Shown here: positions 1-42,218 of the stretch, piece by piece
Layout: the number at the start of each line of letters is the position of its first letter
Position numbering within the stretch: the first letter of the stretch is position 1
IMG/VR virus record: IMGVR_UViG_3300037297_000082
Coordinates: 1-42,218 of that record
Origin: a virus
Direction: 5' to 3' (one strand)
DNA length: 42,218 bases
The notes under the pieces: generated by a model
What the model saw: only the letters and a program-made list of their open reading frames with translations
What the model was told of the DNA's origin: nothing
Databases searched by the model: none
Made by a program: the position numbers and the translations under genes

Positions 1-93
1 CCCTTCTCGCAAAAGACCCCCAAAAACGCTCTATTCGCTCCGGCCAAGTGGGGCCTGAGTCCATGTTTCCCGGGATGATGGAGCGATCTTGAA
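1..93. other. Left end, non-coding leader of the terminase operon
   Basis: No gene is visible before the first start codon. The stretch holds short A and C runs and a GGAG at about 80-83 that can serve the first gene. The first seven bases are the reverse complement of the last seven bases of the window, so joining the ends gives a 14 bp palindrome. A cos or pac site is expected near the small terminase gene in phages of this layout, but none can be identified by eye. Confidence 0.4.
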
Positions 94-561
94 ATGCCGC
101 GCAGAGGCTATAGGAAGCCAGCGACGGGCGGAACGCGTAAGCGGAAGCCATCGAGCGCGGGCCATGGTGGCGCACGTGCTGGTGCCGGTCGGCCGAAGGG
201 GATTCCGTGGGACAAGATCAAACGAGCAGCGCGCGCGGGGGCGCCCTACGACGACATCGTTGCGGCCTATGTTGGAGCCGTCCAACTCGCTGACAAAGCG
301 AACCAGGAGAAACTCAGGGAGATTATCGACGAGGGGCACGCCCATAATCGTGTCAACTTGCGTTTGGCCATCGCAAAGCGCGGACTGGAGGACGGATCGG
401 TAAACCTCCTGCTAGGCAAGGCGCGCAATGAGCTCGACCCGCAGTGGGACTCTCAGAACGTAGCGCAGGCCGGAGTGCCGGACACGCTTGGTGCTGCGGA
501 GCGCCTCGGAGAGATTCTGGACAAGCTGGGCCGGAAGGTGAAGCGGAAGGGGCGCCGGTGA
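94..561 (+). CDS. Putative terminase small subunit
   Basis: A 155-residue basic protein directly upstream of, and overlapping, the large terminase gene, which is where the DNA-recognition subunit of the packaging motor normally lies. The N-terminus is rich in Arg, Lys and Gly, including a GARAGAGRPKG stretch often seen at the start of phage small terminases. The middle (about 50-115) looks helical, and the C-terminus ends in a basic RKVKRKGRR tail. No helix-turn-helix can be assigned with certainty; the call rests mainly on position and composition. Confidence 0.65.
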   Translation: MPRRGYRKPATGGTRKRKPSSAGHGGARAGAGRPKGIPWDKIKRAARAGAPYDDIVAAYVGAVQLADKANQEKLREIIDEGHAHNRVNLRLAIAKRGLEDGSVNLLLGKARNELDPQWDSQNVAQAGVPDTLGAAERLGEILDKLGRKVKRKGRR

Positions 562-2048
562 TCGTGTCGCTTCTTCCGCTTCTCTATCAGCTCGCCGCCG
601 CGCCGGCGCCGGTGCGGGCCGAGGCGATTCGCCAGCTTCCTCCGCAGGACCAGCAGGCTCTCTATCTGTCTGCGCGCTATGCCTGGCGCGATCTGTGGGC
701 CCGTCCCGGTCAGCTTCCGCCGGAGGAGCCCTGGCGCTACTGGTACATGATCGGCGGCCGTGGGTCGGGGAAGACCCGCCCTGCTGCAGAACTTGTGATC
801 GAGTGGGCGCGGGAGCCGGAGACGCGGATCGCCCTTATTGGGAGAGATGCCGGACAGGGGCGGAAGGTCATGGTGGACGGGGAAAGCGGGATCGTTGCCT
901 GTTCGCCACCATGGTTTCGTCCCAAGTATCTTCCCTCTTTGAAGCGTCTAGTCTGGCCCAATGGAAGCATCGGAGAGCTACACTCCGCCAACGAACCGGA
1001 GACTCTCCGCGGCCCGCAGTATCACAAGGCCTGGGCGGAGGAGCTTTTTCACTGGCCCATTCCGCCGAAGAGCGAGACGAAAGAGCCCGTCGCCTGGGTC
1101 GAAGGCCTACGCTATGGCCTTCGTCTTGGGACGAATCCCCAACTCGTTGCCACATCAACGCCCCGCTCTAGTGAGTTCTGTCATAACCTCCTGCTCGGTC
1201 GCAAGGCTGAGGACGGATCGAGGGCGATCCAACCACTCCCGAAGGATCATCCGGATCGCTACGCGGCCGACGGCTTTCCCTATCGTTGGGAGCACACGGC
1301 GACCGTCTGGGTTGATGGGATCCAGCAGGTCGTCAGGAGCGTGATTGCCCGCTGGCCAACGGAGGATAACCGCGACAACCTCGCCCCAGGGAAGCCCGAG
1401 GAGTGGCGTCACGAGTGGGGGCCATCTCGCTTGGGACAGCAGGAACTGGACGGCGCGATCCTGGCGCGTGCAGTCGGATCGCTCTTCTCGACCGACACGA
1501 TTGACGAATGGGCGGTCTACGGAGTTCCGCAGATCGTGCGGACTCTCGTCGCCGTTGATCCTACGCGGAGCAATAGCCCGACGGACGAGGCCGGGATCAT
1601 CGTCGGCGGTCTAGGGGCCGACGGTCACGGTTACGTGTGGGATGATGTGTCGATGCGTGGTGCCCCGAACCTGTGGGCGGCGCGCGCCCTTGAAGTTCGG
1701 AACCGATACGGCGCAACGGAGATCGTCTACGAGAAAAACCGCATGCCGGAGATGTTGAAGTCTCTGATCCGCACGATGGATCCAAGTTGTCGTTGGGTCG
1801 AGGTCTTCGCTACAGAGGACAAGCAAACGCGCGCCGAGCCGGTATCTGCCCTGTATCAGCAGGGAAGGGTACATCATGTGCGCGATGCACGCGAACCGAT
1901 GCGTCTTGCGCGCCTCGAAGATGAGATGATCGCCTGGGATCCGAAGCTGAAGATGCCGAGTCCCAACCGGATGGATGCTCTGGTCTGGCTCATCACGGCG
2001 CTGATGCTCGGTGATGGTCCTGTGCGCCATTCGTTCGCGGTGGTCTAG
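558..2048 (+). CDS. terL: Terminase large subunit
   Basis: ATPase-nuclease of the DNA packaging motor, about 496 residues. The Walker A motif GGRGSGKT is at about residues 66-73. A Walker B-like AWAEEL follows about 90 residues later. The C-terminal nuclease half starts near VAVDPTRS and ends with a DALVWLITALML helix typical of phage terminases. I chose the GTG at 558, which overlaps the stop of the upstream gene (GTGA), over the ATG at 444, because the extra 38 residues would be read out of frame through the small subunit gene and look non-coding. Confidence 0.95.
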   Translation: MIVSLLPLLYQLAAAPAPVRAEAIRQLPPQDQQALYLSARYAWRDLWARPGQLPPEEPWRYWYMIGGRGSGKTRPAAELVIEWAREPETRIALIGRDAGQGRKVMVDGESGIVACSPPWFRPKYLPSLKRLVWPNGSIGELHSANEPETLRGPQYHKAWAEELFHWPIPPKSETKEPVAWVEGLRYGLRLGTNPQLVATSTPRSSEFCHNLLLGRKAEDGSRAIQPLPKDHPDRYAADGFPYRWEHTATVWVDGIQQVVRSVIARWPTEDNRDNLAPGKPEEWRHEWGPSRLGQQELDGAILARAVGSLFSTDTIDEWAVYGVPQIVRTLVAVDPTRSNSPTDEAGIIVGGLGADGHGYVWDDVSMRGAPNLWAARALEVRNRYGATEIVYEKNRMPEMLKSLIRTMDPSCRWVEVFATEDKQTRAEPVSALYQQGRVHHVRDAREPMRLARLEDEMIAWDPKLKMPSPNRMDALVWLITALMLGDGPVRHSFAVV

Positions 2049-2059
2049 GAGGTTTGATG

Positions 2060-3346
2060 ATGGCTTCACTCGCCCCGATTCGCAACTTCTTCGGGGGCAT
2101 CCTGCGCGGACGAGGTGCGCAGGTGGCCTCTGGCGCCATGCGCTCGGATCCGCCACCGATGGGGACGCGGGAGTTCCTCGAGCAATACGAGACCTCTCCC
2201 TGGGTGCGCGGGATGCTCCAGAAAGTCGGGCAGTCGATTGGGTCGACCGTCTGGCAGCTCTGGCGCATTGATCGCGAGACGCAGGTCTTCGGCCATCGTC
2301 TCGAGCGTCTCCTGCGCCGCCCCAACCCGATGATGACGGGCCGAGCGATCTGGTCAGGCGCGCAGGTCTCGCTGGATCTCGTGGGCTGTTGCTTTTTCGT
2401 AAAGGAGCGCAACGGCCTCCGTGTGACAACGGGCCTGTGGCCGATTCCTGCCCATTGGGTTGCCGAGACGCCGACTCCCGCAAAGCCGACGTTCCGTCTC
2501 TCGCATGGGAAGCTTCAGGCGACTATCCCGCAATCCGAGGTGCTCTGGATCAACGATCCGGCGCCAGAGAATCCCTATCGGCGGGGGTCTGGCATCATGC
2601 AGGCGCTCGGGGACGAGATCGAGACCGACGAGTACAGCGCCAAGCATGCCAAGCAGCTCTTTTTCAATCGCGCGATGCCCGAGGTGGTCATCATGGATCC
2701 GGAGGCGAAGGAAGACGAAATCCGCGTCTATGAGCGGAAGTGGAACCAGCGCCTCCGCGGACTCTGGAGGGCCCTTCAGCCCTACTTCACGAATCGGGAG
2801 TTCAAGTTCTGGCAGCCCCAGCAGATGAACCTCGAGAACTTGACGCTTGTCCCGCTGCGGAAGTGGCAGCGTGATATCCAGCTTCAGGCCTACGGCATGC
2901 CTCCCGAGCAGATGGGGCTTCTCGAGAACAGCAACCGCGCGACGATCGACGCCAGCGACTTCGTCTATCAGGATCGCATCGTCCAGCCCCGGCGAGAGTT
3001 CCTGGCCGATGCCCTGACGATTGGCCTGGCCTCCGAGTTCGATAACCGGATCGAGGTTCGGTTTTTGTCCACGGTCCCGGGGGACAAAGCGCACGAGCTG
3101 GCCGTCATGGCGAAGTTCCCGTGGGCGTTCACGCGCGATCAGATCCTCGTGGCCAGCGGTCGGCCGGCGATCGGCGGGAAAGAGGGGCAGGAGCGATGCG
3201 TGCCGCTCAACAGCTACATCACGACCGATCCTCTTGACCAGGAGCAGCGGCCGAGCGGGGCGGGGGGCACGCAACGGGCGGGAGATGAGGACGCATCCGG
3301 CGCCGCGCAGCGGGCCGGCCAGGAAGAGAACGATGATGGCGAGTGA
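2060..3346 (+). CDS. Portal protein, HK97-like
   Basis: Dodecameric portal at the capsid vertex, about 428 residues. The layout matches HK97-family portals: an early segment on the first plasma-facing helices, a WSGAQVSLDL stretch, a WINDPAPENPYR motif, and the wing/clip region with GMPPEQMG and SNRATIDAS. The gene lies right after terL. AGGAGG ends at 2052, so the ATG at 2060 has better spacing than the ATG at 2057. The C-terminus is a low-complexity Gly/Ala/Glu tail. Confidence 0.93.
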   Translation: MASLAPIRNFFGGILRGRGAQVASGAMRSDPPPMGTREFLEQYETSPWVRGMLQKVGQSIGSTVWQLWRIDRETQVFGHRLERLLRRPNPMMTGRAIWSGAQVSLDLVGCCFFVKERNGLRVTTGLWPIPAHWVAETPTPAKPTFRLSHGKLQATIPQSEVLWINDPAPENPYRRGSGIMQALGDEIETDEYSAKHAKQLFFNRAMPEVVIMDPEAKEDEIRVYERKWNQRLRGLWRALQPYFTNREFKFWQPQQMNLENLTLVPLRKWQRDIQLQAYGMPPEQMGLLENSNRATIDASDFVYQDRIVQPRREFLADALTIGLASEFDNRIEVRFLSTVPGDKAHELAVMAKFPWAFTRDQILVASGRPAIGGKEGQERCVPLNSYITTDPLDQEQRPSGAGGTQRAGDEDASGAAQRAGQEENDDGE

Positions 3347-3359
3347 GGGGAGATATCGA

Positions 3360-3587
3360 ATGCCGAAGACGAGCCTTGATTTTCACGTGAGCTTGTTCCG
3401 TCGCCCGAATGGGCAGCCTGTTTTCGTGGTCTCGCACAACGTGACGCATTTCGAGGGCGCATTGCCTGGGACTGTCATCACGACTTCTTCCGGAGGGGAG
3501 TTGCACGTATCGGAGACGCCGGCTGAGGTGGCGGAGATCCTGGGAGCCTCGGAAGAAACGGTTGAGGCGATTGACAAGCTCTCGTAG
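3360..3587 (+). CDS. Small conserved-looking protein of the head module
   Basis: A 75-residue protein of unknown function between portal and the cytidylyltransferase region. It reads as beta-rich (FHVSLF, VFVVSHNV, GTVITTS) followed by a short helical C-terminus. The start at 3360 is preceded by GAGGGGAGA with good spacing. An ATG at 3336 that overlaps the end of the portal gene is also possible and would add eight residues. Confidence 0.7.
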   Translation: MPKTSLDFHVSLFRRPNGQPVFVVSHNVTHFEGALPGTVITTSSGGELHVSETPAEVAEILGASEETVEAIDKLS

Positions 3588-3601
3588 AGGAGGATGCCGG
3601 C

Positions 3602-3634
3602 ATGAGCGGCTTCGAGGGGCCGGGGAGCATCTGA
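3602..3634 (+). CDS. Possible 10-residue coupled leader ORF
   Basis: A minimal reading frame (MSGFEGPGSI) that follows a good GAGGAGG ribosome site at about 3587-3593. Its TGA overlaps the ATG of the next gene as TGATG. It may serve translational coupling or be accidental; nothing else supports it. Confidence 0.2.
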   Translation: MSGFEGPGSI

Positions 3635-3882
3635 TGGAATGCGTCGATTGTGGGGCCGAGATCAATCTTCCTATCATGTGCTCAACTGGGCCCTACGTTC
3701 CTATTCCGGGTCGAAGGGCTTCCATTCGCTGCTCAAGCTGCGAGCGGGCAAGGTTGGCTGATGAGAGCATGGCCAAGGTGCGCAAGTTCATGCAAGCGCG
3801 TGGATGGCTTCACACCGTCGAGGCGGTCGAGCAGCTGTCGCCGGATGACTCGCGCCACTGGGGTCCTGGGTTGCGATCATGA
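3634..3882 (+). CDS. Small zinc-ribbon-like protein
   Basis: An 82-residue protein with CVDC near the N-terminus and CSSC about 35 residues later, the spacing of a treble-clef or zinc-ribbon knuckle pair. The C-terminal half is helical. GGGGAG lies 6 nt before the ATG. The function is unknown. It ends overlapping the start of the cytidylyltransferase gene, so the two are probably translated together. Confidence 0.65.
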   Translation: MECVDCGAEINLPIMCSTGPYVPIPGRRASIRCSSCERARLADESMAKVRKFMQARGWLHTVEAVEQLSPDDSRHWGPGLRS

Positions 3883-4562
3883 ACGCCATCGCCATCATCC
3901 CGGCCCGCGGCGGCTCCCGTGGCGTCCCGCGGAAAAACCTCTGCGAGGTCGGCGGAAAGCCGCTGATGGTCTGGTCGATCCAGGCGGCGCTGGAGGCCGG
4001 CCTTGAGGTCGTGGTCTCGTCGGACGACGATGAAATCCTCGAAATGGCAGCACGCGATGACGTGCTCTTGAGGCGTCGTCCGTACGGTCTCGCAACCGAT
4101 GGGGCCCTGACGGATCCGGTGCTGGTGGATGCCGTCAACGCCTTGGGCCGGCCTGAGCTCTCGCATGTAGTCCTGCTCCAGCCCACGGTCCCCGTCCGGT
4201 CGGTGGGCCTGGTGGCCCGGTGTCTCCAGGTGGCCGAGGAGACGGGCGCCGATTCGGTCTTCACGGCCTACCCGCTGCACTTCGTGTGGTGGAGAGCCGG
4301 GATGGATCCCGGCCGGACAGACCATCGGCCCGACACCTGGGAGACGCAGTGCCGGCGCCGGCCGCGCAGGCAGGACATGCACGCCCGGGAGCTGATGTAT
4401 CACGAGGACGGGAGTGTCTACGTGACGCGCGTCCAGACGCTCCTGGAGACGGGCTCGAGGGTGGCCGGGCGGGTCGAGATCGTTGAGACGGAGCGGACGG
4501 TCGACGTGGACACTGAGGCGGATCTGATCGTGGCGGATGCGCTGCTGAGGGCGCGCGCGTGA
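3879..4562 (+). CDS. CMP-sugar synthetase-like cytidylyltransferase (NeuA/CTP_transf_3 type)
   Basis: A full-length 227-residue enzyme of the acylneuraminate cytidylyltransferase family, which activates a nonulosonic or Kdo-like sugar with CTP. The N-terminal signature AIIPARGGSRGVPRKNL (residues 5-21) is almost the family consensus. Also present are VVSSDDDEI (46-53), LLQPTVPVR (99-107), RRQD (163-166), DGSVYV (177-182) and DVDTEADL (209-216), whose two Asp residues match the metal-binding pair of the family. No catalytic motif appears degraded. It sits between portal and protease, where head genes are expected, so the product may modify the virion. The exact sugar cannot be read from sequence. 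Confidence 0.88.
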   Translation: MNAIAIIPARGGSRGVPRKNLCEVGGKPLMVWSIQAALEAGLEVVVSSDDDEILEMAARDDVLLRRRPYGLATDGALTDPVLVDAVNALGRPELSHVVLLQPTVPVRSVGLVARCLQVAEETGADSVFTAYPLHFVWWRAGMDPGRTDHRPDTWETQCRRRPRRQDMHARELMYHEDGSVYVTRVQTLLETGSRVAGRVEIVETERTVDVDTEADLIVADALLRARA

Positions 4563-4771
4563 CCCGCATCCGCACGCCGCGCGACCTGGCCGAGGCCGAG
4601 GGCTCCGTGACGGTCTCCGAGTTGGCCCTGGTCGTGCGCTGCTCCGAGCGCTGGGTCAGGAAGCTCATCGCCTGCCGGGCGATCCGGTTCGGGCGTGTGG
4701 GGCGGAACTACCGGATCCCGGCCGAGGAGGCCCGGCGCGTCGCGCGCGAGGCCGGAATCCTGCCCGCATAG
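4559..4771 (+). CDS. Excisionase-like helix-turn-helix protein
   Basis: A 70-residue protein with one MerR/excisionase-type winged helix: SVTVSELALVVRCSERWVRKLI, then a wing with FGRVGRNYRIPAEE. Proteins of this family bind DNA and act as excisionases or small regulators. A GTGA overlap couples it to the cytidylyltransferase gene. No integrase is visible in the window, so a regulatory role in head-gene expression is as likely as excision. Confidence 0.75.
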   Translation: MTRIRTPRDLAEAEGSVTVSELALVVRCSERWVRKLIACRAIRFGRVGRNYRIPAEEARRVAREAGILPA

Positions 4772-4800
4772 TCGGCACGGCCGGAACTGTCGGCACGGCC
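4771..4800. repeat. Pair of 12 bp direct repeats
   Basis: GTCGGCACGGCC occurs at 4771-4782 and again at 4789-4800, 18 bp apart, in the 76 bp gap between the HTH gene and the protease gene. The spacing could place two binding sites on the same strand, for example for the HTH protein encoded just upstream. Confidence 0.5.
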
Positions 4801-4847
4801 ACGCCTAAACCCTTGCGCGTGAGGGACATAGGCTCCATCATCAGGGC

Positions 4848-5846
4848 ATGGATGGTGCCTTGTCCGCCGAGGCGCAGGCCCCCGTCGAGGGGACCGTCCG
4901 CTACCGACAGTTTGAGACCACCGTCAAGGCCGAGGGTGCGGATCGCGAGCTGGCCTTCACCGTCAGCACCGGCGCCGTAGATCGGCACCGGGACACGATC
5001 CGTCCCGAGGGCTGGGACCTCGACAACTTCCGCAAGGCCGGGTCTGTGCTGTGGGCCCATGATTCGTCTGGGCTCCCGATTGCCAGGCCGACCTATGCGG
5101 CCGTCATCGGCGGCGCGTTGAAGGCGCGCGCGGTTTTCGCGACCCGCGAGCTCTACGCCTTCGCGGACACCGTTTACGAAATGCTCCGTGGGGGTTTCCT
5201 GCGCGCCACGAGCGTCGGATTCTTGCCCAAGGAATGGTCGTATGACGAAGAGCGCGGCGGGTACAACATCCTGGCGCAGGAGCTCCTGGAGTGGTCCGTG
5301 GTCCCCGTCCCGGCCCTGCCAGATGCCTTGATCGAGGCCAAGCACTCCGGAGTGGACGTTGCCCCGATGCGCGAGTGGGCCGAGCGCACGCTGGATCAGG
5401 TCTCGGGCCCTGGCCTCTGGGTGCCGCGCGCCGCCGCCGAGCAGGTGTTCTCCCTCTCCGCGGGCGCGCCCGTTTCCGTCCTGTCGCCTGGCTCGCCCCG
5501 GGCGATCCTCTCAACCTCCACGTCTGAGGCGGGGGAGCAGGGCTCGGCCGGGTCTCATGCGCCCGTGTCGCCCGGTTCGAGTCCGGGCCCCGCAGCCGCC
5601 AAGGTGTTGAGTTCCGCGAATCAGTCGCGAGTGGAATCGGCGCGGGACGCCGCGCGCTCGATAGCGGACGGGCTCGAGGAGGTTTTGACTTCGGCCGCGT
5701 CCGAGGAGTCCGAAAGCGAGGAGAAGCATGCGGTCTTGCGCCTTGCGCAGCCGCCCGCGGCTGGCCTTTCTGCGGGCGATGTGCGCGCTATTGTGGCGGA
5801 GACCGTGCAGACCGTCGTAAGGCAGGCGCTGGGGCGCCTTGACTGA
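4848..5846 (+). CDS. Prohead protease, HK97 (S78) family
   Basis: A 332-residue maturation protease that cleaves the capsid scaffold region during head assembly. The core spans about residues 35-165: STGAVDRHRDTIRPEGW, then VLWAHDSSGLPI with the likely catalytic His71, then ATSVGFLP with the likely catalytic Ser122, then ELLEWSVVPVPALPDAL. The C-terminal 165 residues are Ala/Ser/Pro-rich and then helical, which could act as a scaffold-like extension. The ribosome site is weak. It directly precedes the major capsid gene. Confidence 0.92.
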   Translation: MDGALSAEAQAPVEGTVRYRQFETTVKAEGADRELAFTVSTGAVDRHRDTIRPEGWDLDNFRKAGSVLWAHDSSGLPIARPTYAAVIGGALKARAVFATRELYAFADTVYEMLRGGFLRATSVGFLPKEWSYDEERGGYNILAQELLEWSVVPVPALPDALIEAKHSGVDVAPMREWAERTLDQVSGPGLWVPRAAAEQVFSLSAGAPVSVLSPGSPRAILSTSTSEAGEQGSAGSHAPVSPGSSPGPAAAKVLSSANQSRVESARDAARSIADGLEEVLTSAASEESESEEKHAVLRLAQPPAAGLSAGDVRAIVAETVQTVVRQALGRLD

Positions 5847-5861
5847 CTGAAGGAGAAGACC

Positions 5862-7232
5862 ATGCCCGAAGACACGAAGCACGAGATGACCCGTGAGGAG
5901 CTCGTCAAGCTCATTCACGAGGAGTCCGCGAAGCAGGGCAAGCCGGCGCCTCAAGGTGACGATCTGGCCATCGTGCGGGACGCCACCGCCGAGGCAGTGG
6001 CCGCGGCGCTGAAGCCTCTGCTGGACAGCTCGAACTCGACCCTCAACGCGGTCAAGGATCTGGCGGAGGTGCAGAAGGAGCGCGAGGCAAAGCCGAAGCT
6101 CGGACTCGGCCGGAAGGTGCGCCTCTACGCCCTCGGCACGATGGACGAGAACGGAAAGGCCCTCGGCGGCCGGAGCCGCGCCAACGACATGGACTACCTG
6201 AAGTTCCAGGCTCGCCGGAACTGGGGCGAACTCGGAGCTGAGGCTATCAAGTTCGTCGACTACCAGCAGAAGGCGTCCGTTCACACGGTCCACGACTCCT
6301 CCGTTGCTGGCGACATCGTTCAGCCCGCCTACTCTCCAGAGTGGATCGAGCTGCTCCGGCCGGCGACTACGGTCCGCAGGATCGCTGCAACCGATCCAAT
6401 GCCGCGCGGCGCTCTCTCCGTCCGGAAGCAGACGCAGGACGCCACCGCCTACTACCAGGGCGAATCCGACAAGATGACGCAGTCGAACATCGAGGTCGGG
6501 CGGGAGACCATGAGCTATAAGAAGCTCACGGCGCTCTGCGTGCTCAACAACGATCTGATCCGATTCGGCGGACCCGAAGCGGACGCGCGTGTTGAGGCCT
6601 CGATGGTGGCCGCCGCCGGCCAGCGCGAGGATCAGGCCTTCTTGATGGGCAATCCGCCGACGAACGCCGGCTCGCCGAAGGGGATCGTTTTCTGGGCGAA
6701 CAGCGGGAGCCGCTTCCAGAACGCCGGCTCGGCCCTGACCAACTTCCAGAGCGACATCGGCATCGCGCTGGGCTACTTGTGGGACAACGACATCCCGGTC
6801 GACCCGACCAACACGTACATCATCATGAATCCGATTACCTGGCTCAAGATCCTGAGCCTCAGCATCGTCACGGGCGACCTCTCTTGGGCGGCCACGACCG
6901 CCGGCGGCCGGCTGACCTTCATGGGCTACCCGGCGCTGGTGACGTCTCAGCTCAGCAAGGGCAAGACCCATCCGCAGGCGGCCTTCGTCACAGCGCTCAG
7001 CCAGACCTACGGCGGCTCGATCATCGTGGCCTACGCGCCGGCTCTGCGGATCTACGACAGTTACGCGCTCACGACCACCGTCTATCCCGGAGGCGCCTAT
7101 TACGACGCCGCCCTGAGCGCGGTGGCCTCGGGCATCTCCAACGACGAGACCGTCGTGACCGCGATCGCGGAGCACGACTTCTTCATGTCCCATGACCGTG
7201 CCGCCTCGGTCATCATGAACTACAACCTGTAG
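5862..7232 (+). CDS. Major capsid protein, HK97 fold
   Basis: A 456-residue shell protein. Residues 1 to about 100 are charged and helical, as in the delta domain removed by the protease. The HK97-type body follows, with DIVQPAYSPEWIELLRPATTV, a VRKQTQD and YYQGES stretch of the E-loop and spine region, and REDQAFLMG. The C-terminus carries the usual beta-rich P/A domains ending in HDFFMSHDRAASVIM. AAGGAGAA precedes the ATG. Confidence 0.94.
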   Translation: MPEDTKHEMTREELVKLIHEESAKQGKPAPQGDDLAIVRDATAEAVAAALKPLLDSSNSTLNAVKDLAEVQKEREAKPKLGLGRKVRLYALGTMDENGKALGGRSRANDMDYLKFQARRNWGELGAEAIKFVDYQQKASVHTVHDSSVAGDIVQPAYSPEWIELLRPATTVRRIAATDPMPRGALSVRKQTQDATAYYQGESDKMTQSNIEVGRETMSYKKLTALCVLNNDLIRFGGPEADARVEASMVAAAGQREDQAFLMGNPPTNAGSPKGIVFWANSGSRFQNAGSALTNFQSDIGIALGYLWDNDIPVDPTNTYIIMNPITWLKILSLSIVTGDLSWAATTAGGRLTFMGYPALVTSQLSKGKTHPQAAFVTALSQTYGGSIIVAYAPALRIYDSYALTTTVYPGGAYYDAALSAVASGISNDETVVTAIAEHDFFMSHDRAASVIMNYNL

Positions 7233-7260
7233 AGCGCGGGAAAGCGAAAGGAGAACTGAG

Positions 7261-7869
7261 ATGGCATCCCCTAGCCTCCTGGGCGACCTGGGAGCCCAGA
7301 TCATCGGTCTCGGGCCCGCGTCGACGTCGACCGCGCCGTTCATTCTGGCGACCGGCGGCAGCGATACGGGCAGCGTGAGCAACACCGGGACGCGAGCGCT
7401 TGATCTCGCGAAACCCCTGCACTACTCGAGCACCGGCGGCAAGCCCCTCGACACCACGGTCAATCCCGAGGTGCTCCTTGGCTCGATCGGTTCTCGGTTG
7501 CATTCGATCGGCATTGACATCCCGATCGAGTTCACCTGGCACAGCTCGGGCAAGAGCATCCACGTGGTTGTGACCCACAAGCAACGGTCGGCAACGTCTG
7601 GCGCCGGGTCCACCTGGGACACGGTGGCCACCGAGACCTTCCGCTTCAAGGGCGGGACCTCGACGGACGTTGTCACGTTCCCGAGCGTTGTTTCCACGAT
7701 CCCGACGCAGGCGATCGAGCGCTACTACACCGCGGACGTCAAGGTCTGGTTCTGGCTGGCGTCCTCGACGGCCGGGAAGGACAGCTCGACCGACAAGAAC
7801 GTGATCGTGATGTGCCCGACCTACCTCGGACTGGCCAAGTCGCAGCCCGGCCAGCTGAACAAGGTCTAG
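7261..7869 (+). CDS. Putative head decoration protein
   Basis: A 202-residue beta-rich, Ser/Thr/Gly-rich protein directly after the capsid gene, with its own AAAGGAGAA site. The place fits a head fibre or decoration protein. No family motif is recognised. The protein has no signal peptide or membrane segment and no Cys except one near the C-terminus. It would also be a plausible acceptor for the proposed virion glycosylation, which is inference only. Confidence 0.55.
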   Translation: MASPSLLGDLGAQIIGLGPASTSTAPFILATGGSDTGSVSNTGTRALDLAKPLHYSSTGGKPLDTTVNPEVLLGSIGSRLHSIGIDIPIEFTWHSSGKSIHVVVTHKQRSATSGAGSTWDTVATETFRFKGGTSTDVVTFPSVVSTIPTQAIERYYTADVKVWFWLASSTAGKDSSTDKNVIVMCPTYLGLAKSQPGQLNKV

Positions 7870-7885
7870 CCCGGAGCGTCGCGGC

Positions 7886-8710
7886 ATGAGCGCGAGCGCT
7901 ACGGGCACGGCGGGGGCGGACGCAATCCGCCCCCGCAAGATCGGCATTCTGGGCTTTGGCCCAACCCTCAACGAGGCGCCGTTCGCCGACCCCTCATGGG
8001 AGCTGTGGGGCATGAACGGACTCCACCGGATTCTCCCGAAGGGCGTTCGGGAGGACCGCTTCTCCCTCTGGTTCGAACTTCACACGCAGGCCTTCCTGGA
8101 ATGGCACGGCCCCGCATCCAACATCGGCCGCCAGCAACTCGACTGGCTCGAGAAGCCGCATCCGTTCCCGATCTTGCACCACGAGCAGCGGGCAGACTGG
8201 CCGATGTCGGAGCGGTTCGACATCGATCGGTGCATCGCGGTTGGGCGGGACTACTTCACCTCCTCGGTTGCCTACGAGATCGCGTGGGCCCTGGTCGAGG
8301 TCCGTCGGGCCATGCAAGGCGACGAGGCCGACGCTCGGCCGCTGGTCGAGGAGGTCGGCGTCTGGGGGATCGATCTAGTGCACGGGACCGAGTGGGAGGA
8401 TCAGCGGCCGTGCGCGGAGTATTGGCTCGGTCTGCTCGAGGGCCACGGCATCAAGGTACACATCCCCGAGGGCTCGGCCCTCTTCAAAACGCCCTTCCGC
8501 TACGGCTATGACGAGGTCAACCCGCTCTACCTGGAGGTCATGGGAATCCTCGACAAACTCGACGAGAACGTGACCAAGGGGATCGCGGATTGCCAGAAGC
8601 GAATCGACGCCGACACGCGGCGGATGCACTCCAACGATGGCGCGCACCAGGCCGCAAACGAAATCCGCGAGGCGCTCAAGAAGCACCTGCGGGGAGCGAG
8701 GTTGATATGA
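7886..8710 (+). CDS. Rossmann-like protein, possible glycosyltransferase (MptE/DUF115- or sialyltransferase-like)
   Basis: 274 residues. It begins with KIGILGFGPTLNEAP (18-32), a nucleotide-binding GxGPT loop, followed by WELWGMNGL (38-46), WFELH (62-66), RDYFTSSVAY (121-130), a WGIDL strand (160-164) and QRPCAEYWLGLLEG (173-186). It ends with a charged helix of about 55 residues. The pattern recalls phage proteins with a GxGPSL loop and the DUF115/Maf or sialyltransferase-like fold; this is from memory of families and not proven. Together with the cytidylyltransferase at 3879 it could transfer a CMP-activated sugar to the capsid. Confidence 0.6.
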   Translation: MSASATGTAGADAIRPRKIGILGFGPTLNEAPFADPSWELWGMNGLHRILPKGVREDRFSLWFELHTQAFLEWHGPASNIGRQQLDWLEKPHPFPILHHEQRADWPMSERFDIDRCIAVGRDYFTSSVAYEIAWALVEVRRAMQGDEADARPLVEEVGVWGIDLVHGTEWEDQRPCAEYWLGLLEGHGIKVHIPEGSALFKTPFRYGYDEVNPLYLEVMGILDKLDENVTKGIADCQKRIDADTRRMHSNDGAHQAANEIREALKKHLRGARLI

Positions 8711-8943
8711 TGACCCCGAACACGACGGCCATCTGGGGATACGCGACGCGCGCCATCGGCGGCCCCTTCGGAGTTCCGAGGGGGACAGTCGAGCGGTTCT
8801 CTGTCGCACGTGGATCCGAGCTGCTGATGGATGGGGCGATCGAACGGTTCGACCCCCCGAACGAGCGTCACCAGAAGGCCCCGGGCGCCGAGTGCATTCC
8901 CGAGGATCTGCGGAAGCCGAAGGGGAGCCGCCGCGAGAAGTAG
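8707..8943 (+). CDS. Small protein of the head-completion region
   Basis: A 78-residue product starting at an ATGA overlap with the previous gene; a second ATG follows immediately. It has an IWGYATRAIGGPFGVPRG stretch and a basic C-terminus. The function is unknown. Its position just before the connector gene suggests a structural or assembly role. Confidence 0.6.
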   Translation: MMTPNTTAIWGYATRAIGGPFGVPRGTVERFSVARGSELLMDGAIERFDPPNERHQKAPGAECIPEDLRKPKGSRREK

Positions 8944-9849
8944 ATGCCCGTCTCTGTTTCGACGATCGCTCAGGACCGCCTGCTGACGAGCATTGCGCAC
9001 GTCAAGCGGGAGCTCGGGTTGACCGGGTCGACCTATGATGTGATCCTGGCCGGCCTGGTGGAGCATGCGAGCTCGGCGATCGAGAGCTATTGCAACCGGA
9101 TCTTTGCGCGTCAGGTCTATTCGGAGACCCTTCCAGGATTCGGCGGGGTAGAGCTTCAGCTTGGTCGCGCGCCGCTGATTGCGGTCTCATCGGTGCTTGA
9201 GGATGGAACGGCCATCACGGACTACTCACTCGGCGATCGAGATGAGAGCTACCTCTACCGGGAGGCCGGCTTCGGCTGGACGGCGCAGGCTATGGTGGGG
9301 CTTTCCGGTCGGCAGCGGTGGCCCATGTTCGCCACGCCGGCGCCGGACCGAATGCAGCCGGACTACACGGTCGCATACACGGCAGGCTACCTCCTGCCTG
9401 GCCAGTGGACAGAGGGGCAGACCACCATCTCGGCCTCGGATGTGGACAACAGCTTCAACGATTCCGCGTCCGGCTTCCCGTCGCTCTGCAAGGCGGGCGA
9501 TGTGATTGAGGTCGCCGGCTTCACGGCCGGGGGCGATAACGGGCGGTTTCTCGTGACGGGAACGCCGACGGCCGCCAAGATCATCGTTGACGCGACGCTG
9601 ACGACCGAGGCGGCCTCGAACTCGGTCACGATCAAGCATCTGGGACACTCTGACGTGCGTCCGTTCCTGGACGTCGAGAAAGCGGCCATTGAGACCGTCA
9701 AGGCCTGGCACTTCGTGCGAGAAGTGGATGCCTCGATCGTAGAGAAGCGGGCGGGCTCCCTCCATGTCCGCTACTCCGAGCAGGACGAGATCAAGGGGCT
9801 GGGGATCCCGCCGCTGGCGGCGGGCCTCCTCCGGCCGTGGGTGCGGTGA
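8944..9849 (+). CDS. Head-tail connector protein (gp6-like) with an inserted domain
   Basis: 301 residues, longer than most gp6-like adaptors. The N-terminal half has the helical adaptor pattern (LLTSIAHVKRELGL, YDVILAGLVEHASSAIESYCNRIF) and the DYTVAYTAGYL strand. Between about residues 158 and 235 lies a small beta domain (SFNDSASGF, GDVIEVAGFT, NGRFLVTG) seen in many phage connectors and fibres, then the adaptor helix resumes with VEKAAIETVKAWHF. It probably forms the ring beneath the portal. Confidence 0.8.
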   Translation: MPVSVSTIAQDRLLTSIAHVKRELGLTGSTYDVILAGLVEHASSAIESYCNRIFARQVYSETLPGFGGVELQLGRAPLIAVSSVLEDGTAITDYSLGDRDESYLYREAGFGWTAQAMVGLSGRQRWPMFATPAPDRMQPDYTVAYTAGYLLPGQWTEGQTTISASDVDNSFNDSASGFPSLCKAGDVIEVAGFTAGGDNGRFLVTGTPTAAKIIVDATLTTEAASNSVTIKHLGHSDVRPFLDVEKAAIETVKAWHFVREVDASIVEKRAGSLHVRYSEQDEIKGLGIPPLAAGLLRPWVR

Positions 9850-10184
9850 TGTTCGACGGTAGCTGCCTCTCGCTGATGACGGATGAGGTGACGATCGAAC
9901 CGTTCGCCGCGGAGACCTCGGCCCGCGTTCGGACCTACGGGGCGGCCGTGACGTATCGGGCGGCAATCGTCCAAGAGACGGAGCGTTTGCTGAAGACGAG
10001 CGGTGATCGCGCGGTGGAGGTCGTGTCGAAAACGCAGGTCATCATCCCGAATCGAGTGGCTGTCGACGAGCGAGACCGCATCACTCTACCGTCCGGATTC
10101 TCTCCGCAGGCCCCGCAGATCCAGGGCGTGCGGCAGGTTGGCGGTGGTGGTCTTGGACTTGACCATACGGTGGTGTTGCTGTGA
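9849..10184 (+). CDS. Putative head-closure / head-tail stopper protein
   Basis: A 111-residue beta-rich protein starting at a TGATG overlap. The location, between the connector and a gp10-like protein, matches head-tail stoppers. It contains TYRAAIVQETERLLKTSGD and VVSKTQVIIPNRV, the strands expected of that fold, and ends in the strand HTVVLL. Assignment is mainly by gene order. Confidence 0.65.
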   Translation: MFDGSCLSLMTDEVTIEPFAAETSARVRTYGAAVTYRAAIVQETERLLKTSGDRAVEVVSKTQVIIPNRVAVDERDRITLPSGFSPQAPQIQGVRQVGGGGLGLDHTVVLL

Positions 10185-10630
10185 GTGTTGGGGTGCGGAT
10201 TCAGGTCGAGGGTCTCCAGGATGTGCTGCGTGACCTCAACAGCATGCCGGATGATGCTTGCCGGGCCGTGCGACATCGCATGAAGGCGATTACCGATCCC
10301 GTCGTCCGGAAGGCCATTCCGCTGACGCCGCAGGATCCGGAGACAGATTGGGCCGGACTGGTGGGGAGCATCCGGAGCATTCGGCCGCAGGTGAACAAGC
10401 GGAAGCTGACCGTTACGGGCGGTGTGGTGGCGGGCGGGAAGATGCTCGAGCCCTTTCTGGGGCGCCGCACCTACAACGTGTGGGCGATCGTCCAGCACGA
10501 GGATCTGTCGCTGCGCCACACGAAAGGCGGAGGCAAGTTCGTTGAGCGGCCGTTCATGTCGGATCTCGACCGCATGCGCGACGAGATCGAGGATGCCCTG
10601 GAGGACGAAATGAGGAGCCATGGCGCGTAG
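10181..10630 (+). CDS. Neck protein, HK97 gp10-like
   Basis: 149 residues starting at a GTG within a GTGA overlap. The pattern VRIQVEGLQDVLRDLNSMP, a helical VRHRMKAI stretch, IPLTPQDPETDWAGLVGSI, VQHEDLSLRH and ERPFMSDLDRMRDEIEDAL follows the HK97 gp10 family: an amphipathic N-terminal helix, a P-x-D turn, a central HE.LSLRH strand and a C-terminal helix. These proteins form the head-tail junction. Confidence 0.85.
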   Translation: MSVGVRIQVEGLQDVLRDLNSMPDDACRAVRHRMKAITDPVVRKAIPLTPQDPETDWAGLVGSIRSIRPQVNKRKLTVTGGVVAGGKMLEPFLGRRTYNVWAIVQHEDLSLRHTKGGGKFVERPFMSDLDRMRDEIEDALEDEMRSHGA

Positions 10631-10832
10631 CAGGCGACGCATCGAAGAGCCCGAGTCGGTTGAGTCTGTTGAGGCCGAATTCGCGCCTGTTGGCCCCGAC
10701 CAGGGCCTGCCGGTCTTCGTGCGCTTTCTGAAGCGTGAGGCGCCATGGCCGAAGGGCGCGACTGATTGGCTGCCCGCGAACGTTGCCGCGAAGTTCGTTC
10801 GTCATGGCGTTGCTGAGTACGCGGAGACCTGA
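10620..10832 (+). CDS. Small protein between neck and tail-terminator genes
   Basis: 70 residues; GAGGAG precedes the ATG, which lies inside the end of the previous gene. There is an acidic N-terminal EEPESVESVEAEF and a FVRFLKREAPWPKGATDWLP segment. No family recognised. Confidence 0.6.
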   Translation: MARSRRRIEEPESVESVEAEFAPVGPDQGLPVFVRFLKREAPWPKGATDWLPANVAAKFVRHGVAEYAET

Positions 10833-11233
10833 TGATCGAGGCCGACATCATCGCCTATCTCGACCCGTCGATAGATGAGACGGTGGATGTGGACATCTTC
10901 GAGGGCCCGCTCCCGGAGGCCCCGGCGAACTGCGTTGCTGTCGACCACTACAATTCCCAACCGAGCGATGACTACGAGATGTCGCCCAGCTTGACGGCTC
11001 CTGGCTCGGAGCTCGAAGACTTCCAAATCGCTGTCCGGAATACCTCGCGCGCGACGGCGCGGACGAAGGCGAACGCGATCCATGTTCTCCTGGACAATCT
11101 CGGGCCCGTGACGCTCTCCGGCCGGGTCTATTCGCAGGTGACGAGCGATGGGCCGCCGTTCTGCCTTAAGCAAGACGAGGGCGGGCGCTGGCACTACGTC
11201 GCCAACTATCACGCGCGAAAGGCAAGGGGATGA
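10832..11233 (+). CDS. Putative tail terminator (minor capsid 3-like)
   Basis: 133 residues. The arrangement of an N-terminal helix with an early acidic stretch, PANCVAVDHYNS, a central QIAVRNTSRATARTKANAI helix and a C-terminal WHYVANYHA strand matches the family of phage tail terminators that cap the tail tube. The gene order (gp10-like, terminator, tube) supports it. Confidence 0.75.
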   Translation: MIEADIIAYLDPSIDETVDVDIFEGPLPEAPANCVAVDHYNSQPSDDYEMSPSLTAPGSELEDFQIAVRNTSRATARTKANAIHVLLDNLGPVTLSGRVYSQVTSDGPPFCLKQDEGGRWHYVANYHARKARG

Positions 11234-11448
11234 CCGAGCAGGGCGAGCGGAAGATCCTCGAGAAGCTCGGCCGAATCGAGCAGGTGCTGATCCAGGTCCG
11301 TAATGAGCTGGTCTCCCAGAATGACGGGCCTGACAAGTGCCCCTTCTGCGGTAGTGACTCGGTCGACAACACCTCGGTCATGGGCGAGCCTACACGGTGG
11401 ACCTGCGGGGAGTGCGGGCGATCTTTCGAGCTGGAGGTGTCCTCATGA
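11230..11448 (+). CDS. Small coiled-coil zinc-ribbon protein
   Basis: 72 residues: a helical N-terminus (ERKILEKLGRIEQVLIQVRNEL) followed by CPFC and CGEC 23 residues apart, a classical zinc ribbon. It is tightly packed between the tail terminator and tail-tube genes by ATGA overlaps. The role is unknown. Confidence 0.65.
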   Translation: MTEQGERKILEKLGRIEQVLIQVRNELVSQNDGPDKCPFCGSDSVDNTSVMGEPTRWTCGECGRSFELEVSS

Positions 11449-12194
11449 GTGCGCCGGTCATCGCAAAGGATTGTGCCGTCTATTACGGCGGCTACGACGT
11501 TACCCGCGCGCATCGCACGCTGGGCTTTGAGTGTGCTTGGGAAGAGCTAGACGATACCCGCTTCCCGGATCAGGCCAAGGCCAGCTATCCTGGCGTGCAG
11601 ATGCCGAAGGCCTCCGGTGAGGGATTCTTCAGGGCTGGCTCGGGCGAGATCGACGCTATCAACGGGCTTCGCATGTCGGCGCCCGGGACGCCGTGGCCGT
11701 GGACGGTCTGCCCGGTTGGCGATTCGGACCTTGGCCTGGCCTACACCATGCAGGCGGCGCACATGTCCTACAACATCGGCGCCTCGCATGGCCAGTCTCT
11801 TCCGTTCAAGCTCGGGATGTCGCCCGCGCGTGTGACGGAGGACGCTCGGCTAGTGCGCGGCCAGATCCTTCTGCCGAAGGCAACACGCACCGACACCACG
11901 AACGGAAGCGCGATCCAGCTCGGAGCCCTGAGCGCCTCGCAGCGGATCATTGCCGTGCTGCACGTCTTCGCGGAGACTGGCGGTGGGACTTGGACGCTGA
12001 CCATCGAGAGCGACGACAACTCCGACTTCAGCTCTGCCACCACGCGCATCACCTTCACCGGCGCGACCGGCGTCACGCGCGAATGCAAGCAGCTCGATGG
12101 CGCTGTGACTGACGACTATTGGCGGGCCGTCCTGACGAAATCCGGTGGCACGAATTGTGTCGCTTTTGCCATGGCCGGCATTCTGCCGATCTAG
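11445..12194 (+). CDS. Tail tube protein candidate 1
   Basis: 249 residues; ATGA overlap with the previous gene. Beta-rich and of a size and position fitting a major tail protein. An early segment WEELDDTRFPDQAKASYPGVQ is shared almost residue for residue with the next gene, and the DNA there is identical over 28 nt. The C-terminal half (VLHVFAETGGGTWTLTI, SATTRITFTG) looks like an added Ig-like or lectin-like domain. Confidence 0.7.
   Translation: MSAPVIAKDCAVYYGGYDVTRAHRTLGFECAWEELDDTRFPDQAKASYPGVQMPKASGEGFFRAGSGEIDAINGLRMSAPGTPWPWTVCPVGDSDLGLAYTMQAAHMSYNIGASHGQSLPFKLGMSPARVTEDARLVRGQILLPKATRTDTTNGSAIQLGALSASQRIIAVLHVFAETGGGTWTLTIESDDNSDFSSATTRITFTGATGVTRECKQLDGAVTDDYWRAVLTKSGGTNCVAFAMAGILPI
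11572..11599 (+). repeat. 28 nt exact repeat, copy 1 (tail tube genes)
   Basis: The sequence coding for QAKASYPGVQ in tail gene 1 is identical over 28 nt to 12355-12382 in the following gene, a sign of duplication or gene conversion. Confidence 0.9.
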
Positions 12195-12203
12195 GAGGAC
12201 CCA

Positions 12204-12656
12204 ATGGCAGCACCTGTCGTCTTCAAAAACGGCTTTTTCGCGATGTCGACGTCGACCTCTACTGGCGACGCCGCAACCACGCATTTCGGGAACGTGATCG
12301 AGGTCCAGATGCCTCTCGGCTGGGAGGAGCTCGACGATTCCGTCATGGGCGACGAGGCCAAGGCCAGCTATCCTGGCGTGCAAACCGGCGACGCGATCAC
12401 GGTCCGCTTCCGCCAGGACTTCACGACTGGCAGCGTTGACTCAAAGCTCTGGGCCATCGCGAGCAACCGTGCCGCGCGGAACTTCAAGGTTAGGCCGGTC
12501 AATGCGGCCGTGGCCGATGACAACCCGTCGTACATGTGGCGGGGCTACATCTTCTCGTATCCGCCGCTGTCCGGGTCGCACGGCGCGAAGCTCGAGACCA
12601 CGATCAGCGTCAAGATCGCCAGCGGGAGCTACATCAACCGCGACACATCGACCTAG
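12204..12656 (+). CDS. Tail tube protein candidate 2, paralogue of the preceding gene
   Basis: 150 residues with a GAGGA ribosome site. It shares the WEELDD...D.AKASYPGVQ block with the upstream gene, then continues with TVRFRQDFTTGS and a YMWRGYIFSYPP strand. It ends with ETTISVKIASGSYI, reminiscent of tail-tube monomers. It directly precedes the tail assembly chaperones, the usual place of the major tail protein, so it is the more likely main tube subunit. Confidence 0.75.
   Translation: MAAPVVFKNGFFAMSTSTSTGDAATTHFGNVIEVQMPLGWEELDDSVMGDEAKASYPGVQTGDAITVRFRQDFTTGSVDSKLWAIASNRAARNFKVRPVNAAVADDNPSYMWRGYIFSYPPLSGSHGAKLETTISVKIASGSYINRDTST
12355..12382 (+). repeat. 28 nt exact repeat, copy 2 (tail tube genes)
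   Basis: Second copy of the repeat described at 11572-11599. Confidence 0.9.
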
Positions 12657-12686
12657 GCCGTTCGTCGAATGAAAGGAGACGCGAGC

Positions 12687-13040
12687 ATGAGGCGCGTTCA
12701 ACTCAACGGGAAGGAGTACGACCTTTCCTACAAGCTCTCTGACCGCGAGGTCATGGAACGCCGTTTCGAGGGCCGCGGGCTGTGGCGAGCTATGTTCGGG
12801 GATGGACGCCTGGAGGATCAGGTCGTGATCCTCTGGGCTGGACTTCGGCGCGGGGCGCCGAAGCTGACAGAACCCAAGGACGTGATGGATCTCCTCGAAG
12901 AGCACGTGGAGGCTGGCGGGGACTGGGACCATACCATCAAGAGCGCCTATGCGGCGGTTCTCGAGGCGCGTCTCTTCCCTGGCGACCTGTCCACCGCCGT
13001 GCGCAAGCTAGAGGTTGACGACGAGGAGGGAAAAGCCTAG
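12687..13040 (+). CDS. Tail assembly chaperone, G-type (short product)
   Basis: A 117-residue acidic protein between tube and tape-measure genes, the position of lambda gpG. It has the compact helical pattern DREVMERRFEGRGLWRAMFG...LEDQVVILWAGLRRGAPKLT. Of two in-frame ATGs I chose 12687, with AAGGAG 9 nt upstream; 12669 would lack a good site. The slippery heptamer near its 3' end allows a longer fusion product. Confidence 0.85.
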   Translation: MRRVQLNGKEYDLSYKLSDREVMERRFEGRGLWRAMFGDGRLEDQVVILWAGLRRGAPKLTEPKDVMDLLEEHVEAGGDWDHTIKSAYAAVLEARLFPGDLSTAVRKLEVDDEEGKA

Positions 13041-13339
13041 ACCCGCTCGCTACGGCCTGGCTGGCGGGGGCACGCCTGGGGCTTCCGCGGTCCGCGGTGC
13101 GGGAGCTGGATGGCCAGGAGCTACTGGAGCTGGTCGATGGCGACAGGTGGCGGCAGGAGCGAACGCGCGAGTTGGTGGCTGCGTGCCTTTCGATCCTGCC
13201 GAATTTGGTTTCCGTGGGCGTCGCGCACGGGATCGCCCTTGCGCATTCCGGGTCGCTCCCTGACGCTGCGGAGCTGCGGGATGTCGCCAACTTCCTACAC
13301 GCTGTCGAGGCCACGAGGCTAGCGAATGGCGAAGGGTGA
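12687..13339 (+). CDS. Tail assembly chaperone, GT-type fusion made by -1 frameshift
   Basis: Reading shifts by -1 at 13028-13034 and then continues open to the TGA at 13337-13339, giving about 217 residues. The added part begins SLDPLATAWLAGARLG and includes ELDGQELLELVDGDRWRQ and a helical VAACLSILPNLV stretch. The second frame is open across the shift and has no good start of its own, so the shift explains it. The T-like domain is known to bind the tape measure in lambda. Confidence 0.8.
13028..13034 (+). promoter_or_regulatory. Programmed -1 frameshift site GGGAAAA
   Basis: The zero frame reads GAG GAG GGA AAA GCC TAG, so the heptamer G GGA AAA has the X XXY YYZ form. After slipping, GGG AAA re-pairs with the same tRNAs at the first two positions. 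It lies only two codons before the zero-frame stop and joins the next open frame exactly. Confidence 0.85.
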
Positions 13340-16094
13340 AGTCCGGTATCGGCTGGTCGCTGACGCCAAGGGTGTCAAGCAGGGCGTGCAGGCCGCCGGG
13401 CAAGAAGTCGAGCGGTTTGCCCGTTCGGCTTCGGCCTCCCTCGGACCGCTCGGCTCAGCATTGACGGCCTTGGGCCCTGCCGGTATCGCTGCCGGTGTCG
13501 CGCTGGCCGGAGTGACGGCAGGGGTGGTGGCGGCTGGGTATGCGGTCGAGAAGCTGGCCGAGGGGGCTGTGCATGCCGTCCAGAGCTTCGGGGAGTTCCA
13601 GACCTCGATGGGGCGCATTGAGACCCTGGTCGGAGTGAATCGTGACCTAGTGCAAAAGTGGGGCGGGGAGATCCTCGACCTTGCTCCCCAGCTCGGCTCG
13701 GCGCCAAAGGAGCTCTCGGATGCCCTCTTCGTCGTGACCTCCGCTGGCGAGCGTGGCGCGGAGGCTATGGACATCCTGACGCAGGCCGCAAAAGCCTCCA
13801 AGATCGGCATGGGTGAAACCAAGGACATCGCACGAGTCGCAACGGGAGCTATCCAGGCCTACGGAAAAGAGAACCTTAGCGCTTCTCGCGCGATTGACGT
13901 TCTCACGGCGACCGTCCGCGAGGGCAACCTCGATGCAGCCTCCCTGGCCTCGACAATGGGCCGAGTAGTTCCAGTGGCTGCCGAGATGGGAATCAGTATG
14001 GAGGAGGTTGGCGCCTTTATCGCGACCTATACACGCGTTGGCGTCAATGCCGAGGAAGCAACGACCGGACTCCGGAATGTCATGACCTCTCTACTGAAGC
14101 CGGCTGCTGATGCAGAGTACGTTATGGCAAATATGGGCCTTAGCTTCGAGAAGGTTAGGGCTCGAATAAAGGACGTTGGCCTACAGCAAGCGCTCGAAGA
14201 GCTCTTCGAAACTATCAAGAAAAAAGGCGGCGACGTTTCGTCCATCTTCCCCAATGTTCGCGGCCTCGTCGCCCTCCTTGGCACGGCCGGCTCACAGGCC
14301 GAGGTCTACAATCAGATGATGGCCGAGAGCTTCTCCAACGTTGAGGGGATTACGGACGAAGCCTTCTCGAAGGTGGCCGGGGATGTCGAGTTTGTTCGAG
14401 ATCAGATGGCCTCGGCCATGGATTCGATGGAGAAGAGCATTGGCCAGGCCATCGCCACGACGCCAGCGTTCGGCGAGGCCATGGTAGGCGTGCGTGACGC
14501 CGTCCTCGACCTTTCGAAGTTCGTGCGCGAGAACAAGGACGTCATCGCCGAATGGTCGTCGAAGGGCCTCTATCTCGCCGTGGTCGGAATCGGCGGGACG
14601 GCCCGTGCGGTCGGGGAGCTGGTCAACGCGTTCAACACCTTGACGCTCCAGGTGCTTGATGCCTCACTCGCTGTTGTGAACCAGACGAATGTGATGGTCG
14701 GTGGGGCCCAGAAGCTTGCCGAGTTCGCGCAAGCACATCCCTTCATTGCCGAGAAGGCCTTCGGGATTCGCCCGGAGACGGCGGACGCTGCTGTTGCGGC
14801 CCTAGGAAAGATTCGCGGCGAAGTCGAAACCACCTACGACGAGCTGAGCGGGTTTAGGGAGCGCCTCAAGGGTGGAAACGAGAACCTACAGGAGACCTTC
14901 GAGGCTATCGATGACCGCCTGCTGAACGTTGCGGCGCATATGAAGCTGGCTAGCCAGCAGGCCGAAGAAACCGGCGCGGCCATGTCGGACGTCGGCACGA
15001 AGGGCCAGGAGGCGGGGGGGGGGCTGGCGTCCATGGGAACGCAGGCCGAAACTGCCGCGGGGTCACTGCAATCACTGGCTGGCGGTACCGGCGGCGGAGT
15101 TGTCGGAGCGATGGGCAAAGCCAAGGACAGCGCGAAGGAACTTGAAAATGCTTTGGCGAATCTCGAGGAGGGCCATATTGCCTTCTGGGATCAGGTCTAT
15201 GAGAACATGGGGATCATTGACCGCGAGGTCAATAAGATCGCGAATGACATCGACCTCGGTATTGACGTCGACAAGCTCGCAATGCAGGAATTCGGCGGGA
15301 TCAGTAAGCAGGTGCTTGATGACATGAGACGCCGCACTGAGGCTGCTGCTGAGGCGGCGGAAGAATACCGAAAGAAGTGGACCGGCATCGGCGCTGTATT
15401 CGGAGAAATGACAAGCCTCATTGGTTCGATGCGCGGTGCCATCACGGGCCTGGGTGGGGCCTTCTCCGAGTCTCAGGCGATCATGCTCGATGGATTGAGC
15501 GGTCTCACGGGTGCGGCCTCAGCCTTCACGAATGCTCTCACCCAGCCTCCGCCACTTGGCTGGATCGGCATCGCGCAGGCTGCCATCTCTGCGCTCGCCC
15601 CACTGAAGAACTTTCTCGGGGGGCTCGTCGATACGATCACGGGCATGCTCGGAGGCGAATGGGGCCACGGCAGCATGGGCGCCAAGGGGAGCGCGATCGG
15701 CACAGCCGGGGAGATCGGAAGCAGCGGGTACGGCGCTAATGGCCCTCCACCACCAGGCGCGGGCGCCGGTCCCCCGAAAGAGCGCCCTCCCGGATATCCT
15801 GCCAATCTGCCATGGCCGCCGAGCTATGCTGGGGGCACGGGCGGGCGTTTCGTCGACTTTGGGGCCGGGACATTGGCGACGCTCCATGGCCGCGAGCGTG
15901 TGATGACAGAGGGTGAGGCTTCCGGTGGTACTGGCGGGATGGCTTCGGCTCCGGCAACTCCCCAGGTCATTGATCTCACGGTGCCGCTGCACGTCGACAG
16001 CGATGTTCTCGGGCGCGTGAACGTACGGCTACTGCGCGACAACGCGGGGCAGTTCCGCGCGGAGCTCAAAGACCAGCTCGAGGGAGTTGTCTAG
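13326..16094 (+). CDS. Tape measure protein
   Basis: 922 residues, the longest gene of the window. The N-terminal third matches the TP901/PhageMin_Tail core: ASLGPLGSALTALG, a hydrophobic Ala/Gly/Val segment (about 55-80), SFGEFQTSMGRIETLVG, VVTSAGERGAEAMDIL, then GISMEEVGAFIATYTRVGVNAEEATTGLRN split over short helices. Further hydrophobic stretches lie near 430 and 730, and a Gly/Pro-rich linker near 800. At about 1.5 angstrom per residue the tail would be roughly 140 nm, a long non-contractile tail; no sheath gene is seen. Confidence 0.93.
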   Translation: MAKGEVRYRLVADAKGVKQGVQAAGQEVERFARSASASLGPLGSALTALGPAGIAAGVALAGVTAGVVAAGYAVEKLAEGAVHAVQSFGEFQTSMGRIETLVGVNRDLVQKWGGEILDLAPQLGSAPKELSDALFVVTSAGERGAEAMDILTQAAKASKIGMGETKDIARVATGAIQAYGKENLSASRAIDVLTATVREGNLDAASLASTMGRVVPVAAEMGISMEEVGAFIATYTRVGVNAEEATTGLRNVMTSLLKPAADAEYVMANMGLSFEKVRARIKDVGLQQALEELFETIKKKGGDVSSIFPNVRGLVALLGTAGSQAEVYNQMMAESFSNVEGITDEAFSKVAGDVEFVRDQMASAMDSMEKSIGQAIATTPAFGEAMVGVRDAVLDLSKFVRENKDVIAEWSSKGLYLAVVGIGGTARAVGELVNAFNTLTLQVLDASLAVVNQTNVMVGGAQKLAEFAQAHPFIAEKAFGIRPETADAAVAALGKIRGEVETTYDELSGFRERLKGGNENLQETFEAIDDRLLNVAAHMKLASQQAEETGAAMSDVGTKGQEAGGGLASMGTQAETAAGSLQSLAGGTGGGVVGAMGKAKDSAKELENALANLEEGHIAFWDQVYENMGIIDREVNKIANDIDLGIDVDKLAMQEFGGISKQVLDDMRRRTEAAAEAAEEYRKKWTGIGAVFGEMTSLIGSMRGAITGLGGAFSESQAIMLDGLSGLTGAASAFTNALTQPPPLGWIGIAQAAISALAPLKNFLGGLVDTITGMLGGEWGHGSMGAKGSAIGTAGEIGSSGYGANGPPPPGAGAGPPKERPPGYPANLPWPPSYAGGTGGRFVDFGAGTLATLHGRERVMTEGEASGGTGGMASAPATPQVIDLTVPLHVDSDVLGRVNVRLLRDNAGQFRAELKDQLEGVV

Positions 16095-17399
16095 GTGGCC
16101 CGCTTCTCCTCTGCTCAGTATGCCGAGCTGGCGGTTCCCGGTGCCAAGTATCATGTCCTGATTGAGATCGATCTGCCAGACGATACGACTGCTAGGCTTG
16201 CGCCGACTACTCTAGGGCGCGGCGGGACCGGAACGTATTACGAGCGCATCGAATCCCTCAGCTCTTTCGCCCGCAGGATTGACTTTCGGCGATGCGCTCT
16301 CCAGAGTCCGACCGTGACCTGCAAGGTTCGCAACGCCGACCTGTGGTGGAGCATCAAGGAGGCGACGTTCGGGCCGGCGCTCTACAACTCCGCGGTGCGG
16401 ATTCTGTGCGCATCCCCGGGGACATCAAGTTCCGATTGGCTGACGCACTACACCGGCCGGCTGGTGGGATGGGACTCGCTCGATACGGCAACTCTGAAGT
16501 TTCGTCCCCCGGATGCCAAACTGCGTGCGAAGATCCAACTGAAGCGCGTGGGAGACAACTTTCCGGATGCCCCTGAAGCGAACCTCCAGACCGAGGTGCC
16601 GCTGTGCTATGGCCGCATCAGCGATCGCGGCGCGGCGACGATGGAAGGGATGGTGACGGGGATCCAGGTCGATAGCGCCGGGGACAACTTCTTGCTGTGC
16701 TACGGCTGGTTGACGAACGTTCTGGATGTCTTTGTGAACGGCACGCGGCTCACGTCCGGGTGGACCGCTACGTACGGTTTCGCGGGCGGGCACCGTTACA
16801 CGTGGATTGAGTTCGCAGTGGCGCGCCCCGGCGCGGCGATCACCGCGAACGTTGAGGGTTACGAATCGGTGGGCGATCGTAGCGGGACGTTCATCGCGCA
16901 TACGCTGGACCAGGTTCGTCACGTCATGACGAATTGGGTTTTCGCCGAGTCGGCCGGCGGGCTGTGGGTCGACGATTCTTCTCTCCCGATCGACGGCGCG
17001 TCATGTGATGCGGCAATCGCCTCACTCGCGGGGCGCGCTGGGGGTGGGGACTACGCCGGGACGCAATACATCACGACAGGCCAGCGTGGGCAGGATCTCC
17101 TCGACCGGGCGTGCTTGTCCGTGTTGGTTCCGTCGGCCTGGACATCGGCTGGACAAGTCGGGTTCGTATATGACGATCTGCACACGGCGGACTACCCGAC
17201 GTCCCTTGTTTTGAAGCATTACGATCTGCGCGAGAACGTTCAGCCGATTGTCGACGGCGCAGACGTTACTTCGTTTGTGCGTGCGGGCTGGGCGCCGGAG
17301 GCGACGGCGCAGGGTTCGGCGGAGTGTCAGAACCTAATCTATTCGGGCGGGGCATCCGAAGAGATCGATCTGCTTTGGGCGGGGGCGTCGGCGCGATGA
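16095..17399 (+). CDS. Distal tail / baseplate hub-like protein
   Basis: 434 residues starting with GTG directly after the tape-measure stop. Beta-rich, with PTVTCKVRNADLWWSIKEA, THYTGRLVGWDSL and VPLCYGRISDRGA, typical of tail-tip proteins that follow the tape measure. Function by position; no named family is certain. Confidence 0.7.
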   Translation: MARFSSAQYAELAVPGAKYHVLIEIDLPDDTTARLAPTTLGRGGTGTYYERIESLSSFARRIDFRRCALQSPTVTCKVRNADLWWSIKEATFGPALYNSAVRILCASPGTSSSDWLTHYTGRLVGWDSLDTATLKFRPPDAKLRAKIQLKRVGDNFPDAPEANLQTEVPLCYGRISDRGAATMEGMVTGIQVDSAGDNFLLCYGWLTNVLDVFVNGTRLTSGWTATYGFAGGHRYTWIEFAVARPGAAITANVEGYESVGDRSGTFIAHTLDQVRHVMTNWVFAESAGGLWVDDSSLPIDGASCDAAIASLAGRAGGGDYAGTQYITTGQRGQDLLDRACLSVLVPSAWTSAGQVGFVYDDLHTADYPTSLVLKHYDLRENVQPIVDGADVTSFVRAGWAPEATAQGSAECQNLIYSGGASEEIDLLWAGASAR

Positions 17400-18193
17400 A
17401 TCCACTCTACACCGGCAACATGACGTACTGGGGACTCCCGAGCGCCCTTGTTGCCGAGCACGGTCAGGCTATAGTCGCTGGCCCTCCGGGGCTCTACCTT
17501 GCGGATCTGACCGATGGTGGCGCTAACGACTTCGAGCAGACGACCTCGGCCGACGCGCCGCAGATGTACCACAACGCGCAGAATCGCCGCCCCGCCCTCT
17601 CGTTCGATGGGAGTCGTCAGTACATGACCGGGGCGGGCTTTGGAACGCTCTTCGGCGCGAGCGCGAAGACTCTGGCAATCGCCTTCAATGTCCTGAGCGT
17701 GGGGGCCAATGGTGCAATCATCGGAGATGCGGGGAGCAAGTTCGGTGTCTACGTGCAGGCGGGTCCGAGCTTGGTCATCTATCATAACGATGGTGCCGCT
17801 GACACGATCACGTTCACGAGCGCAGATGGCTTCGGCCTAGAGGCGTGGCATGTCCTCGTCGTGACCCACAATGGCGTGACGCTCTGGGCGATGTTGGATA
17901 CGTACGAAAGCCTAAAGCTAACGGCCAGTGGTGCTACGTCCGGCGGCGGGACGATGCGCCTCGGAGTGTCCGGCGCTGGCGACTTCCAGGAGTGCTTGAT
18001 TGGCGAGCTTCAGGCGTTCAACGCGCCCTTCAATCCGAATGGCGCGGATAATTCCGCGCTTCATCAGATCCTTAGCTACTTTCAGTCCGAATGGCTTGAT
18101 CGAGGCGATCCGCTTGCAATGGCTCAGGATGTGATGGCGCGGCGCATGGTCAACGGGATGCGCCCGCTATCAGAGTTGGAGATCCTGGCGTGA
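17396..18193 (+). CDS. Tail protein with concanavalin/LamG-like domain
   Basis: 265 residues, ATGA overlap upstream. The centre (about 70-215) shows a LamG-type jelly roll: RPALSFDGSRQYM, TLAIAFNVLS, AIIGDAG, WHVLVVTHNG, GTMRLGVSG and CLIGELQAFN. The C-terminus (ILSYFQSEW, MRPLSELEIL) is helical. It probably helps adhesion or forms part of a tail fibre. Confidence 0.75.
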   Translation: MNPLYTGNMTYWGLPSALVAEHGQAIVAGPPGLYLADLTDGGANDFEQTTSADAPQMYHNAQNRRPALSFDGSRQYMTGAGFGTLFGASAKTLAIAFNVLSVGANGAIIGDAGSKFGVYVQAGPSLVIYHNDGAADTITFTSADGFGLEAWHVLVVTHNGVTLWAMLDTYESLKLTASGATSGGGTMRLGVSGAGDFQECLIGELQAFNAPFNPNGADNSALHQILSYFQSEWLDRGDPLAMAQDVMARRMVNGMRPLSELEILA

Positions 18194-19782
18194 GCTTCAA
18201 GGGCCTACATCTCGAGCCTGGCGACGATGTAGCAATCTGCGATCGTCGCGTGCCTATGCCGGAGGGATTGACGACAGGCGACGATGTTGCGGAGGTTTGG
18301 CGTCGCGACTGGATCCGTGTTCGGAGCGTCGAATACGACCTGATGGGGGCCAAGGCGAAACTGCGGGGCCCTCGTGGTCGTGGGCGTGAATACAGTCTGA
18401 TCTGGACCGCGCGGCCTTATTCTTCTGCGGATCCAGACACGCGGCAGGGAGACCTTCTCCTCACTCCGTCCGGCCCGCTCTTTGGGTTCGGCCGCGTCTC
18501 GCGTGCTCTCGGCCGACGATCGGTCGATGATGCCTACGACTGGCGCGCGCGCCACGAGCCAGCACTGGATGTGGACGGCATGCTGGTTGAAACGGGCGCT
18601 CCTGGGCAATGGGCAAACGCTTTTCTGCGTTCAACGTTCGATGCCGGCTTGATCGGTTGGACATCAACCGCGCCGGGCGCCGCAACGATTGCTGCTGAGT
18701 CGATCGTCACTCACCGCTACTTCTCAAGCGACGTCACCGGCTATCACATCCTTATGACTCAGGCCGACCCGGCCGTCGCGGACGTCTATCTGTCGCAGAA
18801 CTTCGCGGCGATCGCGGCCTGGGTCGGAGTCGATATTGGTCCGCGCGTCTTCGGCGTGGCGGCTCGCTGCGAGACAGGGACCGAGGAGTTGTCACTCGTG
18901 GTGCGCCGATCGAGCGACAATTTCTACTATGACTGGGTCGCCGGCAACTGGCAGGCGGCACTTGATGCAGACTGCTATTGGTCCTTCACGCCATCCACGG
19001 GCGCGCCAAGTTATCACTGGACCACGGTTGACCTGGGGACGGTCGCGGCCGGCGAGACCTATACTCCGAGAATCGTGCAGAGGGCCGGGATCGCCGGTGG
19101 GGCACAGCACCAGGTCTTCTACGCCCAATTTGGCGGGGCCTACCAGATGTCGCCCGTCTATAACGGGGCTGCGTACGGCGAGGGTCGGCGCTGGGATAAT
19201 CTGTGGATTCCCAACTACGTTGGAGCGCGATGCTTCCCGGCCGACCATCACACGTTGTCGATCTGGGTTAAGCCGTGGTGGAATCTGGATGACGACCTAG
19301 AGAGTCCGGGGATGGTGGCGCTGGGTCTCCAGCAGCATTTCGGCTTGTTCTGTTGTTGGCATGACTCGGACAACTACGTCGAATGCCACGTTGATCAGCC
19401 CGACGCGGAGCTGAAGTTCTTGTGGCGCGCGGGTGGAACAGACTACCCGATCACGGTCGCGCTGACGACCTTCGGTCGTGACCAATGGCAAAACGTGACC
19501 GTCCGCAAGACCGGCACGGCGGGTGAGCACGGACAGACAGCTCACACAGTGGATCTCTTTCTGGGTGGCGTTCTGGTCGGAAGCGTCGAGGCAGACGCCC
19601 TGGTAGAGGATGACCACTCCATCTTCATTCCTGGCGCCGGGCATGACTACGCGTTCGGCGCTGCGCCCTCTGTTTCTGGTTTTCCACTACCGCTGAATGG
19701 CTGGTTCTCGGATCTCATGATCGCCAACGATTGCAAGACGGACGAGGAGATCGCCATGATGGTGGCGACCACGAACCGATGA
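18190..19782 (+). CDS. Large tail-fibre-like protein with lectin-type C-terminus
   Basis: 530 residues starting at a GTGA overlap. The N-terminal 100 residues look like a tail-attachment region. A carbohydrate-binding-like middle follows, and the C-terminal 200 residues (HTLSIWVKPWW, LGLQQHFGLFCCWHD, WQNVTVRK, VDLFLGGVLVGSV, LNGWFSDLMIAND) have the concanavalin/LamG pattern. Probably involved in host binding. Confidence 0.7.
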   Translation: MSFKGLHLEPGDDVAICDRRVPMPEGLTTGDDVAEVWRRDWIRVRSVEYDLMGAKAKLRGPRGRGREYSLIWTARPYSSADPDTRQGDLLLTPSGPLFGFGRVSRALGRRSVDDAYDWRARHEPALDVDGMLVETGAPGQWANAFLRSTFDAGLIGWTSTAPGAATIAAESIVTHRYFSSDVTGYHILMTQADPAVADVYLSQNFAAIAAWVGVDIGPRVFGVAARCETGTEELSLVVRRSSDNFYYDWVAGNWQAALDADCYWSFTPSTGAPSYHWTTVDLGTVAAGETYTPRIVQRAGIAGGAQHQVFYAQFGGAYQMSPVYNGAAYGEGRRWDNLWIPNYVGARCFPADHHTLSIWVKPWWNLDDDLESPGMVALGLQQHFGLFCCWHDSDNYVECHVDQPDAELKFLWRAGGTDYPITVALTTFGRDQWQNVTVRKTGTAGEHGQTAHTVDLFLGGVLVGSVEADALVEDDHSIFIPGAGHDYAFGAAPSVSGFPLPLNGWFSDLMIANDCKTDEEIAMMVATTNR

Positions 19783-20006
19783 AAAGAAGCGACGCCGCCG
19801 AGGCGCGTATCCTGATGGTGAAGCGTGCCCGGCAACGCGAAAAGCTCGCCAGTGAGACCGATGGGAAGATCCTTCAGAGCGAGGCGAAGACTGGGGATCG
19901 TCTGGAGTGGCTCAAGCAGCAGGTCGCCAAGCTCGATTCGCGTGTGACGGCGCTCGAAAAGAAGCCGAAAAAGCCGGTGGTGGCCGAGGGGGGCGGAGAT
20001 GGCTGA
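19779..20006 (+). CDS. Small charged coiled-coil protein
   Basis: 75 residues, ATGA overlap. Strongly helical with heptads (GDRLEWLKQQVAKLDSRVTALEKK) and a Lys/Pro-rich end. It overlaps the next gene by 8 nt. A trimerisation or assembly chaperone role for fibres is possible. Confidence 0.65.
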   Translation: MKRSDAAEARILMVKRARQREKLASETDGKILQSEAKTGDRLEWLKQQVAKLDSRVTALEKKPKKPVVAEGGGDG

Positions 20007-21264
20007 TTGCCTGTTGCTTGGCGGCGAGTATGAGAACAACGCTCGCTACGGCACGCTGACGGCCAGCTCGACCGATAGCGACTTCCCACTCGCGAACCTG
20101 GTTGACCGGATCTCCGGCTCGCAGCATCGGTTCAGCGCCGCTGGCGCCGACGACTACCACAGCCTCGACCAGAACCAGTCGCTCAATGGGGGATTCGAAG
20201 AGACAACGTTCGACGAGGATTGGGATGACGCCGACGTCGGGGCCTCGAACACGTGCGTAGAGGAGGCCGTCATCGTCAACGGTGGCTCCAAGTCTTGCGA
20301 GATGCAGCTCGCTACGGCCGGAGCGGGCAACAAGGCAGCGCGGACCCAGGATAGGATCGTCCCGGCCGGACAGTACCGCAACGTGACGGTGGCCCTCTAC
20401 GGAGACGCCACCATCTATGGCAAGGCGCGCATCACGGTCGTGGAGCTGGGCTGGACGCTCAAGAGCGACGGGACCTGGGACGAAACGGGGGCCGAGTTCT
20501 TCCACACGCAGCAGGCCGCCGCGTGGTCCTCGCCGGCCTCTCCGATTGAGTACCGGGTACCCACGGTTTCCGATGGACGGCGCATCAATTACACCCTGAG
20601 ATACGAGGTCCTCACCGAGGATCCGAGCAGCACGGGCACCGCTTACGCTGATGACTTCTATGATTGGCCAAGCTGGGACTTCGTGGCCCTGATTGGGACA
20701 CGTAACATCGGCGGGATGATCACGCTTCAGCTGCGCGAGAGCACAGATAACTTCAGCGGGAGCGACGTCCTGGTAGCGAGCCCGACGATCTACGCCCCTA
20801 CTTGCTACCACCACGAATCGTCGCGCGTGACGTCGCGCTACATGCGAGTGAAGTACGTCGGGACGAACTACGAGCCGATACGGATCGGCGAGCTGATCGT
20901 CGGTCAGGCTCTCGCCCTATCCAAGAAGTTCCGGCAGCCCCTCGACGTGACGCACGACTGGCTTCAGGTGGAAGCCGACGGTCCGTGGCGCGCGGTCTTG
21001 GCAGATGAGCCGACACGGACTTTCGAGGCCGATATCTCGTGGATGACAACAGCGCAGTGGGAGCAGTGGCGCGATGAGGTGTTGCTGGTGACGCAGCATG
21101 GCCGATGGCCGGTCTTGCTGGTGGTCCTCGATGATGAGGGCGACGGTGCGTGTTACGGGATGCTTGATGCCGCAAGTCTCAAGACGACGCGTTTCAATCA
21201 GACACAACGTCGCGGGAGTGTGCGTGTGCGGGAGCTCCCGTTCGCGAGCTGGCTAGCCGACTAG
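19999..21264 (+). CDS. Tail / fibre-associated structural protein
   Basis: 421 residues. The N-terminus (LTASSTDSDFPLANLVDR) is typical of a phage discoidin-like domain found in tail proteins. The middle is galactose-binding-like beta sandwich (GQYRNVTVALYGDATIY, RINYTLRYEVL), and the C-terminus (ISWMTTAQWEQWRDEVLL, GSVRVRELPF) resembles the last part of distal tail proteins. It ends in a CTAG shared with the convergent gene. Confidence 0.7.
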   Translation: MADCLLLGGEYENNARYGTLTASSTDSDFPLANLVDRISGSQHRFSAAGADDYHSLDQNQSLNGGFEETTFDEDWDDADVGASNTCVEEAVIVNGGSKSCEMQLATAGAGNKAARTQDRIVPAGQYRNVTVALYGDATIYGKARITVVELGWTLKSDGTWDETGAEFFHTQQAAAWSSPASPIEYRVPTVSDGRRINYTLRYEVLTEDPSSTGTAYADDFYDWPSWDFVALIGTRNIGGMITLQLRESTDNFSGSDVLVASPTIYAPTCYHHESSRVTSRYMRVKYVGTNYEPIRIGELIVGQALALSKKFRQPLDVTHDWLQVEADGPWRAVLADEPTRTFEADISWMTTAQWEQWRDEVLLVTQHGRWPVLLVVLDDEGDGACYGMLDAASLKTTRFNQTQRRGSVRVRELPFASWLAD

Positions 21265-21713
21265 CGACTAGCCTGGTAGATGTTGTTGATGACCATCACG
21301 CTGATCCCGGCCAGGATCCCGCGCACGATGAACCGCCCGCTCTTGCCCTTCCCATGATGCGCCAGCAGGTGCCCCGTGCCGAGGATGGCGGCGCTTCCCA
21401 GGGCGCGGGAGACTATCACCTCGGTGCAGGAGGGGCGGGGGCCGGTGGCCAGGTGCCACAGGCCGGCCTCGCGTCCATCCGGGTTGCGCAGGACCACACA
21501 GGTCGTGGCGGCGTCTGCGGATAGGATCACGAGGGTGGCGATGGTGTCTCCCTTGCCGGGCCCGCGGTGATCAGAGGCCACGTGGTAGACCTCCTCTGGG
21601 GGCCCGACGCGCTCGACGGCGCGCTCGATCGCTTCGTCTAGCGTGACCGTGTGCACGGGCTGGGCCGCTACCGGCCCCCCGGCGAGCATCCCGACGACTA
21701 GCAGTGGCAGCAT
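21261..21713 (-). CDS. Secreted or periplasmic small protein, only minus-strand gene
   Basis: 150 residues. A very strong AAGGAGGAGGAG ribosome site precedes MLPLLVVGMLAGGPVAAQP, a good signal peptide with cleavage near VAA-Q. The mature part begins HTVTLDEAIERAVERVG, contains two Cys, and has a hydrophobic stretch near the C-terminus (FIVRGILAGISVMVI) that could be membrane-inserted. It is transcribed against all other genes and fits a moron-type cargo gene. Function unknown. A start further upstream (21875) would add an unlikely Arg-rich segment. Confidence 0.75.
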   Translation of the reverse strand: MLPLLVVGMLAGGPVAAQPVHTVTLDEAIERAVERVGPPEEVYHVASDHRGPGKGDTIATLVILSADAATTCVVLRNPDGREAGLWHLATGPRPSCTEVIVSRALGSAAILGTGHLLAHHGKGKSGRFIVRGILAGISVMVINNIYQASR

Positions 21714-22166
21714 GATCTCCTCCTCCTTGTGGGTGGCGAAGGGGCCAGCGGGCACCCGGCCCGACCGGTCGAGGGATGCAGCGTCAGTCGGCCGCGACTC
21801 CCCGATGCTGCCCAGGTCGCGCGCCCGCCCGCCTCGCCCTGCCTGTGTCTTCCGGTTTGTATCGCTGGTCCCCATCGCACCTATCTATTATGCAGGCTGC
21901 GTGCCAGGAGTGGGTGCCAGTAAGTGCTTGATAGCGCTAGGTCGGTGCACGGGCCGCCCGCTCGGGAATGGAGTCTGGCCTCCAGCGAATAGAGCGACAG
22001 CTCCAATTCTTGCCCTTTAGAATCAACAACTTACGGCCATCTGCCCTTTTCTGGAGCTATAGCGCTATTTCTGCAAGTGTTACTTGAGCTGGCAGTCCGT
22101 AAGTGCACATCTGGGCGCCCCCATCGCGTGACGTGCCCTGGCATGCGCCATGCATAGTAGAGGGAC
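21714..22166. other. 450 bp non-coding divergent regulatory stretch
   Basis: No convincing gene on either strand; the open frames here have poor composition and no ribosome site. It lies between the minus-strand secreted gene and the next + strand operon, so it should carry promoters for both. Visible elements: an ATTATG at 21887-21892 (CATAAT read on the minus strand), the palindrome ATAGCGCTAT at 22059-22068 with its core TAGCGCTA also at 21932-21939, and GTAAGTGC at 21920-21927 and 22099-22106, with the inverted ACTTACGG at 22029-22036. Confidence 0.6.
21887..21892 (-). promoter_or_regulatory. Candidate -10 box for the minus-strand secreted gene
   Basis: Read on the minus strand the hexamer is CATAAT, five of six to TATAAT, about 175 nt upstream of the start codon. 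No good -35 was found at 16-18 nt, so this is weak. Confidence 0.25.
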
Positions 22167-22427
22167 ATGAAGAGGATGGCACAGGACGACGAGGCCAAGC
22201 GGCTGGCGGCGGCGCTGGCGGGCTGGGGCGCGGACCTGGCCCCTGAGACCTGCACCCGCTGCGGCGCCGAGGGCCACAGCCATACGCACTGCTCGGATGG
22301 GCGGGTCCTGTGCCCCGCCTGCCGGCCCTCGACAGCGCAGTATGCGGCCGAGCAGTGCGCAGAGGTAGACGCTGGGGACCGCCGTGAGGCGGCGGAAGAC
22401 GCGGGCGAGGAGCCCGAGGAGGAGTGA
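22167..22427 (+). CDS. Small Cys/His-rich protein
   Basis: 86 residues; GAGGGA before the ATG. CTRC and CPAC flank a His-rich loop (GHSHTHC), so it probably binds zinc. The C-terminus is acidic and ends EEPEEE. Function unknown. Confidence 0.6.
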   Translation: MKRMAQDDEAKRLAAALAGWGADLAPETCTRCGAEGHSHTHCSDGRVLCPACRPSTAQYAAEQCAEVDAGDRREAAEDAGEEPEEE

Positions 22428-22428
22428 C

Positions 22429-22599
22429 ATGCACGCGGTGGTGGATGGTACGGGACGAGTGGTAGAGCTGATTGAGCGGCCAGAGGAAGCACCCGGATGT
22501 GGCTGGAGCCGCGAGCTGGTAGAGCTGATTGAGCCGGTCGCCGTAGGAGACGTGATCGCCTACGGCGCCGATGGCGTGCAGATCCCGCACGCCGAGTAG
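22429..22599 (+). CDS. 56-residue small protein with internal duplication
   Basis: Preceded by GGAGGAG just upstream. VVELIE and LVELIE, 19 residues apart, are encoded by an identical 18 nt stretch (22460-22477 and 22517-22534), so part of it arose by duplication. No family recognised. Confidence 0.6.
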   Translation: MHAVVDGTGRVVELIERPEEAPGCGWSRELVELIEPVAVGDVIAYGADGVQIPHAE

Positions 22600-22605
22600 C
22601 TGACC

Positions 22606-22660
22606 CGGCCCCTAGCCCACGGACGCCGTGGGCCTGGGAGCGGGCCAGATCCCGCCGGGG
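22606..22660 (+). repeat. Duplicated hairpin element, copy 1
   Basis: The block has CGGCCCCTAGCC, then a perfect 8 bp hairpin (22615-22622 with 22626-22633, loop ACG), then GGGCCTGGGAGCGGGCCAGA (22630-22649). It lies just upstream of the ribosome site of the 22669 gene. The flanking boxes recur at 22878-22915 while the hairpin sequence differs. Confidence 0.7.
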
Positions 22661-22668
22661 AGGAAACC

Positions 22669-22872
22669 GTGAGAACCGCGAGCGTCAAGGGGAAGAGGGT
22701 CAGGGCGCTGATTCAGCACAGGGATTCTGACGCTCACGTCCGGCCGTGCGTCGAGCTGGACGCGATCGTGTTCGAGGATGGTTCGGAGATTCGGTTCTGC
22801 GTCCACGAGGGAGACGTGGAGTACCACGTGCAGGGCATCTACGTGCCGGCGCCTTGGCGCTCTTGTGAGTGA
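22669..22872 (+). CDS. Small beta-rich protein
   Basis: 67 residues starting with GTG after GGGGAGGA. HVRPCVELDAIVFEDGSEIRF is followed by VEYHVQGIYVP. Looks like a compact beta protein; function unknown. Confidence 0.6.
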   Translation: MRTASVKGKRVRALIQHRDSDAHVRPCVELDAIVFEDGSEIRFCVHEGDVEYHVQGIYVPAPWRSCE

Positions 22873-22877
22873 TCCAG

Positions 22878-22930
22878 CGCGGCCCCTAGCCTGGGGGGCC
22901 TGGGAGCGGGCCAGACCCGCGAGGAGGAGG
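22878..22930 (+). repeat. Duplicated hairpin element, copy 2
   Basis: Same boxes as copy 1: GCGGCCCCTAGCC at 22879-22891 and GGGCCTGGGAGCGGGCCAGA at 22896-22915. Here GGCCCC (22881-22886) can pair with GGGGCC (22895-22900). It lies directly before the ribosome site of the 22936 gene. Confidence 0.7.
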
Positions 22931-22935
22931 ACGAG

Positions 22936-23157
22936 ATGGACGCCGAGACCCTAGACCTGCTGCGCGTGATGCACACGGTCGAGCACCGGTGCTCCTGGTG
23001 CGGCGCCTCGCTAGGGGCTGAGGTCTGGAGCTGGGATGCCGCCACCTACGACAAGGAGATCGCCGAGCGCCGGGCCGAGGGGCGCCCCGAGCGGATCGTG
23101 ACGCACGGGCTGTGCGCGGCCTGCGCGCGGGCGGAGGCTCGGCGGGGGAGGTCGTGA
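22936..23157 (+). CDS. Small zinc-binding-type protein
   Basis: 73 residues with GAGGAGGAGGA upstream. HRCSWCGASL and a C-terminal LCAACARAEARR give a CxxC...CxxC pair about 40 residues apart. Function unknown. Confidence 0.65.
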   Translation: MDAETLDLLRVMHTVEHRCSWCGASLGAEVWSWDAATYDKEIAERRAEGRPERIVTHGLCAACARAEARRGRS

Positions 23158-23286
23158 TGCGATGCGCGGGTCGTCAATGGGGACTTGCGCAATTTCTCAA
23201 ACTGATTGATATGCTTGACAAAGCAGGCACGATGCCCGATGCGATTCTCTCTTGACAGGCCATCGTCCGAGGCATATATTCCGCGC
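23158..23286 (+). promoter_or_regulatory. AT-richer control region of the repressor gene
   Basis: A rare AT-rich island. It holds small dyads that could be operators: TCAA-N5-TTGA at 23197-23209, GCTTGACAAAGC at 23213-23224, GGCACGATGCC at 23226-23236, and TTGCGCAA at 23185-23192. CTTGACA occurs twice, at 23214-23220 and 23251-23257. Only the second is followed by a good -10. Confidence 0.55.
23252..23280 (+). promoter_or_regulatory. Strong sigma70-type promoter of the repressor gene
   Basis: TTGACA at 23252-23257, 17 bp spacer, TATATT at 23275-23280. The expected start of transcription (about 23286-23288) coincides with the ATG at 23287, so the message is predicted to be leaderless. Confidence 0.8.
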
Positions 23287-23559
23287 ATGGGACACGAGCA
23301 CGGAGGACGAGGATACCTGAGGGACCTGAGGATCTTGAGAGGGCTGACGCGCGAGGAGCTGGCCGTCATGGCAACGGAGGTCTCTGAGGGACGGGTGCGG
23401 CTTTCATATCACACAGTCGCTCGGCTGGAGGCCCGGCCTGACGTGGCCAACCCAACCTGGAACACGCTCGAGGCTCTCGCCGCGGCCCTGGGGGTTCCGG
23501 TGTCGGCGATCTGGCCTCCTGAGCCATCTGGGGGCGCCGATAGCCCGGAGGCGGCCTAA
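23287..23559 (+). CDS. XRE/Cro-type transcriptional regulator
   Basis: 90 residues with one XRE helix-turn-helix: LRDLRILRGLTREELAVMA, a recognition-helix region LSYHTVARLEARP, and TLEALAAALGVPVSAIW. It has no C-terminal cleavage domain, so it is Cro-like or a minimal repressor. No Shine-Dalgarno is visible, but the promoter places transcription at or within a base or two of the ATG, as with lambda cI from PRM. An upstream in-frame ATG at 23206 lies in front of the promoter and is unlikely. Confidence 0.85.
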   Translation: MGHEHGGRGYLRDLRILRGLTREELAVMATEVSEGRVRLSYHTVARLEARPDVANPTWNTLEALAAALGVPVSAIWPPEPSGGADSPEAA

Positions 23560-23768
23560 TGGACGCCCTGCTGGCGCTCGCCGTCGGACTCTGGGCCGGC
23601 GCGGTCCTGGTGCTGCTGTGGCGGATCGAGGGCCACCTGCACAGGCTGGCTGCGCGGCCAGACATCCGGATCGAGGCGGCGGGCCGAGAGACGACGAACG
23701 CCCTCCTGGCTGCGATCAGCAGTGCTGTGAGGCCGCCCATGCCGCCCGACGCCCCACCGGAGGCCTGA
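23559..23768 (+). CDS. Small single-pass membrane protein
   Basis: 69 residues; the start overlaps the regulator stop by one base (TAATG). Residues 3-21 (ALLALAVGLWAGAVLVLLW) form a membrane segment, followed by a basic HRLAARP and a Pro-rich tail. Function unknown. Confidence 0.65.
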   Translation: MDALLALAVGLWAGAVLVLLWRIEGHLHRLAARPDIRIEAAGRETTNALLAAISSAVRPPMPPDAPPEA

Positions 23769-23771
23769 GCG

Positions 23772-24167
23772 ATGACGCTGACTGAGCGGTACGAGCGGCT
23801 GGTGAAGCTGGTGGAAGATGAAAAGCGGATCTGCGAGGGGGCGACGCCTGGGCCGTGGGAGGCTGACTCGGCGGAGCCGTGGGACATCGTTGTCTGGGGC
23901 CCTGGGGAGAAGGGACCACTGGTTTTCAACGTCGGCGCAAACCCAGCGCCCGTCAGAATCGGAGAACCGGCCTGCGAGAACGAACTGGCCGACGCTCACT
24001 TCATCGCCGTCGCCCGCACGCTCACGCCGCAGCTCCTCGCCCTCGCGGAGAGCAGGCTGGCGGAGGCGAAAGACGAAATTCGGCACATCGGGCTAGAGTG
24101 GGAGGGGGCGGCGGGGCACGCCCACGCCATCCTCACCGAGCTTGAGCGCTGCCTGCTGCCGGCCTGA
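23772..24167 (+). CDS. Conserved phage early protein (ATPGPWE type)
   Basis: 131 residues. It contains ATPGPWEAD and ADAHFIAVARTLTPQLLAL, a pattern recurring in many phage and prophage early proteins of unknown function. Its N-terminus (MTLTERYERL) and its segment LLALAESRLA are shared with the 35080 gene at both protein and DNA level. Confidence 0.7.
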   Translation: MTLTERYERLVKLVEDEKRICEGATPGPWEADSAEPWDIVVWGPGEKGPLVFNVGANPAPVRIGEPACENELADAHFIAVARTLTPQLLALAESRLAEAKDEIRHIGLEWEGAAGHAHAILTELERCLLPA

Positions 24168-24170
24168 ACG

Positions 24171-24398
24171 ATGGCACTCAGAAAGAAAGACCTGGAATTT
24201 CCGTTCCTCGTCATTCGCCACGCGCGAGTTGGTGGCGGCGTAATCTCGCGTCACGTCCACTACTCACGGGCGGAAAGGTCCCGTGATCTGGCGAGGCGGC
24301 GCGGAGTCCCGTGTGACGTCTGGGACACTCGATGCGGTGCGCCCCCGCAGTCTGGGAGCGTCGCGTCGCGGAAGTATCCCGATGAGCCGTGTGCCTGA
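24171..24398 (+). CDS. Possible small basic protein
   Basis: 75 residues beginning MALRKKDLEFPFLVIRHA. No clear ribosome site and composition only moderately protein-like. It fills the space between two better genes and has no recognised family. Confidence 0.4.
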   Translation: MALRKKDLEFPFLVIRHARVGGGVISRHVHYSRAERSRDLARRRGVPCDVWDTRCGAPPQSGSVASRKYPDEPCA

Positions 24399-24420
24399 TG
24401 CCTGTGATCGGAGGTGCGTG

Positions 24421-24543
24421 ATGATGAGGAATATCCCGATCTGGTGTCTGCGTGATCCTGATACCTGGCGGTATTGGTGGTCGCGCGGTCCCGATGTCTT
24501 CGTGTCGCCGCCGTGGCGCCTGCGGCTACGGAGGGGGTGGTAG
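24421..24543 (+). CDS. 40-residue Trp/Arg-rich small protein
   Basis: Starts at the first of two adjacent ATGs, 6 nt after GGAGG. The sequence IPIWCLRDPDTWRYWWSRG is rich in Trp. Unknown function. Confidence 0.45.
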   Translation: MMRNIPIWCLRDPDTWRYWWSRGPDVFVSPPWRLRLRRGW

Positions 24544-24545
24544 CA

Positions 24546-24680
24546 ATGGCTGCTCATCATCATTCCGACGAGGTCAGGCAGCGCATCCAGCGCGCCCGAG
24601 AGCACTACCAGACGCGCGCCGAGCGCCGGCCACAGCAGCGATGGGATCCGGTCGCGCGTCGGTGGGAGAAGGTGCGCTAA
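24546..24680 (+). CDS. 44-residue charged small protein
   Basis: Preceded by GGAGGGGG. Helical and basic (SDEVRQRIQRAREHYQTRAE), then WDPVARRWEKVR. Stop and next start overlap (TAATG). Unknown function. Confidence 0.5.
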   Translation: MAAHHHSDEVRQRIQRAREHYQTRAERRPQQRWDPVARRWEKVR

Positions 24681-24871
24681 TGGCCGACCGGGTGTCGTGC
24701 GTGCACTGCAGTCGTACCATCCGGCTCCGGGCCAGCGATGGCCGGAGGCCCTGGCATCGAGACAGGAGCAAGCTCCGCAAGTGGTGCCCAGGGAGCCCTC
24801 GCTACAAGGCGCGCCAGGTCGCGCGCCCGGTCGTCCTCGCGAGCGAGCTGGACGAGATCGCAGGGGAGTGA
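24680..24871 (+). CDS. Small Cys-containing basic protein
   Basis: 63 residues beginning MADRVSCVHCSRTIRLR, with a CxxC, a later His, and a further KWCPGS. It may bind zinc. It lies in a run of coupled small early genes. Confidence 0.55.
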   Translation: MADRVSCVHCSRTIRLRASDGRRPWHRDRSKLRKWCPGSPRYKARQVARPVVLASELDEIAGE

Positions 24872-24879
24872 GACCGCCT

Positions 24880-25119
24880 ATGACCTCGTATCGCGATGAT
24901 CTCGCGGCCCTCTACGCCCGGGCGCCGCGGGCCAAGCGCCTGGCGGACGATCTGCTGGAGCTATCGGAGCGGGCGCGGGCGGCCGGTGACGTGGTCCAGG
25001 CGGAGTCCGTGTTCTGGCAGGCCGACCACTTGGGGACTCAGGCTGAGCGCGGGCAGGAGATCGCGCCGGACGTGGAGGCGGAGGTGAGGGCCCGCTACGG
25101 GCTCGAGGAGCGAGCATGA
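24880..25119 (+). CDS. Small helical early protein
   Basis: 79 residues, GGGGAG upstream. Helical throughout (LADDLLELSERARAAGD, ADHLGTQAERG). ATGA overlap with the recombination gene that follows, so co-translated. Unknown function. Confidence 0.6.
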   Translation: MTSYRDDLAALYARAPRAKRLADDLLELSERARAAGDVVQAESVFWQADHLGTQAERGQEIAPDVEAEVRARYGLEERA

Positions 25120-26168
25120 GCGAGGAGCTGTCGGTGATTGGAGGGCGCGGGATCGCGCGGGATGAGCAGGGGGGCCTGCTGGCGCTGGCGTCCATGACGG
25201 AGGGGGACTTCGAGGAGCGCCTCGCAACGCTGAAGCGCGGCCGTGACCGGATGGCCCGGATCAAGCGCGAGCTCATGAGGCCCGATGTCCACTATGGGAC
25301 GATTCCCGGGACGGAACGGGCGACGCTGCTCAAGCCCGGATCCGAGGTCCTCTGCGACATCTACGGCTTCCGGCCCGACTTTGCTCCCACCTACGAGTAC
25401 GGCGATGGCGAAACCTCTCCAGCGATTCGCATCGAGGTCAGGAGCATGCTGCATCGTGGGGACCTGTCCGGGCCGATCGTCGCGGTGGGCTACGGCTCAG
25501 CCAACTCTTGGGAGCGCAAGCACCGCTACCGGAGCAGCGAGCGGGCCTGCCCTTCCTGCGGTGCCGCTGGCAGCATCCGGCGGTCCGGCTACCAGAACAA
25601 GGGCGGTCCACACAAGGGCGAGAAGGGCTGGTGGTGCAAGGACTGCCGGACGAACTGGGACGATCCGCGCGAGCCTGCGATCGTTGAGCAGCAGGTTGGC
25701 CGGGTGGCCAACCCAGACCAGCACGACCTCGAGAACACTCTCCTCAAGATGGCCGTGAAGCGGGCGCAGATCGATGCAACGTTGCGCGGCACGGCGTCCT
25801 CCGACCTTTTCACGCAGGACCTGGAGGACGCGCCGCACGAGGTCCCGGGCTCTCCGGATGACGTCGCTCCGGCCGACCCGGCCCCCGAGGCCCCACGCCC
25901 GGCGCCCCGGCGCAAGCGGGGACGCCCGGCGCCCCGGCGCAAGCGGGGCCCAGAGGGCGAGCAGCTCCGCGGGCCCGAGGGCGGACGCGATGAGCTGATG
26001 GCCGAGATCATGGAACGCGTTGGCGCGGACATCGATGAGGCGCGCGAGTTCCTCCGGCGTGCCACTGGCAGAACGACGGCGAAGGGCGTTTGGACGCCGG
26101 AGGAGCTGGCTGCGGGCTGGGCCTACCTACGGACAGACGCTGCGCGCCAGCCGGGAGAGGATGGATAG
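25116..26168 (+). CDS. Recombination-module protein with zinc ribbon, possible ssDNA-annealing protein
   Basis: 350 residues. LMRPDVHYGTIPGTERATLLKPGSEVL (split at 53-79), GYGSANSWERKHRYR and NPDQHDLENTLLKMAVKRAQIDATL, then SSDLFTQDLED, are signatures of a widespread phage protein that lies next to recombination genes and may be Rad52-like; that link is uncertain. A zinc ribbon (CPSC...CKDC, about 145-180) is inserted. A linker with a duplicated APRRKRG unit precedes a short helical C-terminal domain. Confidence 0.65.
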   Translation: MSEELSVIGGRGIARDEQGGLLALASMTEGDFEERLATLKRGRDRMARIKRELMRPDVHYGTIPGTERATLLKPGSEVLCDIYGFRPDFAPTYEYGDGETSPAIRIEVRSMLHRGDLSGPIVAVGYGSANSWERKHRYRSSERACPSCGAAGSIRRSGYQNKGGPHKGEKGWWCKDCRTNWDDPREPAIVEQQVGRVANPDQHDLENTLLKMAVKRAQIDATLRGTASSDLFTQDLEDAPHEVPGSPDDVAPADPAPEAPRPAPRRKRGRPAPRRKRGPEGEQLRGPEGGRDELMAEIMERVGADIDEAREFLRRATGRTTAKGVWTPEELAAGWAYLRTDAARQPGEDG

Positions 26169-26170
26169 CC

Positions 26171-26920
26171 ATGGCCGACCCACAGGCCGCCCTCTTGCTG
26201 CTCGAGCCGGATCAGGCCAAGGCGTACCGGCAGCTCGCCGTGCGCGTCCAGGAGGTCACGGCGAGCTTGCCAGATCACGCCCTGGCCAACCAGGCCGAAG
26301 CGGACGCTCTCAACGGCGCCCTAATCCGCGCCAAAGAAGCCCTAGCCACAATCGAGCGGGCCAGGAAGAGCGCGACGAAGGATCTCCGCGACCAGGTCCG
26401 CCAGATCGATGACCTCTACCGGCCGCTGACGGACGCCCTGAAGGGGCTAAAGGCGGCGGCGGATCCGCTGCTCCTGGCCTGGATTCGGGCGGAGCGGGAG
26501 CGCGTGGAGGCCGAGCGCCGCGAGGCGGAGCGGCTGGCCAGGGAGGCCGAGGAGCGTGAGATCCAGGCGCGGCTGGCGGCCGAGGAGACCGAGTCGCCGA
26601 AGGTACGCGCGGTGGCCGAGCGCCAGGTGGCCGAAGCCCAGCAGCAGGCGGCCTTCGCCCTGTCGCATGCTCCGGCCCCGGTCAAGGGCGTCGCTGGAGC
26701 CGTGGGCGGCCACTCCGTCACGCGGACCTGGAAAGCGATCGTTAGCGAGCCGGCGAAGCTGCCGCGCGAGTTCCTGATGCCGGATCAGGCCGCGATTGAC
26801 GAGGCGCTCGCCATCGCGGTCCGGAAGATGCGGGCCGCTGGGCGGGGGGCGCCGGACTTGGACATCCCGGGCGTGACGCTCGAGGAGGTGGAGGGGCTTC
26901 GGAGGGGGCGAGGGCGGTAG
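26171..26920 (+). CDS. Coiled-coil protein of the recombination module
   Basis: 249 residues. A long charged coiled coil (about 45-165, with repeats of the form ERREAERLAREAEER) is followed by VTRTWKAIVSEPAKLPREFLMP and a C-terminal LDIPGVTLEEVEGL. Proteins with this layout are common beside phage annealases and exonucleases. The true role (nuclease-associated or inhibitor) is not clear. Confidence 0.65.
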   Translation: MADPQAALLLLEPDQAKAYRQLAVRVQEVTASLPDHALANQAEADALNGALIRAKEALATIERARKSATKDLRDQVRQIDDLYRPLTDALKGLKAAADPLLLAWIRAERERVEAERREAERLAREAEEREIQARLAAEETESPKVRAVAERQVAEAQQQAAFALSHAPAPVKGVAGAVGGHSVTRTWKAIVSEPAKLPREFLMPDQAAIDEALAIAVRKMRAAGRGAPDLDIPGVTLEEVEGLRRGRGR

Positions 26921-26921
26921 G

Positions 26922-27347
26922 ATGCGCTTCTCCGCCCAGATCACGCCGCTCGGCCGGCTCGTGCTCGATGACGAGCCGCGATGGCGGGCCGCCCTTCTGC
27001 GCTGGGCAGGGCTCCGGGTCTCCGTGGACCTTGCCAAGCCGAAGCGATCCGACCGCGCCAACCGCTACTACTTCGGCCGCGTCGTGACGACGTTCCAGGG
27101 CATCTGGAGCAAGGGCCGGGTCGCGATCGGCCTGCCGCCGTACACCAAGGAGGAGGCGCACTCCGTGATTGTCCAGGTGTGCCTCGGCTCGGTTCCTGGG
27201 CCAGTCGCCGGCACGGTGCTGCCGAAGCCGACGCGGGACATGCCGAGCGACGTGTTCGCGGATCTGACCAACAAGGCGCGGAAGCTCGCCTGGGACGAGT
27301 ACCAGATCCACATCCCAGAAGCCAACGAGCCGGAGGAGGGCCTCTGA
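26922..27347 (+). CDS. Putative NinB-like recombination protein
   Basis: 141 residues. The motifs RSDRANRYYFGRVV, the KEEAHSVIV helix, a MPSDVFADLTNKARKLAWDEY helix (split) and a closing IHIPEANEP agree with NinB/Orf-type recombination mediators of lambdoid phages, in which N-RYYWG and IP.PN are conserved. The gene order supports it. Confidence 0.65.
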   Translation: MRFSAQITPLGRLVLDDEPRWRAALLRWAGLRVSVDLAKPKRSDRANRYYFGRVVTTFQGIWSKGRVAIGLPPYTKEEAHSVIVQVCLGSVPGPVAGTVLPKPTRDMPSDVFADLTNKARKLAWDEYQIHIPEANEPEEGL

Positions 27348-27348
27348 C

Positions 27349-27738
27349 ATGAGAACGCGTGAGAAGCGTCAATACCCTCCCCTGCCGCCTGAGTGTGCCG
27401 AGGCCGAGCGTAGGGCCGAGCTTGTGCTGTCGTGCGCGTTTCGTGGCATCCACCACGTGGATGAGTGGAGGCGCCGCTATGCCTTCGGCTCAGGAGTGGC
27501 GATCAACATCTACTGCCACGGGCTGGCTACGTACGACTTCGACGAGCTGACGAGGCTGGTAGTAGCCGCGCACGATCACTGTGTGCGGCTCGAGATCTCC
27601 GCGATCAGCCCGACCCACGTTCGGTTGGCCTTCCACTGCCGAGAGCGCGACGCTGAGGCCGTATGGGACAGGCACCCAACCATCGAGACACAGATCGCGG
27701 CCATTCGTGCGGGTCGAGAGCAGGCGGCAATGCGATGA
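27349..27738 (+). CDS. Hypothetical early protein
   Basis: 129 residues, GAGGAGGG upstream. Compact alpha/beta pattern with IYCHGLATYDFDELTRLVVAAHDHCVRL split over a strand and helix, and HVRLAFHCRERD. Unknown function. It is the last convincing protein gene before the structured region. Confidence 0.65.
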   Translation: MRTREKRQYPPLPPECAEAERRAELVLSCAFRGIHHVDEWRRRYAFGSGVAINIYCHGLATYDFDELTRLVVAAHDHCVRLEISAISPTHVRLAFHCRERDAEAVWDRHPTIETQIAAIRAGREQAAMR

Positions 27739-27841
27739 GAGCGTTGCATGAGTCGTCCCGCGCGGCAATGGGGCCGCGCCGGAATCGAGAGCGGAGGGTC
27801 TATCGGGGAGCTTCATCTGGGGTGGGAAAGATCATTCGTCA

Positions 27842-28111
27842 CCCGGCCGGGGGGCTGTCCCCGGTCGGGCCCTATCGAGCAGCGCAGGGGCGCGGCGTGG
27901 AACGGCCCATGAGTACCAGCGGGGAACAGTCCGCGCGAAGAGTGGGCAACGGACAAATGGACACGCATGGGTAAACCCGAAAGGAATACAGGAACGGCCG
28001 ACGTCTCCTGGGAGGAAGGATGGGTCGAATCGACCGTTGGAAGTCCATCGCCCAATCCGTAGAACCCGGAGCCGGTATCAAGCCCGGCCGTCCCTGCGCT
28101 GCTCGATGGGG
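27842..28111 (+). ncRNA. Structured element, unit 1
   Basis: 5' hairpin: 27842-27853 pairs with 27858-27869 (12 bp, two G-U, loop GCTG). It is followed at once by the long-range helix 27870-27892 with 28089-28111 (23 bp, including U-G and G-U wobbles), closing a 196 nt interior. The strand is assigned from the G-U pairs that occur on the + strand and from the direction of all neighbours. Confidence 0.7.
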
Positions 28112-28188
28112 GACTCTGAGAAGGGCGTGGCTAAGCAGCATCGCCAGCGGGACGCTCCGCCAGCCCAGTATCGTCGTACGACGTCGTA

Positions 28189-28417
28189 CCGAGCCGGGAG
28201 CGCTCCACGGCTCGGACCTATCGAGCAGCGCAGGGATGCGGCGCATACGGGCAACCGTCACTGCGCGCTTCCATTACCAGCGGTGGCCCGGGCCGAGGAC
28301 GGCCGTCCTTTCCCGGGTTGGAATTGCTCCTGCGGGCTTGCGCACATGGGACCGCGAGAATACGCAAGCCTATAGGGCGTCTGGCTTCGGCCGGCCGTCC
28401 CTGCGCTGCTCGATGGG
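28189..28417 (+). ncRNA. Structured element, unit 2
   Basis: 5' hairpin: CCGAGCCG (28189-28196) pairs with CGGCTCGG (28208-28215) and encloses GGAGCGCTCC. Long-range helix 28217-28238 with 28396-28417 (22 bp). Interior of 157 nt with further stems: ACGG-GCAA-CCGT near 28248-28259, and GGCTTGCG/CGCAAGCC in the 3' half. The core 19 nt of both helix arms are identical to unit 1. Confidence 0.7.
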
Positions 28418-28510
28418 GAGGGGGTGTGGATTGACACACGCTGTGAGCCGAAGGCCAAGGCGATCAGTGCGAAGGCACTTCCCGTCTAGGCGACGCTGCC
28501 GAATCCGTAT

Positions 28511-28703
28511 TGAGCCGGGAGCGCTCCCCGGCTCGGCCCATGAGGCAGCGCTGAGGTGCGGTGATGGCCACGGCAATGGTCCTCTCACTGGTTGTCCCCC
28601 GACGCCACCGCTGGAGAGAGCACGCGGTATGACCGCAATGGTCGACGCAGCGCACCCGCGCTCCCGTGTTATCTGGCGGCCATCTCAGCGTTGCCTCATG
28701 GGC
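28511..28703 (+). ncRNA. Structured element, unit 3
   Basis: 5' hairpin 28512-28534 differs from the unit 2 hairpin by one base. Long-range helix 28536-28558 with 28681-28703 (23 bp). Interior 122 nt. Compared with units 1 and 2, five base pairs of the helix are replaced by other Watson-Crick pairs and two switch to or from G-U, while pairing stays complete. Confidence 0.7.
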
Positions 28704-28795
28704 GCGTCAGGCGCTTGGCGTGTCCGACGTGCGATTGCCGTGGCCGAGACGGAGCGCCCCGTGCTCGGCCCTTTCAACTGGCCAGGAGGAAACGA

Positions 28796-29098
28796 ATGAG
28801 CGTGGGTCGCGTCCTTGACGTGCTCCTCGGCATCGTGAGCTGGTGCGGGGTGACGGCGCTCCTGCTCATCGTGGTCCGCATGGTCCGTCACCCGGAGGGC
28901 CCAGACCTGCTCACTGGCATTCTGATCTCCTCGGCGCTCGCCGTTGGCTTCGGGCTCTTCGCGATGTGCCTCTGCGCGCTGGCCTGGTGCGCGTGGCGCC
29001 GGGAGATTCTGTGGGCCTGGTGGGCGGCCCGGGCGTGGGTGGCATTCGTGCTGTTGCCGCTAGTGCTTCCGCGCGTCCGGCGGAGGAGGCGAGCATGA
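28796..29098 (+). CDS. Small membrane protein downstream of the structured region
   Basis: 100 residues, AGGAGG with good spacing. Three likely membrane segments: about 7-28 (VLDVLLGIVSWCGVTALLLI), 39-65 (LLTGILISSALAVGFGLF and on) and 77-90 (AWVAFVLLPLVL), then a poly-Arg end. Function unknown. Its position after the RNA-like units may or may not matter. Confidence 0.7.
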   Translation: MSVGRVLDVLLGIVSWCGVTALLLIVVRMVRHPEGPDLLTGILISSALAVGFGLFAMCLCALAWCAWRREILWAWWAARAWVAFVLLPLVLPRVRRRRRA

Positions 29099-29316
29099 TG
29101 CGCCTACGCGCCCGCTGGCGAGCCTGGCGCCTCCGCCGGCGCCCCGTGGTGGTCCACCTAGCGCTGGATCCGCCCAGCCCCCAGGATCTCAGGGAGGCGG
29201 AGCGGATGCGGGCCACGGTGCGGAGGATCTGCCGGCCCAGCGGGGCTGGAGGCGTGCGGCCGGGGGACTGGCCGTGCGGGGAGGTGTGGGAGCGGCTGTA
29301 TGGGAGGCAGGCATGA
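29095..29316 (+). CDS. Small basic protein
   Basis: 73 residues, ATGA overlap; GGAGGAGG upstream. Arg-rich N-terminus, then VHLALDPPSPQDLREAERM. Unknown function. Confidence 0.55.
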   Translation: MMRLRARWRAWRLRRRPVVVHLALDPPSPQDLREAERMRATVRRICRPSGAGGVRPGDWPCGEVWERLYGRQA

Positions 29317-29573
29317 GTAATTCGGTGCAGGTGCATCTGTGCATTCTGTGGGAGGACGAGATCAAAGTCGCTGCCCGCCTGTTGAAGGACGTCCACGACT
29401 ACAAGCACACGGACGGGGAGACCAGTGATCAGGCATTTGGTGATCTTGTCACATCTGCTCTGAATGCCTGCATGACCGCCCTTTGGTCGGCAGAGGACGA
29501 GACCCGGCCGTTGCTCCTATCCTCTGCGAGTCATCTCGTTGGCGTTCGCTACCGGCGGAGGAATCGAAAGTGA
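29313..29573 (+). CDS. Hypothetical small protein
   Basis: 86 residues, ATGA overlap. VQVHLCILWEDEIKVAARLL and FGDLVTSALNACMTALW suggest an alpha/beta fold. Unknown function. Confidence 0.6.
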   Translation: MSNSVQVHLCILWEDEIKVAARLLKDVHDYKHTDGETSDQAFGDLVTSALNACMTALWSAEDETRPLLLSSASHLVGVRYRRRNRK

Positions 29574-29809
29574 CCGACGCAGCAGACGCGGCCGAGCTGG
29601 AGGTGTCGGCCCAGGAGCAGCGCGCCGTGCGCCGCCCGAGCGGGCGCGCGCCGTGCACATGCCAGGTTATAGAGTGCGCCGGTAAGTATGTGACTGAGTG
29701 CGAGATAGCCGATGCGCGCGGTATCGAGCGGCCGGCGGGGTGCACGAGGAGGGGGCTTGACGGGATGCCGCGCGCGGCCGATAATGGAACTGGTGCCGGT
29801 TGCGGGTAG
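29570..29809 (+). CDS. Small Cys-containing protein
   Basis: 79 residues from a GTG in a GTGA overlap. Contains APCTCQVIECAGKYVTECE, possibly metal binding. Its 3' end overlaps the promoter and the start of the methyltransferase leader. Confidence 0.5.
   Translation: MTDAADAAELEVSAQEQRAVRRPSGRAPCTCQVIECAGKYVTECEIADARGIERPAGCTRRGLDGMPRAADNGTGAGCG
29757..29785 (+). promoter_or_regulatory. Sigma70-type promoter of the methyltransferase operon
   Basis: TTGACG at 29757-29762, 17 bp spacer, GATAAT at 29780-29785. The predicted start (about 29791-29793) falls on the first strand of the leader pseudoknot. It lies inside the 3' end of the upstream small gene. Confidence 0.75.
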
Positions 29810-29888
29810 CTCCCGCCGCCAGTCGCCAGACCGGATGTCCTGTTTCCCTTTTCCGGGAGACCGGCACCGATCAAGAGAAAAGGGAACA
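29791..29888 (+). promoter_or_regulatory. Structured leader with pseudoknot that can hide the ribosome site
   Basis: Helix 1: GGTGCCGGT (29792-29800) with ACCGGCACC (29860-29868), 9 bp plus flanking U-G pairs. Helix 2: TTCCCTTTTC (29844-29853) with GAAAAGGGAA (29877-29886), 10 bp. The second strand of helix 2 contains the only Shine-Dalgarno-like sequence (AAGGGAA) before the ATG at 29889. The helices interleave, so they form a pseudoknot. A small hairpin (29802-29806 with 29812-29816) fits inside. Riboswitch-like layout; no known class recognised. Confidence 0.65.
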
Positions 29889-29933
29889 ATGCCTGCCTAT
29901 CCGACCACCACCGACCCGTTGGTAGTCTCATGA
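29889..29933 (+). CDS. 14-residue leader peptide coupled to the methyltransferase
   Basis: MPAYPTTTDPLVVS; its stop overlaps the methyltransferase start (ATGA). It uses the AAGGGAA site that lies in the pseudoknot. The methyltransferase has no obvious ribosome site of its own, so coupling to this ORF is likely. Confidence 0.5.
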   Translation: MPAYPTTTDPLVVS

Positions 29934-30955
29934 GCGACAAGCTCGCAATCCTCTCCGAGGTTGAGAGGAGGCTTGCCTCGATTGACCGAGTGGACGAGGC
30001 GAAGGCCATCAGGGACCAGGCCGAAGCCATTCGCATCTACGCCAAGAGCGCCAAGAAGGGCCTTGGGATTCAGAACAGAGCTGCGGCCATCAAGATCCTT
30101 GCCGAGCGCCGGGCCGGGGAGCTCCTCGCGAAGGTGGAGCGAGTGCAGGGCAACCGCGACGGGCGCAAGGGACTTCGTTCCACGCTGGAACGAAGTGATA
30201 TCGGTCTCGCCCAGGCTCACCGCTGGCAGCGCATCGCGACCGTGCCCGAGGCACAGATCCGCAAGCTCGAAGCCGAGTGCAATGAGGCCAAGCGTGAGCT
30301 GACGAGCGTAGCGATTATCAAGACCGCGCGCGATGCCCAGCGGCAAGCCGACGTCGAGGCCAAGTGTGGGCGCGGACCGAAGGCTGAGGAGGAAACCTGC
30401 CGCGTCGAAGACCTTGCCGTATTGAGCGCACGCGGTCGTAGATTCGGGGTCATCTATGCCGATCCGCCGTGGGCCTATGGGAATCAGGGCACGCGGGGGG
30501 CCACGAGCGACCACTATCATACGATGACGACCGACGACATTGCGGCTCTTCCTGTCGCAGGCCTCGCGGCCGATGATGCATTGTTGCATCTCTGGACGAC
30601 GAACGCTTTCCTCTTCGAGTCGAAGGCGGTGATCGAGTCCTGGGGTTTCAAGTACAAGAGCTGCTTCGTATGGGTGAAGCCCCAAATGGGAATGGGAAAC
30701 TACTGGCGCGTGTCCCATGAGTTCCTACTCCTTGGAGTTCGTGGCCGTCCAGCCTTCGGGAGCAGAGCGACAATGAGTTGGCTAGAGCTTCCGAGGGACG
30801 AGCACAGCGCGAAACCTGAACGCGTGCGAGCGCTTGTCGAGTTGGTTAGTCCTCGCCCGCGCCTGGAATTGTTCGGACGCAAGGTTTGCGAAGGCTGGAC
30901 CGTTTGGGGAAACGAAATTCGGAGAAACGTGTTTCTCGAGGAGAGTGAGGTTTGA
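29930..30955 (+). CDS. MT-A70-type adenine-N6 DNA methyltransferase with N-terminal helical domain
   Basis: 341 residues. The C-terminal half has the MT-A70 fold: FGVIYADPPWAYG with DPPW at 178-181, YHTMTTDDIAALPV, LLHLWTTNAFL, WGFKYKSCFVWVKP, the HEFLLLGVRG strand, and a C-terminal HSAKPERVRALVE with PRLELFGR. It uses S-adenosylmethionine to methylate adenine. The N-terminal 140 residues are helical and resemble the ParB-like regions fused to phage MT-A70 enzymes. It probably protects phage DNA or regulates. Directly coupled to a nuclease gene. Confidence 0.9.
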   Translation: MSDKLAILSEVERRLASIDRVDEAKAIRDQAEAIRIYAKSAKKGLGIQNRAAAIKILAERRAGELLAKVERVQGNRDGRKGLRSTLERSDIGLAQAHRWQRIATVPEAQIRKLEAECNEAKRELTSVAIIKTARDAQRQADVEAKCGRGPKAEEETCRVEDLAVLSARGRRFGVIYADPPWAYGNQGTRGATSDHYHTMTTDDIAALPVAGLAADDALLHLWTTNAFLFESKAVIESWGFKYKSCFVWVKPQMGMGNYWRVSHEFLLLGVRGRPAFGSRATMSWLELPRDEHSAKPERVRALVELVSPRPRLELFGRKVCEGWTVWGNEIRRNVFLEESEV

Positions 30956-31521
30956 CTTTCGCAGAGCAGGCGAGGGTTGGGGACCTGGGCGTGGAGTTGG
31001 TGCGCCGATGGATTGTCTCTGAGGGCTTTTGTCTTGAGGGACGTCATGTCGTGGTCGAGAAGGGAACGCATGCCAGGGAGATACAACAGAGGCTCGGAGA
31101 CCTCATTATTCAGAGCGCGAAGGACAGGGCTTTGGTTTCGATAGAGGTGAAGGCCGAGCTGCAAAGCACGGGAAATCTTTTTATAGAGACTTGGAGCAAC
31201 TCCACCCCGGGCCCTCGTCAGCGCGTTGGGTGGCTGCATAGGCTGGAGTGCGATGCCTTGATCTACACCTTTCTCGATAGTGGCCAGACGCTAATCTTCC
31301 CCTTTCAGGATCTCAAGCGGTGGGCTCTCACCGGTGGCGCAGATGGAGATGGGAGGATTTACGATTTCAGATTGGTGGCCCAATCGAAGAATCGTCAACT
31401 GAACGTGACCGAGGGCCACATCGTTCCCATCCGCGTGTTGTTGTCCGAAATAGCCTCGGCGCATGAATTCTGGATCGCCGTCAAGGGATCACATGGAGCG
31501 CGGTTCCGATTTGCCAGCTAA
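30952..31521 (+). CDS. PD-(D/E)XK nuclease-like protein
   Basis: 189 residues starting at a TTG in a TTGA overlap with the methyltransferase stop. GDLII (Asp50) followed 15 residues later by SIEVKAE (Glu65, Lys67) is the D-x(n)-ExK metal-binding core of restriction-type and resolvase-type nucleases. ETWSNSTPG and VGWLHRLECDALIY continue the fold. Proximity to the methyltransferase suggests a modification-dependent or restriction-like pair, but a recombination nuclease is also possible. Confidence 0.75.
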   Translation: MTFAEQARVGDLGVELVRRWIVSEGFCLEGRHVVVEKGTHAREIQQRLGDLIIQSAKDRALVSIEVKAELQSTGNLFIETWSNSTPGPRQRVGWLHRLECDALIYTFLDSGQTLIFPFQDLKRWALTGGADGDGRIYDFRLVAQSKNRQLNVTEGHIVPIRVLLSEIASAHEFWIAVKGSHGARFRFAS

Positions 31522-31690
31522 GTTCATCTGGGCGCCCAGCGTGGAGCACCAGCAGCGCTTGCTCGCCGAGGGTTGGAAGGACTGTGGCCCACACACGATT
31601 CACCAGGAGAGCCACCTGATGATGCGCCGGATCACGGAGGCCACGCGCCAGGCCTCGCTGCTGGACGGGGAGGGGGGTTGCAGTGAATAG
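31493..31690 (+). CDS. Small protein between nuclease and initiator genes
   Basis: 65 residues. I chose the ATG at 31493 (AAGGGA upstream) rather than 31463. Contains FIWAPSVEHQQRLLAEGW and ESHLMMRRI. Unknown function; overlaps both neighbours slightly. Confidence 0.55.
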   Translation: MERGSDLPAKFIWAPSVEHQQRLLAEGWKDCGPHTIHQESHLMMRRITEATRQASLLDGEGGCSE

Positions 31691-32531
31691 GGGCCAAGGA
31701 ATCTACCGCGAGGGCTACTTCAAGGTCTCGCGGCGCATCCTAGACTCATCCCTGTGGTGCGAAGACGGCGACGTCATCAAGGTGTTCCTCGCCCTCGTCG
31801 CAATGAGCCAGGACCCCGGAGGACCCCGTAATGGGTGCGTCTACACGGCGCGTCGCCAACTGGCCGCGAAGGTGTTCCTGACCGACGCGCGCCTTGACGA
31901 GTGCCTGTCCGTGCTCGCCGGGGAGGACACTGAGAGCCGTACCCAGGACCATGCCGGGAGACGAATCGAGGTGCTGCCGAACGGCTTCCGGGTGCTCAAC
32001 TACGGGCTGTACCACGACGAAGCAAAGGACCGTTTGCTTTCCCAGACCCGCTCAGACGCTGGCCGTGTCGGTGGGCTGGCGTCAGGTAAGTCGCGCTCGC
32101 GCTTACAAAAACGGACAAGCAAACCCGAAGCAAACCCGAAGCAAAACGAAGCTACGGAGACGGAGACGGAGACGGAGACGGAGACGGAGACGAAAGGGAG
32201 ACGGAACGGAGTTCGCCCTTCGGGCGCCATCGCGACGGCGCCATCCTGGAGCCGTGAGGCCTGCGACGACTGGATTGCTGAGTTCGGCGGGACCGCCCCG
32301 GGGGGGCAGATCGGGAAGGCGCTGAAGCCCTTGGTCGGCAAGCACGGCTGGCCCGAGGTCCGGGAGGCGTGGCGCTCGTACCTGTCGCAGGCCGAGGCCG
32401 AGTACGCGAGCGCCTCAAGATTCGCGGCGACGTACGGGCGCTGGTCTGGATCGGTTCCCGGTGGGGCAGCATCTCGGCTGGAGCGCGCCGTGCAGGCCGG
32501 CGTCATGGGAGGACTCAAGGGTGACGGATAG
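31683..32531 (+). CDS. Putative replication initiator (phage replisome-organiser type)
   Basis: 282 residues, GTG start after GGGGAGGGG. The N-terminal half (about 1-120) looks like a winged-helix DNA-binding domain of phage replication proteins: YFKVSRRILDSSLW, VIKVFLALVAM, GCVYTARRQLAAKV and VLPNGFRVLNYGLY. A low-complexity linker with TETETETETETET follows, then a small C-terminal domain (WSREACDDWIAEFGG, KHGWPEVREAWRSYL). The linker DNA carries iteron-like repeats, as lambda O carries its origin. Confidence 0.75.
   Translation: MNRGQGIYREGYFKVSRRILDSSLWCEDGDVIKVFLALVAMSQDPGGPRNGCVYTARRQLAAKVFLTDARLDECLSVLAGEDTESRTQDHAGRRIEVLPNGFRVLNYGLYHDEAKDRLLSQTRSDAGRVGGLASGKSRSRLQKRTSKPEANPKQNEATETETETETETETKGRRNGVRPSGAIATAPSWSREACDDWIAEFGGTAPGGQIGKALKPLVGKHGWPEVREAWRSYLSQAEAEYASASRFAATYGRWSGSVPGGAASRLERAVQAGVMGGLKGDG
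32117..32193. repeat. Iteron-like and hexamer repeats, candidate replication origin
   Basis: Two perfect 11 bp copies AAGCAAACCCG (32117-32127, 32128-32138), a degenerate third (32139-32148), then six tandem ACGGAG hexamers (32154-32189) and a partial seventh. All inside the initiator gene. The first part is clearly less GC-rich than the rest of the window. Confidence 0.65.
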
Positions 32532-33036
32532 GGCATGGGCGGACGGATACGCGCAGCTTGTCGTTGCGTTCCCGGCGTCGGATGGCCAGCGTGATGCTGC
32601 GGCTCGAGGGAGACTGTACCGGCATCACCTGGATGAGTTGGCAGACGATCAATGGCTGCTGGCCGTGACGCGGGCCGTGCGTGAGTGCCGGTGGTTTCCG
32701 CGGGTATCGGAGCTGCGCGCTTTTGCCGCTCCGGATCCGGGCTCTCAGCTCGCGCGCGCGGCCGAGGTCTTCGAGGCGATCCTGGGCGAGTACGAGTGCG
32801 GGCGAACTCTGTCGCACCGTGACGTGGTGGATCGGTGGGGTGTGGTGGCCCGGGATGCATTCATGGCGGCCGGTGGCGTGGCGGCGTTCCAGTGGTGCGG
32901 GGACGCTGACTCGCGCCGTTGGCGGCTGAAGGCATTCCAGGATGGGTGGCGCGAGTGCCAGCAGTCCGTTGGCTCGTTGCCTTCTGGAGCGGAGCGGTTG
33001 TTGGTCGCCAGCGGATTGACGCGCGGTGGGGCATGA
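32521..33036 (+). CDS. Putative helicase-loader-like replication protein
   Basis: 171 residues from a GTG that overlaps the initiator end. YRHHLDELADDQWLLAVTRAVRECRWFPRVSELRAF (split) is the pattern seen in phage proteins next to initiators that act in helicase loading. The C-terminal half is helical. The role is inferred from context. Confidence 0.6.
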   Translation: MTDRAWADGYAQLVVAFPASDGQRDAAARGRLYRHHLDELADDQWLLAVTRAVRECRWFPRVSELRAFAAPDPGSQLARAAEVFEAILGEYECGRTLSHRDVVDRWGVVARDAFMAAGGVAAFQWCGDADSRRWRLKAFQDGWRECQQSVGSLPSGAERLLVASGLTRGGA

Positions 33037-33227
33037 CGGACACGTCAGAGCAGGCGTCGGGATTTCTGGCACGCATCGCGCGTCGCGCCGAAGAGCTCGG
33101 GCTCGGAGAGGGTGAGCCTCAGATAGCAGAGTGGCCGGAGGTTGAGGAGGAGGGCGAGGCCGAGATGGCGGAGGCAAGGGCTGCCCGCGAGCGTGACCTC
33201 CCCGTAGGGGATAGGAGCGAGGCGTGA
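33033..33227 (+). CDS. Small acidic protein
   Basis: 64 residues, ATGA overlap. Helical, with WPEVEEEGEAEMAEARA. Unknown function. Confidence 0.5.
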   Translation: MTDTSEQASGFLARIARRAEELGLGEGEPQIAEWPEVEEEGEAEMAEARAARERDLPVGDRSEA

Positions 33228-33685
33228 CGATCCCGAAGCCAGCGCGCCGAGGCCGCAAGCCGCGGCGGCGCATCCAGCGTCGGGCCTGGCCGCGCCGTGC
33301 GCGCATCGGACGGGGCAACGCACTGAGCAGCTACCGTGGTGCGGTGCTCGATGCCGACGCGGTATGGCGCCAGGTCGTGATGCTTGAGCGCGGCCCGTGG
33401 TGCGTGTGCGGTTGCGGGCGTAGGGCAAATCAGTGCCACCACGGGCTCGGGAAGGGCGCCTATCCTGGCGTGCGGCACGATCCGCGGAACGGCTTCCCGG
33501 TGGCACAAGGGTGCCATCGCAGACTACACGGAGACCACGAGGAGAACCGGGATCTGATGATTGCGATTCTTGGAGCCGAAGGGTACGAGGGCTTGCTGCG
33601 CGCGGCGCGGAGTGCTGGCAAGACGGATCCGGAATTGGCGGCGGTGGCGTTGCGCGCGCGGCTGGCGGAACTGGAGGGGCGATGA
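33224..33685 (+). CDS. HNH / NinG-like nuclease
   Basis: 153 residues, GTG start in a GTGA overlap. A basic N-terminus is followed by WCVCGCGRRANQCHHGLGKG (59-78), RHDPRNGFPVAQGCHRRLHG (84-103) and a helical end. The Cys/His/Asn/His pattern is that of an HNH or NinG/Rap-type metal-dependent nuclease. Beside replication and recombination genes it is likely a structure-specific nuclease. Confidence 0.78.
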   Translation: MTIPKPARRGRKPRRRIQRRAWPRRARIGRGNALSSYRGAVLDADAVWRQVVMLERGPWCVCGCGRRANQCHHGLGKGAYPGVRHDPRNGFPVAQGCHRRLHGDHEENRDLMIAILGAEGYEGLLRAARSAGKTDPELAAVALRARLAELEGR

Positions 33686-33909
33686 AGCGAACCAAGAAGG
33701 CGTGGGCGATCGTAAGCCGGCATGGGAGGCTGCGCGCCTACCTTGGGTTCAGTGATGGAAACCTGCGGACCCTTTACGAGTACCACTGCGCATACCTCAA
33801 TAAAGACGAGGCTCGCTGCAGGGCCACGGAGGAGATACGCGAGCGCGTTGTCCCCTGCACGATTACCTGGGACGACGGCAAGCCGGCGCGGAAGGGGGAG
33901 CGATCGTGA
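33682..33909 (+). CDS. Hypothetical small protein
   Basis: 75 residues, ATGA overlap. AWAIVSRHGRLRAYLGFSD suggests a small beta-rich fold with a later helix (EEIRERVVPCTITW). Unknown function. Confidence 0.6.
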   Translation: MKRTKKAWAIVSRHGRLRAYLGFSDGNLRTLYEYHCAYLNKDEARCRATEEIRERVVPCTITWDDGKPARKGERS

Positions 33910-34103
33910 CGTCGAGGACGAGGAGGCTGATCCGGGCGTTGGAGACGATCCAGCAGCAGGAGTACGGCTATAGGTCCCCGCTCCATGAGACGGCCATGGC
34001 CGCTCGCGCTCTGCGGTGGGCGCTGGGCGTTGTGGTTGCGTCTGAGGCGCGGGAGCACCTGCGGGACGCCATCTGTGAACTGGAGGGGAGGGCCGGGAGA
34101 TGA
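33906..34103 (+). CDS. Small helical protein
   Basis: 65 residues from a GTG in a GTGA overlap. Helical (AARALRWALGVVVASEAREHL). Unknown function. Confidence 0.55.
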   Translation: MTSRTRRLIRALETIQQQEYGYRSPLHETAMAARALRWALGVVVASEAREHLRDAICELEGRAGR

Positions 34104-34819
34104 GCGAGCCACTGACGGACGCGGAGCGGGAAGATGTTCGCAGGTACTATGGAAGGAAAAGCAAGTCGCGTCGCCTGCTGGACGAGGTCGAGGCCCTGCG
34201 CGCGGAGGTTGCCAATCTGAGAGCGGCCAGAGAATCGGACGCCGAGGAGTACGCCGGGGCGTACTCAAAGCGCGAGGGCGACGCTCTCAAGGCCGAGAAC
34301 GAGCGGCTGAAGGCTGAGATCCAGCTTATAACCGCGCCGATTGAGGCCGGGGGTGGACTGGCGGCTTCGCTGCGCGCCGAGCGCAATGCCCTCAAGGCCG
34401 AGAACGAGCGGCTGAAGGGCACCAACGTCCGGCTGAGCGACGAGTGTCTGGAGTTCAAGGCCAAGCTGGAGGCGGCCGAGGCCCGCGAAGAAGCGCTGGC
34501 GGCAGAGGTCGCCTGCTTCCGTCGCTGTCTCTGGGTTGGTCATGGTCATCGAGCCGGTCTCTACGGAGACGATGGAGAGATGCAGTGCGCGGCATGCGCC
34601 CCTGCGTGGGACTACAAGCGCCATGACCCAATGACGACTACGCACGCTGCATTCAAGGCTGCCCGCGCCGACGAGCGCCGCAAGGTGGCCGAGGAGATCC
34701 AGGAGGCTGTTCGCTCTGAGGACTTCCACGGCGCCCACAAGCGGGTAGCGACATGGGCCGCGCGCTTCGTTCGCAAGCACGGGGGCGAGCAGGCCCGGCG
34801 GGCGGACAGGGAGGAGTGA
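34100..34819 (+). CDS. Coiled-coil protein A, paralogue of the broken gene at 37696
   Basis: 239 residues. MSEPLTDAE and RRLLDEVEALRAEVA at the start; repeated heptads ALKAENERLK, encoded by an exact 27 nt repeat; then a CAAC region and a C-terminal helical ADERRKVAEEIQEAV...FVRKHGG. The same start, KAKLEAAEA block and C-terminal ADERR...FVRE pattern recur at 37696-38410. Unknown function. Confidence 0.65.
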   Translation: MSEPLTDAEREDVRRYYGRKSKSRRLLDEVEALRAEVANLRAARESDAEEYAGAYSKREGDALKAENERLKAEIQLITAPIEAGGGLAASLRAERNALKAENERLKGTNVRLSDECLEFKAKLEAAEAREEALAAEVACFRRCLWVGHGHRAGLYGDDGEMQCAACAPAWDYKRHDPMTTTHAAFKAARADERRKVAEEIQEAVRSEDFHGAHKRVATWAARFVRKHGGEQARRADREE

Positions 34820-34820
34820 G

Positions 34821-35093
34821 ATGCCGACATTGGCCGACGTGCACATCGCCGCGCAGTTGAGCAGGGCGGAGTCCGCTGAGCGTCGCGGCTACGTACGGGC
34901 GCTGCGGACGGTGGCGCGGCGAATGCGGAAGGAGGCTCGGGCCGCGGAGCATTCCGCTTCTAAGTGGTTGAACAGGGGCCTCGTGGCGCATTCGATGCTT
35001 GTGGTCGCGTGCGTTCGTGAGTCTGACGCGCTTGAGGAGACAGCCCGCTATTGCGAGCGCCGAGCGAGGGAGGTTGAGCGTGACTCTGACTGA
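34821..35093 (+). CDS. Small helical protein
   Basis: 90 residues, GGAG upstream. Highly helical and basic: RVRALRTVARRMR-like stretch (residues about 24-37) and LEETARYCERRAREVE. Unknown function. Confidence 0.55.
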   Translation: MPTLADVHIAAQLSRAESAERRGYVRALRTVARRMRKEARAAEHSASKWLNRGLVAHSMLVVACVRESDALEETARYCERRAREVERDSD

Positions 35094-35253
35094 GCGGTAC
35101 GAGCGGCTCGCAAGTCTAGTGGCCATGATCCGCGCCGATCCGCCGGGTGTCCAGCAGGGTTGGCGGATCACGCTGACGAATCTGCTCGCCCTCGCGGAGA
35201 GCAGGCTGGCGGTGGCAAAGAAGCAGATTCGGATTGAGGTGGAGCGTGGCTAA
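35080..35253 (+). CDS. Short paralogue of the 23772 early gene
   Basis: 57 residues from a GTG, 6 nt after GGAGG. The N-terminus TLTERYERL and the C-terminal LLALAESRLA.AK are shared with the 131-residue protein at 23772, while the middle (including ATPGPWE) is missing. The DNA of both shared parts is nearly identical, so this looks like an internally deleted duplicate. Confidence 0.65.
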   Translation: MTLTERYERLASLVAMIRADPPGVQQGWRITLTNLLALAESRLAVAKKQIRIEVERG

Positions 35254-35482
35254 GTGCTGGATCTGCGGAGAGCAGTATTACCGGCAGACCGAGACGGATC
35301 CCGCCGAGTCCTGTGCCTGCGAGATGGGTCTCGGTTGGCCGGATCCTGACGAGCCACTCCGTCAGAGGATTCGAGCCTGGACGGCGCGCATCCTGTGGCG
35401 CCTGCTGTGGGCGGCGTGTGCAGTTGACGCTTGGTTGCACGGGCAGGCCAAGGCCGCAACGAGGAGGTGGGAGCGTGGCTGA
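35246..35482 (+). CDS. Small Cys-rich protein with hydrophobic helix
   Basis: 78 residues from a GTG. KCWICGEQYY and SCACEMG give four Cys near the N-terminus, then IRAWTARILWRLLWAACAVDAWL, a hydrophobic helix. Unknown function. Confidence 0.55.
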   Translation: MAKCWICGEQYYRQTETDPAESCACEMGLGWPDPDEPLRQRIRAWTARILWRLLWAACAVDAWLHGQAKAATRRWERG

Positions 35483-35630
35483 ACACCGTATCCGTGTCTG
35501 TACTCACTGCGGGTGGACGCTGCCATACGGCGTTTCGGAGGAGACGGCGCGACGCCTGGAGGCCGAGCACTGTGACCAGACGGGACACGCCATTGTGCCG
35601 GTACGGGATGGGATCGAGGTGAAGCAGTGA
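35475..35630 (+). CDS. Small zinc-finger-like protein
   Basis: 51 residues from a GTG. RVCTHCGWTLPYG and AEHCDQTGHAIVP have the C-x2-C...H-C...H form of a small zinc finger. Unknown function. Confidence 0.6.
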   Translation: MAEHRIRVCTHCGWTLPYGVSEETARRLEAEHCDQTGHAIVPVRDGIEVKQ

Positions 35631-35956
35631 GCGGAGAGAAGCTGACGCCCGAGGGGATCGTGAAAAGGCTACTTCCCGGCGGGGAGAAGAACATCTACTT
35701 CCGCGAGGCCGTGAACACGCTCCATGCCTACGGCGAGCAGGTAGGCAAGCAGGAGTACGAGCGGGGACGGCGGGATGGGCTGGAGGGAATCCGCCGCTTC
35801 CTGGCCGGCGAGAAGGTGAGCGTATCCACTGGGATTGAAGACGAGATCACCTACGGTTACGGCGAGCTGAACGAGAACGGGTACTGGGAGTTTCCGGTGC
35901 CGGCCTGGCTGGTTGGCAAGTTGCGAGAGGTCCTGGAGGCCGACGATGCCGAGTGA
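35627..35956 (+). CDS. Hypothetical protein
   Basis: 109 residues from a GTG in a GTGA overlap. N-terminal helix-rich part (QEYERGRRDGLEGIRRFLAG) and C-terminal WEFPVPAWLVGKLREVLEA. Unknown function. Confidence 0.6.
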   Translation: MSGEKLTPEGIVKRLLPGGEKNIYFREAVNTLHAYGEQVGKQEYERGRRDGLEGIRRFLAGEKVSVSTGIEDEITYGYGELNENGYWEFPVPAWLVGKLREVLEADDAE

Positions 35957-36269
35957 CCTACGTGCCCTCATCGAGGAGCACCTGAAGGACTGCCGAGTGA
36001 ATGGCTGGGACAGCTACGCCGCCTACGCCATCACAGACGCGGCAATCAACACTGCAAGCTGCATCTCGTTCGTTCCTTGCCCGCATGGCGGCATACAGAT
36101 CGAGCTGCATGCTGGCGGGTCCGAGGTGGAGATTGAGATTGGGCCAGATGGGAGGGTGAACGATGTCACGACCTACCGACCTACGCGCCCGCCTGGACGC
36201 GCTCCGGGCTTGGGTGGCCAGCATCGATACGGTGATCGTAGCCCCAGACGACACAGAGACGGCATTTGA
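35946..36269 (+). CDS. Hypothetical protein with long 3' overlap
   Basis: 107 residues, GGAGG 6 nt upstream. SDLRALIEEHLKDCRVNGW and IQIELHAGGSEVEIEIGPDGRV suggest an alpha/beta fold. The last 107 nt lie inside the next gene; the last 35 residues are Arg/Pro-rich and may be little more than read-through. Confidence 0.55.
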   Translation: MPSDLRALIEEHLKDCRVNGWDSYAAYAITDAAINTASCISFVPCPHGGIQIELHAGGSEVEIEIGPDGRVNDVTTYRPTRPPGRAPGLGGQHRYGDRSPRRHRDGI

Positions 36270-36459
36270 GGCGGCGCTCTGCGACTATCTTGAGCAGCTC
36301 CTCGCCCTCGCGCGGGGGCTGCTCGAGGAGGCGGAGCTGTGCTTGAGACTGGCCATTTCCTGCCGGCAGACAGGGGCCAGGGCGCAACTCATTGTCGCAC
36401 GTCAGTATGAGGCGCAGGCCGCGGACATTATCGAACACTTGGAGCGGGCGCGGGGCTGA
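36163..36459 (+). CDS. Hypothetical helical protein
   Basis: 98 residues with GGGAGGG upstream. Helical throughout (TAFEAALCDYLEQLLALARGLLEEAELCL, split) with a QYEAQAADIIEHLE end. Unknown function. It is the last gene before the lysis region. Confidence 0.6.
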   Translation: MSRPTDLRARLDALRAWVASIDTVIVAPDDTETAFEAALCDYLEQLLALARGLLEEAELCLRLAISCRQTGARAQLIVARQYEAQAADIIEHLERARG

Positions 36460-36544
36460 TGGGCCTGCCCATTGACGCAGGGTGTAGACTGATGGTAAGC
36501 GTAGCGACCGGTGCCCGTGCGCCGGGGCGCGTTTAGGGGGCCCG

Positions 36545-36970
36545 GTGATTGACCGCGTGCCAGTGGGCCGAGATGAGCCGGCGCTATTCTCGCTGGTCAG
36601 GGTCGCGAAGCACGAGACGGGGGCTTACGGGGCCCTCCTCCATGGCGGTGTTCCCTTCGCCGTGACCCTAGAGCGCACCTACACGGTCAACGGGACCGAG
36701 TGGGTGAAGATCCCGGCCGGCCGCTATCACTGCCGGAGGACGCGCTACTACCGGGGCGACTACGAGACCTTTGAGATCATGGTGCCCGGTCACTCTCGGG
36801 TTCTCTTCCACAAGCTCAATACCGAGGACGAATCCGAGGGCTGTGTAGGAATCGCCGAATCTTTCGGGCACCTGCGCGGCAAGCCCGCAATCCTCAACTC
36901 AGCTCACGGGTTTCGCGAGTTCATGGAGTTGGCGGCGGATAGGGCGGAGTTCGTGCTGGAGGTTTGTTGA
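36545..36970 (+). CDS. DUF5675-like protein, lysis region
   Basis: 141 residues from a GTG after AGGGGG. LLHGGVPFAVTLERTY, KIPAGRYHCRRTRYY, and VLFHKLNTEDESEGCVGIAES match the DUF5675 pattern (strand with TLE, K-IPAG-Y, H-N...D..GC). Such proteins are common next to phage holins and may act on the cell wall, but no activity is established here. Confidence 0.75.
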   Translation: MIDRVPVGRDEPALFSLVRVAKHETGAYGALLHGGVPFAVTLERTYTVNGTEWVKIPAGRYHCRRTRYYRGDYETFEIMVPGHSRVLFHKLNTEDESEGCVGIAESFGHLRGKPAILNSAHGFREFMELAADRAEFVLEVC

Positions 36971-37107
36971 TGGACGTCCTTCGCCAGCTCGATGGCGTCG
37001 CGCTTTGCTGGCTGGCCGTGCTCGCCTGCATGGCCTACGCCGTCTACGAAGCGTGGTTCAAGCCCCCGCGAGGCCGCGGGCATGGAGGCGCCCCGAGGGG
37101 CGCGTAG
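36970..37107 (+). CDS. 45-residue single-pass membrane protein, holin or spanin candidate
   Basis: Start overlaps the previous stop by one base (TGATG). Residues 10-29 (VALCWLAVLACMAYAVYEAW) form one membrane segment, followed by a Gly/Arg-rich cytoplasmic tail. Short genes like this are typical between lysis genes. Too short for length-limited gene calling. Confidence 0.6.
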   Translation: MDVLRQLDGVALCWLAVLACMAYAVYEAWFKPPRGRGHGGAPRGA

Positions 37108-37119
37108 GAGGAGGATCGC

Positions 37120-37311
37120 ATGAAGGCGGACTGGAGGAAGACGCTCTGGAAGTCGATCAAGACTGCGCTCGTCGCTGGTGCCGGGGCTGCCGCTGTCGCC
37201 CTGGCCGGGGACCAGTCGCTCGTGGATGTCGTCAAGGAGCTGCCCCCCTGGGCGGCCATCGTGGCCGCCGCGGCGCTGACGGCGTTTCGTACCAGCATGA
37301 AGGCGCGCTGA
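37120..37311 (+). CDS. Putative holin
   Basis: 63 residues with GAGGAGGA upstream. A basic N-terminus (MKADWRKTLWKSIK) precedes two hydrophobic segments: ALVAGAGAAAVALAG (16-30) and PWAAIVAAAALTAF (43-56). The C-terminus is basic. The size, topology and position fit a class II holin. Confidence 0.7.
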   Translation: MKADWRKTLWKSIKTALVAGAGAAAVALAGDQSLVDVVKELPPWAAIVAAAALTAFRTSMKAR

Positions 37312-37312
37312 C

Positions 37313-37699
37313 GTGGGCTGGCTGAAGGTCGTCATCGGGGCCATCGTTGATTGGGCGCGCTCGCCCAACGGCCGTGTGTGGGGTCGCGCAGCCGTGGAGG
37401 TGATCGCCGAGCGAATCGCCAGCCGGCGTGACGAGCAGGCGATTGACGCTGCTATAGCTGCGGCCCGGGTCGCCGACGAGGATCCGGCGACGGGTGCTGG
37501 CCCGTCCGTTTCGTCATTCCCGGCGGCCGAGGCCTTGTCGCTCGAATCGGCCGAGCACGCGCTGCTGGCACGGATCCGGGTGCTGACGGCGCGGATGCCC
37601 GTGCTGGCGGACAAGCGCAACGCCATGGCGCGCATGTTGGACTTGGTCAAGCAGCTCGAACTGGTGCAGGACCGGTTGGCGGCGAAGGCGAGGGGATGA
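37313..37699 (+). CDS. Lysis-region protein of unknown function
   Basis: 128 residues from a GTG. A hydrophobic N-terminus (WLKVVIGAIVDWA) is followed by a charged helical middle with EQAIDAAIAAARVADED and a C-terminal coiled coil (MLDLVKQLELVQDRLAAK). It may be membrane-anchored, possibly spanin- or holin-associated. Confidence 0.55.
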   Translation: MGWLKVVIGAIVDWARSPNGRVWGRAAVEVIAERIASRRDEQAIDAAIAAARVADEDPATGAGPSVSSFPAAEALSLESAEHALLARIRVLTARMPVLADKRNAMARMLDLVKQLELVQDRLAAKARG

Positions 37700-38410
37700 T
37701 GGGCGAGCCACTGACGGATTCGGAGCTAGAGCGTCTCCAGGCTTGCGCTTGGACGGGCGATGGGGTGACAGCGCGGGATACACGTCGCCTGCTGGACGAG
37801 GTTGAGGCCCTGCGCGCGGAGGTGGCAGAGACCAAGCGGGACCGTGACGCGCTTGGGGAGCATCTGCGGGGAAGGATCGCGGACATGCGGGACGAGCGTG
37901 ACGCCCTCAAGGCCAAGCTGGAGGCGGCCGAGGCCGAGGCCAGCGAGGGGGACTCCTGGATGGAGCGTGCGCGCAAGGCGCAGGAGAACGGCGTGTGTGG
38001 CCTGTGCTTTGGATCTGAGGAGCACAAGCCCGGATGCTACGTGCTGGAGTGCGAGGAGCGAGGAGCGCGCCGAGGCGTCCGAGGCCCGCGTGCGGGAGCT
38101 GGAGGCCGAGCGATCGAAACTGTGGGAGTGCGAACGGGACGACGAGCAGCGTCGGGAGAAGATGGAATATGAGATCGCGCGGTTAGAGCACAGCATGGCG
38201 CGGCTCTCCATTGAGGCAGAAGACGCCCGCGCGGACGAGCGCCGCGATATTGCGCAGCAGATGTTCGTTGTTGCTGCTTCTGGGATGATGTTTGAGTGTT
38301 TGCGCGAGACCGACACGCCGGAGGCCAGGAGGAGGCTTGTCGACTGGTGCGCGTCCTTCGTCCGCGAGAATGCGAAGCAGGCCCGGCAGCCCGAGGTGTC
38401 AACGTCATGA
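37696..38410 (+). pseudogene. Coiled-coil gene B, frame broken by a 7 bp tandem duplication
   Basis: Frame 1 (from 37696) reads MMGEPLTDSE, RRLLDEVEALRAEVA, ALKAKLEAAEAEA, then loses sense after CYVLECEERG and stops at 38172. The sense continues in the +1 frame with RAEASEARVRELEAER and ends ADERRDIAQQMF...CASFVREN at 38410. The break is exactly at two copies of GAGGAGC (38053-38059, 38060-38066); removing one restores a single frame. The C-terminal part aligns with the paralogue at 34100, which confirms the frame. Could be a real null allele, a phase switch, or a sequence error. Confidence 0.8.
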
Positions 38411-39117
38411 GCGTCACCATCATGAGCGTCACCATCCCGGCCGGCGCAATTCTCTTCACCGCCGACAAGCCCGGCGCCGAGATCCCGTTGCGCTGGAAGC
38501 TCATCAGTCTCGGCATCGGTCTCATGCAGCGCGACCAGGGCGAGCGCAAGAGCCGCGCGCGGCACGTTGGCGGATTCCCGCGCGGAGGCCGGCTGAGCGA
38601 GATCGAGGTCTCGGAGGCCGCGTTCCCGGTGTGGCACACGATTCCGGCAGAGCAGGCTCTCAAGGACAAGTCGTTCAGCGTCTGGACCGTCGGTGGCCTG
38701 AGCCCGGTGCAGCGCGCGATCCTGGCCGCCGGCTACACCTTCCACGATGGTCAGGCCTATAATGTCCCGCGCATCGTGGGCATGGGAATCGATCACGTCG
38801 TTGGGGCCATCAGGGGCGAGCCCTGCTACGTCTTCCGGTCTCACCCCTTCCTTGGCAATGACGTGTGCAGCTCAGGCATCGCCGAGGAGGTCGCCCGCGT
38901 GACGCTCAATCTCGAGCCTTTCGGCGAGCGGCATGATCGCGCGCAGCCTGACGGGATGCACAACTGGTGCCTTGACCACGAGTGGCTCGGCCTACCGTCG
39001 GAGGTCATCCGCGGCTTCTTTGGCCAAGTGCTCCCGGTGCCGGTGCCAGGGACGCCGAAGCAAGAGCGGCAGCGCTGGACGACGTGGGAGGAGTGCATGG
39101 AGAAGGGGTGGGCGTGA
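38407..39117 (+). CDS. Permuted NlpC/P60- or papain-like protein, possible lysis enzyme
   Basis: 236 residues, ATGA overlap. The start is duplicated: MSVTI MSVTI from two tandem 15 nt copies (38407-38421, 38422-38436). PAGAILFTADKPG, SRARHVGGFPRGGRLSEIEVSE (split), a YNVPRIVGMGIDHVVG region and NDVCSSGIAEEVARV have the order of permuted papain-fold enzymes, with His in HVGG and Cys in VCSS as likely catalytic residues. It could be an endolysin-type amidase; evidence is moderate. Confidence 0.6.
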   Translation: MSVTIMSVTIPAGAILFTADKPGAEIPLRWKLISLGIGLMQRDQGERKSRARHVGGFPRGGRLSEIEVSEAAFPVWHTIPAEQALKDKSFSVWTVGGLSPVQRAILAAGYTFHDGQAYNVPRIVGMGIDHVVGAIRGEPCYVFRSHPFLGNDVCSSGIAEEVARVTLNLEPFGERHDRAQPDGMHNWCLDHEWLGLPSEVIRGFFGQVLPVPVPGTPKQERQRWTTWEECMEKGWA

Positions 39118-39167
39118 GCGAGTCGATTCATGTTCGCTTTACGGGCACCGCGTCGACCTGTGGGTAG
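39114..39167 (+). CDS. Possible 17-residue ORF
   Basis: A GTG in a GTGA overlap opens a very short frame (VSESIHVRFTGTASTCG). It ends just before the ribosome site of the lipoprotein gene. May be accidental. Confidence 0.2.
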   Translation: MSESIHVRFTGTASTCG

Positions 39168-39179
39168 AGGAGAATGATC

Positions 39180-40220
39180 ATGCGACGTGAGTTTCAGATG
39201 GGAGTCGTCCTGCTGGTGGCCCTGGCATCGTGTGGCTGTGCCTCGTTGGGCCGTTTCGTCTCGGACGTGATCCAGCGCCACGACGAGATCTGCGCCGAGG
39301 ATCCGGCCGCCTGTGAGCAGACTACCCCGACGCCCACGCCGGCTCCCATGCCGGAGCTGACTCCGACTCCTGGGCCCGGACCGACGCCCACGCCGGAGCC
39401 TACGCCAGAGCCGGACGGCTTGCCCGCCCCCTCCGGCCTGACTGCTGTCCCGCACCCATGGCGGATCTCGCTCTCCTGGCGGCCCGAGCCGTGGGCCCGC
39501 GCGTATCGAGTTTACCGAGGCAACCTCCGCTCGCCGATCGCGGATGTCACCGGCACGAGCTACGAGGCCACCGAGCTTACCCTGGACGACCGCTGGTGGT
39601 TCTATGTGGCCGGCATTGACGGCTTCGGCGCAGTGGGCAAGGCGGCGGCACGGGTGAGCGCCGTCCCGACCTTCCCGGCGCCGAAGGGCATCGAGATCGT
39701 AGTGACCCATCGATCCGGGCCGAATGGCGCGGTTATCTATCTCGGAATCAAGGCCGACTACGGCCCCGAGGGCGTACCTGTCGCGGGGATGTCGGAGGTG
39801 ATCCCTGCGGCGCTCCTTGACTCTGCGAGTGAGGAGGCGCGGCGCGGGCAGAGGCAAGCCTTTCTCTGGTGCGTCTCTAGGGGGCCGGCTGGAGGGCAAT
39901 TCGGTCAGGTCGCCTGGACTCTCCGGCACTCTTCGGGCGCCACAGCTTCAGCAGAGCCGGCGCCCGGACACTGTGCCCGCGGAAACTGCAACGACAAGGC
40001 GAATTACCATACCACGTGGCAAGCCAGCAAGCTGATGGTCGGCTATCACAGCCTCAACGGTAGCAAGGGGAATTCCATCCTGGTCGGCATAGGATCCGAC
40101 CTACCAGCGGGGTCGATCGAGGCGCAGGCCACGTGCAGGGTGGCGCCCAACCTACAGTCGCCCGTTTTCCGCTTGCCGGTCGGCACCGGCAACGCTCCAC
40201 CGCCGGCGCGGACGGACTGA
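39180..40220 (+). CDS. Phage-encoded lipoprotein with FN3-like domain
   Basis: 346 residues. GAGGAGA lies 7 nt before the ATG at 39180, preferred over 39174. The signal MRREFQMGVVLLVALASC has a lipobox LASC with Cys18. A Pro/Thr linker (about 49-80, with repeated TPTP and PEP) is followed by an FN3-like domain (PSGLTAVPHPWRISLSWRP, AYRVYRGN, Y.V.GIDGFG) and a C-terminal beta domain with Cys residues. It would be displayed on the cell envelope. Lipoproteins of this kind can block superinfection, but no such activity is shown. Confidence 0.8.
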   Translation: MRREFQMGVVLLVALASCGCASLGRFVSDVIQRHDEICAEDPAACEQTTPTPTPAPMPELTPTPGPGPTPTPEPTPEPDGLPAPSGLTAVPHPWRISLSWRPEPWARAYRVYRGNLRSPIADVTGTSYEATELTLDDRWWFYVAGIDGFGAVGKAAARVSAVPTFPAPKGIEIVVTHRSGPNGAVIYLGIKADYGPEGVPVAGMSEVIPAALLDSASEEARRGQRQAFLWCVSRGPAGGQFGQVAWTLRHSSGATASAEPAPGHCARGNCNDKANYHTTWQASKLMVGYHSLNGSKGNSILVGIGSDLPAGSIEAQATCRVAPNLQSPVFRLPVGTGNAPPPARTD

Positions 40221-40230
40221 CGGAGGCACC

Positions 40231-40569
40231 ATGGCATTCTCAGGCGAGCAGGTGACCGGACTCCTGATGGCGACCGGCGGCACCGTGTACGTGGCGACGC
40301 GGGTAGCGTCACACTTCCTCGGGCGCAATGGCGACAAGCATCGCGGCAACGGAAATGGCAAGGGCAAGGAGCTGCCCTGCCAGAATCACGAGGCGCGCCT
40401 GAAGGCCGTAGAGGGCTCGCTCGGCCGTGTAGAGGGCTCAATCTCTGGACTCTACACGAAGCTGGACGGATATCAGCGCGCGCATGAGGAGCAACGGGCC
40501 TCGCTGGAGGGACGGCTTGGGGAGCTCACTGGCGAGATCAGGGCGAGGATGCCGGAGCGGCTGAGGTGA
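40231..40569 (+). CDS. Membrane-anchored coiled-coil protein
   Basis: 112 residues, GGAGG upstream. A weakly hydrophobic N-terminal segment (VTGLLMATGGTVYVATRVASHFL) is followed by a basic Gly/Asn linker and a coiled coil (about 55-105; EARLKAVEGSLGRVEGSISGL). The layout resembles hemolysin XhlA-like or spanin-like phage proteins. Confidence 0.6.
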   Translation: MAFSGEQVTGLLMATGGTVYVATRVASHFLGRNGDKHRGNGNGKGKELPCQNHEARLKAVEGSLGRVEGSISGLYTKLDGYQRAHEEQRASLEGRLGELTGEIRARMPERLR

Positions 40570-41123
40570 TTCTACCTCTCGCAGCGCGACGTCAACTCGG
40601 GCCACTCGGCATGGGTGGCCCAATGGTCTCGGTCTCGGTTGAAGATGTGGTATGGACGAGAACCAACGGCGTCTCTGTTGTCGGAAACAGCCTTACGAAA
40701 ACAGGGCCGACTACGTGGGGTAATGCTGGAGGGGCTTCGACGCGCGCGATCATATCAGGCGATGGATACTTGGAATGGACCGCCACCGAAACTACGACCT
40801 ATAGAATCTGTGGTCTATCCTACGGAGATACGGACTGGAATTTTACTGACATCGACTTCGGCATGTTCGCACGACCGTCCGGGGCTCTCTGGAGAATCGA
40901 AAACGGAGCGATGCTCGGGATTGGGACATACATCACTGGCGACGTGCTACGGGTCGAGGTTAGCGCCGGGACTGTCTACTACAAGAAGAATGGCGCGTTG
41001 CTGAGCACATCGCTTAATGTTCCGACGTTCCCGCTGCTGGCGGATTCATCGCTTTACGACAACGGGTCCACTATCACTGATGCTGTCCTATCCGGAGAGA
41101 ATCTGGGGGCGGCCGTCTACTAG
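40566..41123 (+). CDS. Fibre-tip or receptor-binding-type protein
   Basis: 185 residues from a GTG. The body WTRTNGVSVVGNSLTKTG, GDGYLEWTATET, DIDFGMFARPSGAL, TGDVLRVEVSAGTVYYKKNG and LLADSSLYDNGSTI is a jelly-roll/SPRY-like domain common in secreted and phage proteins. AT content is somewhat higher than its neighbours. Possibly a host-recognition domain. Confidence 0.65.
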   Translation: MILPLAARRQLGPLGMGGPMVSVSVEDVVWTRTNGVSVVGNSLTKTGPTTWGNAGGASTRAIISGDGYLEWTATETTTYRICGLSYGDTDWNFTDIDFGMFARPSGALWRIENGAMLGIGTYITGDVLRVEVSAGTVYYKKNGALLSTSLNVPTFPLLADSSLYDNGSTITDAVLSGENLGAAVY

Positions 41124-41132
41124 GAGGGAGCA

Positions 41133-41411
41133 ATGGCAAGTCAACAGACGAGGGTCGCAAGACTACAGGACAAGATTCGAGTGATGCGAGGCGCGCTTCA
41201 AGATGCCATCGCCGAGCGGGACGCGATCATCAAGGAGGGCGGCGGGACGCCAGCCGGGGCCCTGGCTTGGCTACAGGAAGACCCGGACCTCGAGAGCGTG
41301 TGTGGCAACACGCCGGCCGAGATCGGCGCGGGCGCTACTGTGATCGCCGATCTGGACGCCTATCTGGCGGCAGACGATCGCGACCAGACGCTTGTTCAGC
41401 TCGAGAGCTGA
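41133..41411 (+). CDS. Small helical protein in the fibre region
   Basis: 92 residues, GGAGGGAG upstream. N-terminal coiled coil (QTRVARLQDKIRVMRGALQDAIAERD, split) and helical C-terminus (TVIADLDAYLAADDRD). Possibly an assembly or trimerisation factor for the adjacent fibre proteins. Confidence 0.6.
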   Translation: MASQQTRVARLQDKIRVMRGALQDAIAERDAIIKEGGGTPAGALAWLQEDPDLESVCGNTPAEIGAGATVIADLDAYLAADDRDQTLVQLES

Positions 41412-41413
41412 CG

Positions 41414-42154
41414 ATGCCTCGCCTCGGTGACGACCCGATCAACCTTGACGCCTTCTACACGGAGGATGGGGCGGGCAAGTCTGGCCTGACCGTCACCTTC
41501 ACGCTCCTGGATCCGGATGGCAACGTCGAGAAGAGCGGATCCTTATCTGCCACGAGCATCACTGGCCTCTATCGCTACAACGCCGCAGCCGACATTGACG
41601 AGTCCGGACAGTGGACATTCGTGGCGGCCACCACGGACACGGATGTCGACCAGAAACAGATAGGCGGTCAGGTATACGTGGAGCCAGCCTGGGCCACCTA
41701 TGTCCAGGCCATCTGGGATGCGCTGACATCTGCACTCACTACGGCTGGGAGCGTAGGGCTTCTGGCTGTGCAGAAGCTCGGTCTCATTGGCACGGGCTCG
41801 ACATCCTGGTCATCCCCGGTGACGGCCAGTGGGGACCTTGAGCTGTATCATGGCTGCGACTATAGCGCCACGGATTCGCTCGCCCCGTCTTGGGATGTGA
41901 CGGGCGTCCCCGACTTCTCCGCTGCGTCCATCAAGTGCACGTTCTACTCCCACGGCAAGGTGCTGCTCACGGTAGCAGCGACAGCCAACGATGCCGATAC
42001 CGTCAGCGTTCCGCTGACTGCGGCCCAGACGGGTGGGCTCCCTGCTGGCGAGACGTGCCAGTTCGAGATCATTGCCAAGATGGCGAGTGGGCGATTCATT
42101 CCGCTTGTGGCTGGAGAGGCGGCGATCATCAAGACGATGACGCCCGCGTGGTAG
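41414..42154 (+). CDS. Fibre/baseplate-type protein with Ig-like domains
   Basis: 246 residues. The start at 41414 follows the previous stop by 2 nt. VTFTLLDPDGNVEKSGSLSA and GQWTFVAATTDTDVD form a first Ig-like domain. After a helical linker comes a second beta domain (YHGCDYSAT, KCTFYSHGKVLLTVAA, QFEIIAKMASG). The layout resembles BppU-like upper baseplate proteins. The last gene before the window end. Confidence 0.65.
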   Translation: MPRLGDDPINLDAFYTEDGAGKSGLTVTFTLLDPDGNVEKSGSLSATSITGLYRYNAAADIDESGQWTFVAATTDTDVDQKQIGGQVYVEPAWATYVQAIWDALTSALTTAGSVGLLAVQKLGLIGTGSTSWSSPVTASGDLELYHGCDYSATDSLAPSWDVTGVPDFSAASIKCTFYSHGKVLLTVAATANDADTVSVPLTAAQTGGLPAGETCQFEIIAKMASGRFIPLVAGEAAIIKTMTPAW

Positions 42155-42218
42155 CGATGACCGATAGAAAGAGGGGGCGGTCTTCGTTCCGAGAGGGGGG
42201 AGTGGGGGCACAGAAGGG
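42155..42218. other. Right end, non-coding
   Basis: Purine-rich sequence with G runs. No gene and no clear terminator. It ends in CAGAAGGG, the mirror of the first bases of the window. Confidence 0.4.

Follow-up and report, generated by a model that had tools for sequence, protein, structure and literature searches.

Does a phage that carries a CMP-sugar synthetase and a transferase-like protein in its head operon use them to decorate its own particle? The question is raised by a virus record of 42,218 bases (G+C 65%), the whole of which was analysed and is called the window here, and which has its head module at its start. All genes of the module that concern us lie on the + strand:

444..2048, +, terminase large subunit (PF03237, E 2.2e-15; PF17289)
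2054..3346, +, portal protein (PF04860, E 2.9e-35)
3879..4562, +, most likely a CMP-nonulosonate (NeuA/PseF-type) synthetase, 227 aa, ATG start (PF02348, TIGR03584 and PpNeuA/CMAS matches)
4559..4771, +, small HTH_17-like protein (PF12728, E 9.8e-6, just below the cut-off)
4848..5846, +, prohead protease (PF04586, E 2.3e-7; phrog_80)
5862..7232, +, HK97-type major capsid protein (PF05065, E 2.3e-19; phrog_617)
7261..7869, +, candidate head/decoration protein, Ser/Thr-rich, beta jelly-roll-like in a predicted model, no family match
7886..8710, +, putative glycosyltransferase, GT42-like (sialyltransferase fold), 274 aa, from fold and family profile
8944..9849, +, head-tail connector (phrog_442, E 6.2e-21)

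Small ORFs occupy the interval between the portal and synthetase genes. Tight gene overlaps were read at 3879 (ATGA), 4559 (GTGA) and 8707 (ATGA), and hence the synthetase and the 7886 gene are regular members of the operon. The GTGA places the start of the HTH_17-like gene over the synthetase stop; a homologue of this small gene adjoins the synthetase in another locus, L005.

The initial annotation had described a full-length cytidylyltransferase with intact motifs between portal and protease, and our analysis bore this out. The 3879-4562 product matched CTP_transf_3 (PF02348) with 54.3 bits (E 2.1e-14; cut-off 22.6), and its gene lies between those of the PF04860 and PF04586 proteins. The motifs are complete: the PARxGS...KN nucleotide loop of CTP_transf_3 is present as PARGGSRGVPRKN, along with LATDGALTD, LLQPTVPVR, RRPRRQDM, EDGSVYV and DVDTEADL, and all are kept in phage relatives of 43-60% identity. 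In NCBIfam the product matched PseF (TIGR03584) with 103.5 bits (E 1.3e-29), under the equivalog cut-off of 205.7, so that the PseF model does not fix the exact sugar. The best PDB relatives were PpNeuA (E 1.7e-21) and mouse CMAS (E 1.6e-20). The window enzyme has their full length and all their motifs, including the common RPRRQD stretch; unlike them, it is phage-borne, lies inside a head operon and has no NeuB beside it. Since the scores are of the nonulosonate type and the motifs are intact, the product is most likely a CMP-nonulosonate synthetase, acting on a sugar of the Neu, Pse, Leg or Kdn type. Identity as KdsB (CMP-Kdo) was considered and rejected, as KdsB models gave at most 43 bits against 103 for PseF, and the PDB scores were 34 bits for KdsB against 77-80 for NeuA/CMAS.

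The protein encoded by 7886-8710 was said in the initial annotation to carry GxGPT, WGMN and YFTSS motifs and to follow the capsid and decoration genes. The motifs are there (GFGPT, WGMN and RDYFTSS), as is the position 3' of the PF05065 capsid gene, while "decoration" is to be taken as a candidate role for 7261-7869. The protein alone had no match in Pfam, PHROGs or NCBIfam; single-sequence phmmer against PDB and hmmsearch with a nine-sequence profile of the family gave nothing meaningful. It was therefore identified by comparison of fold and profile only.

An AlphaFold2 model built with nine phage sequences had a confident core (mean pLDDT 81.5). Comparison of its fold with GT29, GT42 and DUF115 proteins had been set beforehand as the point at which the proposal might fail; the fold found was of this GT42/GT29/DUF115 class, with CstII as the best match. 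Foldseek against PDB returned two matches below 1e-3, both CstII (2.4e-4 and 6.1e-4), then another CstII chain and GT29 enzymes. VIA alignment placed CstII/CstI and a Pasteurella sialyltransferase on top (Z 9.5-10.3, 151-162 residues, 3.3-3.7 A); CstII aligned over residues 17-205 of the model with Z 10.3, 159 residues, 3.4 A and 18% identity. The M. jannaschii MptE-type HPPK (Z 9.2) and then GT29 enzymes (Z 6-7) ranked after GT42, and the matches among viral structures include proteins named DUF115 or MptE-like. A sequence profile (A5) of 42 diverse phage members of the family matched CstII in PDB with E 5.1e-5, and its nine best matches were all GT42. Two regions of A5, one at the first strand/WGLN and one at YFTSS...EIxLxGVD, aligned with their counterparts in CstII. 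PF06002 reached only E 0.025, in one of the 42 members, and PF01973 (MptE-like, DUF115) at best E 0.026, in two, the window protein matching neither.

Fold comparison and sequence profile concur, which argues for a GT42-type ancestry and supports the assignment of the protein as a GT42-like putative glycosyltransferase with a sialyltransferase-type fold. A long, conserved C-terminal helix (residues 213-268) is predicted outside the CstII-aligned part. Two scans of genome contigs found no bacterial homologue. A homologue in a Microcystis phage (L189:11905-12708; PP496355.1 34781-35584) is annotated as a "type 11 methyltransferase", and the predicted fold of the family suggests that this label is a misannotation.

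The catalytic base of CstII is His188 (PMC4202792). No equivalent could be placed in the 7886 family, the A5-CstII alignment stopping before His188, and no His following D163 is conserved across the 42 sequences (H166 is found in 12). Several other polar residues are well conserved: H66 in 39 of the 42, D163 in 38 and E169 in 38 (D in three), and each of H66, D163, E169, Q173 and R174 is retained in 32-39 sequences. We propose that a carboxylate or H66 may serve as the base.

If the two proteins act together, their genes should be inherited together, as the initial annotation had expected of related phages. Loci were gathered by the head-tail connector, which is unrelated to either gene and as a neutral seed avoids choosing loci by one of them. 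Once redundancy was removed, the loci that had portal, capsid and connector comprised six with both genes, 31 with neither and none with a single one, in line with that expectation (Fisher p 4.3e-7, a descriptive figure that overstates independence because the six positive modules belong mostly to one broad clade). Contigs spanning the window-type head module have synthetase and transferase; three close relatives that share the connector family, L113, L122 and L123, are without both, and neither gene was found over the rest of the available records of L113 and L123. The pair persists although the location of the synthetase within the operon varies. In the window, L003, L004, L005 and L015 its place is between portal (or terminase) and protease, and in L007, L009, L010, L040, L048 and L049 it is 3' of the transferase gene; in L009, L010 and L040 the transferase stop is overlapped by the synthetase start. 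Looked at from the other side, a transferase-family gene is present in the same locus for 35 of 75 non-redundant synthetase loci, mostly selected by synthetase. Relatives of the synthetase with less than about 40% identity, which frequently sit outside recognised head modules in records that carry NeuB, were left out of the pairing evidence. In a mirror-tree test the distances of the two proteins correlated (r 0.66) no better than those of other head-gene pairs, and the test was therefore not used as support.

The GT42-like fold and this co-occurrence lend good support to the view of the two products as partners, one a CMP-sugar maker and the other a transferase. That phages couple such activities is suggested independently by one ORF of a 200.9 kb virus record (L082:9983-11437), in which a GT29 sialyltransferase domain (PF00777, E 2.9e-14) is joined to a CMP-sugar synthetase. 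Members of the transferase family are also found where there is no synthetase, in the Microcystis phage PP496355 (beside terminase) and in L020 and L030, whose records may be partial; thus the donor need not always be a phage-made CMP-sugar.

Some related loci depart from the common layout. A head-operon synthetase, L071:7072-8382, has a C-terminal extension of about 200 residues, assigned to no family, that looks GT42/DUF115-like by eye (RNGYTAG...IHLVGMN); as a fusion to the 7886 family it was rejected, the profile giving E 0.02 and Pfam being unsupportive. L041, L048 and L049 carry two transferase-family copies, one on either side of the connector, and in L015 the portal gene (7332-8747) comes after the connector gene, which is not the usual arrangement in this head module.

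Where would the sugar come from? Neither the window nor the window-type records of 25-47 kb, among them relatives of 43-47 kb taken as full-size, showed NeuB (PF03102), though none of them is certified complete; of 50 phage records examined, 29 have it, for the most part records whose synthetases are more distant. The sugar of window-type phages is therefore presumably a nonulosonic acid of the host, or a scavenged one. From the family of the enzyme and its intact motifs, the 3879 product would convert free nonulosonic acid of the host pool (Neu, Pse, Leg or Kdn type) and CTP to the CMP-sugar. The 7886 protein, judging from its fold, the pairing and the operon, would then, in the cytoplasm of the infected cell and before or during assembly, transfer the sugar to a protein of the phage head. 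An activating enzyme and a sialyltransferase-like protein encoded among capsid genes, and kept or lost together in relatives, hint at a virus that decorates its particle with a sialic-acid-like sugar. On balance we lean towards this reading, in which a phage sialylation-type module made up of the two genes activates a host sugar and puts it on a head protein.

The likeliest acceptor for such a module would be the product of 7261-7869, just upstream of the transferase gene, or else the capsid protein (5862-7232), as the operon position and the Ser/Thr-rich, jelly-roll-like character of the neighbour suggest. The 7261-7869 protein contains 25.2% Ser+Thr and had no family match. Its AlphaFold2 model, of modest confidence (pLDDT 64.8), is a beta jelly-roll whose best fold matches were the birnavirus VP2 projection domain and TNF-like/lectin folds. 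A scan with its alignment gave nine loci, all nine of which carry the GT42-like gene. The decoration analogues of L113 and L123, which are without the pair, have 16.9-20.9% Ser+Thr and are not clearly poorer; with about 21% in L123, Ser/Thr content alone does not discriminate acceptors.

The main rival to a virion target is that the pair alters a glycan on the host surface, be it lipopolysaccharide, capsule or another glycoconjugate, for instance so that the receptor is masked against superinfection, and that its site in the head operon is due to timing or chance insertion. The location may mean no more than that an insertion is tolerated there. GT42 enzymes of known function act on lipooligosaccharide (PMC4202792), phage-encoded enzymes altering a nonulosonic acid (capsular pseudaminic acid) in the host capsule are known (PMC12053666), and a virion acceptor for the 7886 protein is itself inferred. 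Against this, late expression with the head module would probably be poor timing for a change of the host surface, the pair of the window clade stays in the head module though at differing places, and the neighbouring jelly-roll gene was seen only alongside the transferase gene. We regard host-glycan modification as unlikely, while taking it seriously.

A change of chemistry on the same fold appears doubtful to a greater degree. Here the 7886 protein would be an MptE-like diphosphokinase or catalyse another nucleotide-dependent transfer, with the synthetase serving something else. The Z score of the M. jannaschii HPPK is near that of CstII, viral-structure matches bear DUF115 or MptE-like names, His188 was not placed, and some family members are without synthetase. 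On the other hand, the significant sequence-profile matches in PDB were to GT42 only, the gene that tracks 7886 in its clade most likely makes a CMP-sugar, which is the donor of GT42/GT29 enzymes, and a synthetase is fused to a GT29 domain in L082. Still more improbable is a catalytically dead 7886 protein that serves as a structural, assembly or sugar-binding factor of the head beside an unrelated auxiliary metabolic synthetase gene, since the long conserved helix and the place among structural genes, which would suit it, are set against polar residues retained in diverse sequences and genes present or absent together.

Among known systems, the module we favour has its nearest functional analogy in the Maf/DUF115 flagellin transferases, a fold class related to GT42-like proteins. 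The mode proposed here is likewise that a nonulosonate passes from its CMP-activated form to a structural protein whose gene is close by; unlike these enzymes, the window protein has no Pfam MptE-like/DUF115 match, and its target would be a protein of the phage head. For Maf proteins, which use CMP-nonulosonates, the recipient is flagellin, and the two interact in the cytoplasm (PMC13317340). The GT42 enzymes CstI and CstII of Campylobacter resemble the 7886 protein in fold, in the TS and G-I-D core motifs and in having a CMP-sugar partner enzyme. They differ from it in that 7886 is a phage head-operon gene whose product has the long C-terminal helix, that its counterpart of His188 was not located, and that its acceptor is probably a protein in place of lipooligosaccharide. 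Virion glycosylation by other transferases occurs in other phages, according to PMC12363180, citing Freeman 2023. In the mycobacteriophages Che8 (gp110), Corndog (gp38) and Myrna, a phage-encoded transferase acts on capsid or tail proteins, as proposed here; they use other transferases, and the texts consulted report no CMP-sugar synthetase alongside them.

No description of a synthetase-transferase pair in a phage head module was found in the literature within our scope, which left out most subscription journals and all preprints. Nor did the papers searched yield a case of sialic-acid-type decoration for which the phage itself encodes activator and transferase; virion glycosylation is known in a few phages, with other transferases. 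We advance tentatively, as possible and not as expected, the wider proposal that a widespread phage GT42-like family sialylates a jelly-roll capsid decoration protein, drawing on nonulosonic acid of the host that a CMP-sugar synthetase of the phage has activated, and so gives the virion a sialic-acid-type coat. If true, this would supply a group of unannotated head-module proteins of phages, for which neither Pfam nor PHROGs has a family, with a donor and a mechanism; it would also tie phage particles to the nonulosonic acid pools of their hosts, and could account for a sialic-acid-like surface of some environmental phages.

Elsewhere in the window, two further genes lie 3' of the tail tape measure: 17324-18193, encoding a protein with a LamG/ConA-like lectin domain (E 1.4e-5, narrowly missing the cut-off), and 29930-30955, encoding a protein with an MT-A70 methyltransferase domain (E 3.5e-24).

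Follow-up and report, generated by a model that had tools for sequence, protein, structure and literature searches.

Three tandem hairpin-helix units in the longest non-coding gap of a tailed phage genome: a candidate unclassified structured RNA

The stretch of DNA analysed here (the window) is the entire IMG/VR virus record IMGVR_UViG_3300037297_000082, 42,218 bases in length. It encodes a tailed phage, with terminase, portal, head, tail and tape-measure genes on the + strand. A gene finder based on codon usage covered nearly the whole contig and left one long gap, at 27739-28795 (1057 nt, + strand), which ORF scores also mark as non-coding and intercistronic and which holds the array described below. 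The second-largest gap is 378 nt (24168-24545), and no other in the contig exceeds 400 nt. According to the same gene finder, all genes neighbouring the array gap lie on the + strand. Upstream and co-oriented are the genes for a phrog_10048 protein (25116-26168), an exonuclease-like protein matching phrog_10477 (26171-26920), a protein that is possibly NinB-like, judged from its position and 27% identity (26922-27347), and a phrog_22261 protein (27349-27738), whose gene ends at the gap. This block resembles the recombination module of Caulobacter phage DMCA, which, unlike the window, is without a corresponding gap at the position of the array. Downstream, at 28796-29098 (+ strand), the gene finder and translation give a small hydrophobic protein of 100 aa with a good Shine-Dalgarno sequence, probably a membrane protein as far as its sequence tells. 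Farther downstream lies a gene for an MT-A70 methyltransferase, the sole match in a PADLOC scan of the neighbouring genes. Neither a sigma-70-type promoter nor an intrinsic terminator was found at the locus (terminators were sought within 27000-29500).

Other features were seen elsewhere in the window. A weakly coding stretch contains an inverted repeat of 35 nt (24584-24618 with 24820-24854), which is imperfect, pairs better on the minus strand and has a hairpin adjoining. ARAGORN called a tRNA-Met at 5523-5597, inside a predicted head gene (4848-5846); the call is probably false, or else the genes overlap. At 34100-34819 and 37699-38172 are coiled-coil-like genes with near-identical long stretches (95% over 44 nt), suggesting duplication.

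The array consists of three units in tandem, all on the + strand and all (3/3) built to the same plan: a hairpin of 10-12 bp, then 0-1 nt, and then a closing helix of 22-23 bp that holds only Watson-Crick and G-U pairs, with no mismatch. In unit 1, folding gives hairpin H1 at 27842-27869 (12 bp, 4-nt loop); the arms of its closing helix are 27870-27892 and 28089-28111, and they enclose 196 nt (27893-28088). Unit 2 comprises hairpin H2 at 28189-28215, also located by folding, and arms at 28217-28238 and 28396-28417 around an interior of 157 nt (28239-28395). In unit 3, hairpin H3 (28511-28535, by folding) is followed by arms at 28536-28558 and 28681-28703, which close 122 nt (28559-28680). A fourth hairpin, H4 (28742-28770, + strand), is a sequence relative of H2 and H3 (z about 5.4); it immediately precedes the ribosome-binding site of the next gene, and no long helix comes after it. 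The preliminary description had reported hairpins followed by 22-23 bp helices closing 196, 157 and 122 nt, with units 1 and 2 the same in a 19-nt helix core and the hairpins of units 2 and 3 near identical. On re-check its coordinates and base changes were all correct: the lengths are exact, the two cores are identical, and H2 and H3 share 88% identity over 34 nt.

Folded as a whole, units 1, 2 and 3 have z-scores of -5.2, -7.0 and -6.5, respectively. The arms of units 1 and 2 are interchangeable, giving duplexes of -45 to -50 kcal/mol. The arms of unit 3 form a duplex of -47 kcal/mol with each other and of -22 to -28 kcal/mol with those of units 1 and 2. Alternative clamping between the first two units is therefore possible, while the arms of unit 3 prefer each other.

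Compared with unit 1, unit 3 has nine changed pairs and none that is broken. Seven of the nine are double Watson-Crick swaps (pairs 1, 7, 8, 9, 17, 19 and 22 of 23), and at pairs 4 and 13 of 23 a Watson-Crick pair is exchanged for G-U or the reverse. Seven of these changes, five double swaps and the two that involve G-U, had previously been claimed for the 19-nt core of unit 3; the two further double swaps, at pairs 1 and 22, lie beyond the core and were absent from that account. When eight changes per arm were placed independently in 200,000 simulations, the minimum number of broken pairs was two, against none in the real unit 3. A structure-pair count gave 6 pairs changed on both sides, with pair 1 omitted owing to an alignment gap there, and 98.5% of helix cells paired. 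The covariation score was reached by none of 500 shuffles, and it fell to near zero when the register was slid. Furthermore, a helix score of at least 21 was obtained for a single helix in 1 of 1500 dinucleotide shuffles of the region; the region itself has three such helices. The covarying helix expected of a structured non-coding RNA is thus found here on paralogues, the covariation being drawn from three of them, effectively two distinct helix sequences, in one genome.

Template switching or gene conversion between arms might also keep duplicated inverted repeats complementary without selection, so that the array would have no present function. The arms are indeed repeated while the interiors are not, those of units 1 and 2 are identical, and there is no homologue showing conservation. 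However, conversion would erase G-U pairs, yet two per helix persist, all of one strand type, and the hairpins are retained as well. About 1 kb of idle sequence is, moreover, rare in phage genomes, and this contig has no comparable gap. We regard an array devoid of function as very improbable.

We then asked of the sequence whether it is coding, and whether it acts as RNA or as DNA. The ORF at 28020-28799 has a codon log-odds score of -18.7, compared with +12.1, +16.3 and +37.5 for three neighbouring genes of 100 to 141 codons, and the frame has no PHROG or Pfam match. The preliminary description had named homologues that conserve this frame as protein, but not the helix, as the observation that would speak against an RNA; what was found is an anti-coding score and no protein-family match. 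On the anti-coding score, a coding gene was rejected as an explanation of the array. No tRNA or tmRNA was called in the array, and CRISPR, retron and integron attC elements were set aside by reasoning from anatomy alone.

Read on the + strand, the helices and hairpins contain ten G-U wobbles and no A-C, a count biased by a helix-finding score that favours G-U, although nothing in that score makes several helices agree on one strand. This pattern points to an RNA read together with the operon. A DNA-level element, that is, an origin, recombination or inversion sites or a cruciform in which the inverted repeats act as DNA, would be in keeping with the adjoining recombination genes, with arms that are perfect inverted repeats save at the G-U positions, and with the identity of the arms of units 1 and 2. 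But use as DNA predicts G-T and A-C equally, and since every wobble on the + strand is G-T and A-C was never found, use as RNA is preferred. The hairpin stands on one side only, which would be a poor fit to an invertible segment, and no invertase was seen among the part of the genes scanned. A role at the DNA level is improbable. Taken together, the array is very probably a selected non-coding RNA structure.

What selection keeps can be seen by folding the parts separately. The interiors of units 1, 2 and 3, folded alone, have z-scores of 0.03, -1.22 and 0.02, and the spacers 0.52, 0.40, -0.48 and 0.26. Aligned with each other, the interiors match no better than shuffled sequence, that of unit 1 having no homology to the others, and the helix length stays at 22-23 bp while the interiors differ. 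Because the z-scores of interiors and spacers are near zero, it must be the hairpins and closing helices that give the whole units their low energies. Selection is visible solely on these, so the hairpin-helix clamp is the selected object. Of the earlier proposal of a new large phage RNA, one part stands: a real non-coding structure at the RNA level without an Rfam match, borne out by the compensatory changes, G-U pairs without A-C and an anti-coding ORF. A likeness to large ornate RNAs such as ROOL and GOLLD is not supported, given interiors and spacers that fold at about z = 0 and are not homologous from unit to unit.

These results bear on whether the array is a trans-acting large structured phage RNA of the ROOL/GOLLD/OLE kind, with a scaffold formed by the folding or assembly of its three clamped domains. 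Its size of about 0.93 kb, its location in a phage, the long closing helices and the stable whole-unit folds would all suit such an RNA, and large phage RNAs are an already established kind (PMC12286853). On the other hand, the interiors are no better folded than shuffles and are unconserved between units, Rfam gives no match and no tRNA array adjoins. A scaffold RNA is therefore unlikely in our estimation.

A cis-acting leader for antitermination or attenuation, like the put sites of HK022 but in triplicate, would account for the paired elements 0-1 nt apart and for the co-oriented position in an operon; the 3' arm of unit 1 can, in addition, pair alternatively with the 5' arm of unit 2. Yet a put element measures about 70 nt and has no enclosed segment of 122-196 nt, and no terminators on which such a leader might act were found within 27000-29500. 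We give this explanation a low probability.

Searches for relatives were carried out at the level of the RNA family, the DNA and the genome. With Rfam 15 covariance models at the gathering score, the whole window gave no match, GOLLD, ROOL and OLE included; in relaxed mode just irrelevant eukaryotic models appeared (E 3.9 and 8.3). The earlier statement that no known class is recognised thus agrees with Rfam. DNA similarity to the array was found neither in phages nor in plasmids, and the exact 19-mer was not found in viral contigs. Conservation in an independent genome was accordingly not seen in phages, plasmids or viral contigs, collections that may omit a close relative. L002 and L003, related through the terminase (about 71% identical), are contigs too short to include the array locus, and no terminase relatives were found in genome contigs. 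As no sequence homologue was found, a family is not definable from this single genome. The most suitable place for the array is among unclassified candidate non-coding RNAs, as a variant of the structured RNAs of phages.

The architecture was also looked for in other loci. Structured RNAs did not stand apart when folding energy was taken in fixed windows and regressed on composition. A scan for the architecture itself, over about 2 Mb of loci, gave L007 and L130 as the clearest cases besides the window; the remaining matches included coding or low-complexity repeats (L139) and very weak ones. L007 (IMGVR_UViG_3300005077_000450) belongs, with L023, to a comparison set of 20 phages found through the MT-A70 methyltransferase. 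It has an 857-nt non-coding gap, with a PD-(D/E)XK nuclease before and a small hydrophobic protein after, upstream of an MT-A70 methyltransferase 46% identical to that of the window. Within the gap are a hairpin (4031-4053), a long helix with 30-nt arms (4053-4082 with 4245-4274; overall z -4.9) and a second helix of 13 bp (4293-4305 with 4427-4439). The first interior has a z-score of 0.31, and the second is structured (z -2.77). L007 is like the array in its hairpin and long helix, in the recombination nuclease before the gap and in partial synteny; it differs in having one such unit plus the 13-bp helix, in the imperfection of its long helix and in its partly structured second interior. No sequence similarity between L007 and the array was detected. 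We take L007 to be a parallel in architecture and place rather than an established homologue. In L023, a gap of 1,089 nt contains long helices; judged by their wobbles, two are better read on the minus strand and a third on the plus strand, and L023 supports the reading of the array more weakly than L007 does.

Several further structured elements were observed in the loci compared. On the minus strand of L023:6678-7420, one end is acceptor-stem-like with a T-arm (GGGGUAG ... UGCAAAU loop ... CUACCCCA), for which ARAGORN made no call. In L130 (6003-6433, Janthinobacterium prophage), a long structured RNA has a tRNA-like 3' end and contains a hairpin and a helix with 24-bp arms (6064-6087 with 6167-6190); its 3' sequence is related to a tRNA-like element with an odd anticodon in another Janthinobacterium prophage (L134:4855-4938). 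A tRNA-like element with acceptor and T-arm lies upstream of a phrog_10048-type gene in Xanthomonas phage PBR31 (L025:4726-4836). Structured non-coding gaps also lie upstream of a phrog_10048-type gene in Paraburkholderia and Ralstonia prophages (L132:4365-4651 and L135:5151-6506). These two gaps align over two short, collinear segments, one at 72% over 54 columns (E 0.03) and the other at 95% over 21 nt (E 0.39); they also have the GCCGGGAAAGACCGGC hairpin in common, and that of L135 terminates in a terminator-like hairpin; they are possibly another unclassified phage RNA. When 398 relatives of L135 were searched for a GGAAAGA-hairpin pattern, matches were about as frequent as with the reversed control and were put down to chance. 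Finally, an AT-rich phage (L013:12522-13242) has a strongly structured 721-nt gap (z about -10, from 8 shuffles) that has no match in Rfam; genes for RNase HII and RNA-ligase-like proteins are close by.

The reading that we tentatively prefer, at somewhat less than even probability, is that the array is a non-coding, co-transcribed intercistronic RNA of the early recombination operon, with three paralogous clamp modules that bind a protein or RNase III. The array would be transcribed as part of the operon, the conserved clamp would do the work, as the site that a double-strand-specific protein recognises, and the interiors of 122-196 nt would be loops or passengers. RNase III, which needs about two turns of uninterrupted duplex, is proposed as the likeliest partner on the length of the helices. 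At 22-23 bp without mismatch, they reach the regular duplex of at least about 20 bp that this enzyme calls for. In the processing stems of pre-rRNA, RNase III helices enclose long segments, and RNase III is the most economical candidate here because about two turns of unbroken duplex likewise enclose long segments. Cleavage would separate the recombination genes from those downstream on the polycistronic early mRNA, and would release three short RNAs. That the array serves RNase III-type processing is, by this analogy, possible but doubtful. A cassette-type phage RNA seems quite unlikely. In it, a clamp kept by selection would either retain interchangeable RNA payloads of unrelated sequence or free them from the early transcript; it would be arrayed here and would recur, with different sequences, at similar places in other phages (L007). 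If expressed, the array would be an unclassified phage RNA whose sole selected part is a repeated clamp around unrelated sequence, in contrast to the described large phage RNAs, which keep their entire fold conserved. Phages would then employ arrays of duplex modules for processing or protecting early transcripts.

GOLLD and ROOL are described as large RNAs of phages and prophages that often lie near tRNA islands and form cages (PMC12286853). Like the array, they are large phage non-coding RNAs with long-range helices. The array differs from them in that its interiors are not detectably structured or conserved, in its three paralogous clamps and in having no Rfam match; it adjoins no tRNA island, the window's single tRNA call, at 5523, being 22 kb off. 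The put sites of HK022 consist of two adjacent stem-loops in nascent RNA that modify RNA polymerase. They share with the array paired adjacent elements in a phage early transcript, but the second element of the array is long-range rather than a short hairpin, and there are three copies within one region. RNase III processing stems, as in pre-rRNA and in T7 and lambda early mRNA, resemble the array in having an unbroken helix of about two turns that closes a long segment of a polycistronic transcript, whereas in the array a hairpin is stacked before each helix and the module is repeated in tandem.
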